A DNA stretch of 64,000 nucleotides from Methanomassiliicoccus sp. (GTDB lineage Archaea; Thermoplasmatota; Thermoplasmata; Methanomassiliicoccales; Methanomassiliicoccaceae): assembly GCA_012719175.1 (NCBI GenBank), contig JAAYAX010000004.1, positions 248,001 to 312,000 of the forward strand. The letters are read 5' to 3'. The notes beneath the pieces were generated by a model. The model made no database searches and was not told the DNA's origin. It saw only the letters and a program-made list of their open reading frames with translations. Below are positions 1 to 64,000 of this stretch, in pieces (the first letter of the stretch is position 1; every line of letters starts with the position of its first letter). The position numbers were made by a program, and so were the translations under genes.

Positions 1-29
1 GCCTGTGCACCGAGTGCGGGATGCTGCCC

Positions 30-341
30 CTATCGTCCGTTAAGGGTTTGGAAGAGGATCAGGGCCGCCTCCGTCGTTCCCAATGCCTCGAAGGTCTCGA
101 GGGGCATGCGGTCCGAGAGGTGGCGGTCATGCACCTCCCCCAGGTCCTTGTAACCAGCTACAGGCAGTCCGCGTCTCAAATAGAATATTATCCGGTATAT
201 GTCAGCGAAGCGGTTGAACGCATCGATGTCCATCTCCTCTCCGAGTCCGATCTCTGACAGCTCCCCGGAGCTCCATCCAACCAGGTCGGCGGTGAGGTTC
301 TTGATGGCGGTGCAGCGACAAGTGGTCATGATCTTCGTCAT
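30..341 (-). CDS. Small acidic protein of unknown function (103 aa)
   Basis: I do not recognise this protein. It has one Cys pair near the start (residues 8 and 10), then a soluble, mostly helical sequence with no membrane segment or signal peptide. It is read away from the tRNA-Ser gene, which lies about 75 bp upstream on the same strand. It could be the last gene of a unit or a monocistron. A partly overlapping frame at 202-396 is much less protein-like. The coding call rests on length and composition only. Confidence 0.5.
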   Translation of the reverse strand: MTKIMTTCRCTAIKNLTADLVGWSSGELSEIGLGEEMDIDAFNRFADIYRIIFYLRRGLPVAGYKDLGEVHDRHLSDRMPLETFEALGTTEAALILFQTLNGR

Positions 342-416
342 TACGTAACGATGACACGAAGATAAAATGGGTGCCTGATTGAGAACGGAACGCCAATCGG
401 AGGGGACTGGGAAAAA

Positions 417-523
417 TGGCGCCGAGGGAGAGATTTGAACTCCCGAGGCGGAGACCGCCAGTGGTTCGCTCGGAGATCTCTTTCTTTCGAGACCACCGCC
501 TTACCGGACTAGACTACCTCGGC
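417..523 (-). tRNA. tRNA-Ser(CGA) with a 19-nt intron and encoded CCA
   Basis: The minus strand folds as a class II tRNA. The acceptor is GCCGAGG paired with CCTCGGC, the discriminator is G, and CCA is encoded at 417-419. The anticodon stem is GTGGT/ACCAC, the long variable arm is GGCGG-TCT-CCGCC, and the T-loop is TTCAAAT. The anticodon loop CTCGAAA gives anticodon CGA (Ser, UCG codons). It is interrupted after position 37 by about 19 nt (467-485), the standard archaeal 37/38 intron site cut by the splicing endonuclease. The exact intron edges can shift by one base. Confidence 0.93.
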
Positions 524-681
524 GTCACTCATGGTGAAACCAGCGATGGATATAAGCATTTTGTCAATGGGGGCGACTATAGTGCATCTGGAAGGGGACG
601 CACCGAAGGCCGTCAGGTTGTCGGCAGGTGCTCTGATTTATGTTGCGAAAAGAAGAAATCCATCCGAGGTATGGACTAGGC

Positions 682-882
682 ATGCGGATCAAGATAGTTC
701 AAGGCCAAGAGGTGCAGGCGATGGACGTCCCGGAGGGCTCCAGTCCCCTGGACATCATTGGACAGCTCGCCCTGAGCCCTGATGCCTTCCTGGTGCTGAG
801 GGGGAGAACCCCTATTCCCTTGGACGAGGTACTGACCGAGGGCGATTCCGTCAGGTTCATAAAGGTGGCCTCGGGAGGGTGA
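682..882 (+). CDS. Ubiquitin-like small modifier / ThiS-MoaD family protein (66 aa)
   Basis: This is a short beta-grasp protein of the ThiS/MoaD/SAMP type, ending in Ala-Ser-Gly-Gly. The C-terminal Gly-Gly is the residue pair adenylated by an E1-like enzyme (UbaA/MoeB/ThiF) in this family, so it may act as a sulfur carrier or a protein conjugate. The phrase FLVLRGRTPIPLDEVLTEGD followed by VRFIKVASGG is typical of the fold. I start at the ATG at 682; an upstream ATG at 640 would add 14 residues not expected in the family. No partner gene is adjacent, so carrier and modifier roles cannot be separated. Confidence 0.8.
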   Translation: MRIKIVQGQEVQAMDVPEGSSPLDIIGQLALSPDAFLVLRGRTPIPLDEVLTEGDSVRFIKVASGG

Positions 883-1166
883 GGCGTTCTTCTGCTATCT
901 TGTTCGATACCATTGGTCTGAATCTTCGAACCGGACCAGAAATGTTTATTAATATCAATACTCACTATCGGGGCGAAACGACTTCCTCACAAGACTGATT
1001 TCATGCTCACTATCATCATCAAGTCTCCCTCCCTATTGAGGGATATAACTAAAACACCAGATTTGCGCCGATGGAACTCGGGCGAATGTCCTGGTGAACG
1101 TGTCGGATAGAACATGTGTTCTGGTCGTAGGAAGATCGTTCTAACGTGATACGAGGTGTAACCATA

Positions 1167-2609
1167 ATGAACATAGATCCTAGCACTACCAAATACATGA
1201 TCAAGGCCAAACTGCAGGCTGATGGCATAGTGGAGAAGCCGGACGTGGTAGGGGCGATCTTCGGCCAGACCGAAGGGCTCCTGGGCGACGAGCTGGACCT
1301 CAGGGACCTGCAGAAGAGCGGCCGCATCGGACGCATCGAGGTCGAGGTTAGCTCCAAACAAGGCAAGTCCGACGGCGAGGTCCTCATACCCTCCAGCCTC
1401 GATCAGGTGGAGACCGTCATACTGGCCTCGGCGCTGGAGACCATCGACCGGGTGGGGCCGTGCAAGGCCAAGATCAATATCCTCAGCATAGAGGATGTCC
1501 GCATCACCAAGAGGTCAAAGATAATCGAGAGGGCGAGGGAACTGCTCACCGAGCTTATCAAGCAGTCCAAGACCACCGGCATCGACCTCACCGAGAGCGT
1601 TCGCCAGAGCGTGCAGACCGAGGAGATAGTGAACTATGGCAAGGAGCGCCTCCCCGCCGGACCTAACGTCGCCGACAGCGACGCCATCATAGTAGTGGAG
1701 GGGAGATCGGACGTTCTGAACCTCCTCAAGTCAGGCATAAAGAACGCCATCGCCGTGGAGGGCACCAACGTTCCCAAGACCGTAATGGACCTGAGCAAGG
1801 AAAGGGTCATCACCGCCTTCGTGGACGGGGACCGTGGGGGAGAGCTGATCCTCCGGGAACTGTTCCAGGTCGCAGAGGTGGACTTCGTCGCCCGCGCCCC
1901 CCGGGGTATGGAGGTCGAGGAGCTGACCCAGAAGCAGATCATGAAGTGCCTCCGCAACAAGATCCCCGGTGAGCAGTTCATGGAGATGTACGGCATGTCC
2001 GGGGATAACGGAAAGACGGCCCCGGAAGCACGTGAGGAACGCGCCCCCAAGGAACTGCCTAAGGAGAGGGAGCAGCGCGAAGAGCCGCAGCCGGAGCCGA
2101 AGGTACAAGAGCGGCCTCAGGAGCGGCAGCAGGAGCGTCCCCACCGTGAGCCCCGGGAGCGCAAGGGCAGAGAGCAGCGTGAGCCCAAGGAGGTCCGTGA
2201 ACCGGTGAAGGAGCTGCCACCCACCGAGCCAGTGGCGGAGCTACCGGAGAAGGCCATCGAGACGACGCCCGAGCCTGAGCCGGTAGAGGATGTCCCCACC
2301 AAGAACCTCTCGGACGCCCAGACCCAGTTCAAGACCATGATAAACGAACTGTCCACGACCTCAAAGGCGCGTATCCTGGACTCAGCAGGCGAGCTCATAA
2401 AGGAGGTCCCCGTCAGAGAGCTGGTCAACACCCTCAAGACCAACGTCAAGGGAGTGGGCGCCGTGGTGTTCGACGGTATCATCACGCAGAGGATACTGGA
2501 CATCGCCGCGGACAACAAGATCGCCACCATCGTAGGCACCAAGATGGGCAACATCACCAAACAGCCTACCGCGGTAGAGGTCTGGACCAAGGAAGACCTG
2601 AACGAATGA
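1167..2609 (+). CDS. dnaG: Archaeal DnaG-type primase
   Basis: This is archaeal DnaG, a Toprim-domain protein linked to RNA-primer synthesis and to the exosome. The N-terminal part ([20 protein letters not shown]) is the archaeal signature. The Toprim core has the acidic motif [12 protein letters not shown] near residue 183 and DGDRGG about 50 residues later. A Glu/Pro/Arg-rich low-complexity linker covers roughly residues 285-385, followed by a folded C-terminal domain. I start at the ATG at 1167, with GAGGTG 8 nt upstream, rather than at 1146. The stop overlaps the next gene by 4 bp (ATGA), so the two are co-transcribed. A TATA-like TTTATTAATAT lies at 944-954. Confidence 0.94.
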
Positions 2610-4138
2610 GCGAAAAGGTGGACATCCAGTCGGAGGTGGACCTCAGGTCCATCACCACGACCGCGGATATCCTGATCCCTAGGGACCCTCTTAAAAGGGT
2701 CATCGGCCAGGACGAGGCGGTGGAGCTCGCACGTATAGCCGCCAAGCAGCGGAGGCATCTGCTCTTGGTGGGCCCACCGGGCACTGGTAAGTCCATGATC
2801 GCCCAGGCCTTGGCACTGCATCTCCCCAAGCCCCGAGAGGAGGTTCGCATTGTCCATAACCCCGAGAACCCTGAGAGGCCGCTGGTGGAGGTCAAGAGGG
2901 AGGAGGAGGTGGGCCGGGAGAAGGAGACCAGAGGATCGGCGGAGGGAGAGCTCGTAGAGCCCACTGCCGCCCCCGTCCATGTCGCCGAACGCCTGGGATA
3001 CCGATGCCGTTCATGCTCCTCCTATTCCAGCCCTCAGGAGCGTTCATGCCCCAGCTGCGGGAAGAGCAAGGCGGAAACGGGCGTTCAGCCGGGAAACCCC
3101 TTCGGGGACCTCCTGGGAAACCTCATGGAGTCCATGGCCAGCGCTGCGCCTGGCCTGAACGCGGGAAAGGAAAAGGTGACCACCACCAGGAGGCGGGGCG
3201 ACAAAGAAGAGGTGGTGGTGTTCGAGCGCGCCGGGGAAAAGATCAGGATGCTGGACCAGGAAGCATTGGAGCGCCGCCGGGAGGTGGAGCGCCAGCGGCC
3301 CCGGAAGGTGATCGTGCCCCTGGAACGGAACCCTTTCGTTCTGGCCACCGGGGCCTCGGAGACCGAGCTTCTAGGTGACGTGCGTCATGACCCCTTCGGG
3401 GGACACTCCTCCCTGGGAACACAGCCCTACGAGCGGGTCATTCCAGGCGCCGTGCATGAGGCCCATGAGGGCGTTCTGTTCCTGGACGAGATATCCCATC
3501 TCGGACCACTGCAGAGGTACATCCTCACCGCCATGCAGGAAAGGCGGGCCCCCATCTCCGGCCGCAACCCTCAGTCGGCCGGCGCTTCCGTCAAGGTCGA
3601 TTCCGTCCCCGCCAACTTCATCCTCGTGGCGGCCTGCAACATCCAGGACCTGGAGCAGGTCCTCTCTCCTCTGCGATCGCGTATCTCCGGCGATGGGTAC
3701 GAGGTCCTCGTGGAGACCTCCATGCCCGATGACGAAATCAACAGGGCACGCATGGCCCAGTTCATCGCCCAGGAGATAACCACGGACGGCCGCATACCTC
3801 ATGCCTCAAGATCGGCCATAGATCTCATTATCAAGGAGGCCCGGACCAGGGCCCGGATGATGGACGGGAAGGAGAACGCCCTGACCCTGCGACTTAGGGA
3901 ATTGGGCGGCCTCATCCGTGCCGCCGGTGACCTGGCCGTGGAGAACGGCGATACCCTGATCGAGGAGAGTCATGTGCTCGCAGCCCAGAGGCGCAGCCGG
4001 ACGGCGGAGGAGCAGATCCGCGACCGCTACGGGACCTACATGAAGGGTCTGGGAACGGACATATCCTCGGCGCAGAAGGAGAAATCGCCCTACTACTTCT
4101 GGAACGAGCACATCAAGGACGACCAGGCCTACCATTGA
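2606..4138 (+). CDS. LonB-like AAA+ ATPase lacking the protease domain, with a zinc-ribbon insert
   Basis: The AAA+ module resembles archaeal Lon (LonB). Walker A is GPPGTGKS at residues 56-63 and Walker B is [11 protein letters not shown] near residue 290, with a sensor region and a C-terminal helical lid. The usual LonB membrane segments between Walker A and B are absent. In their place is a charged insert with a four-Cys zinc ribbon (Cys134, 137, 148, 151). The protein ends at 510 aa with no S16 Ser-Lys protease domain. It may be a remodelling ATPase or partner of another protease. Translational coupling to dnaG (ATGA overlap) hints at a DNA or RNA role, but that is inference. Confidence 0.82.
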
Positions 4139-4618
4139 TCAGACGTACAGCTGCAGCTGCAGGGCGTCCTCTCCATCATTGTAGTAGCCCTTGATCTCGC
4201 CTATCAGCATGAAGTTGAACCTGCTGTAGAACTCCAGCGCCTGGATGTTACCCTTGCGTACCTCCAGGGTCAGCACCTTGGCGCCCTTCCTCTTGGCCTC
4301 GTCCAGGAACTTGGTCATGAGCATTGTCCCTATCCCATGGCGGCGCATCTCCGGCACCACCGTCAGCATCAGAACCCGGGCATGGACCGATGTGGTCATT
4401 ATGCCCAGAAGGAAGGCCTTTATGTCGCCTCCGCCGTCCACGACCAAGAATCCTTGTGGCCAGGCGGAGGACACGCTAGTGAAGAGATTGGGGTCGTAGC
4501 GCTCACTGAGGGTGGAGCACGCGAGTTCATACACAGAGGCCAGGTCGTCTGGGTTGAACGTTCGGAGGTACAATGCCGCGTCAATGTCCCTTCCTCCCAA
4601 TAATTGTTTTCCATGCAA
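4139..4618 (-). CDS. GNAT N-acetyltransferase, RimI-like
   Basis: This is a GNAT-fold acetyltransferase of about 159 aa. It has the acetyl-CoA loop motif R-R-H-G-I-G-T in VVPEMRRHGIGTMLM and the following helix. Next come the strand V-L-T-L-E-V-R and the N-x-x-A-x-x-F-Y segment (NIQALEFYSRFNF) typical of RimI/Naa10-like N-terminal acetyltransferases. The start lies inside the 3' end of the PLD-like gene (38 bp overlap), suggesting coupling to it. It converges with the LonB-like gene, stop against stop. The substrate cannot be read from the sequence. Confidence 0.82.
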   Translation of the reverse strand: MHGKQLLGGRDIDAALYLRTFNPDDLASVYELACSTLSERYDPNLFTSVSSAWPQGFLVVDGGGDIKAFLLGIMTTSVHARVLMLTVVPEMRRHGIGTMLMTKFLDEAKRKGAKVLTLEVRKGNIQALEFYSRFNFMLIGEIKGYYNDGEDALQLQLYV

Positions 4619-6569
4619 TCACGGCCACGGCGAACAGGGGGAGGGCCATCATCTTCCATGAAGATCCTCCTCCTTCACTGTCAGGAGGGACCACTTCCAC
4701 CCAGCACCATGCCCTAACGATGTTGTTACCGAGGTCGGTGATAGTTAGGACCACCGTGTGGTTCCCCTCCCCCAGCCTCACCGCGAACTTTGTCTCGTTA
4801 CTTTCCGGAATGCCGTCACCATCGATGTCCCACTCTATTGTCAGGCCAGGAGCGTTGTCTGAGCATCGGGTAGCATCAAGAAGGACCGGTTCTCCCGACC
4901 TCACCCTCATGAAGGTCCATGGCAGTTCCACCGCGGGGTGCTCAGGATCGGGGGACCAGTCCTGCCAGAACAGGTGACTGAAATATGAGGCAGCAGAGGC
5001 TGACGTCACCACCGCTCCCACCTCACGGTTCTGATAGAGGGAGGTATCCCCCCAGTTTATAGAGGATACAACCACCTGGTCATCGATTATCAGCCCCTTG
5101 TTGTGCATCACCGAGAGATTGTGATAGGAGGATATCGACCTTGCCTCCAGGTCCAGGCCGCGTGCCTGGGCGATGCTGTTCAGCTCATCGGCCACCGCGG
5201 GATTGTCCCCGCCTCCCCAGGAAGAGCCCATGAGCAGGCGCACCTGTACCCCCCGCTCCGCAGCGTCGATCAGCGAGGTCAGCAGGGTCGTCCCCTTCAA
5301 CCATCTGTCGTCGACGGAGAGCTGTTCCACGAGAATGATCTCTTGGGCCTCCCTTATCATGTCCATGAGGCGTTCCGCGGCGTTGTCGGGAGCGACCAGC
5401 GCCGCTACCTCACAGCGATAACGCTCCACGTCCGTCAGTTCCACCTCTGGAACGGAGAAAAGCGGTAACGCAGAGCCTCCATCGCGGGCGGGGGCGGTGT
5501 CGATGAGACCACCAATATCGTCCTTGAACACGGCCTCGAAATACCTGCCCACCTCCCCGCTGTCCAGGGTCACGCCCCAGCCCCGATTGACGTGCAGGCC
5601 TCCGCCCCAGTTCTCAGACATGATCACCACCCTGCGGGAGTCCACGATCATGTATTTGGCGTGGAGATAGTCGTAGCGCTTGTACGACTCGAACGACCTT
5701 AGTTCCTTGACCAAGACCCCATGGGCCTGGAGGCTCGCGCTGGCGTTCAGCGATGCCTCCGAAAGTCCGCCGACAGGCTGGCCTTCGATGAGCACGTTCA
5801 CCTCGACCCCCCGGAGGGAGCATGCTGCCAGAGCGTTGACGATGCAGGCGTCAGTGATCTCGTAAAGAGAGCAGTTCACCGTCCTGGAGGCCTGGGATAA
5901 CTCCCTCAGAAGTCGCCCGACCGCGTTCTCGGGCACAGAGAACGGTTCCACGATGGCCTGGCAGGTCAGCGCGGGGAAGGAAGATCGCCCCGGGGGAACG
6001 ACCGCCCAGTCCGTGGAGCCGTTGGTGTCAGCACCCTCTCTGATCACAGCGTGGCCTTTGGTGACGCTCTCAACGGATGGACCTGTCCATCCTTCGCCTG
6101 TGAACTGGACCTTGCCATAAATCACCCTGTCCATCAGCACCCCTCCGCTAAAAAGGCCTACGTCATCACCATCATCGGCGAGCGTGAAACGGCCACTCCA
6201 GGCAATACCGTCATCTCCTTTCTGAAGACAATCCAGGTTCGGCCGGAGGGAGCTGAAGATGGTCCTATTGACGGTAACGCCTATCGATGAGGAGCGGTCC
6301 AGAACGATGTCCTTGTCGATCCTCACCTCCCCTTCCCCATCGTCGATGGTGACATTGAATAGGGAGACCGAAGGTCCACGGTTGGTGATGACCACATATT
6401 CCACAGGTCGGCCAGGGCAGACCTCGGTGAGGACCAGCCCGCTGAGCGGTTCCGAGACCGTTCCTGTTCGGATCGTGGACATTTCCATAGAAGCGGAGGG
6501 TGATGAGAGGCCTGGCTGGGCGATCGGGAGAATCACAGCCAGCAGGACCAGGAACATCAGGCCCCTCAT
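4581..6569 (-). CDS. Secreted, membrane-anchored phospholipase D-like protein
   Basis: A hydrophobic N-terminal signal (MRGLMFLVLLAVILPIAQPG) is followed by a region resembling a lamin-tail-like beta domain. Two PLD catalytic motifs follow: LHAKYMIVD (about residue 305) and MHNKGLIID (about residue 490), each H-x-K-x4-D. A PKD-like beta domain comes next (WDIDGDGIPESNETKF, then GNHTVVLTITDLGNN). A C-terminal membrane helix ends in basic residues. The expected location is the outer face of the cytoplasmic membrane. The substrate could be nucleic acid or lipid; both HKD motifs are complete, so it is probably active. At 662 aa it is longer than minimal PLD nucleases because of the accessory domains. 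Confidence 0.85.
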   Translation of the reverse strand: MRGLMFLVLLAVILPIAQPGLSSPSASMEMSTIRTGTVSEPLSGLVLTEVCPGRPVEYVVITNRGPSVSLFNVTIDDGEGEVRIDKDIVLDRSSSIGVTVNRTIFSSLRPNLDCLQKGDDGIAWSGRFTLADDGDDVGLFSGGVLMDRVIYGKVQFTGEGWTGPSVESVTKGHAVIREGADTNGSTDWAVVPPGRSSFPALTCQAIVEPFSVPENAVGRLLRELSQASRTVNCSLYEITDACIVNALAACSLRGVEVNVLIEGQPVGGLSEASLNASASLQAHGVLVKELRSFESYKRYDYLHAKYMIVDSRRVVIMSENWGGGLHVNRGWGVTLDSGEVGRYFEAVFKDDIGGLIDTAPARDGGSALPLFSVPEVELTDVERYRCEVAALVAPDNAAERLMDMIREAQEIILVEQLSVDDRWLKGTTLLTSLIDAAERGVQVRLLMGSSWGGGDNPAVADELNSIAQARGLDLEARSISSYHNLSVMHNKGLIIDDQVVVSSINWGDTSLYQNREVGAVVTSASAASYFSHLFWQDWSPDPEHPAVELPWTFMRVRSGEPVLLDATRCSDNAPGLTIEWDIDGDGIPESNETKFAVRLGEGNHTVVLTITDLGNNIVRAWCWVEVVPPDSEGGGSSWKMMALPLFAVAVIAWKTIIGRKGH

Positions 6570-6629
6570 CGATCCTGGAGGAACGAGGAGGGGTAATATT
6601 CAAAACCACTACAATTAACGCACTCTCGG

Positions 6630-7298
6630 TCAGAGGAACTGAACGAGGTCCAGGAGGACCCTGCCCGGTTCCTTGGCCTTGACCACGCCGGATGCCAGGA
6701 GTACACCTGACGCCCCCAGCTCCACCGCCTTGGCCACGTCCTTGCCGGTCTTCACGCCGGCCCCGCACAGGACCTTTATGCCTTCGTCAACACGGCGTAC
6801 CGCGGCCACCGCCTCGCTCACGACCTCAGGTCTGGCATCGGTCACTGATACATCGCCCCCGATCAGCTCGGGAGGCTCCACCGCGATGAACTCGGGGCCG
6901 AGGGAGGCGGCAGCGGCCGAGGTGGCCTCGGTGTCCGTGCACACGCAGCATTCCAGCCCCTTCTCCTTTGCCATCAGTATGGCTAACGCCAGGTCAGCGA
7001 GCACCATGCGGCGCTCGGAGTGGTTCAGAAGAGTGCCCTGGGCCCCCGCTGCCTTGATCAGCTCAGGGGTCGTCCATCCCGTGGCCGCCCCGGGCTTCCG
7101 GGGGTCCATGTGCTGGGCCATCACAGGAATGCTGACGGCTTTGGCCACAGCCGATATCTCTGTAATGGGAGGGCAGACCGCGAAGCTCACCCCCGTCTCA
7201 TCCGAGACCTCCTGGCAGGCCGTCGCCAGGTGGACGGAACGCTCTCCCTCCACCTCGGCATAGGCCTTGAAGTTCACTATTATGACCGGAGTTCGCAT
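6630..7298 (-). CDS. tpiA: Triosephosphate isomerase (archaeal type)
   Basis: This converts dihydroxyacetone phosphate and glyceraldehyde 3-phosphate. At 222 aa it matches the short archaeal TIM. Visible signatures are the N-terminal strand VIIVNFKAYAE (substrate-binding Asn and Lys), the catalytic His in LLNHSERR, the catalytic Glu in FIAVEPPELIG, and the phosphate-binding end VLLASGVVKAK. The start at 7298 is chosen over an upstream in-frame ATG because the family begins just before the NFKAY strand. The start follows the stop of the FBP aldolase/phosphatase gene by 1 bp, so the two form a gluconeogenic operon. Confidence 0.95.
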   Translation of the reverse strand: MRTPVIIVNFKAYAEVEGERSVHLATACQEVSDETGVSFAVCPPITEISAVAKAVSIPVMAQHMDPRKPGAATGWTTPELIKAAGAQGTLLNHSERRMVLADLALAILMAKEKGLECCVCTDTEATSAAAASLGPEFIAVEPPELIGGDVSVTDARPEVVSEAVAAVRRVDEGIKVLCGAGVKTGKDVAKAVELGASGVLLASGVVKAKEPGRVLLDLVQFL

Positions 7299-7299
7299 C

Positions 7300-8442
7300 T
7301 CAATCCAGCTTTTCCATGCGTTCCTTGAGCTTGTTGAGGACCGCGGGACGGGTGGTGTACTCCATCTCCTCAGGGCCGAGCACGGCAGGCATGAAGGGCC
7401 CATGGCGCCTCATGTATATGGACGCCTTGACCGCACCCTTGCGGGCCTCATCCCAGCAGCTGCCGGAGAAGTAGTCCAGAGGCACATGGCATCCGGGCTT
7501 GGAGCCGGGATCCTCGAGACCCTGGAGCTTTCCGTTGCTGACATGCAGCCCTATGGCGCATATGCGTGGGGGACCGTCGAAGTAGACAGGGTCGGAGTCG
7601 GCCACGGAGCAGGGATACCATCCGCCGTAATGGGAGCCGCGCATCCAGCCGGAAACGAGCATAGGGAACATATAGGGCTGAAGAATCTCCCCGATCGCCG
7701 GCAGACCGCTTTGCGCGCGGCAGATACAGACAGGGTCGTCCTTGCCCACGTACTTGCCGGCAGAGATGTTGAGCTTCTCGGTGGAGACCACGGCACCGAT
7801 ACCGATGTCATCTATCTTGGACCATATCTTCTTTATGGCATACCTGGTGGTATCGCCCAGAAGGGTCAGGATATCATAGGTCTCATCGGGCGTGGACATG
7901 GTAACCTTCTTGGAGTCGCACACGTCCACGATATCGAACTTGAAACCCTGGTGTGCACGGGGATCAATGACCAGGCCCGTGGTCGTGAAGGGGTCCATGT
8001 AAGTCTTGCACAAGGGCAGGGAATATGCTGAAGGCTCTGTCTTGTCAGCCATGAAGAAGACGATGGGCTCGGAGCCACGCTCCTTGAACTCCATCTCCGC
8101 GGCCCCCGGCCCCGCTCCCCGGACGTTGCCGGAGAAGGCATCCGTCAGGAGGTCCTGACCGGCGGCGTAGAGCTTCATCTTCTTGGCCTCCTTGGTCGCG
8201 TCCATGAACGCTTCCCAGCACAGTCCGTGGACGTCCCTGTTGTTCTCACCGCGGGTGTGGGTGAGGATGAGGTTGATATCGTCTCCTACGCGAGTGACGT
8301 AGTAGTCATCGATGGTGCCCGCCTTCAAGCCGTCAGCGAGCCTCTCCTCGCACTTCCTCATCATGAGTGGATGAGGTCTAGCGTGACCGCCAACTGAGCC
8401 TACATCTGCTTTTATAACTGAAACAGTAACCCTGTCTGACAT
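7300..8442 (-). CDS. fbp: Fructose-1,6-bisphosphate aldolase/phosphatase (class V)
   Basis: This is the bifunctional archaeal enzyme that condenses triose phosphates and then removes the 1-phosphate to give fructose 6-phosphate. The N-terminus VTVSVIKADVGSVGGHARPHP is the family signature (metal-binding Asp and His). Later come DLLTDAFSGNVRGAGPG and FFMADKTEPSAYSLPL. The 380-aa length is normal. I start at the ATG at 8442, preceded by GGGGAAAG, instead of an ATG 24 codons upstream. It heads an operon with tpiA. A TATA box (TATTTATA on the minus strand, 8486-8493) sits about 45 nt before the start. Confidence 0.95.
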   Translation of the reverse strand: MSDRVTVSVIKADVGSVGGHARPHPLMMRKCEERLADGLKAGTIDDYYVTRVGDDINLILTHTRGENNRDVHGLCWEAFMDATKEAKKMKLYAAGQDLLTDAFSGNVRGAGPGAAEMEFKERGSEPIVFFMADKTEPSAYSLPLCKTYMDPFTTTGLVIDPRAHQGFKFDIVDVCDSKKVTMSTPDETYDILTLLGDTTRYAIKKIWSKIDDIGIGAVVSTEKLNISAGKYVGKDDPVCICRAQSGLPAIGEILQPYMFPMLVSGWMRGSHYGGWYPCSVADSDPVYFDGPPRICAIGLHVSNGKLQGLEDPGSKPGCHVPLDYFSGSCWDEARKGAVKASIYMRRHGPFMPAVLGPEEMEYTTRPAVLNKLKERMEKLD

Positions 8443-8483
8443 GTGCTTTCCCCTATTGTAATGACCTTGGAATAAAGCTTGGC

Positions 8484-8494
8484 GTATAAATAGG
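8484..8494 (-). promoter_or_regulatory. TATA box of the fbp-tpiA operon
   Basis: The minus strand reads CTATTTATACG here. That places transcription start near 8465, some 20 nt before the chosen ATG at 8442. Confidence 0.55.
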
Positions 8495-8558
8495 TTGATG
8501 GATTTCTCATCCATCGATTAATCGCGTTTTTAGGCCTTCCGCCAGACCATGGACAACG

Positions 8559-8786
8559 TTACGAAGATATGGATATGACGCTGACGGGGCAGACATCAAC
8601 GGCCTTTTCAACACATTCCTTGAGGTCGTCGGGCACATTACCGTTGGCGGGAGACCCGTCCTGGTATTTGCTGGCGATCTCCGAGGTTCCGTCGGGGCCT
8701 TCCACGAAGACCTCAGGGCATTCGTCGCTGTAGCATAGGCCACACTGAGTGCAGCCCTCCTGATCAATGACCACCTTGAAGCTCAT
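8559..8786 (-). CDS. Ferredoxin, single [4Fe-4S] cluster
   Basis: This small electron carrier of about 75 aa has one cluster motif, C-T-Q-C-G-L-C-Y-S-D-E-C-P near the N-terminus, and a C-terminal Cys-Pro (DVCPVSVISI). The region between them lacks a second C-x2-C-x2-C set, as in mono-cluster archaeal or Bacillus-type ferredoxins. I start at the Met before SFKVVIDQEG (8786); the next upstream ATG adds a non-family extension. It is divergent from aspS. The redox partner is unknown. Confidence 0.85.
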   Translation of the reverse strand: MSFKVVIDQEGCTQCGLCYSDECPEVFVEGPDGTSEIASKYQDGSPANGNVPDDLKECVEKAVDVCPVSVISISS

Positions 8787-8852
8787 GCTCAGTGATATTG
8801 GAACTTCCTGACCATATTGTCTTCGGTCCTGCATCCTTTTCTTCTCGCTCCA

Positions 8853-8866
8853 TCACTTTTATAGTG
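8853..8866 (+). promoter_or_regulatory. TATA box of aspS
   Basis: ACTTTTATAGTG lies about 30 nt upstream of the aspS ATG at 8895. This fits an archaeal promoter with a very short leader. Confidence 0.5.
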
Positions 8867-8894
8867 TCGGGTTCCATCCCGCCACGGTATCATT

Positions 8895-10211
8895 ATGAGC
8901 GAGTCGATGCTGCGTGACTCCAGGACCCTTTCTCCTGCGGATGCGGAGAAGAACGTGATCATCAAAGGGTGGGCCCAGGAGATAAGGAATCTGGGCGGGA
9001 TATCCTTCCTGATAATCAGGGACCGCTATGGCCTCGTCCAAGTAACTGCCCCGAAGAAGAAGGTCTCCCCCGAGGTCTTGAGCACCCTGACCTCCCTGTC
9101 CAGGGAATCCGTGGTCAAGGTGACCGGAGTCGCCAAGGCGGCGAACCAGGTCAAGGGCGGTGTCGAGGTCATCCCAGGGTCCATCGAGGTCCTGAGCCCC
9201 GCTGCCTCTCCCCTCCCCATGGGAGTGGTGGACAAGGTGAACGTGGAGGCCGATACCCGCTACGACCACCGCTTCATGGACCTTCGCAAGCCTGAGGCCA
9301 GGGCGGTCTTCGAGATCAAGTCCGTGGCCCACAACCTCATAGACCAGTTCCTCGTGGACGAGGGATTCGTGGAGGTCTTCACGCCCAAGATCGTAGCATC
9401 AGGGGCAGAGGGAGGGTCGACCCTTTTCCAGCTGAAGTACTTCGACAAGCCTGCATATCTCGCTCAATCCCCTCAGCTCTACAAGCAGATGCTCATGTCC
9501 ACGGGTCTTGACAAGGTGTTCGAGATCGGGCCGGCGTTCCGGGCCGAACCCTCCGACACCGTTCGCCATGTGTCCGAGTTCATATCCTTCGATGGGGAGA
9601 TGGCGTTCATCGACTCCATGAAGGACGTTCTGGACATCATCGAGAGATGCACCCTGGCCGTCATCAAAGGGTTGGAATTAAAGGTCGGGCCGCAGCTGGA
9701 GGCGCTGAACACCACGATCAGTGTGCCCAAGGCCCCTTACCCCGTCATCGAGTACAAGGACGCCATGGACATGGTCCAGAGCGAAGGGATGAAGCTGGAG
9801 CTGGGGGACGATCTGGGTACAGAGGGTGAGAAGTGCCTTGGCGAGATCATGAAGGAGAAGGGGCACGACATGTACTGGATAGTCGAATATCCAGAGGAGG
9901 CGAAGCCCTTCTACATAATGGAGAAGGACGGCACCCCGTACTCCTACTCCTTCGACCTGGACTATATGGGCCAGGAGATATCCTCTGGTGGGCAGAGAGA
10001 GCACCGCTACGATCACCTGGTAGAGAGGATGAGGAAGAAGGGATTGGACCCTGAGTCCTTCCGCTTCTATCTCGATGCCTTCCAGTATGGAATGCCCCCT
10101 CACGGCGGCTGGGGGCTGGGAGTGGAAAGGATGCTGCAGAAGATGCTGAACCTCCCCAACATCAGGGAGACCATACTGTTCCCTCGGGACCGTATCCGGC
10201 TGGTCCCCTGA
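8895..10211 (+). CDS. aspS: Aspartyl-tRNA(Asp/Asn) synthetase, archaeal type
   Basis: This class II synthetase charges Asp onto tRNA-Asp, and in many archaea onto tRNA-Asn for amidotransfer. It has an N-terminal OB-fold (VIIKGWAQEIRNLGGISFL). The catalytic domain carries motif 1, motif 2 (FEIGPAFRAEPSDTVRH, then EFISFDGEMAFI) and motif 3 with GWGLGVERMLQKMLNLPNIR. At 438 aa it is the compact archaeal form, without the bacterial GAD insertion. Whether it is discriminating for Asp alone cannot be settled here because no gatCAB or asnS is in the window. Confidence 0.95.
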   Translation: MSESMLRDSRTLSPADAEKNVIIKGWAQEIRNLGGISFLIIRDRYGLVQVTAPKKKVSPEVLSTLTSLSRESVVKVTGVAKAANQVKGGVEVIPGSIEVLSPAASPLPMGVVDKVNVEADTRYDHRFMDLRKPEARAVFEIKSVAHNLIDQFLVDEGFVEVFTPKIVASGAEGGSTLFQLKYFDKPAYLAQSPQLYKQMLMSTGLDKVFEIGPAFRAEPSDTVRHVSEFISFDGEMAFIDSMKDVLDIIERCTLAVIKGLELKVGPQLEALNTTISVPKAPYPVIEYKDAMDMVQSEGMKLELGDDLGTEGEKCLGEIMKEKGHDMYWIVEYPEEAKPFYIMEKDGTPYSYSFDLDYMGQEISSGGQREHRYDHLVERMRKKGLDPESFRFYLDAFQYGMPPHGGWGLGVERMLQKMLNLPNIRETILFPRDRIRLVP

Positions 10212-10373
10212 GATCGTTAAACCTTTTCCTCCCACGCTTTCTTTTTCATGCCATTGCCGGTCCAATATGCATCGACGGGGATAGTGCCACGATCAAAGAG
10301 ACAGGCAGGATCCCGGCAGGTTCCGAGGATAGGTACTTAGCTCTTGGTCTCTGATTGTTTCTCGGGAACCGCC

Positions 10374-10862
10374 ATGAAGATACCTGGTTCGATATCAGAG
10401 GAGCATGCCCACCTGCATGAGGTGCTGGAGAGAGCTATCGATGAGCAAGGCGCCCTGGGGAGTGCGGCAAGGGAGGTTATGAAAGCGCTGGCGCCGCACT
10501 TCGAGAAGGAAGAGGCCTTCGCTCTGCCACCGCTGGGGATGCTTACCCTGACCGGGGAGGAGGTGAAGGAGGATTTACTGGAGGTCATATCACTTACCGA
10601 CAGGCTCGCCGTGGAAATGCCCCGGATGGTGGAGGAGCACGCCGTTATCGTAAAGGCCCTCGATGTCCTTTCCCAGAGGGCGGCGGAAGCTGGTAAGATG
10701 GACTATGTTTCCTTCGCCCAGGATCTGAAGCATCATGCCAGGATGGAGGAGGAGGTCCTTTATCCCGCCTCACTTCTGGTGGGGGCGTACTTACGGCTGT
10801 GGAGAGGGGGGGGGGTTCGACTAATCCCTAGGATCCTCGCAGGGTTCATCCCTCTGGGGTGA
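10374..10862 (+). CDS. Hemerythrin-like (HHE) domain protein
   Basis: A four-helix HHE domain is visible from its metal-ligand His and Glu pattern: E-E-H-A-H-L-H-E-V-L near the start, APHFEKEEAFALPPL, MVEEHAVIVKAL and LKHHARMEEEVLYPASLL. Such proteins bind a di-iron centre and sense or carry O2 or NO. I start at the ATG at 10374. The last 20 or so residues are coded after a run of ten G bases (10806-10815). One base more or fewer changes the tail and ends the gene about 40 bp earlier, so the C-terminus is uncertain. The 3' end overlaps the convergent RusA gene. Confidence 0.78.
   Translation: MKIPGSISEEHAHLHEVLERAIDEQGALGSAAREVMKALAPHFEKEEAFALPPLGMLTLTGEEVKEDLLEVISLTDRLAVEMPRMVEEHAVIVKALDVLSQRAAEAGKMDYVSFAQDLKHHARMEEEVLYPASLLVGAYLRLWRGGGVRLIPRILAGFIPLG
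10806..10815 (+). repeat. Homopolymer of ten G bases
   Basis: An uninterrupted G10 tract lies inside the 3' end of the HHE gene. Such tracts slip during replication and sequencing. The downstream frame of the HHE gene depends on its length. Confidence 0.95.
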
Positions 10863-11351
10863 AAGGGTGCGTTTCCGTTCCTTCTTTTTCCGCTCTAACT
10901 GGTTCACATAACGCTCGACGATGACATAGGCCCCGGCCCTGCGCTCGTCCCCGTACTCCTTGCTCATGGTCATGGAGACCACCTGACAGTCGTCCACGAA
11001 CAAGATCCCGGTCAACGCATCGTTGATGGCGCGGACCAGCTTATCGATGTCCGGTTTCACCGTAGGGTTGATCCTCTTATGTTCCGGGACCGAAGGAGGA
11101 CGGGTTAGAACGAATTCCACCCTCACCCCATATGCGGACGTACAGTCGCACACCCAGGTTTTTCCCTCCAGTGCCCGCTGGGCCTCGGTGGCGATGCGGT
11201 TCCTCCAGGCCATCAGCTCCTTCTTGTTCTGGTGCGTGGTCACTGTCCGGTCGAGATTTTTTATGTAGTAAGCTCTGGTGCTACCCTCAGGGGTAGGCTC
11301 TCCCAGTACAATGAACTCAATGGACTCAACAAGACTGTCTGATAAACTCAT
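10821..11351 (-). CDS. RusA-family Holliday junction resolvase-like nuclease
   Basis: The signature of RusA-type endonucleases is visible: KPDIDKLVRAINDALTG followed by ILFVDDCQVVSM, i.e. K-P-D-x-D-x-L-x-K/R-x3-D-A-L and D-D-x-Q-V. These Asp residues coordinate the metal. The N-terminal strand FIVLGEPTPEGSTR also fits. At 176 aa it is longer than E. coli RusA (120 aa), with a basic C-terminal tail rich in Lys and Arg. RusA genes usually travel with phages, but no other phage gene is nearby, so this is an orphan or a domesticated copy. Confidence 0.82.
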   Translation of the reverse strand: MSLSDSLVESIEFIVLGEPTPEGSTRAYYIKNLDRTVTTHQNKKELMAWRNRIATEAQRALEGKTWVCDCTSAYGVRVEFVLTRPPSVPEHKRINPTVKPDIDKLVRAINDALTGILFVDDCQVVSMTMSKEYGDERRAGAYVIVERYVNQLERKKKERKRTLSPQRDEPCEDPRD

Positions 11352-11502
11352 GATCTCACCAATCTGCGCCCCACCTGTGCCATGAGCAAGAGGTTCTTAT
11401 GCCCAGCTAGCCTCGGAACGCTGACCTCCGAATGGTCCAGATGTGCATAAAGCTGTCCCTATTAAGGTTACGCCCCCTAAACCACGTGAGGCTGGCAAAG
11501 GA

Positions 11503-11513
11503 ATTATAAAAAC
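11503..11513 (+). promoter_or_regulatory. TATA box of the GT-C membrane protein gene
   Basis: AATTATAAAAA is a near-ideal archaeal TATA element about 45 nt upstream of the ATG at 11553. Confidence 0.6.
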
Positions 11514-11552
11514 TGAGGGGATATGGGCCACCGGTCATAGACCTCGGATGGG

Positions 11553-12773
11553 ATGAGAGGACCGATCATGGCGGAAGGCGGGAGTAGAAAGTTCATCGAG
11601 CGTGTTCGGTCCATGAGCCCTTATCATCATGTGGCAGCCATATTGTTGGTTGGAATTGTCGTTTATGGCTCATTCATCGTGGTGGACGGGCTGATCATCA
11701 GGCAATGGCTGGACTCATCCTTCGGCACCACCCCGGACCTGGCGATCTACCAGGAACGGACAAGCCTCATACTGAACGGCGGCCTTATCTACCGGGATCT
11801 GGACATCGAGGCACCTCCCCTCATCAACTATTTACTCCTTCCCGCCCAGATCATCGGAGGAGAATGGTGGGCCTACGAGATCTACTTCTCCCTGTTCCCC
11901 ATCCTAACCTCCTTGGGGATCTACGCGGTCATGCGTCGTTGGGATGATCACCGGGCCTTCCTGGCCGCCCTCCTGTTCGTCATCTGCCCGTTCGCAGTGC
12001 AGGATGCCACCTGGGGGATCCAGGACGAGCCCATGGTGGCGTTCTTCTACATCCTTCCAGTGCTTTTGCTCCTGGGTGGACACGCCCGATCATCGGCCGT
12101 GGCCGTGGCGGTGGGCTTCTGGACCAAGTTCCTGCCTATCGTCACATATCCCATCACCCTTCTGAGCATCAAGGGGACGAGGGAACGGTTGTTGAGCATC
12201 GGCCTGGTGATCTTGGTCTCGGGCCTCGTGGCACTGCCATTTCTCATCTTGGCACCGGAGGAGTTCCTCAGGTTCCCATCATACTATCTGCTGGGCAGAA
12301 GCGGCGAGGGAAGCGCGGGGATGTCCATCATAAATCTCATAGGTGTGGGAGGTTGGCACCTTCCGGGGGAGGTGGGCGCCGGGCTCACGGTCGCAGCCTT
12401 GCTCCTCTCCTACTATCTCTTCAAGAGATGGAAGCTGGACGTTTGGAGGGGAGCTATGCTGACCACGGTGATGTTCATCTCCGTCTATCCCATGATACGG
12501 CTGGGCTACTTCATCCTCCCCTTCGCCTTCTTCTCTTTGTGGGCCGTTCAGTACAAGGGCATCGCCCTGAGGCTCATACCGATGTACGTGACCCTCCTCT
12601 TCGGACAGGGCTTTGAGCGGGCCAGCCCGGGTTTCGATTATTCCTTCTCCTGGCTCCTGGGGCTGGTCCTGGTGACGGCGGGGATATTGATAATGCTTGA
12701 TATCACCCGTCTGTGCCTTAAAAGGCCGTGCCTCCTGGACGAAGCGAAGCGAGAGGGGCTCCCATCAGCCTAG
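11553..12773 (+). CDS. Polytopic membrane glycosyltransferase-like protein (GT-C fold)
   Basis: This 406-aa protein has about ten hydrophobic helices. After the first helix comes an external loop with the acidic motif T-P-D-L-A-I-Y-Q-E-R and then GGLIYRDLDIEAPP. That is the layout of GT-C enzymes (GT87/mannosyltransferase-like) using a polyprenyl-phosphate sugar. The role would be glycan or lipid glycosylation at the outer membrane face, but donor and acceptor are unknown. The gene stops with TAG. It stands alone, with unrelated genes on both sides. Confidence 0.7.
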   Translation: MRGPIMAEGGSRKFIERVRSMSPYHHVAAILLVGIVVYGSFIVVDGLIIRQWLDSSFGTTPDLAIYQERTSLILNGGLIYRDLDIEAPPLINYLLLPAQIIGGEWWAYEIYFSLFPILTSLGIYAVMRRWDDHRAFLAALLFVICPFAVQDATWGIQDEPMVAFFYILPVLLLLGGHARSSAVAVAVGFWTKFLPIVTYPITLLSIKGTRERLLSIGLVILVSGLVALPFLILAPEEFLRFPSYYLLGRSGEGSAGMSIINLIGVGGWHLPGEVGAGLTVAALLLSYYLFKRWKLDVWRGAMLTTVMFISVYPMIRLGYFILPFAFFSLWAVQYKGIALRLIPMYVTLLFGQGFERASPGFDYSFSWLLGLVLVTAGILIMLDITRLCLKRPCLLDEAKREGLPSA

Positions 12774-12935
12774 AAGGTCTCATCATATCCCCAGGGATCC
12801 GCTGACCCTCTTCTCGTCACCGGGAGTCCCTCCCACGGTGGGGAGAACATTGGAAATATATCACGGTGGTGGAGTCTTTAGGGCCAAGCAATCAAGGCCT
12901 TTGTTCACTTCGAACTCGAGACAATATTTGAGAAT

Positions 12936-12946
12936 CCATAAATATC
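12936..12946 (+). promoter_or_regulatory. TATA box deciding the start of the LysE-like gene
   Basis: CCATAAATATC is centred at 12941. Transcription should start near 12966, so the ATG at 12968 (leaderless) is preferred over the ATG at 12956, which would lie upstream of the transcript. Confidence 0.5.
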
Positions 12947-12967
12947 CCGCGCAACATGGGTCGGACG

Positions 12968-13597
12968 ATGGACCAAGCTAGCGACCCGCTCTTCTTCCTG
13001 GCCATGGTGGCTTTCATCTCCCTTAGCGGAGCCCTCATGCCCGGTCCGGTGTTCGCCACCGCTGTGGCCAAGGGGTACGACGATAGGAACGCGGGTCTGA
13101 AGATCGCCGCGGGACACGCGGTCATCGAGGTCCCCCTCATCATCGCCATTTTCCTTGGTTTCGAGGCTGTCCTCAAAGATGAGAGCGTGTTTGCCATAAT
13201 CGGCCTGGTGGGGGGTGCCTTCCTCCTCTACATGGGGATCAGCATGTTCCGCACCAAGATCGATGGGGATCAGGTCCAAGGTTCCAGGCTCAGACCGTTC
13301 AGCGCCGGCATCGTGCTCACGGCCGCCAACCCTTACTTCCTGGTGTGGTGGGCCACGGTGGGTGCGTCCTTGATCGGCGTGGCCGCAGGTTACGGACTGC
13401 TGATGCTTCCGGTCTTCGCGGCAATACATCTCGCATGCGACCTGGGCTATCTGCAGTTCGTGTCCTATTCGGTGAACCGTTCCCGCTCCTTCTTCACCGG
13501 AAAAAGATACAAGCTTCTGTTCGCAAGCTGCGGGGTGCTTCTGGTCGCGTTCGCCTTGTACTTCATGCTCAGCTCCCTGAACCTCATCCTTTTCTGA
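12968..13597 (+). CDS. LysE/RhtB-family amino acid exporter
   Basis: This 209-aa membrane protein has six hydrophobic segments. The family-typical N-terminal motif ALMPGPVFATAVAKGYDDRNAG, shown here as two parts ALMPGPVF and GLKIAAGHAVIE, is followed by FLGFEAVL and LLYMGISMFR. LysE/RhtB proteins export amino acids or small metabolites by proton exchange. The start is set by the TATA position. A second, distinct LysE-like gene lies at 22891-23526. The substrate cannot be inferred. Confidence 0.82.
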   Translation: MDQASDPLFFLAMVAFISLSGALMPGPVFATAVAKGYDDRNAGLKIAAGHAVIEVPLIIAIFLGFEAVLKDESVFAIIGLVGGAFLLYMGISMFRTKIDGDQVQGSRLRPFSAGIVLTAANPYFLVWWATVGASLIGVAAGYGLLMLPVFAAIHLACDLGYLQFVSYSVNRSRSFFTGKRYKLLFASCGVLLVAFALYFMLSSLNLILF

Positions 13598-13657
13598 GAA
13601 GGAGTAGAAGAACAGGGACCTGTTGGTCCCCTTATGAAGAACGATGATCTCTCCGTC

Positions 13658-14563
13658 TCAGTCGCCGCGCCCGATATCCAACATGCGCTGCAGAGGCCTC
13701 TTGGCGCGTTCCATCAGCTCAGCGTCAAGGGTGATCTCCGGGGTCATGGTCTCCAGGGCCGCTATGATGTTTTCCAAGGTGATGAGCTTCATGGTCGGGC
13801 AGACCGCACCCGTGACCGTGTAATAGGTCTTAGCTGGGAGCTCCTTCTTGAGCCGGTGGACCATGTCCTGCTCGGTGCCGATGATGAACTCGGTCTTGGG
13901 GGAGTCCCTGATATAGTTCAGCATCCCCTCGGTCGAGCGCGCAGCATCGGCCATGTCGATGACCTCGGGACGGCACTCGGGATGTACCAGGATAACTGCA
14001 CCAGGATGCTCTTCCTTGAGCTTGCTGAGCTTCTCCACGGTGATGGCATCGTGGGTAGGGCAGTAACCAGGCCAGGGTATGATGTCCTTCTCAGTATACC
14101 TCTGCACATAGGAGGCGAGATTCTCGTCGGGTATGAAGATCACGAGATCGGAGTCCAGTGTGTTAACGACCTTTACTGCGTTGGAAGAGGTACAGCACAC
14201 GTCAGCCTCGGCCTTACACTCCGCTGAGGTGTTGACATAGGCAACGACCTCCGCCCGGGGAAAGTCCTTCTTCAGCAGACGCAGCGCATCGGGTTCGCAC
14301 ATGGCTGCCATGGGGCACCTGGCTTTCTGCTCGGGGTGGAGCACCACCTTTTGTGGGTTCAGGACCTTGGCGCTCTCGGCCATGAAGTCGACCCCGCAGA
14401 AAACGATGACCTCGGCGTCGGTCTTGGCCGCTTCCACAGCAAGGCCAAGAGAATCACCTACGAAATCAGCGATGTCCTGTATCTCGGGAATCTGATAGTT
14501 GTGCGCGAGGATGACGGCATTGCGTTCCCTCTTCAGTTCCATTATTCGGTCCTGAGGCCGCAT
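13658..14563 (-). CDS. nadA: Quinolinate synthase
   Basis: This condenses iminoaspartate with dihydroxyacetone phosphate to quinolinate in NAD synthesis, using a [4Fe-4S] cluster. The triplicated fold shows HNYQIPEIQDIADFVGDSL (substrate His/Tyr), VFCGVDFMAESAK (first cluster Cys), HPEC in VHPECRPEVIDMAD, and the late Cys in TGAVCPTMKLI. The 301-aa length is normal. No nadB or nadC is adjacent. A TATA box at 14587-14594 lies 24-31 nt before the ATG, so the mRNA is leaderless. Confidence 0.95.
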   Translation of the reverse strand: MRPQDRIMELKRERNAVILAHNYQIPEIQDIADFVGDSLGLAVEAAKTDAEVIVFCGVDFMAESAKVLNPQKVVLHPEQKARCPMAAMCEPDALRLLKKDFPRAEVVAYVNTSAECKAEADVCCTSSNAVKVVNTLDSDLVIFIPDENLASYVQRYTEKDIIPWPGYCPTHDAITVEKLSKLKEEHPGAVILVHPECRPEVIDMADAARSTEGMLNYIRDSPKTEFIIGTEQDMVHRLKKELPAKTYYTVTGAVCPTMKLITLENIIAALETMTPEITLDAELMERAKRPLQRMLDIGRGD

Positions 14564-14586
14564 TAGTCTCGTGATATTGGGTTGTG

Positions 14587-14594
14587 TATAAATA
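14587..14594 (-). promoter_or_regulatory. TATA box of nadA
   Basis: TATTTATA on the minus strand, 24-31 nt from the nadA ATG, is the spacing expected for a leaderless archaeal transcript. Confidence 0.65.
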
Positions 14595-14599
14595 ACTAA

Positions 14600-15030
14600 G
14601 CTTCAAAACGTATCAGCTGGCCTGCTGTCGATCGTTCATCGATTTGGCCATATGTAAATGGCCCGGGGGCGGTATCTCTGACAGCAACCATGTCTGATGC
14701 GACGCCCTTTTTAGCGGCACAAATACCAATATTTGAAAGGGATCAGACGCTTGCTGCTCTTCACAAGACGTTCGCATTCTGCCCCAACTCGATCGATGAG
14801 CGTTCCCTCATCAGCTGGATTCGGCGGACGAGGTGCGAGATCAGTAGCGACATGAATTGGAACTCTTTCGCACTGACCTTCATTGTGGGAATGCCGGTTA
14901 AGGTGTGATCGCCCCCAGGTACGCAGCGTGTCGGATCCAGCGAAATATGTTGCTCTCGACCATGGTAAGGCCCTCCCTTATGCGCATATGTCCTGAGAGG
15001 TTGCCTTGTTAGGCTCCCGTCCTTCATAGG
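14600..15030. other. Intergenic stretch, no convincing gene
   Basis: About 430 bp lie between divergent nadA and mptD. A 72-codon frame at 14690-14908 (+) has an ATG but no family resemblance and no clear ribosome site. A TATA-like TTATTATA at 15033-15040 just after this stretch serves mptD. I see no RNA gene. Confidence 0.5.
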
Positions 15031-15061
15031 CCTTATTATAGCGGAGCGGCAATACAACGAA

Positions 15062-15475
15062 ATGAGAGAGATTGGAATGACGACCTCTAGAGAGGAGCGG
15101 GCGGCAGGGTACTTCCGCTGCAATGACCGGGAGAGAGCGGCCTTCGAGGCCGGGATCAAGCTGGCGGCAGTGTACCACCAGTTCATAGGTACGCCGGTGA
15201 CGGCGGCGAGCGTCGAAAGCCTAGAGCGTGCGATCGAGGAAGGGATAAAGGTCCAGCCCTTCGTGGAATCGGTGGAGGTGCATATTCGTAGGGACAGACT
15301 ACGAATGAAGAGGAACGAGTACGATTACCAATCACTGACCGGAGAGATGTTGGACGTCATCGTGGGCATCCACATCGGCTCGGTCCGGGCCGTGGGGGAG
15401 ATGCGATATCTTGAGGATATCCACTATCCACTGATGTACATTACCTCCATGGAGGAGCTTGAACGACAGGAGTGA
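15062..15475 (+). CDS. mptD: Archaeal dihydroneopterin aldolase (MptD type)
   Basis: This cleaves 7,8-dihydroneopterin to 6-hydroxymethyl-dihydropterin in the methanopterin pathway. It fits the archaeal MptD family (MJ1585-like). The segments ERAAFEAGIKLAAVYHQFIG, then TPVTAASVESLERAIEEG, and the ending DIHYPLMYITSM are characteristic. The length of about 137 aa is right. TATA at 15033-15040 places the transcript start at about the ATG at 15062; an alternative ATG is at 15077. Its presence supports tetrahydromethanopterin-type C1 metabolism or related pterin use. Confidence 0.86.
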   Translation: MREIGMTTSREERAAGYFRCNDRERAAFEAGIKLAAVYHQFIGTPVTAASVESLERAIEEGIKVQPFVESVEVHIRRDRLRMKRNEYDYQSLTGEMLDVIVGIHIGSVRAVGEMRYLEDIHYPLMYITSMEELERQE

Positions 15476-15637
15476 CGATGCACCCTAACTTGTTCAGGTG
15501 CAAGAACTGCCCCGTGGTCCCAGCAATTATTTCGCTGGCCAAACGATTCGAAAACCATATTAATAAAGGAGCCCCATATGGGCCGGCATCGTTCAGACCG
15601 GTTGGGGGAACTGGTCCTAGATTTATTCGGTGACACA

Positions 15638-16183
15638 ATGAACACCACGATCAAGATCGGCATCACCGGTCTACCTGGAGCAGGTAAGACCCATGCTTTA
15701 CTAAAGGTGATAGAGATGTTGGAGGCCGAAGGTGTGAAGGTCGGAGGTATGGTCACCGAGCCCATCACAGAGGGCGGTAAAAGGACCGGCTTCGCCATCA
15801 TCGATTGGTCCAGCAAGGAAAAGGGGGTGTTCGCGCATGTGGACATCCAGTCCAAGTTCATGGTAGGCAAGTTCGGCGTGGACCTGGAGGCGTTGGAACG
15901 CGTGGGCGTGAAGGCTCTGATAAAGGCCTGCGAGGACGCTGATGTGATCGTCATCGACGAGGTGGGGAGGATGGAAGTGGAGTCCCAGACCTTCATTGAG
16001 ACGGTGAAGCATGCGTTGGACGTGGAAAAGCCTCTTTTGCTCACTTTGCATAAGAAATCCCGAAATCCACTTTTGCAGGACATCAGGCGCAGGGATGACG
16101 TCCGCATCCTTGAGGTCACACCCATCAACCGCAACCTCCTGCCTTACAAGATCATGAAGCTTATGAAAGGCGAACTTCTGTGA
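15638..16183 (+). CDS. Nucleoside-triphosphatase, THEP1 family
   Basis: This 181-aa P-loop NTPase has Walker A GITGLPGAGKTHALL, Walker B VIVIDEVGRMEVES, and the family segment GGMVTEPITEGGKRTGF. THEP1-type enzymes hydrolyse NTPs and may act on nucleotides or RNA ends. A TATA-like ATATTAATAAAG at 15558-15569 would start transcription after the upstream ATG at 15578, so the ATG at 15638 is chosen. The stop overlaps the trm1 start (GTGA), so the two are coupled. Confidence 0.88.
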   Translation: MNTTIKIGITGLPGAGKTHALLKVIEMLEAEGVKVGGMVTEPITEGGKRTGFAIIDWSSKEKGVFAHVDIQSKFMVGKFGVDLEALERVGVKALIKACEDADVIVIDEVGRMEVESQTFIETVKHALDVEKPLLLTLHKKSRNPLLQDIRRRDDVRILEVTPINRNLLPYKIMKLMKGELL

Positions 16184-17280
16184 GCTCTCCCCATTGCTCT
16201 GTGGTTATCAAGGAAGGGTCCACCGAGCTATACGTACCCGAACAGCACTCCAACAAGGGGCCGGGGAAGCGCATCGGAAGAGTGTTCTTCAATGACCAGA
16301 TGTCCTTCAATCGAGACGTTTCGGTAATGCTTTTGGCATCCTCTCCTAGGGTCAGGACGGCCCTGGACGCCATGGCCGCCACCGGGGTGAGGGCCGTCCG
16401 CATAGCCAACGAGGCCAGGCCGGATGTGCTCATGGTCGCCAACGACAAGGACGTGGAAGCTTGCGATTATATCACGGCGAATGCGGAACTGAACTCCACG
16501 GCCAATCTGGAGGCTTCCAACGAGGACCTCCGCTGCCTGCTTGCCCGACGGGTCTTCGATTACATTGACCTCGATCCCTTCGGCACACCGGTCCCCTTCG
16601 TGCCTGCGGTCATGCAGGGATTGAGGAGGTCCGGGATGGCGGGGATCACGGCCACGGACACGGCCCCCCTGGCGGGGACCTACCCCAAGAAATGCGCACG
16701 CCGCTACGGGGCGCTCTCCCGGCGGAGCCCCTTCGGGCATGAGGCGGGGCTGCGTATACTCATAGGCCACATCGCCAGGGAAGCTGCTAAGGAGGACAAG
16801 GGCTTTGAGACCGTCCTATCCTACTATGCGGACCACTATATGCGCACCTTCGTCCGCATGAAGGAAAGCGGGGCCGAGGCCGATCGCACCTTGGAAAAGT
16901 TGGGGTACATCGATTACGACCCCGACACCGGTTACCGTTCGATATCCCCCGAAAGAACGTCGGCCCGCTCCATGGGGCCCTTGTGGCTGGGACCACTTCA
17001 CGACCACGAGGTCCTGAATAGCATGAACGCGGGCGAGGGGCTGCACAAGGTCGCCCGATGCAGGAAATACCTGGACCTGTGGAGAGGGGAGCTGGAAGTA
17101 CCGTTCTTCTATGACAATGATGAACTGGCCTCCTTGTCTAGAACCTCACCTCGACCCTTAGAGACGGTCCTCGAGGCCCTGGGTGCCTGCGGCAAGGTAT
17201 CACGCACCCATTTCTCACCCACGGGGATCCGCACCGACCTCCCTTCCAGGGAGGTGCTCGACATATATAGAACGATATGA
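16180..17280 (+). CDS. trm1: tRNA (guanine26-N2)-dimethyltransferase
   Basis: This SAM-dependent enzyme makes N2,N2-dimethylguanosine at tRNA position 26. Signatures are FFNDQMSFNRDVSVMLL near residue 40, MAATGVRAVRIANEA (SAM site), DYIDLDPFGTPVPFVPA (catalytic D-P-F-G) and GITATDTAPLAGTYPKKC. The length is 366 aa, as in archaeal Trm1. It begins at GTG, overlapping the THEP1 stop by 4 bp. Confidence 0.95.
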   Translation: MSSPHCSVVIKEGSTELYVPEQHSNKGPGKRIGRVFFNDQMSFNRDVSVMLLASSPRVRTALDAMAATGVRAVRIANEARPDVLMVANDKDVEACDYITANAELNSTANLEASNEDLRCLLARRVFDYIDLDPFGTPVPFVPAVMQGLRRSGMAGITATDTAPLAGTYPKKCARRYGALSRRSPFGHEAGLRILIGHIAREAAKEDKGFETVLSYYADHYMRTFVRMKESGAEADRTLEKLGYIDYDPDTGYRSISPERTSARSMGPLWLGPLHDHEVLNSMNAGEGLHKVARCRKYLDLWRGELEVPFFYDNDELASLSRTSPRPLETVLEALGACGKVSRTHFSPTGIRTDLPSREVLDIYRTI

Positions 17281-17342
17281 CATATAAATGACGAAACAAT
17301 TAAAATACTTCGTTCTACTGACGTAATCCCACTGGTGGACCG

Positions 17343-18650
17343 ATGCCAACGCTTGCGGTTATTGGCTCTCAATGGGGAGATGAGGGTAAGGGTAAGATCA
17401 CAGACTATTTGGCCGAGGAAGCCGACATGGTGGTCAGATACCAGGGAGGGGCCAATGCTGGCCACACCATCAAGGTGGGGGACGAGGTTTTCGCCCTTCA
17501 CATATTGCCCTCGGGCATCATACGCGAGGGCGTGACCTCGGTCATCGGCAATGGTGTGGTCATCGACTGCGAGGAGCTGCTCGTGGAGATGGAGGCCATA
17601 AGAAAGACGGGGCGGAGCGGCAGCGGGCTCATCATCTCCGATCGCGCCAACGTCGTTTTGCCGTACCATCGCCTGCTCGACGGCGCTGAGGAAAGGAGTC
17701 GAGGAGCGAAGGGAGTGGGTACCACCGGTAGGGGCATCGGACCATGCTACTCGGACAAGGTCGCACGCGCCGGCATCCGCATGGGGGACCTCCAGGACGA
17801 GGTCTACCTCAGGGAGAGGCTGGACATGATCTTCCCCATGAAGGAGAGGTTAGCCAGTGCTCTGGGCGTCAAGCTGGAGCAGGACCGGTTCGCCATCCTC
17901 CGCTCCCTTCTGGAATATGGAAGGATCTTTGGTCCCTACGTTCGGGATACATCGGTGATAGTGAACTCCGCCATCGAGCAGGGGGCCAAAGTATTGTTCG
18001 AAGGGGCTCAGGGCACGATGTTGGACATAGATTACGGCACCTATCCTTACGTCACATCGTCCAGCTGTACCGCCGGAGGCATATGCTCAGGCGTGGGAGT
18101 GCCCCCCTCGGCCATTGGAGACGTGGTCGGCGTCACCAAGGCGTACACCACCAGAGTGGGGGCCGGCCCCTTCGTCACCGAGCTGCACGATGAGATGGGG
18201 GCTCGCCTCCAGAGCGTGGGAGGAGAGTTCGGTACCACCACTGGACGGCCCCGGCGGTGCGGCTGGCTGGACCTTGTGGTCGTCCGGCACGCCTGCCGCC
18301 TGAGCGGGGTGACCTCCCTGGCCATGACCAAGGTGGACGTCCTCAACGACATTCCCGTGATCAAGGTCTGCGTGGCCTACGATATCGACGGGGAGATCGT
18401 GCAGGACTTCCCGGGATCGATCTCCAAGCTCGCTCGTGCCAAGCCGGTCTATGAAGAGGTGGACGGCTGGGCCGGTTGGGGAGGGGACACCGCGGCGATG
18501 TGCAGGAAGGGGTACTCTGCACTGCCCCGCAACCTCCGCAAGTTCATGGATATAATCACCACCAGCACGGGGACGCCCATAGGGATCATCTCCGTAGGTA
18601 AGGGTCGGGACGAGACCATTGACCTGCGCAAGAGGCGCTGGTCCATCTAA
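17343..18650 (+). CDS. purA: Adenylosuccinate synthetase
   Basis: This makes adenylosuccinate from IMP, Asp and GTP, the first step from IMP to AMP. The N-terminal GTP/IMP motif Q-W-G-D-E-G-K-G-K is present, followed by YQGGANAGHTIKVG. GTTGRGIGPCYSDK, LFEGAQGTMLDIDYGTYPYV and TTGRPRRCGWLD follow as expected. The length is 435 aa. TATA-like elements (CATATAAATG at 17280-17289 and ATTAAAATAC at about 17300) precede the gene. Confidence 0.96.
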   Translation: MPTLAVIGSQWGDEGKGKITDYLAEEADMVVRYQGGANAGHTIKVGDEVFALHILPSGIIREGVTSVIGNGVVIDCEELLVEMEAIRKTGRSGSGLIISDRANVVLPYHRLLDGAEERSRGAKGVGTTGRGIGPCYSDKVARAGIRMGDLQDEVYLRERLDMIFPMKERLASALGVKLEQDRFAILRSLLEYGRIFGPYVRDTSVIVNSAIEQGAKVLFEGAQGTMLDIDYGTYPYVTSSSCTAGGICSGVGVPPSAIGDVVGVTKAYTTRVGAGPFVTELHDEMGARLQSVGGEFGTTTGRPRRCGWLDLVVVRHACRLSGVTSLAMTKVDVLNDIPVIKVCVAYDIDGEIVQDFPGSISKLARAKPVYEEVDGWAGWGGDTAAMCRKGYSALPRNLRKFMDIITTSTGTPIGIISVGKGRDETIDLRKRRWSI

Positions 18651-18654
18651 GCCA

Positions 18655-19917
18655 TCACAGCACGGCGCGGTCGAAGCCCTTGGCCCCGAAGGGCTTGGTG
18701 GCATCGATCGCGATCTTCGATGTGGTCCCCTCGGCCGAGGGGTCCAGGGAGGAGCCGGCAGCGTTGTTGACGACCAGGAGGGATCGTGAGGCCTGGAACC
18801 GGGTGGCCTCCGCCCATTCCACCTGACGGTCGTCAAAGATGTCGATGTCCTCATCAACGATGGTCACCTTCTTCATGGACGGGTGACCGGAGAACGCGGC
18901 CAGAGCGGCATTGATGCCGTCGCCTTCCTTGTTCTTGGTTATGGACACCACTCCATTGAGCCAGCAGCATCCGCCCTCGGTGAGGCGAACGCCGTGGACG
19001 CGGGGGACCACCTGGTTCACGGTGCGGTATATGATCGGCTCCCTCGGCAACCCCATCATCATGTAATGCTCGTATCCGCCCGGCAGCAATAGATGGAACA
19101 GGGGGTCCTTCCTTAGGTACAGCCGGTCCACCTCGAACACCGGTGCCGGGCGCACTGAATCATACGTACCGGTTATGTCCATGAAAGGCCCCTCATCGAC
19201 CATTCGCGAGGTGATGCGCCCCTCGAACACTATCTCCGACTGCGAGGGCACCAGCAGCCCATTGTTGAGCTTGGCGACCTCCAGGGGCGACCCCAGGGTC
19301 CTCTCCTTGAGGGCAGAGGCGATATGCATCTCATCGGTGCCGTAGTCGGTGGAGGTGGCCGCCGCCAGCAGTATGGGCGGGCACAGGCCCATGCAGAACG
19401 CTACGGGAAGGTCCCTGCCCTTGGCCTGCGCTCCCTTCCACATCGTGTAAAGATGCCGGGGGACCAGCCTGAGGGCGAAGGAGCGCTTGTCCAGCAAGCA
19501 CATGCGGTGGAAGGACACGTTGCGCTTTCCCTCGAACTCGGCCACGGCCACCGCCGAGGTGATGTAGCGGCCCTGGTCCCCGGGGAAGTACTTGGGTATG
19601 GGTAAGGAAGTGAGATCGAACTCCTTCCTCACGTTGTCCATGAAAGGGGCGTCACCCACCTGCTTGGGCAGGGAGGGATGGACCATGGCCTCCAGCATCA
19701 TGGGGATTAGCTGCTCTTTCTTGATCTGCATGGCCTCGGCTATCCTCTCCCGGGTGGACCACAGGTTTCCGGCGGCACGCATGCCATGGAGCTTGGGGAA
19801 CAGGACCGGACGGGTCTGGTCCTTCATCAGCATCCTGGTTACCTCGAGGTCCAGGGGAACGTCCTCATCGACAGTTACCACGTCCTTCATCTTCGTAAGA
19901 AGATCGCGCAGGGCCAT
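18655..19917 (-). CDS. UbiD-family decarboxylase
   Basis: This 420-aa UbiD homologue uses prenylated FMN. Visible are VLFPKLHGMRAAGNLWSTR, the metal/prFMN region VSFHRMCLLDKRSFALRLVPRH, and the catalytic acid stretch VTIVDEDIDIFDDRQVEWA near residue 330. In archaea without the classical mevalonate enzymes, a UbiD homologue decarboxylates anhydromevalonate 5-phosphate. That is the most likely role here, by analogy only; aromatic acid decarboxylation is the alternative. It is convergent with purA and divergent from the hydrolase at 20037, with a TATA-like TTCTTATAA near 19940. Confidence 0.85.
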   Translation of the reverse strand: MALRDLLTKMKDVVTVDEDVPLDLEVTRMLMKDQTRPVLFPKLHGMRAAGNLWSTRERIAEAMQIKKEQLIPMMLEAMVHPSLPKQVGDAPFMDNVRKEFDLTSLPIPKYFPGDQGRYITSAVAVAEFEGKRNVSFHRMCLLDKRSFALRLVPRHLYTMWKGAQAKGRDLPVAFCMGLCPPILLAAATSTDYGTDEMHIASALKERTLGSPLEVAKLNNGLLVPSQSEIVFEGRITSRMVDEGPFMDITGTYDSVRPAPVFEVDRLYLRKDPLFHLLLPGGYEHYMMMGLPREPIIYRTVNQVVPRVHGVRLTEGGCCWLNGVVSITKNKEGDGINAALAAFSGHPSMKKVTIVDEDIDIFDDRQVEWAEATRFQASRSLLVVNNAAGSSLDPSAEGTTSKIAIDATKPFGAKGFDRAVL

Positions 19918-20036
19918 GCCAGGTAATCGTGCCTGCCATTATAAGAATGGATGGTAGACCTTAACATAACGCCTCCAATCATTTATTTATCACTTCCCGA
20001 CCATCGACCGGATGCGGCCTAGGTGTGATCCTAAAG

Positions 20037-20732
20037 ATGAACATTGAGAGAGTTGAGATCAAGTCCCGAGGTTTCCAGGTGCCTGGCATCCTCGTCTCAC
20101 CTGCCGCACCCAAGGGTGCAGCGGTGATCACCCACGGCTATGGCGGCTGCAAGGAGGAGATGCTGGGCCTGGCCTGGAGGGTCGCCGAGCAGGGACTGGC
20201 AGCGTGCACCATCGACCTGAGAGGGCATGGGGAGCACCAGCTGACCATGGACGACGAGTTCCTCGCCGACATGGAGACCACGATACGGTACTATCGTACG
20301 TTCGGGAAGGTGGTGGCTATTGGTCACTCCCTGGGAGGCCGCCTGGCGTTGCTGAGCGATGCCGACTACGCCATCGGCATCTCGCCCCCGCTCGATCCCG
20401 ATTACTGCGCCAGGACGCGGGAGCTGCTGCACAAGGTGAGAAGTTACCGCGTCAAGCAGGAACGCCCCAGCGCGGTGTTCGACTACCTCAAGAGCCTTCC
20501 AGCGACCGGCAGCGACCTCTCCGGACGAACCTTGATAATCTATGGATCAAGGGACGTGGCGGAGATCGTGGACTCCTGCAACGATCTCAGGGCCAAGGGA
20601 GGGAACGTGCTCCGCATCGAGGAGGCGCGGCACGGAGATACTCACCAACTGGAGAGCACCTTCTCCGCCATCTCACACCAGCTGGCCACGTGGTTCGAGG
20701 GCAATGGGAATAACGCGACAGAACGCTCATAA
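20037..20732 (+). CDS. Alpha/beta hydrolase
   Basis: The serine hydrolase fold shows HGYGGCKEEML (oxyanion loop), the nucleophile elbow G-H-S-L-G-G near residue 100, an acid in IIYGSRDVAEIV and a late His in RHGDTHQL. The length is about 231 aa, with no signal peptide, so it is cytosolic. The substrate is unknown. The start could also be a GTG four codons upstream (20025). A TATA-like TTTATTTAT is near 19982. Confidence 0.83.
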   Translation: MNIERVEIKSRGFQVPGILVSPAAPKGAAVITHGYGGCKEEMLGLAWRVAEQGLAACTIDLRGHGEHQLTMDDEFLADMETTIRYYRTFGKVVAIGHSLGGRLALLSDADYAIGISPPLDPDYCARTRELLHKVRSYRVKQERPSAVFDYLKSLPATGSDLSGRTLIIYGSRDVAEIVDSCNDLRAKGGNVLRIEEARHGDTHQLESTFSAISHQLATWFEGNGNNATERS

Positions 20733-20755
20733 CGCATTGTGGCGATAAGGCGCAC

Positions 20756-21088
20756 ATGTTCATCCCCTGTAGTGGGACCAAGAGCCATGACGCGTTGCCC
20801 GGCGTGGTGAGGCGGCAGGCAGCGATAGCCGAGGGCGTCCAGCTGATCGAGTTCAGAATGAGCAGGGGTGCGGTCATCCCCTGGCATGACCATGTCAACG
20901 AACAGGTAGGCATGGTTGTCAGCGGAAGAATCGTTCTGACCATCGGCGAGGATGCTATGACCCTAGGCCCAGGTGACGGTTACGTGATACCGTCAGGAGT
21001 GGAGCATACCGTCGAGGTGCTCGAGGACTCCGTGGCCCTGGACGTGTTCTCCCCGCCCCGCGACGACTACCGGGACTTTGTCCCGTGA
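20756..21088 (+). CDS. Cupin-domain protein
   Basis: This 110-aa single cupin barrel has motif 1 (IPWHDHVNEQVGMVVSG, metal-binding His-x-His and Glu) and motif 2 (GDGYVIPSGVEHTVEV). It follows the hydrolase by 23 bp and may share its transcript. Such small cupins can be isomerases, dioxygenases or sensors; nothing here decides between them. Confidence 0.85.
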   Translation: MFIPCSGTKSHDALPGVVRRQAAIAEGVQLIEFRMSRGAVIPWHDHVNEQVGMVVSGRIVLTIGEDAMTLGPGDGYVIPSGVEHTVEVLEDSVALDVFSPPRDDYRDFVP

Positions 21089-21195
21089 TCCGCGCCACAT
21101 GAGCTGGCCAGATCAGGTGTCCTCCCGTCGAGGAGGCTCTCTGGACCAATCCTAGGTGCGAAAGGTAGAATAACGGGTTGTCCGATGGTCGAGCA

Positions 21196-22878
21196 ATGTC
21201 CGCCGATCTCCGAGAGGTCATCAGGAAGTATGCGCTCCAGAACGCCGCCCTATATGGGGGCAAGGCCAATCCCAAGGCCGTCATGGGGAAGGTGCTGGCC
21301 GAGCAGCCGGAGCTACGCTCCCGCGCCAAGGATGTCGCAGCGACCGCGGACGAGGTATGCCGGGAGATAGCCGGCCTGCCCTTCGATGAGGTACGCGGCC
21401 TCGCCGAGGCCTCGGACCCCGACCTTTTCAAGAAGACCAAGACGGAGAGAAAGCACGAGCTTCCGGAGCTGCCGGGAGCCGTAGAGGGCAAGGTGGTCAT
21501 GCGCGTAGCACCAGGCCCGTCGGGACCGCTTCATATCGGCCACACCCGGGTCTCCATCCTCAACGACGAATATGTTAGGAGGTACAAGGGCAAGTACATC
21601 GACAGGTTAGAGGACACCAACCCTGACAAGATCGATCCCGATGCCTACAAGCTGATACCGGAGGACCTGAAGTGGCTGGGCGTGGAGATCCACGAGACAG
21701 TGGTCCAGTCGGATCGTTTCGAGCTGTACTATGATATTGCCCGCCAGCTGATCGATAAGGGCAAGGCGTACATCTGCACCTGCGAGGCCGAACCTTGGAG
21801 GGAGATGAAGGAGAAGGGGCAGGCATGCCCCCATCGCGATCAGAGCCCCGAGGAGGGGCACGAGCTCCTGGACAGGATGCTGTCGCACTCCTTCGGGGAG
21901 GAGGAGGCGGTGCTGGTGGTCAAGACCGATCTCGCGCACCCCAACCCCGCCATAAGGGACTTCATAGGTCTGCGCATCGTGGACTCCGTCCTCCACCCCC
22001 GCACCGGGGACCGTTATACTGTTTACCCCATGATGAACTTCTCCGTGGCCGTGGACGACCACCTCCTGGGGCTCACCCACGTCATCCGGGGCAAGGACCA
22101 CCTCAACAACACCCTACGCCAGGAGTACATCTTCGATTACTTCGGATGGAAAAAGCCCTGGTACCACCACTACGGTTTAGTGCACATACCTGACGCCATT
22201 CTCAAGACCTCGGCCATTCGCCAGGGTATACTCAGGGGAGAGTACGCGGGCTGGGACGACGTGCGCCTGGGAACGGTGCGGGCGATGGCCAAGAGAGGCA
22301 TCAAGGCCGAGGCCATCCGCCGCTACTGGATCGATGTAGGCATGAAGGAAGTGGACATCGAGTTCGCCTGGGACAACCTCTACGCCTTCAACAAGCAGAT
22401 CATCGATCCTATCGCCTCACGTTATTTCTTCGTGTGGGACCCTCAGGTCCTGGAGATAACGGGTACCGACCGCATCGAGGCCCGATCGCCCGTTCACCCC
22501 GATCATCCCGAGAGGGGGACCCGGGACCACGTGCTCGCTCCACCCATAAAGGTCTACCTCACCGCGGAGGACCTGGCCGGGTTCAAGGAGAGGGGGACCG
22601 TGCGCCTCAAGGACCTGTGCAACCTCCGGTGGGAGGACGGTCATGGAGTGTACACCGGCAACGATCACAACGTTCTCCGCGAAGGGGTCAAGATTGCTCA
22701 CTGGGCACCCTGCGATGGGATGAAAGGGGAGGTCCACATGCCGGACGGTACGGTGAGGTCAGGCATCATGGAGAGGATACCCTGCGAAGAGACGGACAAG
22801 GTGGTGCAGTTCGAGAGGTTCGGGTTCTCGCGCATCGAGTCACTATCCCCCAAGGTGCTCGCCTACTTCACCCAGTGA
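21196..22878 (+). CDS. gltX: Glutamyl-tRNA synthetase, archaeal type
   Basis: This class I synthetase has H-I-G-H (PSGPLHIGHTRVSILNDEY). Its second motif is ILKTSAIRQGILRGEYAGWD, the archaeal/eukaryotic variant of KMSKS where Ser-Thr-Ser-like sequences are usual. The catalytic core is followed by the beta-barrel anticodon domain of the GlnRS-like type, with a helical N-terminal extension. The start at ATG 21196 is chosen over a TTG at 21178. It is about 560 aa. It likely also provides Glu-tRNA for transamidation and tetrapyrrole synthesis. Confidence 0.95.
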   Translation: MSADLREVIRKYALQNAALYGGKANPKAVMGKVLAEQPELRSRAKDVAATADEVCREIAGLPFDEVRGLAEASDPDLFKKTKTERKHELPELPGAVEGKVVMRVAPGPSGPLHIGHTRVSILNDEYVRRYKGKYIDRLEDTNPDKIDPDAYKLIPEDLKWLGVEIHETVVQSDRFELYYDIARQLIDKGKAYICTCEAEPWREMKEKGQACPHRDQSPEEGHELLDRMLSHSFGEEEAVLVVKTDLAHPNPAIRDFIGLRIVDSVLHPRTGDRYTVYPMMNFSVAVDDHLLGLTHVIRGKDHLNNTLRQEYIFDYFGWKKPWYHHYGLVHIPDAILKTSAIRQGILRGEYAGWDDVRLGTVRAMAKRGIKAEAIRRYWIDVGMKEVDIEFAWDNLYAFNKQIIDPIASRYFFVWDPQVLEITGTDRIEARSPVHPDHPERGTRDHVLAPPIKVYLTAEDLAGFKERGTVRLKDLCNLRWEDGHGVYTGNDHNVLREGVKIAHWAPCDGMKGEVHMPDGTVRSGIMERIPCEETDKVVQFERFGFSRIESLSPKVLAYFTQ

Positions 22879-22890
22879 TGAGCCGTCAGT

Positions 22891-23526
22891 TCAGATGAGG
22901 CCTGTGGAATGCAATGTGGACCATATCATGTTCACGCTAAGGTAGACCAGGAAGAGGCCGCACACCACCTCTATGAGCTGGAAGGCTCTGGGAGTAACGA
23001 AGCGGCGGCCCACGCTGACCACATAGGCGAAAAGGAAGCACCATGCCACCGCCGCGGCCTCGAAGCCCATCATGAAGACCACATAATGTATCAGCTGAGG
23101 CTCTGGTGCTATCAAAGCTATGGTGGTCACACCTATGCCCAGCCAGAAGGCGGCCTGGAAAGGGTTCCCTATGGAGATTAAGGCTCCGGTCAGGAAGTCC
23201 CCTCTGCTCTCGCCCTCCCTCCCTTCGGGCAAACCGCCCTTCCTAGCCTCCTTGAAGGCGGACCACGCCAGGTAGAGCATGAAACCGCCTCCCAGGATCC
23301 CTAGCCCTAGCTGCATGAGAACCCCCTCGAACAGGAAGGCCATGCCGAACAGCGCGATGAGCACCCACAATGTGTCGCCGACGATGGCGCCGATCTGGAC
23401 CATCAGAGCAGGATGGTAACCTCCCTGCACCCCTCTCCTCAAGGCCTCGGCCGTCAATGCCCCGGGGATCGCGCAGAATATGATCTCCATGACGAACGCG
23501 GTGAGGAAGATCAGCTCCAGCTCCAT
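22891..23526 (-). CDS. LysE-family transporter (second copy)
   Basis: This is a 211-aa polytopic membrane protein. The N-terminal motif FCAIPGALTAEALRRGVQGG and later GGGFMLYLAWSAFKEARKGG fit LysE/RhtB exporters. About six helices are visible. It is only distantly similar to the gene at 12968-13597. It is downstream of feoB on the same strand (33 bp gap), so it may be the last gene of the iron operon, but a role in metal export is only a guess. Confidence 0.8.
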   Translation of the reverse strand: MELELIFLTAFVMEIIFCAIPGALTAEALRRGVQGGYHPALMVQIGAIVGDTLWVLIALFGMAFLFEGVLMQLGLGILGGGFMLYLAWSAFKEARKGGLPEGREGESRGDFLTGALISIGNPFQAAFWLGIGVTTIALIAPEPQLIHYVVFMMGFEAAAVAWCFLFAYVVSVGRRFVTPRAFQLIEVVCGLFLVYLSVNMIWSTLHSTGLI

Positions 23527-23559
23527 GGTGGGGGGAGAAGAAAAAGCATGATATAAAAA

Positions 23560-25479
23560 CTAAGTAAGGATGAACACCAGGTTGGCCAGACCTCCGAGCA
23601 GGAAGGCGAATACGATGGAGGCCACTGAAACCAGCGCTGCGTCCTTGATGCCGAACTCCTTGACCAGTGCTGCCAGGACACCTATGCACGGCATGTACGT
23701 GGCCATGACCAGGGCGAACACGAAGAGCTGCTGGTCGGTCAGGACCGTCCCTAGGTCCGCGCCCACGCTCAAGGCGAATATTACGAAAAGTATCTGCAGC
23801 GCCATCTCCTTGCGCAGCACCCCGAAGATGAGGGCCACGATTATGACCGCCGGCAGTCCTAAGAGGCCCACGGTCAGCGGGGCCAGCGGCTCCACCAGGG
23901 AGTCCAGGATGTTGTACAGCATCAGGAACTCCAGGATGAGGCTGCCAATCAACAGCAGGGGGAAGGCTATTATGAAGAAGTCCTTGATGCGGAGCCACGT
24001 CTTCGACAATATGTTTCGGAACGAGGGCATCGACAGGTCAGGGATCTCGATCACGAGGCTAGGTGGCTCCTGCTTGAGCACCAGGTGCAGTATCCTGCCT
24101 AGAAGTAGGATCAGGACCAGCAGGATGAGGTAGATGGCCACGGCGTACAATATGCCAGCGTGGTGGCCTACTGTGCCGATGATGATCACTGTCTGAGCTG
24201 AGCAGGGGACTGCCATCACGATTATCGTAGCTAGAATGAGCCTCTCCCTCTTGGACTCCAACGTGCGCGTGGCCAGAATGGCCGGCACGTTGCATCCCGT
24301 ACCCACCACCATGGGGATGATGGCCCTACCGTGCAGCCCGAGCTTCAGCATCAGGCCGTCCAGGAGCATGACCACACGCGGCAGGTACCCTGAGTCCTCC
24401 AAAAGGCCCAGGATGAGGTAGAACACTAGTATGTAGGGGATGACGATGGCGATTATGGCCTGGATAGAGAGGTCTATTCCCTGCGCGATGGCCTGCCCCG
24501 GCGTGCCTCCGATCCATGATGCCAGCTGGGTGAAGAAGTCGCCTACGACAGCGGCGTAGACATCGGCCAAGAGGGTCTCCAGGAGCCCACCGACCACCAC
24601 CACACATAGGAAGATGCTTACCAGCACGACGAGAAGGATGGGGATGCCGGTCCTTGGTCTGAGGGTCACCTCAGAGATACGGTCCTTGAGCGTCAGGTCC
24701 CTTTTCGGGAGCCAGGTGATGACCTCGCTAGCTATCTTTCCCGCCTCGCCGTAGCGGTCCCGGGCGATATGCACCTCCACATCCTCAAAGTGCTGCTCCC
24801 GGAACTCCTTCCGATACTGGTCGGCGAACTCGAGAACGCTGGGACTGAACTGACCGGTGAAGAAATGGTTCCCTTCGAGCAGCTTGATGGAAGCACCCCG
24901 TATGGGGTATCCGGAACCGGTGCTGACCGACCCCTCGGCTATGTCCTCCAGGAAGGCCTCTATGTGGCTGTCGTAGCGGGTGACGTATGGTGACCTATGG
25001 ACCGTGTTCGATACGACCAGCTCCATCAATCGGTCCACGCCCTCCCCGGTGGTCGCCACCGTGGGCACCACCGGCACCATCAGGGTCTTCTCCAGGCGAT
25101 CGATGTCGATGGTGTACCGCTTCCTTGCCTGGTCCATGAAGTTCAGGGCCACAATCACTCTGTAGCCCAGCTCGATGAGCTGGAGCAGCAGAACCAACCC
25201 CTGCTCCAGGCGGGTGGCGTCCAGAACCGCGATCACATAGTCAGGGGTCTTTTCCGAGAGGAGCTTGGTGGTCACCAGCTCGTCCTCGGTCTCCCCTGCC
25301 AGGGAGTAGATGCCAGGCAGGTCGTAGACGGAGATCTTCTCCCCGTGGAAGGTCACCGAGGCCTCCTCGAAGGTGACCGTGGTGCCGGGGTAGTTGGCGG
25401 AGATGACCCCGATGCCCGTGATGCGGCTGAACAGCTGGGACTTGCCAACGTTGAGGTTGCCGGCCAATAGGATCTTCAA
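23560..25479 (-). CDS. feoB: Ferrous iron transporter FeoB
   Basis: An N-terminal GTPase has G1 LAGNLNVGKSQLFSRITG, G3 VYDLPGIYSL, and G4 near ALNFMDQARKR. Two Gate-type membrane blocks follow, with about ten helices, including the Cys-containing GTGCNVPAILATRTLE and MAVPCSAQTVII. At 639 aa it is the compact form without a long C-terminal cytoplasmic region. It imports Fe2+ across the cytoplasmic membrane. Translation starts at TTG, 1 bp after the stop of the DtxR-FeoA gene, so the two are coupled. Confidence 0.95.
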   Translation of the reverse strand: MKILLAGNLNVGKSQLFSRITGIGVISANYPGTTVTFEEASVTFHGEKISVYDLPGIYSLAGETEDELVTTKLLSEKTPDYVIAVLDATRLEQGLVLLLQLIELGYRVIVALNFMDQARKRYTIDIDRLEKTLMVPVVPTVATTGEGVDRLMELVVSNTVHRSPYVTRYDSHIEAFLEDIAEGSVSTGSGYPIRGASIKLLEGNHFFTGQFSPSVLEFADQYRKEFREQHFEDVEVHIARDRYGEAGKIASEVITWLPKRDLTLKDRISEVTLRPRTGIPILLVVLVSIFLCVVVVGGLLETLLADVYAAVVGDFFTQLASWIGGTPGQAIAQGIDLSIQAIIAIVIPYILVFYLILGLLEDSGYLPRVVMLLDGLMLKLGLHGRAIIPMVVGTGCNVPAILATRTLESKRERLILATIIVMAVPCSAQTVIIIGTVGHHAGILYAVAIYLILLVLILLLGRILHLVLKQEPPSLVIEIPDLSMPSFRNILSKTWLRIKDFFIIAFPLLLIGSLILEFLMLYNILDSLVEPLAPLTVGLLGLPAVIIVALIFGVLRKEMALQILFVIFALSVGADLGTVLTDQQLFVFALVMATYMPCIGVLAALVKEFGIKDAALVSVASIVFAFLLGGLANLVFILT

Positions 25480-25480
25480 C

Positions 25481-26146
25481 TTAGCACTTCCGGACCATCA
25501 CCAGGGAGGCACAGTCGCGTGCCAAGGCCACCTTGAGCTCTTCGAGCTGTACCAGTAGGGGACCTCCCATCGGCACCCTCTCCTCGAGGGCCACCGAGCG
25601 GCCGGGGACGAAGCCCATGGATATCAACCGTTTTATCTTCGTGGTCTCGTCGCAGGTCAAGTGAGTTATGATGCCCTTCTCACCCTCATCGAGGTCCGTT
25701 AGGTGGATGGAGAGGTCGGGATCGGGGTCAAGGGGCTCCTCGCAGGGAGGAATGGGGTCGCCATCGGGGCAAACCTGAGGATAGTTCAAAATCTGATTGA
25801 GCTTCTCCACGGACTCATCGGACACGGTGTGCTCCAGCTTCATGGCCTCATCGTGGCTCTGGTCCCGCCTTAGGCCGATGACATCGCAGAAGAACCTCTC
25901 CAACAGGCGATGCTTCCTCTTGATCCTCTCGGCCACCTTCTTACCCTTGTACGTCAGGGTGACACCTTTGTACTTCTCGTAGTTGAGATAACCTTCGGAT
26001 GCTAGCTTTTGCGTCATTTCCGTTACGCTCGCCGGGGTCAGTTTTAATTTTGCGGCTATGGCGGTGGTCTTAACGACATCAGACCCGGTCCTTTGCCCCA
26101 GGTCCCAAATGCAGGCTAGGTAGTCCTCGGCGTTCTCACTTAACAT
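25481..26146 (-). CDS. DtxR/MntR-family metal repressor fused to a FeoA domain
   Basis: The N-terminal winged helix (residues 1-65) is followed by the dimerisation/metal-binding part, with HRLLERFFCDVIGL and SHDEAMKLEHTVSDE holding the expected His, Glu and Cys ligands. The C-terminal 75 or so residues form an SH3-like FeoA domain (IKRLISMGFVPGRSVALEER). It probably senses Fe2+ and represses its own feoB operon, and the FeoA part may also act on FeoB. The operator-like site lies just upstream at 26177-26195. Confidence 0.92.
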   Translation of the reverse strand: MLSENAEDYLACIWDLGQRTGSDVVKTTAIAAKLKLTPASVTEMTQKLASEGYLNYEKYKGVTLTYKGKKVAERIKRKHRLLERFFCDVIGLRRDQSHDEAMKLEHTVSDESVEKLNQILNYPQVCPDGDPIPPCEEPLDPDPDLSIHLTDLDEGEKGIITHLTCDETTKIKRLISMGFVPGRSVALEERVPMGGPLLVQLEELKVALARDCASLVMVRKC

Positions 26147-26170
26147 CTACCCAAACCTATTGTAGTTCAA

Positions 26171-26195
26171 TATTAAAATATTTCGGCTAACCTAA
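26171..26195 (-). promoter_or_regulatory. Promoter with a DtxR-type iron box upstream of dtxR-feoB
   Basis: The minus strand reads TTAGGTTAGCCGAAATATTT from 26195. It matches the first 11 bases of the bacterial iron-box consensus TTAGGTTAGCCTAACCTAA exactly; the right half is degenerate. The TATA element (TATTTTAATA, 26171-26180) directly abuts it, 25-34 nt before the ATG. A bound repressor would block TBP/TFB, so negative autoregulation by iron is likely. Confidence 0.65.
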
Positions 26196-26211
26196 ACAAT
26201 ATCATCAAGGA

Positions 26212-27249
26212 TTATATGTCACGGAAGGGTACGATATCGCAGCACCCGCACTCATGGCACATGGTGTGAAGGGTCAGGGAAGTTAGGCCATTGTTCTCGA
26301 GGATCCTCCGATGCTCACGTGCCAGCCGCAACAGTCGCTCCGGGGTCAGCTCCTCCATTGTTCCCAGCGCTTCGGCCATAGGCCTGCGGTTGAGATCGTT
26401 CAGGCGCAGAGGTCGGAGGGTCGCCACGCAACCACGGCTGGCCAGTTCCTGCACGCCCTGAAGGATGTTGGCGTCGGTCTCCCCCATACCCACGATTATG
26501 TTGGAGGTTACCTTGCCGCGGCCGAAGACCCTCACGGCATACGTTATGGTCTCCAGGATGTGGTCCAGATCAAGCTCTCCGCAGACCTTCTGGAAGATCT
26601 CACGGTCGAAGGTCTCGATGTTCAGCTTTATCTCGTCCGCCCCCGCCTTCTTGAGCTGGTCGATCTGCTCCCATGTGTCGATGTATGGCTCCACGCCGAT
26701 AGGTATGTCCGGCAGGAACTCCCGTACCTTCGATATCACGTAGGCAAGCTTGTCCACGGTGCTCTGCGGGTCCTTCACCACGGCCGCCGTGAAGGCCACC
26801 GCCCTCAGGTCCTCGCGTTGCGAAAGACCTCTCACCATGGCCACGACCTTGTCCGGGTCAAGCCCTTTGGTGAGCTTTTTCTCGAGAGCGGGGGAGGTGC
26901 AGAAACGGCAGTGATAGATACACTGGGTATCAAGGTTGAAGAAGGCCTGCTCCGGTGCGTGAGCTATCGTTGGCAGGATTCGCACATCATCGAGGAACGT
27001 CTCCTCGCCTCTCATCAGGACATACATAGGCCCGTCCCCGACAAGCAAGAACTCGCAAGGCTCGGTGGTGATGGCCTTCTTCACCCGGAAGCGGCCGAAG
27101 GACAGGACCAGTGAGGATGAACCTGCGCCGGGCCCGGCGGTGGATCGGGAGAGGGGGAAGGGTGGGCGGAACTGCGGCGATACCTGTATGGGGCCTGAGG
27201 TTAGGAGGATGGCTTTCTTCCGGACGATCAGTTCCCGGTCCTCTTCCAC
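26212..27249 (-). CDS. Radical SAM protein, biotin-synthase-related
   Basis: The radical SAM cluster motif C-x3-C-x2-C appears as C-I-Y-H-C-R-F-C near residue 110. It follows an N-terminal domain with MYVLMRGEETFLDDVRI. The barrel shows VAFTAAVVKDP, IGVEPYID and SNIIVGMGETDANIL, and the protein ends in a Cys-rich tail (MCHECGCCDIVPF) that could bind an extra cluster. It resembles the COG2516-like biotin-synthase-related group, whose reaction is unknown to me. Its start overlaps the cysS stop by 22 bp, so it is the last gene of the cys block. Confidence 0.8.
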   Translation of the reverse strand: MEEDRELIVRKKAILLTSGPIQVSPQFRPPFPLSRSTAGPGAGSSSLVLSFGRFRVKKAITTEPCEFLLVGDGPMYVLMRGEETFLDDVRILPTIAHAPEQAFFNLDTQCIYHCRFCTSPALEKKLTKGLDPDKVVAMVRGLSQREDLRAVAFTAAVVKDPQSTVDKLAYVISKVREFLPDIPIGVEPYIDTWEQIDQLKKAGADEIKLNIETFDREIFQKVCGELDLDHILETITYAVRVFGRGKVTSNIIVGMGETDANILQGVQELASRGCVATLRPLRLNDLNRRPMAEALGTMEELTPERLLRLAREHRRILENNGLTSLTLHTMCHECGCCDIVPFRDI

Positions 27250-28634
27250 TTCACGCCCTCCGCGGTGTCCTGCAGCTCCACGCCCTTCTCCTTGAGAAGA
27301 TCGCGGATCTTATCCGCAAGGTCATACTGCTTTCTCTTCCGCAGCTCGTTGCGCACCTCTATCAGGATGTCGATGATCTCTCCGGAGCGGTCCTCACTGG
27401 AAGATTGTTCCGCGGGGAGGATGGCGAACACCGAGTCCATCTCCTTCAGCACGCCCAGGATGTTCTTCGCTCCTTCCCCGCTCAACCTGCCGTCGGAAAG
27501 AAGCTTGTTGATCTCCCTGACGGCCTCGAACAGCTCGGAGATGGCGGCGCGGGTGTTGAAGTCCTGGTCCATGGCCTCGATGAACTTTGCTCGGAAGATA
27601 TCCACGAGCTCCTTGGCGTCGTCGCTGCCTTGCGCCCTCTTCTGGGCGGAGAGGAGCTCGTGGTACACGTTGTGCAGGCGCTTGAGGCTGGCCGAGGCCT
27701 CCTCTAGGGCGGCCTCGGAGTACACCTGGGGGCCGCGGTAGTGGGCTGACAGGACGTAGAATCTCAGCTCCTCCTTGGAGTGCTTGGTGAGCACTTCCCT
27801 GACCGAGAAGAAGTTCTTCAGGGACTTGGACATCTTGGCATCCTGGACCTGGAGCATGCCATTATGCACCCAGTAGTTGGCCAGCGGCCGACCGTTGGCG
27901 GCCTCGGACTGCAGGATCTCGTTCTCATGATGGGGGAACATCAGGTCGTTGCCGCCGCCATGGATGTCAATCGTCTCACCAAGATACTCGGTGCACATGG
28001 CCGAGCACTCGATGTGCCAGCCTGGACGACCCTTTCCCCAGGGGGAGTCCCAGAATATCTCGCCCGGCTTGGCGGCCTTCCACAGAGCAAAGTCGTACGG
28101 GTTCCTCTTAAGTTCATTGACCTCGACCCGTGCTCCCGCCTGCATGTCCTCCAGCCTCTGCCCGGTGAGGCGGCCATAGTCCTTCACCTTGTCCACGGAG
28201 AAGTAGACGGACCCGTCCTCGCTCTTGTACGCGAAGCCGTGGTCCATGATCTTCTGGATCATGGCGATGATCTGAGGTATGTTCTCGGATGCCTTAGGGT
28301 AGGCGTTGGCACGCTTTACCCCTAGGGCGTCGACGTCCAGGAAGTACTTCTCGATGTACATCTTGGAAAGGGCCAGCGGCTCCATCCCCATCTCCGCCGC
28401 CCGGTTGATGATCTTGTCATCCACGTCCGTGAAGTTCGTGAGGTGGGTGACATCATAGCCGCGGTAGCGGAGGTACCTGGTGATCATGTCGAACACTATT
28501 ATGGAGCGTGCGTGCCCCATGTGGATATCGTCGTACACGGTGACCCCGCAGACGTACATCTTGACCTTCTTGTCTTCGATGGGCTTGAACTCCTCTTCCT
28601 GCTTGGTCAGTGTGTTGAAAATCCTCAGGGACAC
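27228..28634 (-). CDS. cysS: Cysteinyl-tRNA synthetase
   Basis: This class I synthetase has H-M-G-H-A-R-S, the zinc-binding Cys in [11 protein letters not shown] and [25 protein letters not shown], and an exact KMSKS ([13 protein letters not shown]). At 468 aa it is typical. The gene makes the organism able to charge Cys directly, which is notable because many methanogens use the SepRS/SepCysS route instead. Order in the transcript: cysE, cysS, radical SAM gene. Confidence 0.96.
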
Positions 28635-28669
28635 GTCGATACCTCATTTTTTAGATAGGCCAGGATTGA

Positions 28670-29311
28670 TTAGCTCTTCTTTATCCTTTCCTCCAAGGCC
28701 TCAACGCGCTGTTCCAAGCGGTCCAGGGAGCCGCATATGAGGTTCAATCGGTCAAGGAGGGGATCGGGAAGGTTCTCCTGGGGGACCTCCACCTTTCTCT
28801 CGCCGTCCTTCTTGACAACCTTCCCGGGGATGCCCACCACGGTGCTGTTGGGGGGGACGTCCTTAACGACCACGGAGCCCGCCCCGACCTTTGAGTTCGC
28901 GCCGACGGTGATATCACCGAGGACGGTGGCGTCCGCCCCTATGACGACGTTGTCTTCGATGGTAGGGTGCCTCTTGCCCTTGGAGGTGGACACCCCTCCC
29001 AGGGTGACTCCCTGGAATATTGAGACATTATCGCCGATGATTGTTGTCTCACCAATGACCACCCCCGTGGCGTGATCGATGAAGAAGCCTTTGCCCACGT
29101 GGCAGCCTGGATGTATATCCGCACCTGTGAGAACCCTGCTCCAGTAGTTGATGAGCCGGGCCAGCTTGTACTGCTCTCTCTCGTAGAGATTGTGGGATAT
29201 GCGGTGAAGAAGTATGGCATGAAGGCCCTGGCTGAACATCAGGGCCTCGGAGAACGATCGGGGAGCGGGGTCGCGCTCCAGGACCGTGTTGACGTCGTCC
29301 CTCCAGCTCAT
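28670..29311 (-). CDS. cysE: Serine O-acetyltransferase
   Basis: This makes O-acetylserine for cysteine synthesis. It is a left-handed beta-helix enzyme with hexapeptide repeats (GADIHPGCHVGKGFFIDHAT, GVVIGETTIIGDNVSIFQGV, TLGG). The catalytic His lies in IDHATG, and the C-terminal GIPGKVVKK is present. The tail ends in a short coiled coil (LDRLEQRVEALEERIKKS). I start at the ATG at 29311, since 29314 is TTG. It is 35 bp upstream of cysS, an obvious cysteine unit. No cysK is in the window. Confidence 0.93.
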   Translation of the reverse strand: MSWRDDVNTVLERDPAPRSFSEALMFSQGLHAILLHRISHNLYEREQYKLARLINYWSRVLTGADIHPGCHVGKGFFIDHATGVVIGETTIIGDNVSIFQGVTLGGVSTSKGKRHPTIEDNVVIGADATVLGDITVGANSKVGAGSVVVKDVPPNSTVVGIPGKVVKKDGERKVEVPQENLPDPLLDRLNLICGSLDRLEQRVEALEERIKKS

Positions 29312-29430
29312 CAACGATTGTGAAAGGGACCCATCTAGATAATTTTTTCCCGCTTATCGAGAGAACGAACAGGGGAGGGAGTCAGCAATTACCTTGTTTT
29401 TTGTCGAAGAAAAAATGTCTGGAAGTGGTT

Positions 29431-30390
29431 TCAGATGTTCACATTCGTCCTGCTCATGAAATTATTGTACTGCAGCTGCGTGGGTGTGGTGTCCACGGAT
29501 ATCTCGAAAGGTATCACCATCGTAGCTTGGGCACCTGGCTGAAGGCCATCGGGTATGATTGGATTCACCCAGATTGTGGGATTGTGCACCTGGCCGTCGG
29601 CGGTCGCCAACTTAAAGTGATAGACCTCGGTATCCAGCAGCTTTCCCATGAGATTGGTCAGCTTCACGGTGACGTTCACGAACTTGTTGCCCTCTTCAGG
29701 TTGGAACGAGATGTATCCAGAATCGGCATCGGTGATGCTGACGACCTCGAGGTTGACATATACCGGCAGCGTGAGGTCGGCGAAACCGGAAGGGAGGTCC
29801 ACTGTGATGCTGTTCGTCCCATCATCATATGTCAAGGCCTTAGGCGTGACCCCCTCCGGGATCTCAAAGGCCGCATACATGTCCATCTTCTCGTTCTTGG
29901 AGAGCTGGGTGGAATCGAACGTATCGACCATCATGCTGGTCTCGTAGGCGATATCGTCCGAGCAGGTGAGCTTCAGGTAGAACGGCGAAATCCACTTCGA
30001 AGTGGAGTCCCTGTTGGTGAGGTTCGCGTAGATCATCACCAACAGGTTACCCTCATCGGCCTGGGCGTAAGGTTCGGTCGACAGGTATCCATTTGCGCTG
30101 TTTACGGTCATGGAGAGATGGGAATTGGAATTGGTAATTCCATCGTCCCCGGCCTTGCTACCCCCTCCCCCCAGGGCCAGGGCGATGGCGGCTATCGCCA
30201 CCACTGCCACCACGGCTATCACGGCTATGATGGGCAGCATGTTCCTTCCACTCCTCGCAGGCTTGGCCGACGCCGCTGGCGCCGGAGATGTCGGTGGGGG
30301 GCTCTGCTCCTGGACATTTATCGCCTGACCGCAGTTGGTGCAGAAGGCGGTGCCGGGTTCCACGGGCAGGCCGCATTTTGGACAGTTCAT
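29431..30390 (-). CDS. Zinc-ribbon membrane protein with Ig-like (DUF4352-type) extracellular domains
   Basis: Four Cys form an N-terminal zinc ribbon (MNCPKCGLPVE and FCTNCGQ). A Pro/Ala-rich linker follows, then one membrane helix of about 25 residues (about 51-75) rich in Ala/Val/Ile. The rest (about 240 aa) looks like two similar Ig-like domains of the DUF4352 kind (NLLVMIYANLTNRDS and FVNVTVKLTNLMGK). The ribbon would be cytosolic and the Ig part outside. Function unknown; a surface or sensing role is inference. Confidence 0.75.
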   Translation of the reverse strand: MNCPKCGLPVEPGTAFCTNCGQAINVQEQSPPPTSPAPAASAKPARSGRNMLPIIAVIAVVAVVAIAAIALALGGGGSKAGDDGITNSNSHLSMTVNSANGYLSTEPYAQADEGNLLVMIYANLTNRDSTSKWISPFYLKLTCSDDIAYETSMMVDTFDSTQLSKNEKMDMYAAFEIPEGVTPKALTYDDGTNSITVDLPSGFADLTLPVYVNLEVVSITDADSGYISFQPEEGNKFVNVTVKLTNLMGKLLDTEVYHFKLATADGQVHNPTIWVNPIIPDGLQPGAQATMVIPFEISVDTTPTQLQYNNFMSRTNVNI

Positions 30391-30796
30391 CTTTTTCCTC
30401 CCTTGGCCGCTGTTAGCAATATTAAAGACAATAAAGATTACCGACGGGGCGAGGTGTCCTGAGGACGGGACAGCCGGATAACGCAGATATCCTCAATGTG
30501 GAATCCGATATGCATCTTGCACTGCCATAGCCTCTTAGGCCGATCATTGGGACGATCGTTCCGCGATCATATTCTTCCGTTGATGGATATCTACCGTTCA
30601 CTTCATCGAGGTGCCCATGTACCCTCGTTCAGGATCAGATGCTCTTTGAATCTATTCGGTATCGGGCAGGGGGATCATCTCGCCCCCCCCCGTTCAACCC
30701 TTATGAACAATGCCCTGAAGAATGGTTGAGATGAGCGGACGACGTGGAAAAGGATGGTGGCCCGGGTCCGCTCCTTTCACCTGCTCGCCGTGAAGA
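30391..30796. other. Intergenic stretch with a C9 run, no gene seen
   Basis: 406 bp lie between the end of iscU (pair A) and the upstream side of the zinc-ribbon gene. A run of nine C (30683-30691) is present. Short frames here are not protein-like. ATTAAAGACAATAAAG near 30421-30436 could be a promoter of the zinc-ribbon gene. Confidence 0.5.
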
Positions 30797-31438
30797 CTAC
30801 AGCGCATCGTTGAATGTGACCTTTACCTCCTTGACGTCCCATAGGCTGCCGATCTTCTCCTTGATCTCGTCGCTGATGTTGGTGGCGAACAGGTTGTTCG
30901 ACGGCAGATCGATCGCCACCGCCACGGTCCCCTCCTCCACCTTGATCTCCTTGACCAGGTCGGTCCTCACGATGTCCAGCCCCGCCAGGGGGTTCATGAC
31001 CGTCTTCAGACGCCTCCGCACGACCTCCTCGGTCGTGGGGACCTTGTCCTTGATGAGTCCATGCCTCTCCTCGTAGTTGAGTATGGCCTCCCTCAGTCCC
31101 TCGACCGCCAGGACCGAGCAGTGTGCTTTGACCTTGGGGAGCCCACCCAGCGCCTCCGCCGCCTCTTTCCAGGTTATGGCCTTCGCCTCCTCGATGGTCT
31201 TCCCCTTGGCCAGCTCGGTGATGATCGACGCGGTAGCGATGTTCGAGGCGCAGCCGTAGGACTCGAACTTGATGTCCGTTATCACCTTCGTGGCGTCGTC
31301 CACCTTGATGTATACGGCCACCATGTCCCCGCAGGCCGGGCTGCCGACCATCGCCTTCCCGTCATCATCCTCGATCTTCCCCACGTTCCGGGGGTTCTTA
31401 AAGTGCTCAAGCACCGTCTCGTTGTATGGAAACTTCAT
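30797..31438 (-). CDS. iscU: IscU-type Fe-S scaffold fused to a DUF59/MIP18-like domain (pair A)
   Basis: Residues 1-130 are an IscU scaffold with all three ligand Cys: Cys36 in GSPACGD, Cys63 in SYGCASNIA, Cys107 in KAHCSVL. Residues from about 136 to 213 look like a DUF59/MIP18 (SufT/PaaD-like) domain (LKTVMNPLAGLDIVRTDLV, then VKEIKVEEG). They do not look like the C-x2-C NifU domain. The total of 213 aa compares with about 125 for plain IscU. DUF59 proteins act in Fe-S maturation, so the fusion would join scaffold and delivery functions (inference). It is last in the operon tusA-dsrE-iscS-iscU, 14 bp after iscS. Confidence 0.88.
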   Translation of the reverse strand: MKFPYNETVLEHFKNPRNVGKIEDDDGKAMVGSPACGDMVAVYIKVDDATKVITDIKFESYGCASNIATASIITELAKGKTIEEAKAITWKEAAEALGGLPKVKAHCSVLAVEGLREAILNYEERHGLIKDKVPTTEEVVRRRLKTVMNPLAGLDIVRTDLVKEIKVEEGTVAVAIDLPSNNLFATNISDEIKEKIGSLWDVKEVKVTFNDAL

Positions 31439-31452
31439 GTGTGGTCACCCTT

Positions 31453-32613
31453 CTACTTCTTCAACGGACTTATCCTCCTAAGATTAGCTACGATCGCTGA
31501 TATGGACTCCACCACCGCATCCACGTCCTCCGTTGTATTGAAGCGGCTGAAGCTGAAGCGTATGGACCCATGAGCGCGTTCATGGTTGCCGCCGATGCCC
31601 ATGATCACGTGGCTCGCCTCCAGCGTCCGGCTGAAGCACGCCGAGCCGGTGCTGACCTCGAACCCGCTCATGTCCAGGTGCAGCGTCATTGATTCTCCTT
31701 CCACGTAGTGGAAGGTGATGTTGGCGTTCTGCGGTGTCCTGCTCGTGGCGGATCCATTGATCATCGTATCAGGTATGGTGTCAAGGACCTTGCGGATGAG
31801 GCGGTCCCTCATCCCCCGGATGTAAATGTTCTCCTCCTCGGTCACCAATGACGCGGCTTTGGCGAAGCCGATGGCCCCGGGGATGTTTTCCAATCCCGCC
31901 CTACGGTTCGACTCCTGGAAGCCACCGTCCATCCACTTGGAGATGGGCGTCTTGCCGCGTATGTACAGTCCGCCCACGCCCCTCGGCCCGTGTATAGTGT
32001 GCGCCGAGATCGTGAGCAGGTCCACCGGCACCCTGGACACGTCCAGGGGCAGCCGCCGGAAGGTGTGGGTGGCGTCGGCGTGGTAGAGCACCTTCTTGTC
32101 GTGGCAGATGTCAGCGATGGCCTTGATATCCTGGACCGTGCCGATCTCCTGGTTAGCGTGCTGGACGGACACCAGCACGGTATCGGCGGCGATGCTCGAC
32201 TGCAATTTGTCCAGGTCCAGCAGGCCTTCCCCGTCCACGTCCAGGTAGGTTACGCGGAGACCGTCCTGCTCCAGGGTCCGGGCGCTGTTGAGGACAGGAA
32301 AGTCCTCGATCTTGGATATTATCACGTGGCTCCCCTTCTTCCTCAGGGCCTTGGTCACCCCTTTCAGCGCCATGTTGCTGGACTCCGTGTCCCCGGAAGT
32401 GAACGCCATGTCCTCCGCCGGCGCCTCCAGGCACTTGGCTAGTGACTCCCTGGCGTTGTCCAGGGCCTCCCTCGCATCCAGCCCCATGGAGTAGCCGAAC
32501 TCCGATGTGGCCACCGCATAATGCTCCAGGAAGTAGGGCTTCATCTCCTCCAGGACCCTTTCGTCAAGCTTGGTCGTCGCTGAGTTATCCAGGTAGTGGA
32601 TCTTATTGGTCAT
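31453..32613 (-). CDS. IscS/NifS-like protein lacking the PLP-lysine (pair A)
   Basis: This has the overall cysteine desulfurase fold (386 aa) starting IHYLDNSATTKLDERV, and keeps the sulfur-accepting Cys326 in STGSACFSRTLEASHV. Key PLP residues are changed. The Schiff-base Lys is Thr206 (SAHTIHGPRG, usually SAHK), the stacking His is Asp104 (IEDFPVL, usually EHHAVL), and the Gln after D-A is His183 (DATHTF). It should therefore not work as a normal PLP desulfurase. I recall an Archaeoglobus IscS reported to lack this Lys. It may serve as a structural partner or sulfur acceptor for IscU. The upstream tusA and dsrE genes support a sulfur relay. Confidence 0.88.
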   Translation of the reverse strand: MTNKIHYLDNSATTKLDERVLEEMKPYFLEHYAVATSEFGYSMGLDAREALDNARESLAKCLEAPAEDMAFTSGDTESSNMALKGVTKALRKKGSHVIISKIEDFPVLNSARTLEQDGLRVTYLDVDGEGLLDLDKLQSSIAADTVLVSVQHANQEIGTVQDIKAIADICHDKKVLYHADATHTFRRLPLDVSRVPVDLLTISAHTIHGPRGVGGLYIRGKTPISKWMDGGFQESNRRAGLENIPGAIGFAKAASLVTEEENIYIRGMRDRLIRKVLDTIPDTMINGSATSRTPQNANITFHYVEGESMTLHLDMSGFEVSTGSACFSRTLEASHVIMGIGGNHERAHGSIRFSFSRFNTTEDVDAVVESISAIVANLRRISPLKK

Positions 32614-32622
32614 GATATCTCC

Positions 32623-33042
32623 TCATATGAATAGCGTGATCTTGGATTGTTTCGCATCGTTCACGTACGTTCCCACCGCCCCGAACTCATCGATCAGCTC
32701 GGTCCGCAGGTCCTCCCTCTTGATTCCCATGACCTCCATGGTCATCTCGCAGGCGATCACCTTCCCACCCAATTCCCGGTAATCGCTCATCAGCTTGTCG
32801 AGGCTGGCCACGCCTGCCTTCTCCATCCTCCCCTTGACCATGGACCGGCCCAGGCCGAGCATGTTCATCCTCGACAGCTTGCCCTTGTCCAGTCCTCCCT
32901 TCCTGAGCCTCTGCAGGCCCCAGAAGGTGAAGTAGATGGTCGCCTCCATGCCCATGGATAGTGCGCCGTTCCCGACGATGAGGGCGCTATAGACCTTGTC
33001 CATCTCGCCGCTGTGAAGAATTATCGTCGCCCGGTCGGCCAC
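32623..33042 (-). CDS. DsrE/DsrF/DrsH-like sulfur-relay protein
   Basis: This is a 139-aa DsrE-fold protein. The strand-helix ATIILHSGEMDKVYSALIVG is followed by a long middle segment with GLQRLRKGGLDKGKLSRMN, then IACEMTMEVMGI carrying the conserved Cys near residue 98 that can hold persulfide. The GTG at 33042 is taken as start because tusA ends at 33045 and AAGGAGGG sits just upstream. It is translationally linked to tusA. It probably passes sulfur between TusA and the IscS-like/IscU pair. Confidence 0.83.
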   Translation of the reverse strand: MADRATIILHSGEMDKVYSALIVGNGALSMGMEATIYFTFWGLQRLRKGGLDKGKLSRMNMLGLGRSMVKGRMEKAGVASLDKLMSDYRELGGKVIACEMTMEVMGIKREDLRTELIDEFGAVGTYVNDAKQSKITLFI

Positions 33043-33044
33043 CT

Positions 33045-33290
33045 TCAACCCTCCTTGATCTTCCTTATGCGGATGCGCCACCGCTTCCCCTCCTCGGTCG
33101 TCTCCACCAGCTCTTGCCCCAGGGAATCGACGGCCATGGGGATCTCCTTCTTGGACGCGGGATGGTCACCGGTTATCTCGATTATGTCGCCCACTGCCGC
33201 CTTCCTGATGGCCTTCCTCGTCTCTATCAGGGGTATGGGGCAGTTCTTACTCGTGCAATCGATCTTGATCTCCGACAAGTTCTCAACCAC
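33045..33290 (-). CDS. tusA: TusA/SirA-family sulfur carrier
   Basis: This 81-aa protein has the invariant TusA motif C-P-I-P-L-I-E-T-R-K-A (Cys near residue 17, which forms persulfide), followed by the IF3-like fold (DIIEITGDHPASKKEIPMA). It is the first gene of the four-gene sulfur/Fe-S operon running to 30797. A TATA-like GGTTAATAAAG on the minus strand (33310-33320) lies about 20-30 nt before the ATG. Confidence 0.92.
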   Translation of the reverse strand: MVENLSEIKIDCTSKNCPIPLIETRKAIRKAAVGDIIEITGDHPASKKEIPMAVDSLGQELVETTEEGKRWRIRIRKIKEG

Positions 33291-33460
33291 CTTCCTACTT
33301 TGAAATCCGTCTTTATTAACCGTTTTGGACGCCTGCGTGACATCTCATTTCCCTTGAAGCATCATTATCCGTTCGTCGTCCTCCACCCCCAGCGATGGCG
33401 CCAGGCACTTTGTGGGGCATGTTCGGTGACAATCAGGCCCTAGGACCCTGTTATGGTAAT

Positions 33461-33480
33461 TAACAATTGTTTAATAAATA
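33461..33480 (-). promoter_or_regulatory. Palindromic operator-like site with TATA, upstream of the tusA operon
   Basis: AACAATTGTT (33462-33471) is a perfect palindrome within TAACAATTGTTT. On the minus strand a TATTTATTAA box directly precedes it, so the site would overlap the start region. It is about 170 nt before tusA, leaving a long leader, or it could belong to an unseen transcript. The same element occurs at 43990 and nearly so at 35213. Confidence 0.5.
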
Positions 33481-33638
33481 TCCTACCACTGATGACCTTG
33501 TATCGTTCGCCCATCTACCGGCCCTACCACATTGCTGAAAAATGACCGGTCTATTCTCCAGAGGGGAGGGAGCGGTGGGAGAAACGGCCTGCTGTTGTCG
33601 ATCGGCGGGACCTGCAGCTCACGAGGATGAATGCGGCG

Positions 33639-34013
33639 TCAGCCGGACCTATGCCGATAATCATCTATCGCCTTCCTGAGGGCCTCGGGCGCCAGGATGG
33701 AGCAGCTCACCTTACTCTCCGGCATACCCTTCTCGAAAGCGTCGGCGACCGCAGCCTTGTCGATCTTGACAGCCTCGTCGATCCGCTTGCCTTTGACCAT
33801 CTCCGTGAACATGCTGCTAGAGGCGATGGCTGCCACGCACCCGAAGGTCTGAAAGCTCACATCCTCGATGACGTCGTCCTTCACCTTGAGGTATATGACC
33901 ACTACATCCCCATCGACATCGTTGGCGGCCTTGCCCACGCCGCTGGCGTCCTTCATCTCGCCAACGTTCCGGGGGTTCATGAAGTGCTCAATGACCTTGA
34001 CACCGTACGCCAT
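33639..34013 (-). CDS. IscU-type scaffold lacking the first ligand Cys (pair B)
   Basis: A plain 124-aa IscU begins VIEHFMNPRNVGEM. Where IscU has N-P-x-C-G-D, this reads N-D-V-D-G-D, so the first cluster Cys is Asp34. Cys59 (TFGCVAAIASSS) and Cys104 (SKVSCSIL) remain; the His normally before the third Cys is Ser. Assembly of a standard cluster would need another ligand or a partner residue. It follows nifS-B by 5 bp and is clearly co-transcribed with it. Confidence 0.88.
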   Translation of the reverse strand: MAYGVKVIEHFMNPRNVGEMKDASGVGKAANDVDGDVVVIYLKVKDDVIEDVSFQTFGCVAAIASSSMFTEMVKGKRIDEAVKIDKAAVADAFEKGMPESKVSCSILAPEALRKAIDDYRHRSG

Positions 34014-34018
34014 TATAT

Positions 34019-35200
34019 TTACCTCCCTTTGGAACCCTGGTGGAGAAGCGCTATCGGCGATATGTTCCGGAGCTTCGCGGTGACCTCCTCGATCGTGGTC
34101 AGGTACATCTCCGCTTCAGCTAGGGTGCTCATCTTAGATAGGGTTATGCGCAGGGAGCCCCGAGCATCCTCCTTCCTCACGCCGATAGCCTGGAGCACGT
34201 GAGACGTCTCTGTCTCCCTGGAAGAGCAAGCAGAACCGGTGGAGGCGGCGATGCCCCTCATGTCCAGGCTCATGATCAGAGCCTCTCCCTCGATGTAGTC
34301 GAACCTGAAGTGGGCGTTGTTGCACAACCGGCCCTCCCGGGGTCCGTTGAGATAGCAGCCGTCGATGTTCGCTAGCGTGCCCTCGATCATGCGGTCCCGT
34401 ATGGAGGTCATGCGCGCGACGCTCTCGTCCATCTCCGACATCCCCAGCTCGATGGCCTCCCCCATCCCTACAATACCCGGGACGTTCTCGGTCGATGAGC
34501 GCAGGCCCCTTTCCTGGCCCCCGCCATAGACTAGCGGCTGCACCTCGGTGCCATCCCGCATGTACAGGGCACCGATGCCCTTGGGGCCGTGGAACTTGTG
34601 CGCCGAGATGGCCATGAGGTCGATGTTGTCACGATCCACATCGATCGGTACCTTGGTCATCGCCTGCACCGCATCGGTATGAAAGAGGGCGCCCCCCTCT
34701 CTCGCGATATCACCTATCTCGCGGATGTTCTCGATGGTACCGATCTCGTTGTTGGCAGCCATGATGGACACCAGCACCGTGTCCTTGGTGATCGCCGCCT
34801 TCACCGTCTCGGGGTCCGCCCGCCCGTACTGGTCGACGGGCAGATAGGTAACGCGGAACCCCTGGCTCTCGAGGAAACGGCAGGTCCTCAGGACCGCGTG
34901 GTGCTCGATCGTGCATGTGATGATATTATCTCCCCGGTCGCGGCTCGCGTACGCCGCCCCCTGCAAGGCCAGGTTGTCCGACTCCGTCCCCCCAGAGGTG
35001 AAGACGATCTCTCGTGGCGCTGCTCCCATAGCCTTGGCCACCTGCTCCCTCGCCCTCTCCATGGCGGCAGCGGCCTCCCTCCCGAACGAATGGAGGCTGG
35101 AAGGGTTCCCGTACCAATTGTTGAAGTAGGGGTGCATGGCCTTCAGCACCCTGGGGTCGGGACGGGTGGTCGCGCTATTATCGAAGTAAACGCTATCCAT
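34019..35200 (-). CDS. iscS: Cysteine desulfurase NifS/IscS (pair B)
   Basis: This intact 393-aa PLP enzyme releases sulfur from cysteine. It has VYFDNSATTRPDPRV, the PLP-stacking His100 in CTIEHHAVLRTC, Asp176/Gln179 in HTDAVQAMTKV, the Schiff-base Lys202 in ISAHKFHGPKG, and the catalytic Cys325 in STGSACSSRETETSHVL. Of the two unbroken IscS-type genes it is the only one with a full active site. It heads a two-gene unit with iscU-B. An operator-like palindrome lies 13 bp before the ATG. Confidence 0.95.
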   Translation of the reverse strand: MDSVYFDNSATTRPDPRVLKAMHPYFNNWYGNPSSLHSFGREAAAAMERAREQVAKAMGAAPREIVFTSGGTESDNLALQGAAYASRDRGDNIITCTIEHHAVLRTCRFLESQGFRVTYLPVDQYGRADPETVKAAITKDTVLVSIMAANNEIGTIENIREIGDIAREGGALFHTDAVQAMTKVPIDVDRDNIDLMAISAHKFHGPKGIGALYMRDGTEVQPLVYGGGQERGLRSSTENVPGIVGMGEAIELGMSEMDESVARMTSIRDRMIEGTLANIDGCYLNGPREGRLCNNAHFRFDYIEGEALIMSLDMRGIAASTGSACSSRETETSHVLQAIGVRKEDARGSLRITLSKMSTLAEAEMYLTTIEEVTAKLRNISPIALLHQGSKGR

Positions 35201-35212
35201 GTTAAGCCAAAT

Positions 35213-35224
35213 TAACTATTGTTA
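35213..35224 (-). promoter_or_regulatory. Imperfect copy of the Fe-S operator-like palindrome before nifS-B
   Basis: TAACTATTGTTA differs from TAACAATTGTTA at one base. It lies 13 bp upstream of the start codon, where it would overlap the transcription start. Confidence 0.45.
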
Positions 35225-35460
35225 CCTCATATGTCTTATTTCAAATTATTGGCGGTGGATAATCCATGATATGGTCAGTGTTTTTGGAGGAGTAGCGTCT
35301 TAAACCTTTTTATGAGGTTCGTCCCCCGCCTCTCTTCTGATCATGCTTGCGAACGTCACCTTGTTCCATTCATGCATAACCGCATAGGCGAGGATAGGGA
35401 TGCACAAGGAATCACCAACAAATGTGGTAATCGAATAGAGTTCAGGTATGTAAGAAAAAA

Positions 35461-35564
35461 TGGGGCCGGGACCGAGATTTGAACTCGGGTGTACGGATAT
35501 CTGCCAGAGGCCTGACAGCCCTGGAAGGCTGCAGTCCGCCACATGGCCGCTCTGTCATCCCGGC
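35461..35564 (-). tRNA. tRNA-Cys(GCA) with a 30-nt intron, unusual C73
   Basis: The acceptor GCCGGGA pairs with TCCCGGC, and CCA is encoded at 35461-35463. A short D-stem (ACA/TGT), as usual for tRNA-Cys, precedes the anticodon arm GCGGA-CTGCAGA-TCCGT (anticodon GCA). The arm is interrupted between 37 and 38 by 30 nt (35499-35528). The T-arm is CCGAG-TTCAAAT-CTCGG. The discriminator base is C (35464), whereas tRNA-Cys normally has U73, a major identity base for both CysRS and SepRS. Confidence 0.88.
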
Positions 35565-35749
35565 GTCGTGGGTGTTAATCGCGGACGGATATATATCCCT
35601 TCGCCTGTTCAGAGGTTCCAGAATCCTGTAGTGGAACGACCGCTCCGTTCAGGTCACAACGATAGGGCATTCGGGCGTATTCTACATACGTACTGTTCCG
35701 CTCGGACCCTGTCAGCAAGGTATTTTTAGCGCCATACCGTGCATGTGTC

Positions 35750-36595
35750 ATGCTCCCCGGGCACTGCAAGGATGTGGCGGTAAAGGATGTCAGCTTTCCT
35801 CTGACCAGAGAGAACATCGACAGAGCGATCGAGGGGAAAAGGGCGTACACGCGCTGCGATCATTACGTTCTCAGAAACTGTGAGGACCTGGCGGTGGTCC
35901 GTGTGGTCAAGGAGGAGGGCAAGGAGCTGTTCCGACCCATTGTGGAACATGAGGTGGTGTCACTGCCGCAGACCACGGTGTTCATCCAGGATGACAGCGT
36001 GGACGTTATCAACGCGCCTTCGATGGCCCGCATCGCCCAGCGGCATCCAGGCATGACGGTGGTCGTACAAGGCTTGTTCAACCACATATCTTTCATTGAA
36101 CCCACAGAGGTGCTCGAGCTGATGGTCGTTGACGTGGTACCCCCCTCCCCGTCCAAGCTCTCGGTGCTCGTGGAGCGGGCGCTGGTCAGCGGCCTCATCG
36201 ACCTGCCGGTGGTACCATCCTACCATGAGATTGATCTCAACGAGAAGGTGCAGGAGGTCACCACCGAAGGTGTCCTTTTCCCCTGCCAGGCATCGGGCCT
36301 GGTGGCCACTGGTAAGGTATACTACCTTGATCAGATGCCGATGATGTCCGGAGATGTGACCCTGATCGGCTGCGACCTCTCCGCACGTATCTACCGCTCG
36401 CTGTACCCTCGAGATGTGGAGCGGATCGAGATGTGTCCACAGGAGCTCGCGCCTCGCGACGGGAGGAAGTGCTTGGTAAAGTGTTGCAAGGTCCGCGACG
36501 GGTTCCAGATCAAGGACGGGATGGCCATAGTCCCCTGGGGAGCTACGGTCCTGGAGGTAGCGGATGCCATCAACGCTCTCTTCTCCCCACCTTAG
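35750..36595 (+). CDS. Conserved-looking protein of unknown function (281 aa)
   Basis: This is a soluble protein that I cannot assign. It has no signal peptide or membrane helix. Its composition is balanced, with several Cys (Cys6, 37, 45 and a cluster in the last third: IGCDL, MCPQEL, KCLVKCCKV), so metal or Fe-S binding is possible. A TATA-like GTATTTTTAG lies near 35718, about 25 nt before the start, suggesting leaderless transcription. It ends with TAG. It sits beside the tRNA-Cys and Fe-S genes, but a link is not shown. Confidence 0.75.
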   Translation: MLPGHCKDVAVKDVSFPLTRENIDRAIEGKRAYTRCDHYVLRNCEDLAVVRVVKEEGKELFRPIVEHEVVSLPQTTVFIQDDSVDVINAPSMARIAQRHPGMTVVVQGLFNHISFIEPTEVLELMVVDVVPPSPSKLSVLVERALVSGLIDLPVVPSYHEIDLNEKVQEVTTEGVLFPCQASGLVATGKVYYLDQMPMMSGDVTLIGCDLSARIYRSLYPRDVERIEMCPQELAPRDGRKCLVKCCKVRDGFQIKDGMAIVPWGATVLEVADAINALFSPP

Positions 36596-37025
36596 GCGCC
36601 AGCTCCCTGGCCCGGCTCATCGCTCGGAACGCGTCCTCGCCGCGTTCTAGCTTGAACAGAACCTCTGCGGCCACATACCAGGCCTCCGCATCCTCCGGCT
36701 CCACGATGAGATGGTCCTCGATGACCTTCAACGCCGCTTTTACCCTCCCTCGGGCAAGAAGTTCCCTGGCCCGCTCATGAGCTTTCTTGGAACGCTCGAT
36801 GTGATCGGTCATGGCCTCCCTGGCCTCCTTTATCACTTCGTCCAGGGCATATCTGCTAAGCCAGGGATAGCGGGCCTGCAGGGTCTGCTTGAAGCGCTCC
36901 ACCTCCTCGGGAACGGTCTCGCTGGTCCCGTCCTTGAACATCTTTCGCGGGACCTTGAGCTCCAACCGCCCATGGTACATCTTGATGAAGTTGGGGTTAT
37001 CCTGCTGCCGGGCAGCGAGCTTCAT
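36570..37025 (-). CDS. TPR-like helical protein of unknown function
   Basis: This 151-aa protein is largely helical. The second half has two TPR-like pairs (ARGRVKAALKVIEDHLIVEP and EDAEAWYVAAEVLFKLERGE, then DAFRAMSRARELAP). The first half is basic, with KVPRKMFKDGTSETV. It is convergent with the preceding unknown gene, overlapping by 26 bp. Protein-protein binding is the usual TPR role; the partner is unknown. Confidence 0.7.
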   Translation of the reverse strand: MKLAARQQDNPNFIKMYHGRLELKVPRKMFKDGTSETVPEEVERFKQTLQARYPWLSRYALDEVIKEAREAMTDHIERSKKAHERARELLARGRVKAALKVIEDHLIVEPEDAEAWYVAAEVLFKLERGEDAFRAMSRARELAPKVGRRER

Positions 37026-37160
37026 GCCTGAAGCATTAACAAAGGGTTAATAATCCTTTTTTATCATGAGAACACCAGCCTTTCTCATCGCTTGTCTTTT
37101 TCAGCGGTGGTGCCCCATGACCGAAAGTTGTATGGCGTGGTTCCTCTCTGTTAGAACCCC

Positions 37161-37745
37161 ATGAGAGCCGTCCGAACCCTGCTGGTGTTGTCGGTCCTTG
37201 CGGTCATTGCTTCTTCAACCATGGGGTCCGTTGACGCCGCCTGGTCAGGGGACGCGGTTTCGGGCACCGAGGATGTCTACCCTAACTTCCTGGAGCGCTT
37301 GAGGGTCGTCGTTCATAACAACGGGACAGTACCCATGGAGGTTACGTCCATCACGTACAGCATTAGGTGGTCCGGCTCGACCGTTCTGTACGATGTCTTC
37401 TCAGGCTCGGCCATGGTGGAGGCCGGAGGATCAAAAGAGTTCGTGAGCCCGGCAGTGAGGATGCCCGATGAGGTGGCGGGTGAGTATAGGTACACCATAG
37501 CGGTCAAGGCCGTAGGGGCCGACGGCCAGGTCCAGGAGCGCAAGTTCACTGGTACCATCTCTGTCATACCATTCTCTCTATCGTTCTTTGGCATCCCCGA
37601 GGCGGTGTTCGTCCCCTCTGCACTGGCCCTATTTGCGGTGATATCGACATTGATCTTCTTCAGGCTGGAGAGGACGTCAAAATGGCCTCTCCTTCGGACC
37701 GAGCCCCGCTTAAAATTTCATCGTTCCCGCCGGACAAAGCCGTAG
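37161..37745 (+). CDS. Secreted membrane-anchored protein of unknown function
   Basis: It has an N-terminal signal peptide (VRTLLVLSVLAVIASSTMG), an Ig-like beta domain of about 120 aa (LRVVVHNNGTVPMEVTSITY), then one membrane helix near residues 150-170 and a basic cytosolic tail. The fold suggests a surface or adhesive module. It ends in TAG and overlaps the convergent gene at 37718 by 28 bp. Confidence 0.65.
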   Translation: MRAVRTLLVLSVLAVIASSTMGSVDAAWSGDAVSGTEDVYPNFLERLRVVVHNNGTVPMEVTSITYSIRWSGSTVLYDVFSGSAMVEAGGSKEFVSPAVRMPDEVAGEYRYTIAVKAVGADGQVQERKFTGTISVIPFSLSFFGIPEAVFVPSALALFAVISTLIFFRLERTSKWPLLRTEPRLKFHRSRRTKP

Positions 37746-37918
37746 ATCGTGTAGGTGGAGAAGAATATCAGGAGAATAAGGCTGATGCCCACCGTGATGT
37801 TCGACCTTAGCACCAGCCCCACAGAAATCATGAAAAGGGATGCCAAGGCAAGTATGAGGTTTATCCTCATCTCATGCTTGCGCAATGAAGGGAACCGGGC
37901 CGGGGGCTTCTCATCCAT
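37718..37918 (-). CDS. Small membrane protein with two helices (66 aa)
   Basis: A basic N-terminus (MDEKPPARFPSLRKHEMR) is followed by two hydrophobic segments, ILALASLFMISVGLVLR and NITVGISLILLIFFSTY, and a basic end RRER. The arrangement is a helical hairpin. No family is recognised. It overlaps the previous gene tail to tail. Confidence 0.6.
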   Translation of the reverse strand: MDEKPPARFPSLRKHEMRINLILALASLFMISVGLVLRSNITVGISLILLIFFSTYTIYGFVRRER

Positions 37919-37933
37919 GGCCCGGAATAGTTA

Positions 37934-38134
37934 TCAGCATTGAATAAGTATCTTATGGCACTCTTTGCAGCGGTCCCCTTCCATGAAGCAGAAACCTAGG
38001 GAGTTGGGCTTAGCGATGCTCTCCAGACCGAGGCTCTTGGAGCTCACCTCGGTCATCCACTTTACCCCGCCGATGAAGCTCTCGGCGCGCACGAACCCGT
38101 GCTCCATCTCCTTCCCGCAGTTGGGACAGTTCAT
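37934..38134 (-). CDS. Small zinc-ribbon protein (66 aa)
   Basis: Two CxxC pairs, NCPNCGKEM at the start and RCKECHK near the end, form a zinc ribbon around a beta-rich middle (SFIGGVKWMTEV). This matches the layout of short PF20097-like zinc ribbon proteins; I am not certain of the family. It lies 15 bp upstream of the small membrane protein on the same strand, so the two may be co-transcribed. Confidence 0.65.
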   Translation of the reverse strand: MNCPNCGKEMEHGFVRAESFIGGVKWMTEVSSKSLGLESIAKPNSLGFCFMEGDRCKECHKILIQC

Positions 38135-38277
38135 GAACGGATACCGGGGTCTTGTGATGTCCTCTTAGTTTATACATATTCCTATTTCTATATTTGTTTT
38201 TGAATTTGATAAAATAGAACCTATCGGTGGGAGGATGATTCAAATAATGTTATAAGACCGCAGGTGTTCGGTTAATC

Positions 38278-39441
38278 ATGGACCACGTCGCGGTCAGCCC
38301 CTACAACCCCGTCCTGAGGGACGCTCGGGTGATAGTGTACGATTCTACCTTGCGAGACGGTGAGCAGACACCTGGGGTGGCCTTCACCCCCGAGCAGAAG
38401 CTGACCATCGCCAGGATGCTTGACGAGGCCCATGTCCACCAGATAGAGGCAGGTTTTCCGGCGATATCGGAGAGCGAGGTGCGAACTATAAAGGAGATAT
38501 CCGCCGCGGGATTGGACGCGGACATCCTAGGCCTGTCCAGGGTCACCAAGGGGGACGTCGATGCCGCAGTGGACGCGGGCGTGGACCTGATCCTGCTCTT
38601 CGTGGGCACCTCGGAGATACACCTCAAGTACAAGATGAAGAAGACCCGCGAAGAGGTCCTGGCCATGACCGCCGAGGCCCTTGACCACTGCAAGGCCCGG
38701 GGGGTACCCGCTTCAGTGAGCGCCGAGGACACCACCCGCACCGATCCCGATTTCCTCATGAGGTTCTACCGCGAGGCCGAGGCCAACGGTGCGGTCAGGG
38801 TAGGAGTGACCGACACCCTAGGATGCGCGACCCCCGAGGCCATCACTGACCTGGTGCGCATGGCGGTCAAGGAGGTCAAGGTGCCGGTGGCGCTGCACCT
38901 CCATAATGACTTCGGACTATCCACGGCCAACGCCATCGCCGGCGTGAAGGCGGGGGCGTCCGCGGTCACTACCACCGTCAACGGCATCGGTGAGAGAGCG
39001 GGCAATGTGCCTCTAGAGCAGTTCGTCGTGGCCCTCAAGTACCTATACGGTCTGGACATCGGCATCGATTGCACCAAGATGAAGGCGCTCTCGGATATCA
39101 TTTGCAATCTCTCCGGCCTGCACAAGCCCCGGAACCAGCCCCTGGTAGGCACGAACGTGTTCGCCCACGAGTCCGGGATCCACGTGGCGGCGATCCTCAA
39201 CTGCCCCATGACCTATGAGTCCATACCGCCTGAGGCGGTGGGGAACGAGCGCCACATCATCATGGGCAAGAAGACCGGGGTCAACTACGTGAAGAGGAGA
39301 CTGGAGGAGATGCGGGTAGAGGCCAGCGATCAGCAGGCCGCGGAGATTTGCCGGCGCATCAAGGAGCTGGGGGAGAAGGTGGGAAGGGTAAGCAACCACG
39401 AGTTCAATCACATCGTGGATGAGGTTGTACCTAGAGGCTGA
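38278..39441 (+). CDS. Homocitrate/isopropylmalate synthase family enzyme, AksA-like
   Basis: This condenses acetyl-CoA with a 2-oxo acid. It has the signature DSTLRDGEQTPGVAF, the metal-binding HLHNDFG, VNGIGERAGNVPLEQ and HESGIHVAAIL. At 387 aa it lacks the C-terminal leucine-regulatory domain of LeuA, so a homocitrate synthase (AksA in coenzyme B synthesis, or NifV) is likelier. AksA is favoured by the methanogen context. TATA GTTATAAG at 38249-38256 lies 22-29 nt before the ATG, giving a leaderless mRNA. Substrate choice cannot be proved from sequence. Confidence 0.85.
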   Translation: MDHVAVSPYNPVLRDARVIVYDSTLRDGEQTPGVAFTPEQKLTIARMLDEAHVHQIEAGFPAISESEVRTIKEISAAGLDADILGLSRVTKGDVDAAVDAGVDLILLFVGTSEIHLKYKMKKTREEVLAMTAEALDHCKARGVPASVSAEDTTRTDPDFLMRFYREAEANGAVRVGVTDTLGCATPEAITDLVRMAVKEVKVPVALHLHNDFGLSTANAIAGVKAGASAVTTTVNGIGERAGNVPLEQFVVALKYLYGLDIGIDCTKMKALSDIICNLSGLHKPRNQPLVGTNVFAHESGIHVAAILNCPMTYESIPPEAVGNERHIIMGKKTGVNYVKRRLEEMRVEASDQQAAEICRRIKELGEKVGRVSNHEFNHIVDEVVPRG

Positions 39442-40204
39442 TCCTAAGACCGGCGTCGTCCCTCTTCCACTTTCCGAACTCGGTCATCCGCTCTACCTGC
39501 TCCCCGGTGAACACCGGGCCGTCGGCGCATACCCGGAGGCCGTCGATGACGCAGGAGCCGCACAGTCCGGCCCCGCACTTCATAAGCCTCTCCAGGGATA
39601 GCTGGCAGGGGACGTGGTTCTCATTGCAGGCCTTCAGCAGGTAGCGGTTCATGATCTCGGGGCCGCAGCCCAGGACCACATCGTATCTCTTCTCCTTCAT
39701 CATCTGGTCGGCCAAAGCGACCACGGTGCCCTTGAGGCCGTAGCTGCCGTCGTCCGTAGTGGTTCGCACGTCGTCCGACGCTTGGCGGGCCCTATCCTCG
39801 AATATTATCTCTCCAGCGTTGCGGGCGCCTATGGCCACGTCCACCCTGGACCTATCGGCGATGCCCTCCACCGCGGTCATGATGGGCGCCATCCCTACGC
39901 CCCCGCCGACGCACAGCACCCGACCCGTAGGCAGGTTCCACCCGTTGCCGTACGGTCCGCGCACACCAAGGACATCTCCCTCCTTTAGCGAGGACAGTGC
40001 CCTTGTGGCCTCCCCCACCTCCTTCACGGTGATGCCGCCCATGGTGCCGATGAAGGAGACGGACATAGGGACCTCGTCCACACCCGGGACCCACACCATC
40101 ACGAACTGCCCCGGCCTGACCTTCGTCCCCAGGGGGAACCTCAGGGTGGTGATGCCTTTTCCTTCCTCCACCCGTTGCTGTATTCTCACCGCTTCACTGT
40201 ACAT
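39431..40204 (-). CDS. pyrK: Dihydroorotate dehydrogenase electron-transfer subunit
   Basis: This FAD/[2Fe-2S] subunit passes electrons from PyrD to NAD. The FAD site is near FPLGTKVRPGQFVMVWVPG, the NAD-type loop is VLCVGGGVGMAPIM, and the cluster motif C-G-A-G-L-C-G-S-C lies near residue 215, with a further Cys in RVCADGPVF. The length is 257 aa. It overlaps pyrD by 11 bp (upstream) and the aksA-like gene tail to tail by 11 bp. Confidence 0.93.
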   Translation of the reverse strand: MYSEAVRIQQRVEEGKGITTLRFPLGTKVRPGQFVMVWVPGVDEVPMSVSFIGTMGGITVKEVGEATRALSSLKEGDVLGVRGPYGNGWNLPTGRVLCVGGGVGMAPIMTAVEGIADRSRVDVAIGARNAGEIIFEDRARQASDDVRTTTDDGSYGLKGTVVALADQMMKEKRYDVVLGCGPEIMNRYLLKACNENHVPCQLSLERLMKCGAGLCGSCVIDGLRVCADGPVFTGEQVERMTEFGKWKRDDAGLRISL

Positions 40205-41108
40205 GGGCCACCCCCACTATGTCCGAGGGAGAGGTAAGACTGTTCTCCTCGAGATATTTCAACAGTCCGAAGCACACGGTCTGGAACACTCCCAGGCCTT
40301 TGCGTCCCACCCCGCTGCCTATCTGCACAGCCTTCGCGCCTGCCATGAGGTACTCCAGCACGTCCCTTGACGTCTCCGCTCCGCCGACTCCGATAATGGG
40401 TATATCCACCGCCTCGTAAAGCTCATAGACGCATCGAAGGCCCACGGCCTTGATGGCCGGTCCCGACAGCCCCCCAGTGCGATTGAACAGCACCGGCCGT
40501 CTGGCCTCCACGGAGATGGCCATGGCCTTGACGGTATTGACCGCCACTATGGCGTCCCCTCCTGCACCTTCTACCGCGCGAGCGACATCAAGGAGACGAT
40601 GAGTGTTTGGCGTGAGCTTGGACCATAAGGGGATGTCTATGGCCGCCTTCACCTGCCTCACGATGTTGGCGACAGCGTCGGGGTCCACGCCTACCTCCAT
40701 CCCGTAGCCCTTGGCATGGGGGCAGCTCAGATTAAGTTCGATGGCCGACACCCCGTACTCCTGCATCCTAACGGCCAGGGTCACGAAGTCCTCGGGAATG
40801 GCGGCGAACAGACTGCCTACTATGGGTATGCCTCCCTTGAGGGCGATGGGCATCTCCTCTCCGAAGGCGTGTATGCCCGGGCCGGGAAGTCCCATGGCGT
40901 TGATGTATCCGTCGTCAAGCTCCACCAGGGTGGGATTGGGGTAGCCCTGGCGAGGCTCCAGGCCGATGGACTTGGTCACCACGGCCCCCGCCCCCGCCTC
41001 TGCCACCCTCCGCAGGGAATCGCCGGTCTCTCCCATCACTCCGGATGCCAGCATGGTGGGGTTGCGAAGCCTGGTGCCACAGAGATCGATCTCCAGCGAG
41101 GTCGTCAT
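40194..41108 (-). CDS. pyrD: Dihydroorotate dehydrogenase, class 1B catalytic subunit
   Basis: This oxidises dihydroorotate to orotate in pyrimidine synthesis. It has LRNPTMLASGVMGETGDSLR, LNLSCPHAKGYGMEVG (catalytic Cys of class 1B), the FMN site VNTVKAMAISVEARRP, and IIGVGGAETSRDVLEYLMAG. At 304 aa it pairs with pyrK immediately downstream. It begins 44 bp after the end of the broken iscU-C gene. Confidence 0.95.
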   Translation of the reverse strand: MTTSLEIDLCGTRLRNPTMLASGVMGETGDSLRRVAEAGAGAVVTKSIGLEPRQGYPNPTLVELDDGYINAMGLPGPGIHAFGEEMPIALKGGIPIVGSLFAAIPEDFVTLAVRMQEYGVSAIELNLSCPHAKGYGMEVGVDPDAVANIVRQVKAAIDIPLWSKLTPNTHRLLDVARAVEGAGGDAIVAVNTVKAMAISVEARRPVLFNRTGGLSGPAIKAVGLRCVYELYEAVDIPIIGVGGAETSRDVLEYLMAGAKAVQIGSGVGRKGLGVFQTVCFGLLKYLEENSLTSPSDIVGVAHVQ

Positions 41109-41152
41109 GTCGGCCCGCTCATGCCGTTCGGGGGTGATAAGCCTTAGGTCGA

Positions 41153-42776
41153 CTATGGCCTCTTGGGTACATTGGTCTCGATGTGTATCAGGGAGTCCTC
41201 ATCGGCCTCGCACGAGTGGTCGTGCTCCTCCTTTTTGGCGTCAGGGGGCAGAGGCGGCTCCCTACCCTGCTTCCTAAGATAATCGTGGATGGCGTCATGA
41301 AGGGCGTCAGCGGCAAGGTTGGAGCAGTGCATCTTTTGTGGAGGCAATCCTCCCAGGTTCTCGGCGACGTCGTTCCGTGTGATCTTTAGGCCTTCCTGAA
41401 TGGTCTTGCCCTTTGCCAGGTCCGTCACCATGCTGCTGGTGGCGATGGCCGCTCCGCATCCGAAGGTCTTGAACTTCACGTCGGTGAGGACATCGTCCTT
41501 GACCTTGATGTAGATGTACATCACATCACCGCAGTTATGAACGGTGAACGCATCGGTGGCATAGGAGTGCTGGTCGGCGATTTCGAGGTTGTGGACCTTC
41601 CCAGTATACTGCATGGTATCTGTCGAGGTAATCGGCGTAAATAGGAAGCCATCTTTTATCCAGGAGTGCTCCTTTACTGTGCCAGTCAGAGCACATTCTA
41701 TGCCCAGTATTCCGCAGAGCTTCTTTAAAGAATTTACATCGCCGACATGGATGCGGTACAACTCCCTGTGGGTGATATCCTCTATGATGGAGCCCTTCTC
41801 CTTATAGATGGAGGGGATGAACCCTTTTCTAAGCGGCAGCGTCTTTATCTGTCCAGCCAGCTGGCCGGATATCGTGGAGTATCCTGCCCTTGGTACCTCC
41901 CTTACGATGTTGACATAACCGTCCCCTCTCCATAGCCCCTGAAGGAGATGGTGCTGCTTTTCGGATGGTAAGAAAAGCATGAAATCCGGGATCTGCTTGT
42001 TCTCCGCACCCTTGCCAAAAGTTTTCTCAAAACCCTGGCCAGGTTCGCGCTGTTTACTATGACTTATGTTGCATTGGTCTCTTCACGCGGAATAATCGAG
42101 GCATCTAGACCAAACTTGTCTTTGATGATCTTGACGACGTCTCTTTGATACTCCACCTCCTTGATGTGGAAGGTGAAGCATATATGCGCCTTGGTCACCT
42201 TGGTGACGGCATTGCCCTCCGCAAGATAATAACCAGCGAGGCGGAGAAAATCTGCATCCGCGGGCACTCTCATAGGAATGTCGGTGCTCCGATGGTCCAA
42301 CATTTTCTTTTGGAAATCAAGGTCGAACAACTCCTGGTCCTTAATCACCTTTAGAATCGGATAGACGGCAATATCTCGAGGCTGGTGGTCGCTGACATTG
42401 TACCATTCGGCATTCAGCTCTTTCTTATTGCGTGTATAGTTGAACTTGTGCTGGTCAGGCCTCTTCACCGCCAGTACGAGATGCTCCGGGGTCATCTCAA
42501 CTAATCCCAGCTTGTTCTTCAGACGGATTATCGGTCCATCATAGTCTCTCACATACCTCCGTTCGACCGTTGAGTATACCCCTTCATGAGTAAGGACCCT
42601 CCTTTTTCCTGCACGTTCTCGATCTCTTTGAAATGGTTGTTGAGATGGATCATGGTCCCACTGACCAGGCAGACGGGATTCCCGTCCTGGCCGATGCCAT
42701 CGGCGTCGGGGATGTCCCCCATGTTATGAGGGCTCGTGAAATGCTCCATTACCTTCTCAGTGTAAAGTTGTGACAT
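41153..42776 (-). pseudogene. Intein-containing IscU scaffold gene with two frameshifts (pair C)
   Basis: N-extein: MSQLYTEKVMEHFTSPHNMG to residue 35 (GNPV). C-extein: 41533-41153, starting CGDVMYIYIKVKDD and keeping the other two ligand Cys (TFGCGAAI, KMHCSNL), with a Cys/His-containing tail. An intein separates them. Two one-base losses break the frame. One is at the C4 run 42579-42582; one more base gives KGVYSTVERRY. The other is near 42066-42072; one more base gives ETNANISHSKQ. Without frame correction only an 80-aa fragment is made. The start ATG 42776 overlaps the end of nifS-C by 20 bp. Confidence 0.9.
41534..42671 (-). mobile_element. LAGLIDADG homing intein inserted before the first ligand Cys of IscU-C
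   Basis: All splicing blocks can be read. Block A is CLVSGTMIHL with Cys1. Block B is EMTPEHLVLAVK (T-x2-H). The DOD motifs are LRLAGYYLAEGN and LLQGLWRGDGYVN. Block F is VHNLEIADQHSYATDAF. Block G is TVHN, followed by Cys+1. The frame-corrected length is 380 aa. The insertion is between V35 and the invariant Cys of NPVCGD, an active-site position typical of inteins. Two one-base deletions (see iscU-C) disable it as read. Inteins in SufB are well known; I know of none in IscU. Confidence 0.92.
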
Positions 42777-43945
42777 CGTATGCAACTCCTTCGCTCAGTG
42801 GTGACATCTTTCTAAGTAGTTCGACGACAGGCCCGATGGTGGCATTGAAACTGTCCGCCTCCTCCATGGTGTTGTACTTTCACAGGGATAGACGCAGGGA
42901 ACCGTGGCACTGCTCGTGCCTTAGGCCCAGACCCCTAAGGACATGGGACGGCTCCAGGCTCTTGGTCGAGCACGCGGAGCCCGTGGAGGCAGCGATGCCC
43001 CTCATATCCAGGTGTAGTATCATGCCCTCCCCTTCGATGTAATCGAAGCGGAAATGGGCGTTATTGCACAACCTCTTCTCACCCCGTGGCCCGTTAAGGT
43101 ATGATCGGGGTATCGTGTCCAAGGTCGATCCGATCAGGCGATTACGGATGGCACTCATCCTGGCGACGTTCTCCTCCATCTCCGCCATCCCTATCTCCAG
43201 TGCCTTTCCCAATCCTACGATCCCCGGGATGTTCTCAGTGGAGGATCGCAGCCCTATCTCATTCCCTCCACCTTAGATAAGGGGGCGGAGCCTGATACCT
43301 TTACGGACAAAGAGGGCGCCGATACCTTTGGGACCATGGACCTTATGCCCTGATAGCGAGAGCATATCTATCTTCATCTTTCCGACATCCAGTGGCATCT
43401 TGGTCACGGCCTGGACAGCATCGGTATGGAACAGAGCACCCGCCTCCTTGGCGACCTCGGCGAGCTCCTTGATAGGCTGAATGGTACCGATCTCGTTGTT
43501 GGCGGCCATAATGGACACGAGGGTCGTATCCTTAGTGATGGCGTTCTTGAGATCTTCCACGGAGACCGACCCTCCTCGTCCACCGGAAGATAGGTCACCT
43601 TGAAACCCTGGGTCTCCAGGAACTGGCAAGTGTGTAGGACCGCATGGTGCTCCACGGCCGAGGTGATGATGTGCTTGCCCTTGCTCATGGAGGCGTAGGC
43701 GGCCCCTTGAGTGGCCAGATTATCGGACTCTGTCCCGCCTGATGTGAATATGACCTCCTTGACCTCTACGCTTAAGGCCCGCGCGGTGCGCTCCCTGCCG
43801 ATCTCCATGGCCTCATAGGCATCTCGGCCGAACGAGTGCAGGGAGGATGCGTTGCCATAGCTTCGGTGAAATATGGCATCATCTCCTGCATCACCCGGGG
43901 TTCCACCTGAGTGGTGGCACTGTTGTCAAAATATATCCTCTCCAT
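42757..43945 (-). pseudogene. Broken nifS/iscS cysteine desulfurase (pair C)
   Basis: The remains of a 396-aa enzyme close to nifS-B begin MERIYFDNSATTQVEPRV. There are four lesions: a one-base loss near 43861 (GC-TAT, where YGNAS should follow); a one-base loss near 43572 (CG-GTC, where VSVEDLKN should follow); an in-frame TAA at 43273-43275 (PLI-stop-GGGNE, usually Tyr); and an in-frame TGA at 42880-42882 (SLRLSL-stop-KYNT). Catalytic residues are still legible: Lys in [11 protein letters not shown] and Cys in STGSACSTKSLEPSHV. Two stops of different kinds plus two frameshifts argue for real decay. Confidence 0.92.
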
Positions 43946-43989
43946 AGATTCACCTCGCAGGTACAAGATGGGTAAGCTGGTAGGATATA

Positions 43990-44012
43990 TAACAATTGTT
44001 AATTTTTAAACC
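43990..44012 (-). promoter_or_regulatory. Perfect TAACAATTGTTA palindrome with TATA before pair C
   Basis: TAACAATTGTTA (43990-44001) is a perfect 12-bp palindrome. On the minus strand it is immediately preceded by TTTAAAAATT (a TATA element), so the site overlaps the promoter of nifS-C. It also lies about 40 bp upstream of a TATA (GTTTTAATAAA, about 44040) for the divergent sufS-like gene. Confidence 0.6.
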
Positions 44013-44115
44013 AATGAATTGTAGGTCACAAGCCGGAGCGTTTTAATAAATGGGCCATCTTCGAGACCGTCACCATAGTCTGAAATATAGGCTATCCGAA
44101 TGGACGGTCGTTACC

Positions 44116-45327
44116 ATGGCCTTTGATAAGGTTCGACAAGATTTTCCGTTATATTCATCCGAGGACAAGGACATCGTCTACCTGGACAATGCCTGTCAGA
44201 CATTGCGGCCGCGGCAGGTCATGGAGGCCATGTCCGAGTACTACAATGATTTTCCGGCCTGCGGAGGCCGGTCCGTTCATCGCCTTGCTACCAAGGTGAC
44301 GATGAAAGTGGAGGAAGCGAGGGAGCATGTGGCCGATTTCATCGGCTGCTCCGATCCATCCTGCATAGTGTTCACCAAGAACTGCACCGAGGCGCTGAAC
44401 CTGGTGGCAAAGGGTTATCCCTTCCGCAGGGGGGACGCGGTCCTCACCACCGACATGGAGCACAACAGCAATCATGTCCCGTGGTTGCAGCAGCGTGAGG
44501 TTATAGGTCTTGAGCACCGGGTGGTAACCACGCCGACCTCAGGCCTTTTCGATGTTGAGAGATATAAGGTGGAGATCTCCACGCAAGTGGCCATGGTGGC
44601 CATGGTCCACACCAATAACGTGACCGGTGTCACCATTCCGGACAAGGACATTGTGCAGGAGGCCCACGATCGTGGCGCCCTGGTCATGCTGGACGGGGCC
44701 CAGTCCGCAGCTCACCGCCCCATCGATGTCGAGGATTTGGACGTGGACTTCTTTACATTTTCGGCCCACAAGATGCTGGGCCCTTCAGGGGTGGGTGTTC
44801 TCTATGGGAAGGAGCATTTGTTGGAGCGCCTTCAGCCGCTGATAGGGGGAGGGGGTTCGGTCGGTCTTACGGACTATGAGAAGGTCACCTTCCTTCCTCC
44901 ACCAGAGAAGTTCGAGGCGGGCCTCATGAACTACTCCGGGGTCATCGGCACGGGAGCCGCGGTGAGGTACCTGGACGGTCTGGGCATGGACGCGGTGGCC
45001 GAGAACGATTCGAAGTTGAACGGGATCGCTACGGTGGGTCTGCGAGAACTTCCTTCGGTATCGATACTGGAGCCTCAGGATGCACGGCATCGCGATGGGA
45101 TACTGTCCTTTAACATCAGGGGGATGACATCGCATGATGTCGCCATGATCGCGGACGAGGTCGCCAAGGTGGAGATCCGGTCGGGCATGCACTGCATGCA
45201 CCCCTACTTCCTCTCACGGGGGATAGAGGGTTGCGCTCGCGCCTCCTTCTACATTTACAATACGGAAGAGGAGTGCAGGAGGTTCGTGGACACCATCAAG
45301 TTCGTGGCGGACACCTTCTCCAGTTGA
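44116..45327 (+). CDS. SufS-like cysteine desulfurase (class V aminotransferase fold)
   Basis: This 403-aa PLP enzyme has the Schiff-base Lys in FTFSAHKMLGPSGVGVLYG, the His in DMEHNSNHVPWL, and the active-site Cys in EIRSGMHCMHPYF, the group II (SufS/CsdA) loop. The start at ATG 44116 fits the family (FDKVRQDFPLYSSEDKDIVY); an ATG at 44050 adds 22 residues. It is an independent source of persulfide sulfur beside the three IscS-type genes. No sufE or sufU is adjacent, so the acceptor is unknown. Confidence 0.9.
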   Translation: MAFDKVRQDFPLYSSEDKDIVYLDNACQTLRPRQVMEAMSEYYNDFPACGGRSVHRLATKVTMKVEEAREHVADFIGCSDPSCIVFTKNCTEALNLVAKGYPFRRGDAVLTTDMEHNSNHVPWLQQREVIGLEHRVVTTPTSGLFDVERYKVEISTQVAMVAMVHTNNVTGVTIPDKDIVQEAHDRGALVMLDGAQSAAHRPIDVEDLDVDFFTFSAHKMLGPSGVGVLYGKEHLLERLQPLIGGGGSVGLTDYEKVTFLPPPEKFEAGLMNYSGVIGTGAAVRYLDGLGMDAVAENDSKLNGIATVGLRELPSVSILEPQDARHRDGILSFNIRGMTSHDVAMIADEVAKVEIRSGMHCMHPYFLSRGIEGCARASFYIYNTEEECRRFVDTIKFVADTFSS

Positions 45328-45722
45328 ACCTCGCGCTCTGACAGGGCCCCTATTGACCTTAAGATAAGGACATCGTCACTATGGACGATGATATCACTGA
45401 CGCGGTCCCCATCGCTGAAAAGTACTACCGGTGCGGCCATATTGACGGCCTGGGCCGTCGCTCCATCGCCGACCCAGATCGAACCGTTGTAGACCCTGAG
45501 GGGCTCTCCGCCCTTAGGCAATAGGTCCTTGGCCTCGAACATCACCATTCCCTCATGGACACTCGTACTTAGTGCTTCGATGGAGCTTGCCAGAGCCTCC
45601 GCCCCCACCATCTCCGATGCGTTCCGTTCATTGTCGTCCAGCACCCCGAAGGAATAGAGCACTGCGCCGGTCATCATCAAGCCTGCGATGACCAGCCATA
45701 CCCTGGACATTATGAGCTCCAT
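45255..45722 (-). CDS. Pilin-like membrane protein, third of three
   Basis: A short N-terminus and one hydrophobic helix (MSRVWLVIAGLMMTGAVLYS) lead into about 125 residues of mixed helix and beta (VYNGSIWVGDGATAQAVN, then MAAPVVLFSDG). The size and single N-terminal helix are those of a minor pilin or pseudopilin. The start overlaps the previous stop by 1 bp (TGATG). The 3' end overlaps the convergent sufS-like gene by 73 bp. Confidence 0.6.
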   Translation of the reverse strand: MELIMSRVWLVIAGLMMTGAVLYSFGVLDDNERNASEMVGAEALASSIEALSTSVHEGMVMFEAKDLLPKGGEPLRVYNGSIWVGDGATAQAVNMAAPVVLFSDGDRVSDIIVHSDDVLILRSIGALSEREVQLEKVSATNLMVSTNLLHSSSVL

Positions 45723-46195
45723 CACGGGATCGCCTCCACCACGACGCACAGTCTACCCTCGATCCGAGCGCACTCCAGCATCAGTGGCACCGTTCCAGCG
45801 TCAAGCGTCAATGGGGAACCGTTCTTGGTGATGGTCCTTACCGGCGGGTCATCAAGGACTATGGTAGAGAAGACCTTCTCTTCCTCAAGGCAGCGAATAG
45901 TGTATTTGGATGCGTTGTCGATACCGCCGCCCACCTCTATGATCATTCCATATCTGGACGAGGCCGTGGGCAGCTCCATGGTGATCGAACGCCGGTTGCC
46001 CTCCCCTGCTGAGAGCACCTCCTCGGTCAGCCGGGCCAGTCTGCTGGCCTCGGACATCATCTCCGAACGCGTCAACGAGCGCTCATAACCGTCCAAGCTT
46101 CCCATGACCGCGGGGGCGGTCATGGAGACCAGAAGGGACATTATGAGCAGCTTCAGCGGCAGGCCCTCCAGGGCTTGATGGTCTCTTGCCAACAT
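45722..46195 (-). CDS. Pilin-like membrane protein, second of three
   Basis: The N-terminus MLARDHQALEGLPLKLLIMS runs into a membrane helix of about 20 residues. The E-G-L-P-L-[KQ]-L-[LM]-I-M block is shared with the upstream gene, which suggests a common export or processing signal like that of type IV pilins. The rest is a predicted beta domain with two Cys. The gap to the upstream gene is 4 bp, so the three genes are one transcript. Confidence 0.65.
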   Translation of the reverse strand: MLARDHQALEGLPLKLLIMSLLVSMTAPAVMGSLDGYERSLTRSEMMSEASRLARLTEEVLSAGEGNRRSITMELPTASSRYGMIIEVGGGIDNASKYTIRCLEEEKVFSTIVLDDPPVRTITKNGSPLTLDAGTVPLMLECARIEGRLCVVVEAIP

Positions 46196-46199
46196 GACC

Positions 46200-46679
46200 T
46201 CACTCCGAGATCACCGGGATGGTCAGGGAACCATCGGTCCCCATGCCGCTCTTGGTAGCGCTGACCGTTAGATATCCTACAGATTTTCCGATCTGGGAAG
46301 CGCTGAGGCCTGTAAAGGTGACCTTACCTGACACGTCCGTGGTGCCGTGGACCTGCTTCCCATCGCTTGTCTTTATGTTGCACCCATCCAGCAGGACAGT
46401 GGCGCCTTGTACGGCCTCGCCGCTCTTGTCCAACACGGTTATGGTCAGAGTTATGCCGCTCCTTGCATGGATGCCATCGCGATCGTTGTCATTGAGCACC
46501 AGTTCGCTGGGGTTCGAGTATACGGCCTCTATCGCATTAGGGGCCCTTATGCCTCCCATCCATCCCAGCAAAATTGCTGTACCTAGCCCGGCCACGACGA
46601 CCATTATCATGAGCTGCAACGGCAGACCCTCGATCCCTGCGTCCTTGTCCCTGCGGATGTTCTTGGTGAACGATCTCAT
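46200..46679 (-). CDS. Pilin-like membrane protein with an Ig-like domain, first of three
   Basis: A basic N-terminus (MRSFTKNIRRDKDAG) is followed by IEGLPLQLMIMVVVAGLG, a pilin-like junction and membrane helix. It then has an Ig-like/Big domain with ITLTITVLDKSGEAVQGATV and a DVSGKVTFTG loop, ending VSATKSGM. The start at 46679 is preferred over an ATG 14 codons upstream because the basic stretch directly precedes the helix. It is likely surface-exposed. Confidence 0.65.
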   Translation of the reverse strand: MRSFTKNIRRDKDAGIEGLPLQLMIMVVVAGLGTAILLGWMGGIRAPNAIEAVYSNPSELVLNDNDRDGIHARSGITLTITVLDKSGEAVQGATVLLDGCNIKTSDGKQVHGTTDVSGKVTFTGLSASQIGKSVGYLTVSATKSGMGTDGSLTIPVISE

Positions 46680-46747
46680 GTTTCTCCCGACGCTAGAGCG
46701 GCAGGAGGGTATCTCACCCATGGCACTACACTAAGCCTTCGAAGAGG

Positions 46748-47302
46748 CTAACGGAAGGAGGCCTCGTCCACCGTGGTGTATATGGGGCCCGATACGGTCA
46801 GCACGCTTTTCTTTAGGCGAACGCGGTCCACATGAACCTTACCCAGATATGTTAGGGTATGCTCCTCCAAGATGGTGCGGACTGCCGGTATGGACCTTTC
46901 TACCCGGGCCCGGGCCACCGTAAGGTGGGGTGTGAACCCCCGCCGCTCAGGCTCGAAACCCAGGGGAGAAAGGAGGTCCTCCAATCGGCGGGCTATGACC
47001 GCAAGCGGTTGCGCGTTCTCCAGTCCCACCCATATGACCCTCGGCCGGTCCTTTCGGGGGAACGCCCCCAGACCCTTAAGGTCAAGCTCGAAAGGGGCCA
47101 AGCCATCGACCGCCTTCCTCATAGCCTCCGAGATCGCCTTGACCTTGGACTCCTCGGTGTCGCCGAGGAACTTCAAGGTGATGTGCATCAGTGAGGGGTC
47201 CACGGTCTTCAACGTTGGGTCGGCAAGATGCAGTCTTCCCAGGATGTCCTCCAGCCTTCCCTCCCCAGGTATATCGACAGAGATGAACGCCCGGAACGTC
47301 AT
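46748..47302 (-). CDS. thpR: RNA 2',3'-cyclic phosphodiesterase (2H family, 2'-5' RNA ligase)
   Basis: This 184-aa 2H phosphoesterase has the two catalytic H-x-T-x motifs H-I-T-L-K-F-L-G (about residue 42) and H-L-T-V-A-R-A (about residue 126), with the N-terminal RAFISVDIPGEG. The family opens 2',3'-cyclic phosphates and can join tRNA half-molecules in vitro. A link to tRNA splicing is plausible given the intron-containing tRNAs in this window. Confidence 0.93.
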   Translation of the reverse strand: MTFRAFISVDIPGEGRLEDILGRLHLADPTLKTVDPSLMHITLKFLGDTEESKVKAISEAMRKAVDGLAPFELDLKGLGAFPRKDRPRVIWVGLENAQPLAVIARRLEDLLSPLGFEPERRGFTPHLTVARARVERSIPAVRTILEEHTLTYLGKVHVDRVRLKKSVLTVSGPIYTTVDEASFR

Positions 47303-47570
47303 GGCCAGACGGTCAACCTACATCGATCACAAAAAATTGTCGTCCGACCTTTCGTAAATGAGCAGAGGACATCTCTCTGCACGCCCGTCGCGAAGGTAAT
47401 TGAGAAGAGATGTCATCTATCCTAGGGATAATGTCTCGGTCCCGTCCCAAAGAGATCTGTTATGCGGTAATGCGAACTCTGGGCCTGCTATATCGACGTC
47501 CAGTGATCATGGGCGAACAGGACGGCAGATAACGGACCCGATGATCGGGAGGAGGTCCGCCCTTGCACGT

Positions 47571-48314
47571 TCATGCATTGTATCCGCTTATCCTCCATCG
47601 CAGATACAGGAAGGCTACGACGACGAGGGCTACAGAGATCACCAGCCCGTACACGGAGGTGGCGGCCCCCAGCTCCCCGCTGAAGAACTCACCCAAGGAG
47701 GCGAAGAGGTTGAAGGAGGCGTGCATAAGGACCGCGATGAGGTAATAAGGCCACCAGTGAACACCATATGATTTCGCTCTGGCTACACCGTATCCGGAGA
47801 CCGAGGTGGATGCGGCATGCATCAACGAGGAGGAGATGCTGCGTACGAACGCTAGGACTAAGAAAGCTATCAGCCCTTCTTCGAACAGCACTGTGGACTC
47901 GTAAAGGAAGTTCTCTGTTGCAGCGAAGCCCAGGCCGCAGGCGGCCCCGAAGATCAGGCCGTTGCGCGGCCTCCATATGTAGCGGGAGAAGTTGCGTACC
48001 ACTAGGACCTTGGCGAACTCCTCTATGAAAGGTGCCACCACTATGATTGCCAGGAAGGTCAATATGGTGGGCTCACGTACGAACAGCTGGTACTCGCGGA
48101 CCACTGTGGAGTATAGGAGCTCGGCGGCGATCAGCTCTAGGATGGTGGCGATGATGACCGCTACGACCGCACCACCAATGAAGGTCAGGATGAGGTCATC
48201 CCAACGCTCCTTCTTGCCCCGCACACCCCATCGCAGCCAGAACAGGACGGCGAGGGAGGGGACGAAGGCTGCGATCAGGAGAAGGAGAGTTCCCGTCACC
48301 TGGTCAGCGTTCAT
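47571..48314 (-). CDS. PrsW-like intramembrane metalloprotease
   Basis: This 247-aa protein has about seven hydrophobic helices. It carries the CAAX-protease/PrsW-like E-E-x3-K motif in APFIEEFAKVLVVRN and His residues in later helices (LMHAASTSVSGYG and VLMHASFNLFAS). Such enzymes cleave membrane or lipoprotein substrates within the bilayer; in Bacillus, PrsW acts on an anti-sigma factor. The substrate here is unknown. Confidence 0.85.
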   Translation of the reverse strand: MNADQVTGTLLLLIAAFVPSLAVLFWLRWGVRGKKERWDDLILTFIGGAVVAVIIATILELIAAELLYSTVVREYQLFVREPTILTFLAIIVVAPFIEEFAKVLVVRNFSRYIWRPRNGLIFGAACGLGFAATENFLYESTVLFEEGLIAFLVLAFVRSISSSLMHAASTSVSGYGVARAKSYGVHWWPYYLIAVLMHASFNLFASLGEFFSGELGAATSVYGLVISVALVVVAFLYLRWRISGYNA

Positions 48315-48418
48315 CGGGTCCAGGTAGCATGAGTTCAGATATTAAGTGTGGCCTTCACAAGGATGTATGAAAATTTGGAAGAGGGAGCAGGGCTCCGTTG
48401 ACCTCTGTTCAGACGGTC

Positions 48419-48592
48419 TTACTCGTCCATGGTGATGGCGTTGTTGGGGCACTCGTCGACGCAGGCCCCGCAATCTACACAGTCAGGTTCATTGATCACA
48501 GCTACATCAGTGACCTTGATGGCCGACTGGGGGCAGACATCCTCGCAAGCTCCGCATCCAACGCACTCGTCAGCGTTAATCTTCGCAACCAA
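48419..48592 (-). CDS. Ferredoxin, 2x[4Fe-4S]
   Basis: This is a 57-aa bacterial-type ferredoxin with two C-x2-C-x2-C-x3-C-P motifs: CVGCGACEDVCP and CVDCGACVDECP. It starts at TTG (VAKINADE) with GAGGTGTT just upstream; no ATG fits. A TATA CTTTTTATAG on the minus strand (48631-48640) supports this start. It is a low-potential electron carrier with an unknown partner. Confidence 0.9.
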   Translation of the reverse strand: MVAKINADECVGCGACEDVCPQSAIKVTDVAVINEPDCVDCGACVDECPNNAITMDE

Positions 48593-48876
48593 ATCTAACA
48601 CCTCGGTTAATTTGGATGCACAATCTAATGTTTCTATAAAAAGACTTCCACTGAACAGTGAGGGAGCGAAGTAGAACCTAGTCCTCATCCTGTAGTTTCC
48701 AGGACCGGTTATGTTCCCCAATGAGGGCTTTATGATTAGATGTTCAATTAAATTCGTCTCTCAAACTCAGACAGATATGTGGTGCGCGCGATCGACAGGT
48801 TGATGGATTATCACCTGAGGGTAATGTTCACCTTCCAGCGCCACCATTGAAATATCACATTCCATTACCCTGGAGC

Positions 48877-49944
48877 ATGGAGTATGTCTCCGGGAAGGTC
48901 CTCACCGAGGAAGGCTTCCGGGATGGTCATGTGGGCTTCGAGGATGGAAGGATCATCGAGGTGGGTAAAGGCAGGGTCAAGGATAACTTGGCAGAGGGTC
49001 TGATACTGCCCACCTTCGTCAACGCCCACACCCACATCGCCGACTATGTGGTCCCGGTGGACCTGTCCCTCACCTTGGCAGAGATAGTGGCACCCCCCCA
49101 TGGCCTGAAGTACCGCATTCTCTCACAGACCCCAGAGGAGAAGCAGCGGGAGGCGATCGCCGCGATGTCAGAGTCCATGCTCCGCAAGGGCATCTCCGCG
49201 TTCTCCGACTTTCGGGAGGGAGGCGTCAACGGAGCCAAGCTAATGTCCTCAGCCCAGGGGGCGCGGCCGTTCGTGCTCGGAAAGCCCAGAGCGCCGCACT
49301 TTGACCGCGAGGAGATATCCGCTCTCCTGGAGCTCACCGAAGGGATAGGGCCATCGGCCATATCAGACTGGGACTACGAGGAGCTAAGGGAGCTGACCGA
49401 TTTCGTGAGGTCCCGCGGTAAGATCGTGGCCCTCCACTGCTCAGAAAGGATCAGGGAGGACCTGGACAAAGTGTTGGACCTCCGTCCCTCGTACCTGGTC
49501 CACATGACCCAGGCCACAGATGGGGACCTGGAAAGGTGCGCCCAACTGGACGTCCCCATCGTGGTGTGCGCCAGGTCCAACATGTTCTTCGGGATGGTGC
49601 CGCCTCTGGCAAGAATGGTGGATCAGGGCGTTACAGTAGCGATCGGTACCGATAACGCCATGATCTCCATGCCGGACATGTTCGTGGAAACGGAATTCGT
49701 GGGAAGACTGCTCCGACAGCAGGGGATCGCCCGCCTAGAGTGCGTTCTCAGTATGGCTGTGGCCAATGGGCGAAAAATTATAAATCAACTTCCGTTAATG
49801 GAGATAGTATCGGACGCACCATTGGATCTCATGGTCGTCCGCTCAAAGCAAGGAGACCCGCTCACTGACCTGGTACTGCGCACCGCTGGGGAGGAGCCAC
49901 TGCTCGTGTGCGTAGGTGAGAATAAGAGGAGAGGAACGAGATGA
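48877..49944 (+). CDS. Amidohydrolase-family deaminase-like enzyme
   Basis: This TIM-barrel amidohydrolase of about 355 aa has the metal motif N-A-H-T-H-I (VNAHTHIADYV), His in IVALHCSER, His in YLVHMTQAT, and the catalytic Asp in VAIGTDNAMIS. It resembles cytosine deaminase/chlorohydrolase-type members acting on nucleobase- or pterin-like rings. The start is ATG 48877; a TTG at 48847 is the alternative. It overlaps uspA by 4 bp, so it leads the uspA-CBS-glyS run. Confidence 0.83.
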   Translation: MEYVSGKVLTEEGFRDGHVGFEDGRIIEVGKGRVKDNLAEGLILPTFVNAHTHIADYVVPVDLSLTLAEIVAPPHGLKYRILSQTPEEKQREAIAAMSESMLRKGISAFSDFREGGVNGAKLMSSAQGARPFVLGKPRAPHFDREEISALLELTEGIGPSAISDWDYEELRELTDFVRSRGKIVALHCSERIREDLDKVLDLRPSYLVHMTQATDGDLERCAQLDVPIVVCARSNMFFGMVPPLARMVDQGVTVAIGTDNAMISMPDMFVETEFVGRLLRQQGIARLECVLSMAVANGRKIINQLPLMEIVSDAPLDLMVVRSKQGDPLTDLVLRTAGEEPLLVCVGENKRRGTR

Positions 49945-50387
49945 ACGATTTCAAGAGGATACTGATACCGACCGACGGAAGCGAGAACACCAAGGCCGCG
50001 ATCACTCAGGGATTAGAACTGGCCCGCGTGTTGGGAAGCGAGGTGACCGCGCTCTATGTTGTCGATCAGGCTTCGTTCGTCAACTTCCCCATGGATGCGA
50101 CCGTGGTCAGCATATACTCCCTTCTGGAGAAGGAGGGAAAGGATGCCGTAGATTATGTGGTCAGTGAGGGTCAGAAGCTTGGTGTGAACGTCACTCCCAA
50201 GGTCGTCGAGGGCTCCCCGGCAAAGAAGATCGTGGATGAGGCCGAGAACTATGACCTGGTGGTCATGGGCACCCTGGGTCGGACCGGCATCTCCAAGCTC
50301 CTTCTGGGCAGCGTGGCAGAGAGGGTGGTAAGGTTCGCTCCTTGCCCCGTCCTGGTCGTCCGCGCCGAGACCCCTGGGGAGGAATAG
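49941..50387 (+). CDS. Universal stress protein (UspA family)
   Basis: This 148-aa nucleotide-binding alpha/beta protein starts FKRILIPTDGSENTKAAI. It has the ATP-loop G-x2-G-x9-G-S seen as GTLGRTGISKLLLGSVAERV, then FAPCPVLVVR. It is the ATP-binding subtype. It ends in TAG, 2 bp before the CBS gene, suggesting a stress/energy-sensing pair. Confidence 0.92.
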   Translation: MNDFKRILIPTDGSENTKAAITQGLELARVLGSEVTALYVVDQASFVNFPMDATVVSIYSLLEKEGKDAVDYVVSEGQKLGVNVTPKVVEGSPAKKIVDEAENYDLVVMGTLGRTGISKLLLGSVAERVVRFAPCPVLVVRAETPGEE

Positions 50388-50389
50388 GC

Positions 50390-51235
50390 ATGACCATTGT
50401 AGACCAAGTGATGACCCACAACCCCATTACAGCAGAGATACCAGGCTCGCGGAACGACGTTCTCAAGCTAATGGTGCGGCATAACCTCACCGGCCTTCCC
50501 ATCATCAAGAAGGCCGATGGCAGCCTGGCCGGGATGGTCACGCGCAGTGACATCTTCCAGCACCCAGAGGAGGACCAGCTGGCGATGGTGATGAACCGTG
50601 AGCCGCTGGTGCTGTCCCCCCAGGATACCGTGGAGACCGCCGCTACCCTCATGACCACCAAGAGGGTCACCCACTTCCCCGTCGTGGATGGTGGGAAGCT
50701 CGTCGGCATACTAACCCCCACGGACCTGCTCAACGAGGTGGAGAAGAAGGCCTCCAACATTCCAGTGGAGGACCTGGCCCTCGACCCCTGCGTGCCCATC
50801 TACCAGGAGACGCCCCTGCGGGCGGCCCTGGTCACATTCAAGGCCAGCAGGGTCAACGCCCTCCCCGTCCTGGACGCTAACGGACGACTTGCCGGCATCA
50901 TCACGGACAGGGACGTGTTCAATAAGAGCCTGATCAACGGCTCGGTGGCCCTGACCGCCCTGGGAATGGGCGATGACGAGGACTCATGGTCCTGGGACGG
51001 CCTACGCAACATCATGAAGCTGTGGTTCGAGGTATCCAAGATCGAGATGCCCGCCGTTCCCGTGAGGGATATCATGGTGCGTTCGCCCACAACGGTTTTT
51101 AAGAAGACCAACGTTTCCGAGGCTGCGCGGACGATGCGCCGCAATGATTTCGGTCAGCTGCCTGTGGTCGATTCCAAGGAGAACCTGGTGGCCATGCTCT
51201 ACGATATCAACGCGGTATCGATACTGGCACAGTGA
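50390..51235 (+). CDS. Four-CBS-domain protein
   Basis: This 281-aa protein is built of two Bateman modules. CBS repeats begin at about residues 5 (VDQVMTHNPITAE), 65 (MNREPLVLSPQDTVETAA), 128 and 220 (VRDIMVRSPTTVFKKTN). CBS pairs bind adenine nucleotides. No effector domain is attached, so it probably acts by binding a partner. Start at ATG 50390. It sits between uspA and glyS, in one tight cluster. Confidence 0.9.
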   Translation: MTIVDQVMTHNPITAEIPGSRNDVLKLMVRHNLTGLPIIKKADGSLAGMVTRSDIFQHPEEDQLAMVMNREPLVLSPQDTVETAATLMTTKRVTHFPVVDGGKLVGILTPTDLLNEVEKKASNIPVEDLALDPCVPIYQETPLRAALVTFKASRVNALPVLDANGRLAGIITDRDVFNKSLINGSVALTALGMGDDEDSWSWDGLRNIMKLWFEVSKIEMPAVPVRDIMVRSPTTVFKKTNVSEAARTMRRNDFGQLPVVDSKENLVAMLYDINAVSILAQ

Positions 51236-51264
51236 GCATTAGGCTCAATATACGAGGAATTACT

Positions 51265-52968
51265 ATGGATGCATCAGACGTTCTCTCGCTCTGTAAGCGC
51301 AGGGGTTTCCTTTACCCCTCCTATGAGATCTACGGCGGGGTAGCTGGCCTGTACGACTATGGGCCCTTGGGCACGGCCATGAGGAACAACATCGTGGAGA
51401 TCTGGAGAAGACTGTACACGCTGGGCGAGGGTTTCGTGGAGATAGATTCGGAGACCATAGGCCCTGAGGTGGTCTTCAAGGCGTCCGGCCATGTGGACGA
51501 GTTCGCGGACAAGATGGTCAAGTGCAAGGTCTGCGAGGAGGCGTACCGCGCGGACCATCTTATCGGCGACCGCCACCCCAACCCCGGCTCCTTGAAGGAG
51601 GAAGAGCTGGACGACCTCATAAGGGAGCATGGTATCACCTGCCCCGCCTGCAGCGGGGAGCTGTCCTCGGTGGAGGAGTTCAACCTCATGTTCAAGACCG
51701 TGATCGGTCCGGGTTCCGGCCGAGTGGGATACCTGCGTCCGGAGACCGCTCAGGGGATCTTCGTGAACTTCCCCAGCCTCTACCGCTACAACCGTGAGAA
51801 GCTGCCCCTGGGTGTGATACAGGTCGGCCGCGGGTACCGCAATGAGATCTCCCCGCGCCAGGGCGTCATACGCATGCGCGAGTTCAATATGATGGAGTGC
51901 GAGCTCTTCGTGGACCCTGAGGACAAGGGCTGGCCCCGCTTCAAGGACGTCAAGGATGATAGGATGAGGCTGTTCGCCAACGACGGCCGGGAACTGGAGA
52001 TAAGCGTCGGGGATGCGGTGGAGCAGGGCATCATCTGCAACCAGGTCCTGGCATACTTCATGTGGTTCACCCAGGAGTTCCTCAAGGCCATCGGCGTAGA
52101 CGGTACCCGCCTGCGCTTCCGCCAGCACGAGAAGGACGAGATGGCCCACTATGCTGCTGACTGCTGGGACGCTGAAGCATTGCTCAGCTTCGGTTGGACC
52201 GAGATCGTGGGCATCGCCGACAGGGGATGCTGGGACCTCTCGCGGCACATCAAGTTCTCCGGCGTGGACATGAGCGCGTTCAAGCGCTTCGACACCCCTC
52301 AGGAGGTGGAGAGGGACGTCATCAAGCCGAAGTACGGCATCCTGGGCCCCAAGTACAAGGCCCTCGGCAGCAAGATCGGGAAGGCCATGGAGGCTACCGA
52401 TCCGTCCTTGATAAAGGACGACTCGGTAACCGTGGAGGTCGACGGGCAGAGCTACGTCCTCAGCCGTGACTGCTTCGATGTGGCCCGAGTCAAGGAGAAG
52501 GTCTCCGGCGTCAAGGTCATACCTCATGTGATAGAGCCCTCGCACGGCCTGGACAGGATCACCTACACCTGCCTGGAGCACGCCTACACCAAGAAGGAGG
52601 ACATGGAGATGCTGCGCATATCCGCAGCTATAGCTCCGATAAAGTTCGGCGTTTTCCCACTGATGGCCCGGGACGAGCTCGACAAGGTGGCCATGGACAT
52701 CGACCAGGAGATCCGCTACAGCGGCATCGAGACCTACTACGACGATTCCGGCTCCATCGGCAGAAGGTACGCCAGGATGGACGAGATCGGGACCCCCTAT
52801 TGTGTCACCGTCGACTACCAGACCCTGGAGGACGGCACCGTGACCCTCCGGGAGAGGGACAGCCAGGCCCAGATACGCGTAAAGGTCCAGGAGATCACCT
52901 TGGTAGCCCGGGCGGCCCTGTGCGGGGCCAACCTCGATCAGTTCGTGGTGGGCGAGAACAAGTCCTGA
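51265..52968 (+). CDS. glyS: Glycyl-tRNA synthetase, alpha2 type
   Basis: This class II enzyme of 567 aa has the N-terminal KRRGFLYPSYEIYGGVAGLY signature, a zinc-like site (CKVCEEAY and CPACSGEL), motif 2 (QVGRGYRNEISPRQGVIRMR), motif 3 (EPSHGLDRITYTCLEH) and an anticodon domain. The start at ATG 51265, with GAGGA upstream, is preferred over the GTG at 51232. Lying 29 bp from the CBS gene, it is in the same operon. Confidence 0.95.
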   Translation: MDASDVLSLCKRRGFLYPSYEIYGGVAGLYDYGPLGTAMRNNIVEIWRRLYTLGEGFVEIDSETIGPEVVFKASGHVDEFADKMVKCKVCEEAYRADHLIGDRHPNPGSLKEEELDDLIREHGITCPACSGELSSVEEFNLMFKTVIGPGSGRVGYLRPETAQGIFVNFPSLYRYNREKLPLGVIQVGRGYRNEISPRQGVIRMREFNMMECELFVDPEDKGWPRFKDVKDDRMRLFANDGRELEISVGDAVEQGIICNQVLAYFMWFTQEFLKAIGVDGTRLRFRQHEKDEMAHYAADCWDAEALLSFGWTEIVGIADRGCWDLSRHIKFSGVDMSAFKRFDTPQEVERDVIKPKYGILGPKYKALGSKIGKAMEATDPSLIKDDSVTVEVDGQSYVLSRDCFDVARVKEKVSGVKVIPHVIEPSHGLDRITYTCLEHAYTKKEDMEMLRISAAIAPIKFGVFPLMARDELDKVAMDIDQEIRYSGIETYYDDSGSIGRRYARMDEIGTPYCVTVDYQTLEDGTVTLRERDSQAQIRVKVQEITLVARAALCGANLDQFVVGENKS

Positions 52969-53176
52969 GTTCGAATTCCAGTAACCTGGAAACCTTTTAC
53001 CTCAACCTTTCCCTTCCCTTTTTTCGTAACCTCGCATCGATGTTGATTCTTATCGGCGGATTTCTATGGAGAAGGTTCAATAGCATGGACCGCGATTTGT
53101 TATCCAGAGATAGGGATTCGCCATTTTCGGGCGAAAACCTCTTCAAGAGAACCCAAACGATACGGGAGTCGATAAG

Positions 53177-54376
53177 ATGAACGGAACGGAAATAGCGGGG
53201 ATCAAGAAGAGGGAGCAGCTCAGGTCGATGGTGGAAGCGACCAAGATAACCGACCTGATGTCCAAGAGGTTCGATTTCGTGAGCCCTGAGGACCAGCTCT
53301 CTGACGTGCTTAAGAAGATGGGGCAACTGGACCTGCACGAGATGCCAGTGAGCTTGGATGGTAAGAGATTGATGGGGGTGGTAAGTTATGGCACCCTCCT
53401 CAAGCGGAGGAATCTCCCCATCACTACCAAGGCGGGCTCCATTACCGTCATGCCTCAGGAGGTCACCCCCGATACGTTGGTGACAGAGGTCGCTGAGGCC
53501 TTCATGACCTCCGGCTTTCGCCAGATCCCGGTCGTGAAGGGTCAGAACATACAGGGGATAATCGCCCGAACCGACCTGATCAAGATCGTGGAGGGCATAA
53601 AGGAGCTGCGGGAACTGAACGTGAAGGACATAATGACCGAGGACGTTCAGACCGTAGGCCTCGAGGATCCCGTGGAGACAGCACTGCTGTCGATGAAGAA
53701 CCTGACCATCCGCACCCTGCCCGTGGTGGATGATGAGGGCAACCTCACTGGCATCGTAGGCATCAAGCAGGTGGCGAACTACAACTGGAAGGAGCGAAAG
53801 CGCGAGACCGTGGGAGAGATGACCGGCGACAACAGCCCGGTGAAGGTCAAGGTCTCCTCCATAGCCCTTGATGCCGTGTACACTGTGGATGAGGACGCAA
53901 CCCTGGGGGGTGCGGTGAAGGCCATGCTGGAGAACAATGTGTCCACCCTTCCCGTGGTGAAGGGCAGCCGCCTCGCCGGGATCATCACCAAGTACGACAT
54001 CATCGAGCTGCTGGCATCGTTCCGGCAAAGGGACATGGTATACACCCAGATCACCGGCTTGGACCAGGAGGACCGTTTTGCGGCGGATACGATGGAGAAG
54101 GACATCACCGCGTCGCTGCAGAAGATCGCCAAGATCACCCGGCCCATGTTGTTCACGCTGCACGTGACCAAGTACAACGCCCAGGGGAACACCAACAAGT
54201 ACTCGCTGAACGGCCGTCTCACCACCGAGAGCAAGGTGTGGGTGGCGTCGGCGGTGGACTGGGACCTCAACAAGGCCACGATCAGCCTGATGCAGCACCT
54301 GGAACGAAGGGTCATCGAGCGCAAGGAGGAGAAACTGGACCATCGCAAGAAGGCCAAGAACATCGGGCACAGCTGA
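53177..54376 (+). CDS. Four-CBS protein with HPF/RaiA-like C-terminal domain, copy 1
   Basis: Four CBS repeats cover about residues 20-275 (starts near TDLMSKRFDFVSPEDQ, then VKDIMTEDVQTVGLEDP). The last 115 residues resemble the ribosome-hibernation factor HPF/RaiA: a beta strand pair (MLFTLHVTKYNAQ and NKYSLNGRLTTESK), then a helix (WDLNKATISLMQHLERRVIE) ending in the basic tail KLDHRKKAKNIGHS. HPF-type domains bind the 30S decoding centre and shut down ribosomes; CBS domains would sense ATP/AMP. Archaeal CBS proteins have been reported bound to dormant ribosomes. The assignment is by pattern only. Confidence 0.75.
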   Translation: MNGTEIAGIKKREQLRSMVEATKITDLMSKRFDFVSPEDQLSDVLKKMGQLDLHEMPVSLDGKRLMGVVSYGTLLKRRNLPITTKAGSITVMPQEVTPDTLVTEVAEAFMTSGFRQIPVVKGQNIQGIIARTDLIKIVEGIKELRELNVKDIMTEDVQTVGLEDPVETALLSMKNLTIRTLPVVDDEGNLTGIVGIKQVANYNWKERKRETVGEMTGDNSPVKVKVSSIALDAVYTVDEDATLGGAVKAMLENNVSTLPVVKGSRLAGIITKYDIIELLASFRQRDMVYTQITGLDQEDRFAADTMEKDITASLQKIAKITRPMLFTLHVTKYNAQGNTNKYSLNGRLTTESKVWVASAVDWDLNKATISLMQHLERRVIERKEEKLDHRKKAKNIGHS

Positions 54377-54542
54377 GAGCGCTCTCGTTCTGGCAAACCC
54401 TTTCCAGTTAATTCTTTAAGACACTTCATTGGACTAAAGGCAGACGATATATACTGGTGGTAACGCTTTTAATAGCAAGGCATGACCGGCGCCATGGCCA
54501 CGGGGAAAAGGCAGAAGGCCGGTCCAACAGAGGGAGGTTTTT

Positions 54543-55742
54543 ATGAAAGCCGAGGAACTGGTTGGAGCGAACAGGCAGGAAAGGCTCCGGGCCGAGGTGG
54601 ACGCCATGGGTCTGGAGAAGATCATGAACGTGGATTTTGAGACCGTTTACCCCTCGGACACTGTGAATGTGGTCCTCAAGAAGATGAAGGAGCTGGACAT
54701 GCATGAGATGCCTGTCGCCGTCGACGGAGGGAAGCTCATGGGAGTGGTCAGCTACGGTACCCTCCTGAAGAGGAGGAACATCTCCATTGAGGCCAAGGCC
54801 GAGACGCTGCTCCTGAGGCCACAGAACGTCACCGTAGTGTCACCGGTCACCGAGGTAGCGGAGATCATGATCAACTCCGGCTTCAGGGAGATGCCGGTGA
54901 CCAGGGACGGGACCATCATAGGCGTGGTCTCCCGGTCGGGTATGCTGCGAATAATTCAGGACGTGAAGGAGCTGCAGCGCATACCGGTGACCGAGGTGAT
55001 GTCCAAGGAGGTCAGAACGGTCAAGCTGGACACGAGCGTGAAGGACGCGGTGAGGTACATGAGCGCCATGGAGGTCAGGGTCCTCCCGGTGGTTGATGAC
55101 CACGATCGAATCATCGGTGTGGTGGGCATCAAGGACATCTCTCATGCGAACTGGCACATGCGTGACAGGGCTACAGTGGGCGAGTTTGCCGGGGAGAGCC
55201 TTCCCATCGAGGTCAAGGTGGGCTCGGTGGCGGTGGAACCGGCAGTGGTAGCCGCGCCCGAAATGACCCTGGGCGAAGCCGCGAAGGTCATGCTGGACAG
55301 GGGAATATCCACGCTTCCGGTGGTGGACTTCGGGAAGCTGCTGGGCATCGTCAGCAAGTATGATCTCGTGGCCCTCCTGGCCTCTCTTCGTGAGAGGAAC
55401 AAGCTCTACATCCAGATCTCCGGCCTGAGCGACGACGACAAGTTCGCGCAGGACGTCATGGTCACGGAGATCGAGAGTTCCATGAAGAAGATAGCCGCCA
55501 TCGAGACTCCGGTGATGTTCGATCTTCACGTGGCGGCGTACAAGGACGAGGGGCTGAACTACAAGTACTCCCTCCATGGGCGCCTGACCACCCATGAACG
55601 CCTCTACACGGCCAGTGCCACCGAGTGGGACCTGGTGCAGGCGACGTCCACGCTCATGAAGACCTTCGAGCGTAGGATCATCGACCACAAGGAGCTGAAG
55701 CTGGACCATCGTCGGAGGACGAAGAACATCGGGCACCACTGA
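54543..55742 (+). CDS. Four-CBS protein with HPF/RaiA-like C-terminal domain, copy 2
   Basis: A paralogue of the upstream gene, also 399 aa, colinear over the whole length. Shared blocks include HEMPVAVDGGKLMGVVSYGT and LLKRRN, and the end KLDHRRRTKNIGH. It has its own promoter region (TATA-like GATATATAC at 54446-54454 or CTTTTAATAG at about 54467) and a strong ribosome site (GGGAGG, 54531-54536). The two copies may respond to different nucleotides or conditions. Role as for copy 1. Confidence 0.75.
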   Translation: MKAEELVGANRQERLRAEVDAMGLEKIMNVDFETVYPSDTVNVVLKKMKELDMHEMPVAVDGGKLMGVVSYGTLLKRRNISIEAKAETLLLRPQNVTVVSPVTEVAEIMINSGFREMPVTRDGTIIGVVSRSGMLRIIQDVKELQRIPVTEVMSKEVRTVKLDTSVKDAVRYMSAMEVRVLPVVDDHDRIIGVVGIKDISHANWHMRDRATVGEFAGESLPIEVKVGSVAVEPAVVAAPEMTLGEAAKVMLDRGISTLPVVDFGKLLGIVSKYDLVALLASLRERNKLYIQISGLSDDDKFAQDVMVTEIESSMKKIAAIETPVMFDLHVAAYKDEGLNYKYSLHGRLTTHERLYTASATEWDLVQATSTLMKTFERRIIDHKELKLDHRRRTKNIGHH

Positions 55743-55863
55743 TCAGGGGGCACCGGCCCCGATTTTTTTCTCCCATAGGGCCGTAAAGGTTATCGTTCCT
55801 ATCCACGGGCATCGCTACCCGGCCAAATGCTTTAATCTACACCGGACATGTCCGAAGCCGTTT

Positions 55864-58482
55864 ATGGCACAATACGAAGCAGTAGAGACCGAGAGGAAGT
55901 GGCAGCAGAAGTGGAAGGAGTGGGAGCTGTACAGGTTCGACCCCAGTTCGACCGCTCCCGTATACAGCATAGACAACCCTCCCCGGTACACGTCCGGCTC
56001 CCTGCACCTGGGACACGCCACCGGATACTCACTGATCGACTTCGCGGCCCGCTACCGTAGGATGCGTGGCCATAACGTCTTCTTCCCCCTGTGCTTCGAC
56101 GTCAATGGGACGCCCACAGAGGTCAAGGTGGAGAAGAAGCACGGCATCACCAAGCTCACCGTGCCTCGGCAGGAATACATTCATCTGTGCTCGGAGTTCG
56201 CCAACTCCTTCATCGACGAGATGACCAGGCAGTTCGAGGTGCTGGGAGAGAGCATGGACCCCTCCATCTATTACCAAACGGACGCCCCCTACTACCGCCG
56301 CATCACGCAGATCACCTTCCTGCGCCTTCTGAAGAAGGACCTGGTGTACAAGGGGACGTACCCTGTGAACTGGTGCCCCTCGTGCATAACCGCCCTGGCG
56401 GACGCCGAGGTGGAGTACTCGGACAATGTCACCAAGCTTAACTACGTAAAGTTCCGCGTCCGGGGTACCGACGAGGATATCATCATCGCCACCACCCGCC
56501 CCGAGCTGATATGTGCATGCCAGCTGGTGGCCGTGTCCCCTGAGGATAAGGATAAAGAGCCCCTGGTGGGCAAGACCCTGCTGACGCCGCTGTATGGCAA
56601 GAGCATTAATGTCATTGCCGACGACAAGGTGGACCCCCAGTTCGGAACCGGCGTGGTGATGATATGCACCATCGGTGACAAGACCGATCTGGAGTGGGTC
56701 ATGAAGTACAACCTGCCGCTGGAGAAGGCCATCGACGAGCAAGGGAAGATGACCTCTCTCGCCGGAAAGTACCAGGGCCTTTCAGTTAAGGAGGCCAAGC
56801 AGGCGGTCATAGAGGACCTCAAGGCCGCCGGGCTGGTGATCAAGCAGGAGGATGTGAAGCAGAACGTCGGCGGGTGCTGGCGCTGCCACACTCCCATAGA
56901 GTTCCTGCAGGTACCGCAGTGGTTCCTGCGGACCATGCAGTTCAAGGAGCAGGTGCTGAAGCTCGCGGACGAGGTGGAGTGGCACCCAGAGTTCATGAAA
57001 GTACGTCTAAAGGACTGGGTGGAGAGCCTGCAATGGGACTGGGTCATCTCCAGGCAGAGGTTCTTCGCCACCCCCATACCGGTTTGGGAGTGCGAGGACT
57101 GCGGATATGTCTTCCCGGCCAAAGAGGAGGACTGCTACATCGATCCCACGGTGGACAAGCCCCCCGTGGACCGCTGCCCCCTGTGCGGGGGGAGGCTCGT
57201 CGGCTGCCAGGACGTCTTCGACACCTGGATGGACTCCAGCATCTCCCCCCTCTTCAACACTCATTGGGAGAGGAACCCTGCACTTTTCGACCGCCTGTAC
57301 CCCATGTCCATGAGGCCACAGAGCCACGATATCATCAGGACGTGGGCGTTCTACACCCTGCTGCGCTGCTACCTCATGACCGATAAGAGGCCGTGGGACC
57401 ACATCATGATCCACGGGTTCATCATGTCGCCGGACGGAACCCCCATGCACTCCTCGCTGGGCAATGTGATCGATCCCGTGCCCATCCTTGAGGAGTATGG
57501 GGCGGACGCGTTGCGGTACTATGCTTGCACATGTGCTCTGGGGGAGGATAATGCCTTCAGGGAGAAGGACGTCATTCACGGCAAGCGGCTGGCGACCAAG
57601 CTATGGAACATCGGCAAGTTCACCAACATGGTGGTGAAGGAACTTCCGGAGATGGGCGGCCTCCAGCCCCTGGACCGGTGGATCCTGAGCCGCTATTCCA
57701 AGGTGGTCAAGGAGGCGACGCAGTTCTACGAGAGCTATCAGTTCGACAAGGCCATGAGGGTCATCGAGGACTTCGCCTGGCACGAGTATGCGGACCACTA
57801 TCTGGAGCTGGTGAAGTACCGCACCCGGGAGGGGGACGACGGCGTTCGTTTCACTCTTTATACGATCACCCTGGGCATCGCCAAGATGATAGCTCCCTTG
57901 TTGCCGCACGTAACCGAGGACATTTACCAAGACGGGTTCAGCGCTATGGACGGGGCCAGGAGCATTCACGTTTCCACATGGCCGGAGCCAGTTCTGTTCT
58001 CCGACGAGGACGAGGTCCGCGGTGACCTGGTGAAGGACGTGGTCAGCGCCATCCGCTCCTGGAAGGCGGAGAGGAAGCTGCCACTGAACAAGGAGCTGGA
58101 GCTCATCGAGCTTATCGGGCCATCGGCACCGTCCCTTGTTGGCTACGAGAAGGACATCCTGGAAACCTCCCGGGCGAAGGAGCTGAAGATCGTCACCGAG
58201 GCCGACCTGGAGCAGAAGGTCGTGGCTATAAAACCGGTCAAGTCGAAGGTCGGTCCCACCTTCAAGACCAAGGGCAAGGAGGTCTTGGATATGCTGGCGG
58301 CGATCGATCCCCAGGAGGCCGCAGCGGCCCTGGACAAGGGCGCCCTGGAGCTGGTCCTCTCGGACGGGAGCAAGGTCGAGCTTGATCCCAGCTTCGTGGA
58401 GGTGCAGAAGAAGCTCATGATCGAGGGGAAGGCCGTGGAGACGCTGCAGGTGAGGGACATCCTCATCGCCGTCAGTCCCTGA
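55864..58482 (+). CDS. valS: Valyl-tRNA synthetase with atypical KMSKS region
   Basis: This 872-aa class I synthetase has the H-L-G-H-A motif (SGSLHLGHATGY), the archaeal ValRS segment CFDVNGTPTEVKVEKKHG, an editing domain with ATTRPELICACQLVAV, and zinc-type Cys pairs (CEDCGYVFP, CPLCGG). Where KMSKS is expected, the chain reads S-P-D-G-T-P-M-H-S-S-L-G-N, so both Lys are missing. The rest of the gene is open and well conserved, so it is probably active. TTTAATC near 55830 is a weak TATA. Confidence 0.92.
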   Translation: MAQYEAVETERKWQQKWKEWELYRFDPSSTAPVYSIDNPPRYTSGSLHLGHATGYSLIDFAARYRRMRGHNVFFPLCFDVNGTPTEVKVEKKHGITKLTVPRQEYIHLCSEFANSFIDEMTRQFEVLGESMDPSIYYQTDAPYYRRITQITFLRLLKKDLVYKGTYPVNWCPSCITALADAEVEYSDNVTKLNYVKFRVRGTDEDIIIATTRPELICACQLVAVSPEDKDKEPLVGKTLLTPLYGKSINVIADDKVDPQFGTGVVMICTIGDKTDLEWVMKYNLPLEKAIDEQGKMTSLAGKYQGLSVKEAKQAVIEDLKAAGLVIKQEDVKQNVGGCWRCHTPIEFLQVPQWFLRTMQFKEQVLKLADEVEWHPEFMKVRLKDWVESLQWDWVISRQRFFATPIPVWECEDCGYVFPAKEEDCYIDPTVDKPPVDRCPLCGGRLVGCQDVFDTWMDSSISPLFNTHWERNPALFDRLYPMSMRPQSHDIIRTWAFYTLLRCYLMTDKRPWDHIMIHGFIMSPDGTPMHSSLGNVIDPVPILEEYGADALRYYACTCALGEDNAFREKDVIHGKRLATKLWNIGKFTNMVVKELPEMGGLQPLDRWILSRYSKVVKEATQFYESYQFDKAMRVIEDFAWHEYADHYLELVKYRTREGDDGVRFTLYTITLGIAKMIAPLLPHVTEDIYQDGFSAMDGARSIHVSTWPEPVLFSDEDEVRGDLVKDVVSAIRSWKAERKLPLNKELELIELIGPSAPSLVGYEKDILETSRAKELKIVTEADLEQKVVAIKPVKSKVGPTFKTKGKEVLDMLAAIDPQEAAAALDKGALELVLSDGSKVELDPSFVEVQKKLMIEGKAVETLQVRDILIAVSP

Positions 58483-58566
58483 CCAATCTCCCTTCCAGTA
58501 TCCAATAATGAGAACATAAAAAGTGAGCAAAATATAAATGGGAGAAGCTTGTTGACAGTGGCACAA

Positions 58567-58639
58567 GCGGGCGTAGTGTAGTTGGTTATCACTTAACCTT
58601 GCCAAGGTTATAACACGGGTTCGAATCCCGTCGCCCGCA
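58567..58639 (+). tRNA. tRNA-Gly(GCC)
   Basis: Acceptor GCGGGCG/CGCCCGC, anticodon stem TAACC/GGTTA with loop TTGCCAA (anticodon GCC), T-arm ACGGG-TTCGAAT-CCCGT, discriminator A. No intron and no encoded CCA (the next bases are CTC). Confidence 0.95.
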
Positions 58640-58644
58640 CTCCC

Positions 58645-58649
58645 TTTTT
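58645..58649 (+). terminator. Short T-run after tRNA-Gly
   Basis: Five T directly after the tRNA 3' end, followed by a further pyrimidine-rich stretch. This is the usual form of archaeal intrinsic termination. Confidence 0.35.
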
Positions 58650-58838
58650 ACCTTTCTTCATATGGGTCGTCTAAATTGATTATTGGTGCATTGAACCCCA
58701 CATCGGGTTTGGCCATACTGATGTAACCTGATGCCTTTATTTATGTGAAAAATCAGCGGTCGATGAACCTTACTTATAGAGATCTGGTACCATTGTTGCA
58801 TCAACATTTGTGACCAGACCAAATCGCTCAAATTTTGG

Positions 58839-59045
58839 TCATTCATCTCTAAGACTGTTCACGACCAGTATTATGATCCCGAGAATGATGAGGACTATAC
58901 CCAGGATTATGAACAGCGTGAAAAGAAGATAACTGGAATAAAAATTATCAAGTGGCAGGGTGGAAAAAGCGAACAGTATAAAAAAACCAATAATTAGACA
59001 GAGGAATCCTGTCCTGTTGAATCTCTCCTTGCTCCCCCAATGCAT
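58839..59045 (-). CDS. Small membrane protein with two helices (68 aa)
   Basis: A short hydrophilic start (MHWGSKERFNRTG) is followed by two hydrophobic stretches, FLCLIIGFFILFAFSTL and YLLFTLFIILGIVLIILG, and a charged end. The base composition is AT-richer than the neighbours. No family recognised. A further upstream ATG (59069) would add eight residues. Confidence 0.5.
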   Translation of the reverse strand: MHWGSKERFNRTGFLCLIIGFFILFAFSTLPLDNFYSSYLLFTLFIILGIVLIILGIIILVVNSLRDE

Positions 59046-59069
59046 GTGGCAAAATTGTTCTAAAACCAT

Positions 59070-59748
59070 ATATTATTTACCGTAGATAGATCTACATCAA
59101 TCCTGCTTAGAATAGCTGATTACTTCCTATGTAAAACGTCTAAGGCTTTGATGCAAGAATATGAACAGGGATCTTGAGCAAAAATATAGTTTGTTATTTA
59201 TTTATTTATTAAACAAAATTCATTGTGTCAATTGAAGTAATATGAAAGCATGCTGACGAGCTCACCCACTGGCGACGGCTTAAGGGTACTGGCTTTCCGC
59301 TTTTCCCGAGCGCGATCAAACTGTCGCCTTCCTTGTCCGCCAGCTCTTTCTACCCCACTTCCAAGAAAGGGAGTGTCTCAAGGCCACGGCTATCAGTATC
59401 ACAATCTAGCTCCTATCAAGAGCCGAGCGGATGGCAGAGTACAGTCAGTTCTGGGAACTCTTCGACATGCCCTTCAGTAAGTAAGCCCTCGACGGATGTA
59501 TCATTGGCCATCCAGACGCCTACCTCGCTCCATCCTCAAGGTCTTCCTTGTGCGAGGTGTCAAGGTAGCTATGAAATTCCATCATGAGCTGACATAATGG
59601 GTGGCTGGAAGGTAGGGCGATGCCAGGGACCAAACCGATCGGAAAACAATCTAGTGGGGCGTTCAGTCCGCCGTTCCGTCCTATCATCGCCGACAAAGAG
59701 GGAGGATCGAGCTCATCGCACCATCTCATCGAGCATATGCTGATTCGC
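59070..59748. other. Gene-poor, AT-rich stretch with decayed-looking sequence
   Basis: About 680 bp without an open gene. It includes a TTTA repeat (about 59194-59210). On the minus strand at about 59415-59550 a protein-like stretch, VGVWMANDTSVEGLLTEG continuing to FPELTVLCHPLGS, ends in two stops (TGA TAG). It may be the remnant of a lost gene, but I cannot name it. Confidence 0.4.
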
Positions 59749-60540
59749 TTATGGTAGGATGCGCTCGATGTCGTTTATGTCCTCCAAGATCGCTATTGCT
59801 CCATTCCTAACTAGAAGGTCCCTCACTTGGGAATCTACCACGCCGGGGGAGATGCAGCCAATAGGGCTAACATCAGCTCGTCTGGCTGCTATCATATCAT
59901 CAATGGTATCGCCAATGTATATAGCATCCATTATACAGATCTTGCTCAATGCCAGGTTTATTGCATAGGGATCGGGTTTGGACCTTTCGGGCGGATAATC
60001 CTCCATGGCCACAATAACATCGAATAGATGCGCCATGTTGAATTTCCTGAGAACGAACAGGGCCTCATCTCTCGGCCTTCCGGTCACTATGCCAAGAGCA
60101 TATCTGGTCTTCAGCCGTGTGAGCAGTTGGCTCGATAGCAGCCATCTCTCGCTCTCAATGTAGCCTTCCTTGTCCTTGGTTCCACGGTATAGTTCCTGGA
60201 ACTTTTCGATTATGTCGATCTTTGGTACGTTCTTCCCCCTGCTGACCAGGATCGCCTCGGTAAGATCCCAATCATTGTTGTACCCTCCCTTACTCTTGAG
60301 GGCCTGGATTTCCTCGAGCGGTGCTTCATTTCCGGAAAAATAACACACGGTTTCTTGAATGGCCCGGCGGTAGGAAGATGTCACATCGACAAGTACGCCA
60401 TCCATGTCGAACAGGATTGCCAGTCGTCCAGTATCGTCCTCGATGTCGGCTCGTATGCGATAATTTACATTATCAAATTTTCCAACTGTGGGATTATACT
60501 TCACGCATTCACCACATTGTCCTGCAAATTCATTAACCAT
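59749..60540 (-). CDS. HAD-superfamily hydrolase (subfamily IA)
   Basis: This 263-aa phosphatase-like protein has motif I D-M-D-G-V-L-V-D (LFDMDGVLVDVTSSYRRAI), motif II GIVTGRPRDEA, Lys in ERSKPDPYA and motif IV IGDTIDDMIAA. The SYRRAIQET segment recalls the TIGR01548-like group, often near histidine genes, but none is adjacent here. An N-terminal extension of about 35 aa contains a CxxC (QCGECVKY). Substrate unknown. Confidence 0.88.
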   Translation of the reverse strand: MVNEFAGQCGECVKYNPTVGKFDNVNYRIRADIEDDTGRLAILFDMDGVLVDVTSSYRRAIQETVCYFSGNEAPLEEIQALKSKGGYNNDWDLTEAILVSRGKNVPKIDIIEKFQELYRGTKDKEGYIESERWLLSSQLLTRLKTRYALGIVTGRPRDEALFVLRKFNMAHLFDVIVAMEDYPPERSKPDPYAINLALSKICIMDAIYIGDTIDDMIAARRADVSPIGCISPGVVDSQVRDLLVRNGAIAILEDINDIERILP

Positions 60541-60640
60541 CGACTACAATTCAGAATATCGATTTCAACATTTCTTCATTTTCAATGAAGACGTAGTGAC
60601 ACCAAACTGATGTTTCGAGTTGAGCTCGCTGGCATATCAT

Positions 60641-60757
60641 TCACATTCGCTGCTCATCCATATCGTCAAGCACCTCCATGATGAAGGCCACCTTGCTATT
60701 TGGCTCCCTGAACAAGGATGGATAGCTTTTAACGTAAATGTCATAGCACGCGGGGAA
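60641..60757 (-). pseudogene. Possible 3' fragment of a lost gene
   Basis: The minus strand encodes VKSYPSLFREPNSKVAFIME and then VLDDMDEQRM before TGA, which looks like a genuine protein C-terminus. Upstream in that frame are two TAG codons in a row and no start codon. It could be a pseudogene remnant or a very short peptide. The surrounding 60541-61069 holds no other gene that I can support. Confidence 0.3.
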
Positions 60758-61035
60758 CTACTAACATGAGCGTTTCGCTGATGACTCTCCGCGTACCTCC
60801 TGAATGATGAAAAAGCGAGATGCTCCAGGTTACGCAACCAGTGAGTGAAGGGGGGATGCAACAGTCCAGTTGTCTCTGCTCGTCTTCGTTCTTCCTCTCC
60901 AGCTCCCTCCTCCTTGAAGCGGAATTGTGGATATCGGTGGCGACTCCATCTCCTCGCATGCGGTTCGTTCCACCGTCCCCGATCTCCTCTTTCCTTTTGC
61001 CTGATGCTCATTCGCCAGAAAGCGTCCGCGTCCAA

Positions 61036-61047
61036 TCCTTTAATACT
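61036..61047 (+). promoter_or_regulatory. TATA box of the MFS gene
   Basis: CCTTTAATACTG lies about 25-30 nt before the ATG at 61070, fitting a leaderless transcript and supporting this start over in-frame ATGs further upstream. Confidence 0.5.
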
Positions 61048-61069
61048 GTTGAATCCTGTCGAAAAGAAG

Positions 61070-62491
61070 ATGGCGGTCATCAGGGACAGCAAGGGTCAGG
61101 CATTGCTGCTCATCGCCATCGTTTTCGTCGTTTTCATGGATGGCCTGGACGCATCCATCGTGAACATAGCCCTGCCATACATCACATCTTCCTTCGCTAT
61201 CGATGCGGGCACCGCCGTCTGGATCACCATGGTCTACTTCATGATGATGGCCAGCCTGCTGCTGATCTTCGGTAAACTTGCCGACCGTGGCATCATCAAG
61301 AAGATCCTCGTTGCAGGGCTCATCATCTTCTCCCTCTTCTCTCTCAGCTGCGGTCTGTCGAACTCGTTCGAGACCTTGCTGATAAGCCGTATCTTCCAGG
61401 GGATCGGAGCAGCCATCATGGGGGCCTGCTCCCCCCTGTTGTGCGTGAGGTTCCTCCCTGAGAACAGACTTGGTATAGGTTTGGGGGTGATCGCGGCGGG
61501 TGCATCCATAGGATATGCCTCGGGTCCGGCGCTAGGCGGCATCCTTACAGAGTTCCTCTCTTGGCACTGGATCTTCCTCATCAATGTGCCGATAGGTGTG
61601 GCCGGGATCGCATTCCTGCTCCGGGCCTTACCCCAGGATGAAGGCTATGTGAGGTCCTACTTCGATGTGCCTGGTTCTATCTTGCTCGTGACGGCCACCA
61701 TCACGGGCATCTTCGCGCTGGAAAGGTCCACGCACCTTGGTTTGGAGAACATTCAGATCATATCCGCTGTGACGATCTGCATTGTTTCTGTGATCCTTTT
61801 CATCATCTGGGAGGGTCGTTGTGAAGCGCCCCTGTTGAACCTGAGCATCTTCAGATCCAGTAAGTTCAGCCCGGTGTTCATCGCATACTTCCTGATAAAC
61901 CTCGTCGGTACGGGCAAATGGTACCTTATTCCGTTCTACCTCGCGCTGATCATGGGGTTCGACTCCGCGACCAGCGGGATGTACATGTTCATTCAAGCTG
62001 CCATCACGGTCATCATCAGCGTTCCCATAGGGAGATGGTCCGATCATGTCGGGCGCAGGTGGTTCAGCGTCGTGTCCTGCCTGGCCATGGCCATTTCCTG
62101 CGCGATCCTGATCTTCATCGATCCCTCGATGGGTCTGCTACCCCTCATCACCGTGGCCATCCTCTCGGGGATCTTGTGGGGTTTTTCCGGCCCCGCCGCA
62201 GGCCGGATAGTGGAACATGTGCAGGAAGGAGAGGAGGGAACGGGAGCAGCCCTGATCGCGGTCTCCGGCTACTTCGGGGCCGCTGTGGGAGCGGCTCTCT
62301 TCGCCGCGCTCTTCTCCTTCATCAGTGATTCCGGGAACGTTCCCTTCACGGACCTCGATCCCGGAACCTTCATGCTAGGTTTCCATGGGGTGATGCTCGT
62401 CGGGCTGGTGATGGCGATCGTTGCGGTGGTCCTTTCAGCAGCGGTCAAGGACAAATGTCCTCCAGAAAGTTCGATGGTTCCAGCCCAGTAG
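61070..62491 (+). CDS. MFS drug efflux transporter, DHA2 (14-helix) family
   Basis: This 473-aa polytopic membrane protein has DHA2 motif D1 (FMDGLDASIVNIALPYI), motif A-like GKLADRGIIKKIL, and motif C region GPALGGILTEFLSWHWIFLI followed by NVPIG. About 14 helices are visible. It exports drugs or metabolites by proton antiport. The start follows from the TATA position. It ends in TAG. Confidence 0.9.
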   Translation: MAVIRDSKGQALLLIAIVFVVFMDGLDASIVNIALPYITSSFAIDAGTAVWITMVYFMMMASLLLIFGKLADRGIIKKILVAGLIIFSLFSLSCGLSNSFETLLISRIFQGIGAAIMGACSPLLCVRFLPENRLGIGLGVIAAGASIGYASGPALGGILTEFLSWHWIFLINVPIGVAGIAFLLRALPQDEGYVRSYFDVPGSILLVTATITGIFALERSTHLGLENIQIISAVTICIVSVILFIIWEGRCEAPLLNLSIFRSSKFSPVFIAYFLINLVGTGKWYLIPFYLALIMGFDSATSGMYMFIQAAITVIISVPIGRWSDHVGRRWFSVVSCLAMAISCAILIFIDPSMGLLPLITVAILSGILWGFSGPAAGRIVEHVQEGEEGTGAALIAVSGYFGAAVGAALFAALFSFISDSGNVPFTDLDPGTFMLGFHGVMLVGLVMAIVAVVLSAAVKDKCPPESSMVPAQ

Positions 62492-62571
62492 TTAACGAGG
62501 TCGATTGAGCGAAATAATGTGAATTAAAAGGATGGGATTTTTTGATGAAAAATAGCTGAGGCGTTCAAACC

Positions 62572-62793
62572 TCAGATGACATTAAGCAGCTTGTTAAAGA
62601 ACTCTCTGAGGGACTCCCAGGTCCCGTTCAACCACTGGTAGACATCGGTCCATATCCCATTTATGAACTGGGTTATATCGTTCCATGTTTGAGGCAGGAA
62701 CACCGATATGGCCGCGGCGAGAATGAACAGGATAATTAACCAGACAGCCGTGGACACTATTCCTCCGCTCGTATCTCCCTTCCAATTCTTCAT
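62572..62793 (-). CDS. Small membrane protein with amphipathic C-terminus (73 aa)
   Basis: One hydrophobic helix (VSTAVWLIILFILAAAISVF) follows a polar N-terminus. After it comes an aromatic-rich amphipathic segment (WNDITQFINGIWTDVYQWLN, then WESLREFFNKLLNVI). It is not a recognised family. The amphipathic end could lie on the membrane surface. Confidence 0.55.
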   Translation of the reverse strand: MKNWKGDTSGGIVSTAVWLIILFILAAAISVFLPQTWNDITQFINGIWTDVYQWLNGTWESLREFFNKLLNVI

Positions 62794-63066
62794 CGGACCA
62801 TCCTCATCACGGCACCTGATATTATGCCGCAAGATAACACATCATACGGCCAATTAGAAAAACTTATGGTTGGCTTGATAGAAAGGGGAGTATGCTCGAA
62901 GAAAAAAATTTCAATTCTCCATTCGGTAACGTTCGATGTGAGCGGTCTGTCCATATCACACTTTGGGGATAATCTGAAGCCAGAATGATATATTCAGGCC
63001 AAGATTAATTTCATTGAGCCGTCAGTATTATGCTCCCTAATATTCCTCTCATATCATAGGGAAGGC

Positions 63067-63222
63067 ATGACCGACCTAGAGCTGATAATGGCTGAAGCGC
63101 CTACGATAAAGATTAAGGCAGTAAAGGAGCGCAAGGTAAGAGAGAAGAACAGGGAGAAGCGATCGAAGAAAGTTGAAATACAGAACCGGACCCAGCGTTC
63201 GGTGAACCCACGTCGAAGGTGA
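63067..63222 (+). CDS. Very basic 51-aa protein of unknown function
   Basis: This starts at ATG with GGGAAGG just upstream and ends at TGA. After MTDLELIMAEAPTIKIKA it is dominated by Lys, Arg and Glu (VKERKVREKNREKRSKKVE), ending in NPRRR. Its composition suggests nucleic-acid binding. No homologue is recognised. It could be a chance frame, but the ribosome site and the clean boundaries favour a gene. Confidence 0.45.
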   Translation: MTDLELIMAEAPTIKIKAVKERKVREKNREKRSKKVEIQNRTQRSVNPRRR

Positions 63223-63322
63223 CCCTCCTTTTCTTAAAGTACACCGCATTCCATTATCAGGCTATCTTACCTTCAATAGATCAACCGAATACCATTTAAA
63301 CGCCTGGATAAGGCGGAATTGT

Positions 63323-63802
63323 TCAGGGTAAGCTGTTCAGTATCGCCGCTTCCACCCTGTTCGCTGCCGCCTCCAACTCATTGCTCAACCCCTCGCCGAA
63401 GTCCACGTTCTTCGGTTCGATCAGCACAAGAGCGATCTTCGCCCCGGTGAGCCTCTTCACATACTCGCAGAAGACCCTCAGAGGTAGCGTGTGGGTGGAG
63501 ATGGAAGGAACGTTCATGACCTCCTCCGCCTCGTAGAGGTGAGCCTCTCCGGGACCGAGGCCCATAAGGGCAGCATCTACCAGGAGCACATGTGTCGGTC
63601 TGATCTCCACAATCTCGTCCACGAAGCTCTCGGGTACGGTCTCGCACTCGATGAGAGTTACCGTCGGCGACACCTTTCCCTGCAGGTCCGATACCACCTT
63701 GACGCCCACGAAATCATCTGAACGGATGGCGTTGCCGATGCCAGCGACCACCACTCTGCGAGCGTCGTTCAACCAGGAACGCAGCTCCTCCTCGACGTTC
63801 AT
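63323..63802 (-). CDS. Hydrogenase maturation protease
   Basis: This 159-aa HycI/FrhD-type endopeptidase removes the C-terminal tail of the [NiFe]-hydrogenase large subunit after Ni insertion. It has the N-terminal VVVAGIGNAIRSDDFVGVKV (G-I-G-N-x-x-R-x-D-D-x-x-G) with metal-binding Glu/Asp, an acidic site in LLVDAALMGLGPGEA, and His in STHTLPLRVF. The large-subunit gene lies directly upstream on the same strand (56 bp), so the substrate is almost certain. Confidence 0.92.
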   Translation of the reverse strand: MNVEEELRSWLNDARRVVVAGIGNAIRSDDFVGVKVVSDLQGKVSPTVTLIECETVPESFVDEIVEIRPTHVLLVDAALMGLGPGEAHLYEAEEVMNVPSISTHTLPLRVFCEYVKRLTGAKIALVLIEPKNVDFGEGLSNELEAAANRVEAAILNSLP

Positions 63803-63858
63803 GTCGTGCCTTTTCAAAAGCAGTTACCACCTCAAGAAAGATGAGAATGGGTTTGAGG

Positions 63859-64000
63859 CTACCGCGACACGGAGTCCAGCAGCTCCTTGTTGTGGTCGAA
63901 GAGCTTGACCTCCAATGGCATCTGCCCGACCGCGAAGTGAGTGGCGCAGCCGAAGCAGGGGTCGTAGGCCCGGAAGGCCATCTCCACCTTGTTCAGTATG
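63859..64000 (-). CDS. [NiFe]-hydrogenase large subunit, C-terminal part only
   Basis: The gene runs off the window; 46 codons are visible. They include the C-terminal Ni-binding motif D-P-C-F-G-C-A-T-H (second C-x2-C pair) preceded by VEMAFRAY. It is followed by about 25 residues (FAVGQMPLEVKLFDHNKELL and on), which is the tail cleaved by the protease next door. The motif and the short tail fit group 3 methanogen hydrogenases (MvhA/VhuA or FrhA). It stops with TAG. Confidence 0.9.
   Translation of the reverse strand, partial: ILNKVEMAFRAYDPCFGCATHFAVGQMPLEVKLFDHNKELLDSVSR

Follow-up and report, generated by a model that had tools for sequence, protein, structure and literature searches.

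IscS of Archaeoglobus fulgidus (PDB 4eb5 and 4hvk; D199K variant, 4r5f) has no desulfurase activity owing to its missing Lys, and forms with IscU a [2Fe-2S] complex in which a cluster-ligand role has been proposed for IscS (PMC7585200). The absence of this Lys from a methanogen IscS has also been published, for IscS1 of Methanosarcina acetivorans (PMC7585200); this protein, encoded with IscU1 (MA0808-MA0807), has the sequence STGSACFS around its Cys, was insoluble, and appears in print only as a homologue of IscS whose gene clusters with four others of unknown function. In M. acetivorans, SufBC is dispensable and loss of IscSU2 causes only a cysteine-specific growth defect, from which the authors concluded that further factors await discovery (PMC10500019). 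The minimal ISC system (MIS), made up of IscS- and IscU-type proteins with no separate carriers or chaperones, has been described with a cysteine desulfurase, and the SMS system (SmsB-SmsC) of Methanocaldococcus carries out Fe-S assembly and is able to use sulfide (PMC12192291). TusA and DsrE sulfur carriers are encoded together in the dsrE-tusA cluster of Metallosphaera cuprina, which belongs to oxidative sulfur metabolism (PMC4175335). In Escherichia coli, a single mobile Cys loop of IscS delivers sulfur to TusA or to IscU, which are bound one at a time (PMC2854127).

Here we describe a four-gene cassette that shares elements with several of these systems. The absence of Lys from IscS was known before, including in Archaeoglobus, as the initial annotation of the locus correctly stated; no account of the conserved cassette, of the reshaped IscS pocket or of its spread among bacteria was found in the open-access literature on TusA, DsrE, IscS and IscU in archaea.

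The four-gene locus of Methanomassiliicoccus sp.

The window analysed is a stretch of 64,000 nucleotides, and all positions below refer to it unless a locus is named. On its minus strand, 33290-30797 encodes, in transcript order, TusA, DsrE2, an IscS homologue and IscU, separated by about 2, 9 and 14 bases; gaps of this size point to one operon. Pfam searches recovered the whole gene set of the initial annotation, each gene where it had been placed: tusA (33045..33290, minus strand) encodes a sulfur carrier of 81 aa with a CPxP cysteine, Cys17 (TusA, E 7e-22); dsrE2 (32623..33042, minus strand) encodes a DsrE-family sulfur carrier of 139 aa (DrsE_2, E 1e-35), with a possible ORF start at 33081, the GTG at 33042 being favoured by relatives of 139 aa; the iscS homologue (31453..32613, minus strand) encodes an IscS/NifS-type protein of 386 aa (Aminotran_5, E 5e-69); and iscU (30797..31438, minus strand) encodes a NifU_N domain (E 8e-45) to which a C-terminal FeS_assembly_P (MIP18/DUF59) domain (E 2e-14) is fused at about residues 137-207. 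The scaffold was likewise correctly described as intact, with IscU ligands C36, D38, C63 and C107 all present. The DUF59 fusion and a canonical iscS-iscU pair directly upstream had been overlooked.

This canonical pair (35200-33639, minus strand) is context outside the cassette. Its iscS (34019..35200, minus strand) encodes the PLP-binding Lys (SAHKFHGPKG), and its iscU (33639..34013, minus strand) has Asp in place of the first cluster-ligand Cys, a replacement seen in 5 of 36 IscU proteins encoded beside a Lys-bearing IscS. The canonical operon thus combines an intact desulfurase with a crippled scaffold, the opposite of the cassette. A third iscS-iscU copy (41153-43856, minus strand) is disrupted by several frame shifts; in its iscU, the first cluster-ligand Cys is immediately preceded by the end of an intein-like insert (HN/CGD). 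A cysteine desulfurase of the SufS type, with both Lys and Cys, is encoded at 44050-45327 (plus strand) and brings the NifS-like genes to four within about 14 kb. Elsewhere in the window (420-523, minus strand), a tRNA of about 104 bases is matched by Rfam and returned no hit with ARAGORN; it probably contains an intron.

The cassette resembles MIS in its IscS- and IscU-type proteins and differs from it in the addition of TusA, DsrE2 and the fused DUF59 domain, and in pairing an intact scaffold with an IscS that has no catalytic Lys, for which the desulfurase activity of MIS is predicted to be lost. A use of sulfide like that of SMS is proposed for the cassette, although the SMS scaffold is of the ABC-ATPase type and its proteins are unrelated. 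The joint encoding of TusA and DsrE recalls M. cuprina, whose oxidative metabolism and heterodisulfide-reductase-like flanking genes are unlike the cassette.

The altered pocket of IscS

The type of IscS encoded in the window, hereafter clade A, was collected from 97 loci, which provided 96 readable proteins. In the window protein, the substitutions named in the initial annotation are borne out by the codons: Thr206 (ACT, 31996..31998, minus strand) stands where the Schiff-base Lys is expected, Asp104 (GAC) replaces His and His183 (CAC) replaces Gln, while the mobile-loop Cys326 (TGC, 31636..31638, minus strand) is retained. Asn155 is replaced by Gln and Thr241 by Leu as well, so that the PLP contacts His104, Asn155, Gln183 and Thr241 are all absent. 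In canonical IscS, Thr241 contacts the PLP phosphate of the partner subunit.

Throughout clade A these states are nearly constant. Position 206 is Thr in 93 of the 96 readable proteins and never Lys, the remaining three having Leu, Pro or Ala; Asp104 is present in all 95 proteins aligned there; Gln155, His183, Cys326 and Arg352, which aligns with the substrate-carboxylate Arg, are each found in 96/96; and at position 241 at least 93 of the 96 have Leu, Val, Ile or Met, compared with Thr in 71/71 canonical proteins. Since no Lys codon is one base change away from ACT and no readable orthologue has Lys, Thr206 cannot be put down to one sequencing error, and the invariance of the replaced pocket across two domains of life indicates that it is maintained rather than the product of gene decay. 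With the Schiff-base Lys and most PLP contacts gone from all readable orthologues, desulfurase activity is predicted to have been lost. Lys226 (96/96), His312 and Phe327 are invariant in clade A and new to it; Lys226 and His312 are essentially missing from other IscS proteins. Because clade A keeps Arg352 and has a constant pocket of its own, a different ligand may occupy the pocket.

The protein nevertheless has a full-length IscS fold (phmmer E 3e-94 to 4eb5). An AlphaFold2 model built from 53 sequences has a pLDDT of 93 (an earlier model from 15 sequences was poor, with a pLDDT of 64), and Foldseek matches it to human NFS1, E. coli IscS and A. fulgidus IscS with TM scores of 0.94-0.96, that for the IscS chains 1p3w and 4eb5 being 0.94. 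Alignment with IscS structures, which the initial annotation had proposed as a check, finds the same fold with Lys206 absent. Within the model, pLDDT falls below 50 only in the Cys loop, residues 325-329. The best NCBIfam match, TIGR03402, scores 425 bits against a cut-off of 530.75, and the canonical neighbour is also just below that cut-off, at 528.7 bits.

The partner proteins are equally conserved at the positions that would handle sulfur or clusters. Cys17 of the TusA CPxP motif is present in 84/84 readable clade A copies, the conserved Cys of DsrE2 (residue 111 of the longer ORF) in 83/84, and the IscU ligands C36, D38, C63 and C107 in 95/95; together with Cys326, the sulfur- and cluster-handling residues of all four proteins are invariant or nearly so. 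DsrE2 scores 65.9 bits, below the NCBIfam DsrE2 equivalog cut-off of 210.

Distribution and gene order

Among 200 sampled genomes of the class to which the window belongs, 17 contain orthologues of the IscS at 60-68% identity, after which identity falls to about 45%. A scan of GTDB contigs identified 248 confirmed relatives, of which the best 80 have 63-72% identity; these best 80 come from archaea (Methanosarcinaceae, Methanotrichaceae, Methanofastidiosum, Heimdallarchaeota, Altiarchaeales and Methanomassiliicoccales) and from bacteria (Dehalococcoidia, Anaerolineae, Syntrophales, Atribacterota and Acetobacterium). The 97 clade A loci accordingly span methanogens, Heimdallarchaeota, Altiarchaeales, Chloroflexota, Syntrophales, Atribacterota and Acetobacterium. 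Many of the sources are metagenome bins; Acetobacterium wieringae, A. bakii and several of the methanogens are strains, and cultured strains that carry the cassette belong to Methanosarcina, Methanolobus, Methanohalophilus and Acetobacterium.

The order TusA-DsrE2-IscS-IscU, for which a search in other methanogens had been suggested, is kept there and far beyond: it occurs in 80 of the 97 loci, archaeal and bacterial, with median gaps of 9-12 bases. Contig ends interrupt a further six loci. The true exceptions are six Methanococcoides-type loci (L084-L087, L093 and L061) that have IscS-IscU without adjacent TusA or DsrE2, three Anaerolineae-type loci in which TusA follows IscU, and two loci from which one carrier is absent. 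A Thi4-family gene lies directly upstream in one of the Methanococcoides-type loci (L087), and one or more genes resembling Asp/Glu racemases lie between those of IscS and IscU in Dehalococcoidia (L097:7203-8685; also L071, L126 and L128). Comparison of the neighbours beyond the four genes at clade A loci found none that recurs from one lineage to another.

The Methanosarcina loci of this set have TusA and DsrE2 upstream of IscS. Judging from STGSACFS, which contains the clade A signature Phe327, M. acetivorans IscS1 is very probably a clade A orthologue.

Relationship to other Lys-less IscS proteins

Three further types of Lys-less IscS were distinguished. Type B, which includes A. fulgidus IscS, has Asp (once Gln) at position 206, and most of its loci likewise include TusA, accompanied in some by a shorter DsrE. 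Type C (L221-L225), from one Thermoplasmata family, has Glu at 206 and Ala at 183, with no TusA or IscU neighbour. Type D (three loci: L235, L239 and L240) has Val or Leu at 206 together with Arg104, Gln155 and His183; its neighbours include an IscU fused to DUF59 and lack TusA and DsrE2. A. fulgidus IscS and clade A IscS share the IscS fold, the absence of the PLP Lys, the retained loop Cys and the IscU partner, and near relatives of the A. fulgidus protein adjoin TusA and sometimes DsrE. The A. fulgidus protein differs in having Asp, rather than Thr, in place of Lys, in keeping His104, in the replacement of Gln183 by Ala and of His205 by Asn, and in the loss of Arg352; moreover, the IscU of this type that was examined (L217) has no DUF59 domain and its DsrE belongs to a shorter subfamily.

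In the free tree, type D is the sister of clade A (support 99), and A and D are separated from B and C (support 99), which places the window protein in a different subgroup from A. fulgidus IscS. A tree constrained to a single Lys-less clade scored even better than the free tree, and the AU test retains it (p 0.568); we therefore do not claim two independent losses of Lys, each coupled to TusA. TusA adjoins 99 of 121 Lys-less IscS genes and is an own neighbour at none of 71 Lys-bearing IscS loci (at L101, a single Lys-bearing copy adjoins a clade A cassette, whose TusA was not counted as its own). This co-occurrence rests on one or two independent evolutionary events and carries little statistical weight; a sign test on independent pairs had no power (2 pairs).

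Other Fe-S and desulfurase genes of the carrier genomes

Within one Thermoplasmata family of 16 genomes (f9, the family of G048), a SufB-type protein is found in 0/16, although SufBC has been described as universally conserved in archaea. Exactly one NifU_N protein is encoded in 15 of these genomes, and in 11 of those it is the cassette IscU; three genomes of genus g30 instead encode a separate IscU of about 140 aa alongside a Lys-bearing IscS of the canonical kind. This replacement of the cassette and the canonical ISC pair by one another supports a role of the cassette in Fe-S assembly. The genomes of this family also encode a SufS-type protein with Lys in trans.

Lys-bearing IscS, SufS or both are encoded in trans in most cassette genomes, that of the window included. 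In four Methanofastidiosaceae (G211, G531, G535 and G536), the clade A protein is the only IscS/SufS-type protein found, each absence being weak on its own because the genomes are drafts; the next class V match in G211 is aminotransferase-like, and SufB is present in all four. Methanothrix harundinacea (G201) was dropped as a further example of this kind, as its relatives often have SufS-like and canonical IscS-like proteins and their absence from this draft may reflect its incompleteness.

Possible routes of sulfur to IscU

The explanation that we favour, with confidence little better than even, is that the cassette is a self-contained Fe-S assembly unit in which TusA and DsrE2 supply sulfur to Cys326 of IscS, and Cys326 supplies IscU, without PLP chemistry. 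TusA and DsrE2 would pick up sulfane sulfur from reduced pools (polysulfide or sulfide-derived) or possibly also from a desulfurase in trans and pass it to Cys326 of an IscS that has given up PLP-dependent cysteine desulfuration and retained the IscS fold, the presumed dimer and the mobile Cys loop; the loop would then swing to IscU, where sulfur and iron would form a cluster on C36, D38, C63 and C107, and the fused MIP18/DUF59-type domain may aid transfer of the cluster to its targets. The simplest reading of such a pathway is that the loop geometry of E. coli IscS is run in reverse, with TusA and DsrE2 loading Cys326 and Cys326 serving IscU. Counting against this reading are the Lys-bearing IscS or SufS encoded in trans in most of these genomes, and the six Methanococcoides-type and three type D loci where IscS-IscU has no TusA or DsrE2 beside it. 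The suggestion in the initial annotation that sulfur comes from a relay or from sulfide, not from cysteine, is partly supported: a non-cysteine route at this protein fits the lost Lys and PLP contacts, the conserved carriers, the genomes in which the clade A protein is the sole IscS/SufS-type protein and the Thermoplasmata family in which the cassette scaffold stands alone. The sulfur itself may stem from sulfide or polysulfide, or from a canonical desulfurase in trans by way of TusA, and Cys326 may either carry it or act solely as a cluster ligand, as proposed for A. fulgidus.

The A. fulgidus precedent, an inactive IscS in a [2Fe-2S] complex with IscU (PMC7585200), suggests another arrangement, in which clade A IscS is a structural partner whose Cys326 ligates a nascent [2Fe-2S] cluster on IscU, free sulfide is the donor, and TusA and DsrE2 serve some other purpose, for example the capture of sulfide or the thiolation of tRNA. 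The six Methanococcoides-type and three type D loci without adjacent TusA or DsrE2 are in keeping with it, but we consider it unlikely, given that tusA and dsrE2 are closely linked in 80 loci from two domains and that clade A differs from the A. fulgidus type at positions 206, 104, 183, 205 and 352.

Cysteine may be the ultimate source of sulfur if TusA is charged by a canonical IscS or SufS acting in trans and the sulfur then travels through the cassette to a dedicated scaffold. Transfer from IscS to TusA is established in E. coli (PMC2854127), a canonical iscS adjoins the cassette of the window, and most carriers could provide the Lys-bearing enzyme; the four cassette-bearing Methanofastidiosaceae drafts with no other IscS/SufS-type protein argue against this relay, which we regard as unlikely.

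Relocation of the chemistry within IscS is very improbable: invariant Lys226 (not seen at that site in the other types) and Arg352 (lost in the A. fulgidus type) would be expected if PLP or another ligand were bound through a different residue, such as Lys226, and cysteine or another thiol were still desulfurated, yet four more PLP contacts are replaced (H104D, N155Q, Q183H and T241 to Leu or Val). A cassette that transfers sulfur for tRNA thiolation or for some other cofactor, with IscU as mere sulfur acceptor, would agree with functions of TusA and DsrE proteins elsewhere in tRNA thiolation and sulfur oxidation (PMC2854127, PMC4175335) but is extremely doubtful in view of the invariant IscU ligands, the fusion of IscU to an Fe-S assembly domain and the 11 Thermoplasmata genomes that lack SufB and have no NifU-type scaffold other than the cassette IscU.

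Implications for Fe-S assembly in anaerobes

Returning to the favoured relay through Cys326, we tentatively raise a broader possibility: that the cassette represents a widespread Fe-S assembly system, distinct in chemistry from ISC, NIF, SUF and SMS, whose core is a one-time PLP enzyme converted into a persulfide-transfer hub that works without PLP and receives sulfur of sulfide or polysulfide origin through TusA and DsrE2. Some anaerobic archaea may depend on such a system mainly or wholly for Fe-S assembly. If so, an enzyme with a common cofactor would have turned into a cofactor-free partner in sulfur transfer. The presence of the cassette in cultured strains makes deletion and reconstitution tests feasible. 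The cassette is a concrete candidate for the means by which anaerobes living on sulfide could bring sulfur into Fe-S clusters without cysteine; it suggests that many archaea and anaerobic bacteria may build Fe-S clusters from carried sulfur or sulfide, rather than from cysteine split at IscS.

Follow-up and report, generated by a model that had tools for sequence, protein, structure and literature searches.

The gene of an IscU-type Fe-S cluster scaffold in Methanomassiliicoccus sp. is interrupted by an intein-coding insert, IscU-a, placed directly before the codon for the first cluster-ligand cysteine. The explanation that best covers all of the data, and one that we regard as highly probable, is that of a class 1 intein with a LAGLIDADG endonuclease domain in iscU, whose intact alleles in related organisms would splice and home, and whose copy in the window (the whole stretch of 64,000 nucleotides analysed here, from contig JAAYAX010000004.1) has decayed together with the adjacent iscS gene. 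IscU is apparently an unreported intein host protein, and is so at two sites. The features of the interrupted gene pair, given from its 5' end, are the following.

42772..43966, minus strand: pseudogene of iscS (cysteine desulfurase), upstream of iscU, spread over three frames with two in-frame stops
42672..42776, minus strand: iscU/nifU N-extein (MSQLYTEK...DGNPV), NifU_N match with E 4.1e-6
41534..42671, minus strand: IscU-a intein, disrupted, from C1 through HN, 1,138 nt, recognised by its motifs, a profile match and the alleles of relatives
42603..42671, minus strand: block A region CLVSGTMIHLNNHFKEIENVQEK, from motif reading
42601..42602, minus strand: frameshift 1, with one base fewer at intein codon 24
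42481..42492, minus strand: block B motif TPEH, with T61 and H64 invariant across 22 related inteins
42211..42246, minus strand: first LAGLIDADG motif LRLAGYYLAEGN, with E152 conserved in at least 90% of 22 related inteins
42064..42066, minus strand: in-frame TAA within the endonuclease domain, from translation
42023..42027 (around 42024), minus strand: frameshift 2, again with one base fewer
41909..41947, minus strand: second LAGLIDADG motif LLQGLWRGDGYVN, with D251 invariant across 22 related inteins
41534..41599, minus strand: block F/G KVHNLEIADQHSYATDAFTVHN, with H379 and N380 invariant
41153..41533, minus strand: iscU/nifU C-extein, from Cys+1, which is the first Fe-S ligand Cys (CGDVMYIYIKV...), NifU_N match with E 2.4e-34

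The interrupted iscU/nifU gene starts at position 42776 of the minus strand with the N-terminus MSQLYTEKVMEHF, which runs to DGNPV, and the length of its insert equals 380 codons minus two nucleotides. The junctions read GNPV, C1 ... HN380, CGD, so that the insert immediately precedes the first ligand cysteine. A preliminary description of this DNA had placed the intein at 42671..41534, and these coordinates are exact, with the N-extein at 42776..42672 and the C-extein from 41533 onwards; the splicing motifs that it listed are all present in the window (Cys1, TPEH, LAGYYLAEG as the first and LLQGLWRGDG as the second LAGLIDADG motif, VHNLEIADQHSY, VHN and Cys+1). Both exteins are readable, as had been claimed, with each half matching Pfam NifU_N and the joined extein passing NCBIfam TIGR03419 (NifU_clost) with 199.6 bits against a cut-off of 187.9. 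The three ligand-cysteine motifs of IscU are found in the joined extein as NPVCGD, TFGCGAA and MHCSNL, and the intein segment itself matches Pfam LAGLIDADG_3 (E 5e-12).

A search of 61 related genomes revealed both intact alleles and empty sites, the two states that the preliminary description had proposed to look for. In five genomes of Methanomassiliicoccaceae the exteins and the insert form one open frame (L001-L005); the carriers are G006, G005 and G002, which belong to the same genus as the window genome, and G012 and G008 from another genus of the family. These inserts of 378-380 residues share 56-70% identity with the window copy and occupy the identical position, just before the first ligand cysteine of NPVCGD, where the insert had originally been placed; chance is therefore excluded as the source of the window intein. 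A sixth IscU-a copy, in G013 (L006), has a frame break near its C-terminus, at about residue 351, and is either another damaged allele or an error in the sequence. The uninterrupted site, NP[VTI]CGD, is present in G001, G009, G011, G014 and G010, in ORFs of ordinary size unless a contig end cuts them. The presence and absence of the intein is patchy on the tree of IscU exteins, a distribution expected of an element gained by homing and then lost. In G005, G006, G008 and G012 no second IscU was found at E<=1e-10 besides the interrupted gene, so a working IscU in these organisms would need splicing. Additionally, a separate scan of genome contigs located the intein in two Methanomassiliicoccus records and gave one weak bacterial match.

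The continuity of the relatives' ORF through exteins and insert would also be seen if the 380 residues were an ordinary in-frame domain insertion kept in the mature IscU. This is very improbable, since such an insert would split the cluster-binding site, close relatives have an uninterrupted NPVCGD, and homologous inserts are located at unrelated cysteine sites in SufB, ABCE1, thioredoxin reductase and 2-oxoacid:ferredoxin oxidoreductase; moreover, C1, TPxH, HN and Cys+1 are invariant and are accompanied by LAGLIDADG motifs and an intein fold. The insert belongs to the ordinary class 1 (Cys1) inteins and is bifunctional, with a predicted LAGLIDADG homing endonuclease. In the seven intact IscU-a alleles C1, TPxH, E152, D251, K226, H379 and N380 are invariant, and so are C1, T61, H64, K226, D251, H379 and N380 across 22 related inteins. 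The comparison with intein profiles, which had been suggested as a check, gave matches to PF14890 (Intein_splicing) for six of the seven intact alleles (best E 1.3e-7) and to TIGR01443 for five, while Pfam PF14528 (LAGLIDADG_3) matched all seven. The PF14890 score of L001, 21.7 bits, lies under the curated cut-off of 35.8, which is passed by a related intein, L069 (40.7 bits); a TIGR01445 match of 16.8 bits is likewise below its curated cut-off. Uncorrected pN/pS values between alleles range from 0.19 to 0.47, alike in the splicing and endonuclease parts, and are rough, with synonymous sites near saturation.

The Hint (horseshoe beta) fold is present in the predicted structure. The AlphaFold2 (AF2) model of the G006 allele, based on a 22-sequence alignment, has a pLDDT of 90.9 and a pTM of 0.91; this alignment was used in place of one with the five close alleles only, for which the pLDDT was 56.5. 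In Foldseek comparisons the model matches the TliVMA intein (7qsu) with TM scores of 0.72/0.75 and E 5e-22, and the top solved matches are whole inteins: TliVMA, PI-SceI, PI-PkoII and PI-PfuI. A free-standing homing endonuclease or a self-splicing intron could also account for LAGLIDADG motifs, as archaeal and group I introns have such domains and I-DmoI is among the Foldseek matches. Here, however, the insert is in frame with both exteins, carries a full splicing domain with a C-terminal HN followed by C, and its model superposes on entire inteins, beyond the endonuclease alone, which makes the intron or endonuclease explanation extremely unlikely. The original proposal of an intein in an IscU-type scaffold is thus supported by the motifs, the intact alleles, the empty sites and the predicted fold.

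The window copy is no longer intact. Its iscU extein and intein have no continuous ORF (two frameshifts and one stop); the two one-base losses recognised initially are both there, and with the TAA at 42066..42064, which had been missed, the lesions number three. The adjoining iscS contains two frameshifts and two stops, so that the pair carries at least four frameshifts and three in-frame stops. The breaks are limited to these two genes, as every other conserved gene at 26-58 kb of the window keeps a single frame, a sign of good general sequence quality. In the sister genome G003 the start of iscS is fused to iscU from about residue 56, the rest of the pair being deleted, and a search of that genome detected no further IscS or IscU; SufB is retained both there and in the window genome (G000). 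Taken together, the lesions in iscU and iscS, the intact conserved neighbours and the deletion of the same pair in the sister genome indicate that the iscS-iscU operon of the window is very probably a real pseudogene and not a product of read errors. The view of the intein as a dying or recently dead allele was right about the dead state, but the loss covers the whole iscS-iscU pair and extends beyond the intein. Given the loss of the pair in G003 as well, the decay is probably not specific to the intein and probably concerns the common lineage of the two genomes. The low uncorrected pN/pS of 0.23 between the window intein and the G006 allele suggests that this loss is recent.

The same value, which speaks of a divergence that still appears constrained, could be expected if the intein were functional in the window organism and the frame breaks were sequencing or assembly errors; both intein frameshifts adjoin A/G- or T-rich homopolymer runs, where read errors are common. 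Such errors would nevertheless have had to strike iscS and iscU alone, with at least four frameshifts and three in-frame stops, next to neighbours in one frame, and would leave unexplained the deletion of most of the same two genes in G003. Sequencing error is accordingly not favoured and is judged unlikely. With iscS-iscU very probably decayed, splicing and homing are not expected from the window copy.

Two other genes of IscU-like or NifU-like type are located in the window, both on the minus strand. The gene at 33642-34013 has ANDVDGD where the interrupted copy has GNPVCGD, with Asp substituting for the first ligand Cys, that is, at the position of the intein in the copy at 41153..42776. 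It adjoins a second, intact iscS (34052-35200), and among the 15 nearest relatives it has no match above 56% identity. A third, NifU-like gene at 31055-31435, in an open frame of 215 aa, is accompanied by a cysteine desulfurase-like gene of its own at about 31456-32643.

The intact alleles most likely follow the standard class 1 splicing pathway, judging from the conserved residues and the predicted fold. In the intact precursor Cys1 would form a thioester with the preceding Val or Thr, and the N-extein would then be received by Cys+1, which is the ligand cysteine of IscU itself. Asn380, aided by His379, would cyclise, and an S-N shift would leave a scarless GNPVCGD scaffold. The predicted endonuclease domain would cut intein-free iscU genes at the same site, allowing the element to spread. 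Splicing responsive to the redox state has been reported for some other inteins.

A phylum-wide NifU_N search with follow-up searches extended the range of IscU inteins. In another class of the phylum the IscU-a site is occupied in G423, G421 and G451, by two intact alleles and one partial one; the inteins of G423 and G421 are 42% identical to that of G006. A second site, IscU-b, precedes the second ligand cysteine (FKTFG, C...HN, C[TA]AAI). Its carriers, G461, G453 and G376, have intact IscU genes of 481-485 residues with a 356-residue intein. Two of the three ligand cysteines of IscU thus carry intein sites. A second search of the phylum with the IscU-b inteins yielded no further IscU hosts; the next matches lay in ORFs that, at 820-868 residues, are as long as intein-bearing SufB genes.

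A class-wide search with extraction of the junctions located homologous inteins directly before a cysteine in four other hosts. L069 interrupts the beta subunit of 2-oxoacid:ferredoxin oxidoreductase (junction WCPG, CGD), a host name backed by Pfam. The names of the other three are our own reading of motifs recognised in the translations: L070 and L071 are in ORFs taken to be thioredoxin reductase-like, before the second redox-active Cys (CAT, CDG); L072-L078 and L080, from several Thermoplasmata, are in presumably ABCE1 (RNase L inhibitor)-like ORFs, before an Fe-S ligand Cys (CISCGI, CVKKCPFD); and the presumed SufB inteins of the class have the junction YIEG, CTAPI. Other homologous inteins occur in radical SAM-like and helicase-like ORFs. 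It is also worth mentioning that L084 and L093, radical SAM-like with the motifs CRYCF and CQNADIS, apparently contain more than one intein each.

In a tree of 23 inteins IscU-a groups with the inteins of the oxidoreductase and of thioredoxin reductase (97/95 for this trio, 89/91 for the pair of IscU-a and the oxidoreductase intein), while IscU-b is placed with the SufB inteins (100/100); no grouping of IscU-a with the SufB inteins is seen in this tree. Since IscU-a and IscU-b stand in separate parts of it, IscU, by these sequence data, has been invaded at least twice, by different intein lineages. The target sites bear some likeness along the same lines. Over a 21-nt core the oxidoreductase and IscU-a targets share 12.3 matches against 7.1 by chance, a similarity equalled by 0.3% of 1,827 random sites, and the SufB and IscU-b targets share 10.9 against 7.0, equalled by 2.7% of random cysteine codons; for the other combinations of host pairs the similarity of the 21-nt cores is not significant. 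The pairs were chosen after the tree and the sample is small, which makes this similarity a lead and no proof. In part it reflects shared motifs (CGD; GCTA), possibly the route by which the host is changed.

A broader reading, which we offer tentatively and consider doubtful, is that related archaeal inteins hop among unrelated Fe-S and redox proteins by homing into short coding sequences that surround ligand or redox-active cysteines, that IscU was reached by this route on two occasions, and that assembly of the scaffold depends on thiols. The sequences concerned would be CGD in ferredoxin oxidoreductase and IscU, and GCTA in SufB and IscU; with the ligand cysteine acting as a splicing nucleophile, scaffold assembly would depend on the cellular thiol state. 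A close carrier among viruses or plasmids was not found, the phage, plasmid and viral matches being 23-36% identical. The viral contigs L162-L183 contain inteins or LAGLIDADG proteins with 23-36% identity to the IscU inteins.

After SufB, protein splicing would now extend to a second scaffold of Fe-S assembly, where two intein lineages occupy two of the three ligand cysteines. The natural matched sets of intact, empty and decayed sites make it possible to ask whether splicing plays a regulatory part at a metal-ligand cysteine or is neutral there, and also serve the question of how homing endonucleases switch hosts. The preliminary description was aware of no intein in IscU or NifU, which agrees with the open-access papers searched, where none was found; other papers or database entries may exist.

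SufB inteins are known from Mycobacterium tuberculosis and Ferroplasma (PMC8891592). Like IscU-a, they belong to class 1, with Cys1 and Cys+1, and reside in a host that takes part in Fe-S cluster assembly. The archaeal SufB inteins found here are 28-29% identical to IscU-a, and their insertion site has His-5 and Gly-1, as described in PMC8891592. IscU-a differs from them in host protein and site and lies outside the SufB group, whereas IscU-b falls inside it. The archaeal VMA inteins (TliVMA, PDB 7qss/7qsu) and the yeast PI-SceI have the same architecture of Hint plus LAGLIDADG domains, but with a sequence identity of about 17%, another host gene and another target. The best NCBIfam match is to the inteins of tetraether lipid synthase (NF045703; 79 bits for L001), whose host is a radical SAM Fe-S protein; this match spans only part of the IscU-a intein, and the host gene differs. 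Among the inteins of other proteins, the one nearest to IscU-a is the oxidoreductase intein L069, with a full-length match of 254 bits; it is also inserted before CGD (CPG, CGD as against NP[VT], CGD in IscU-a), but is 38% identical to IscU-a and interrupts a different host protein.
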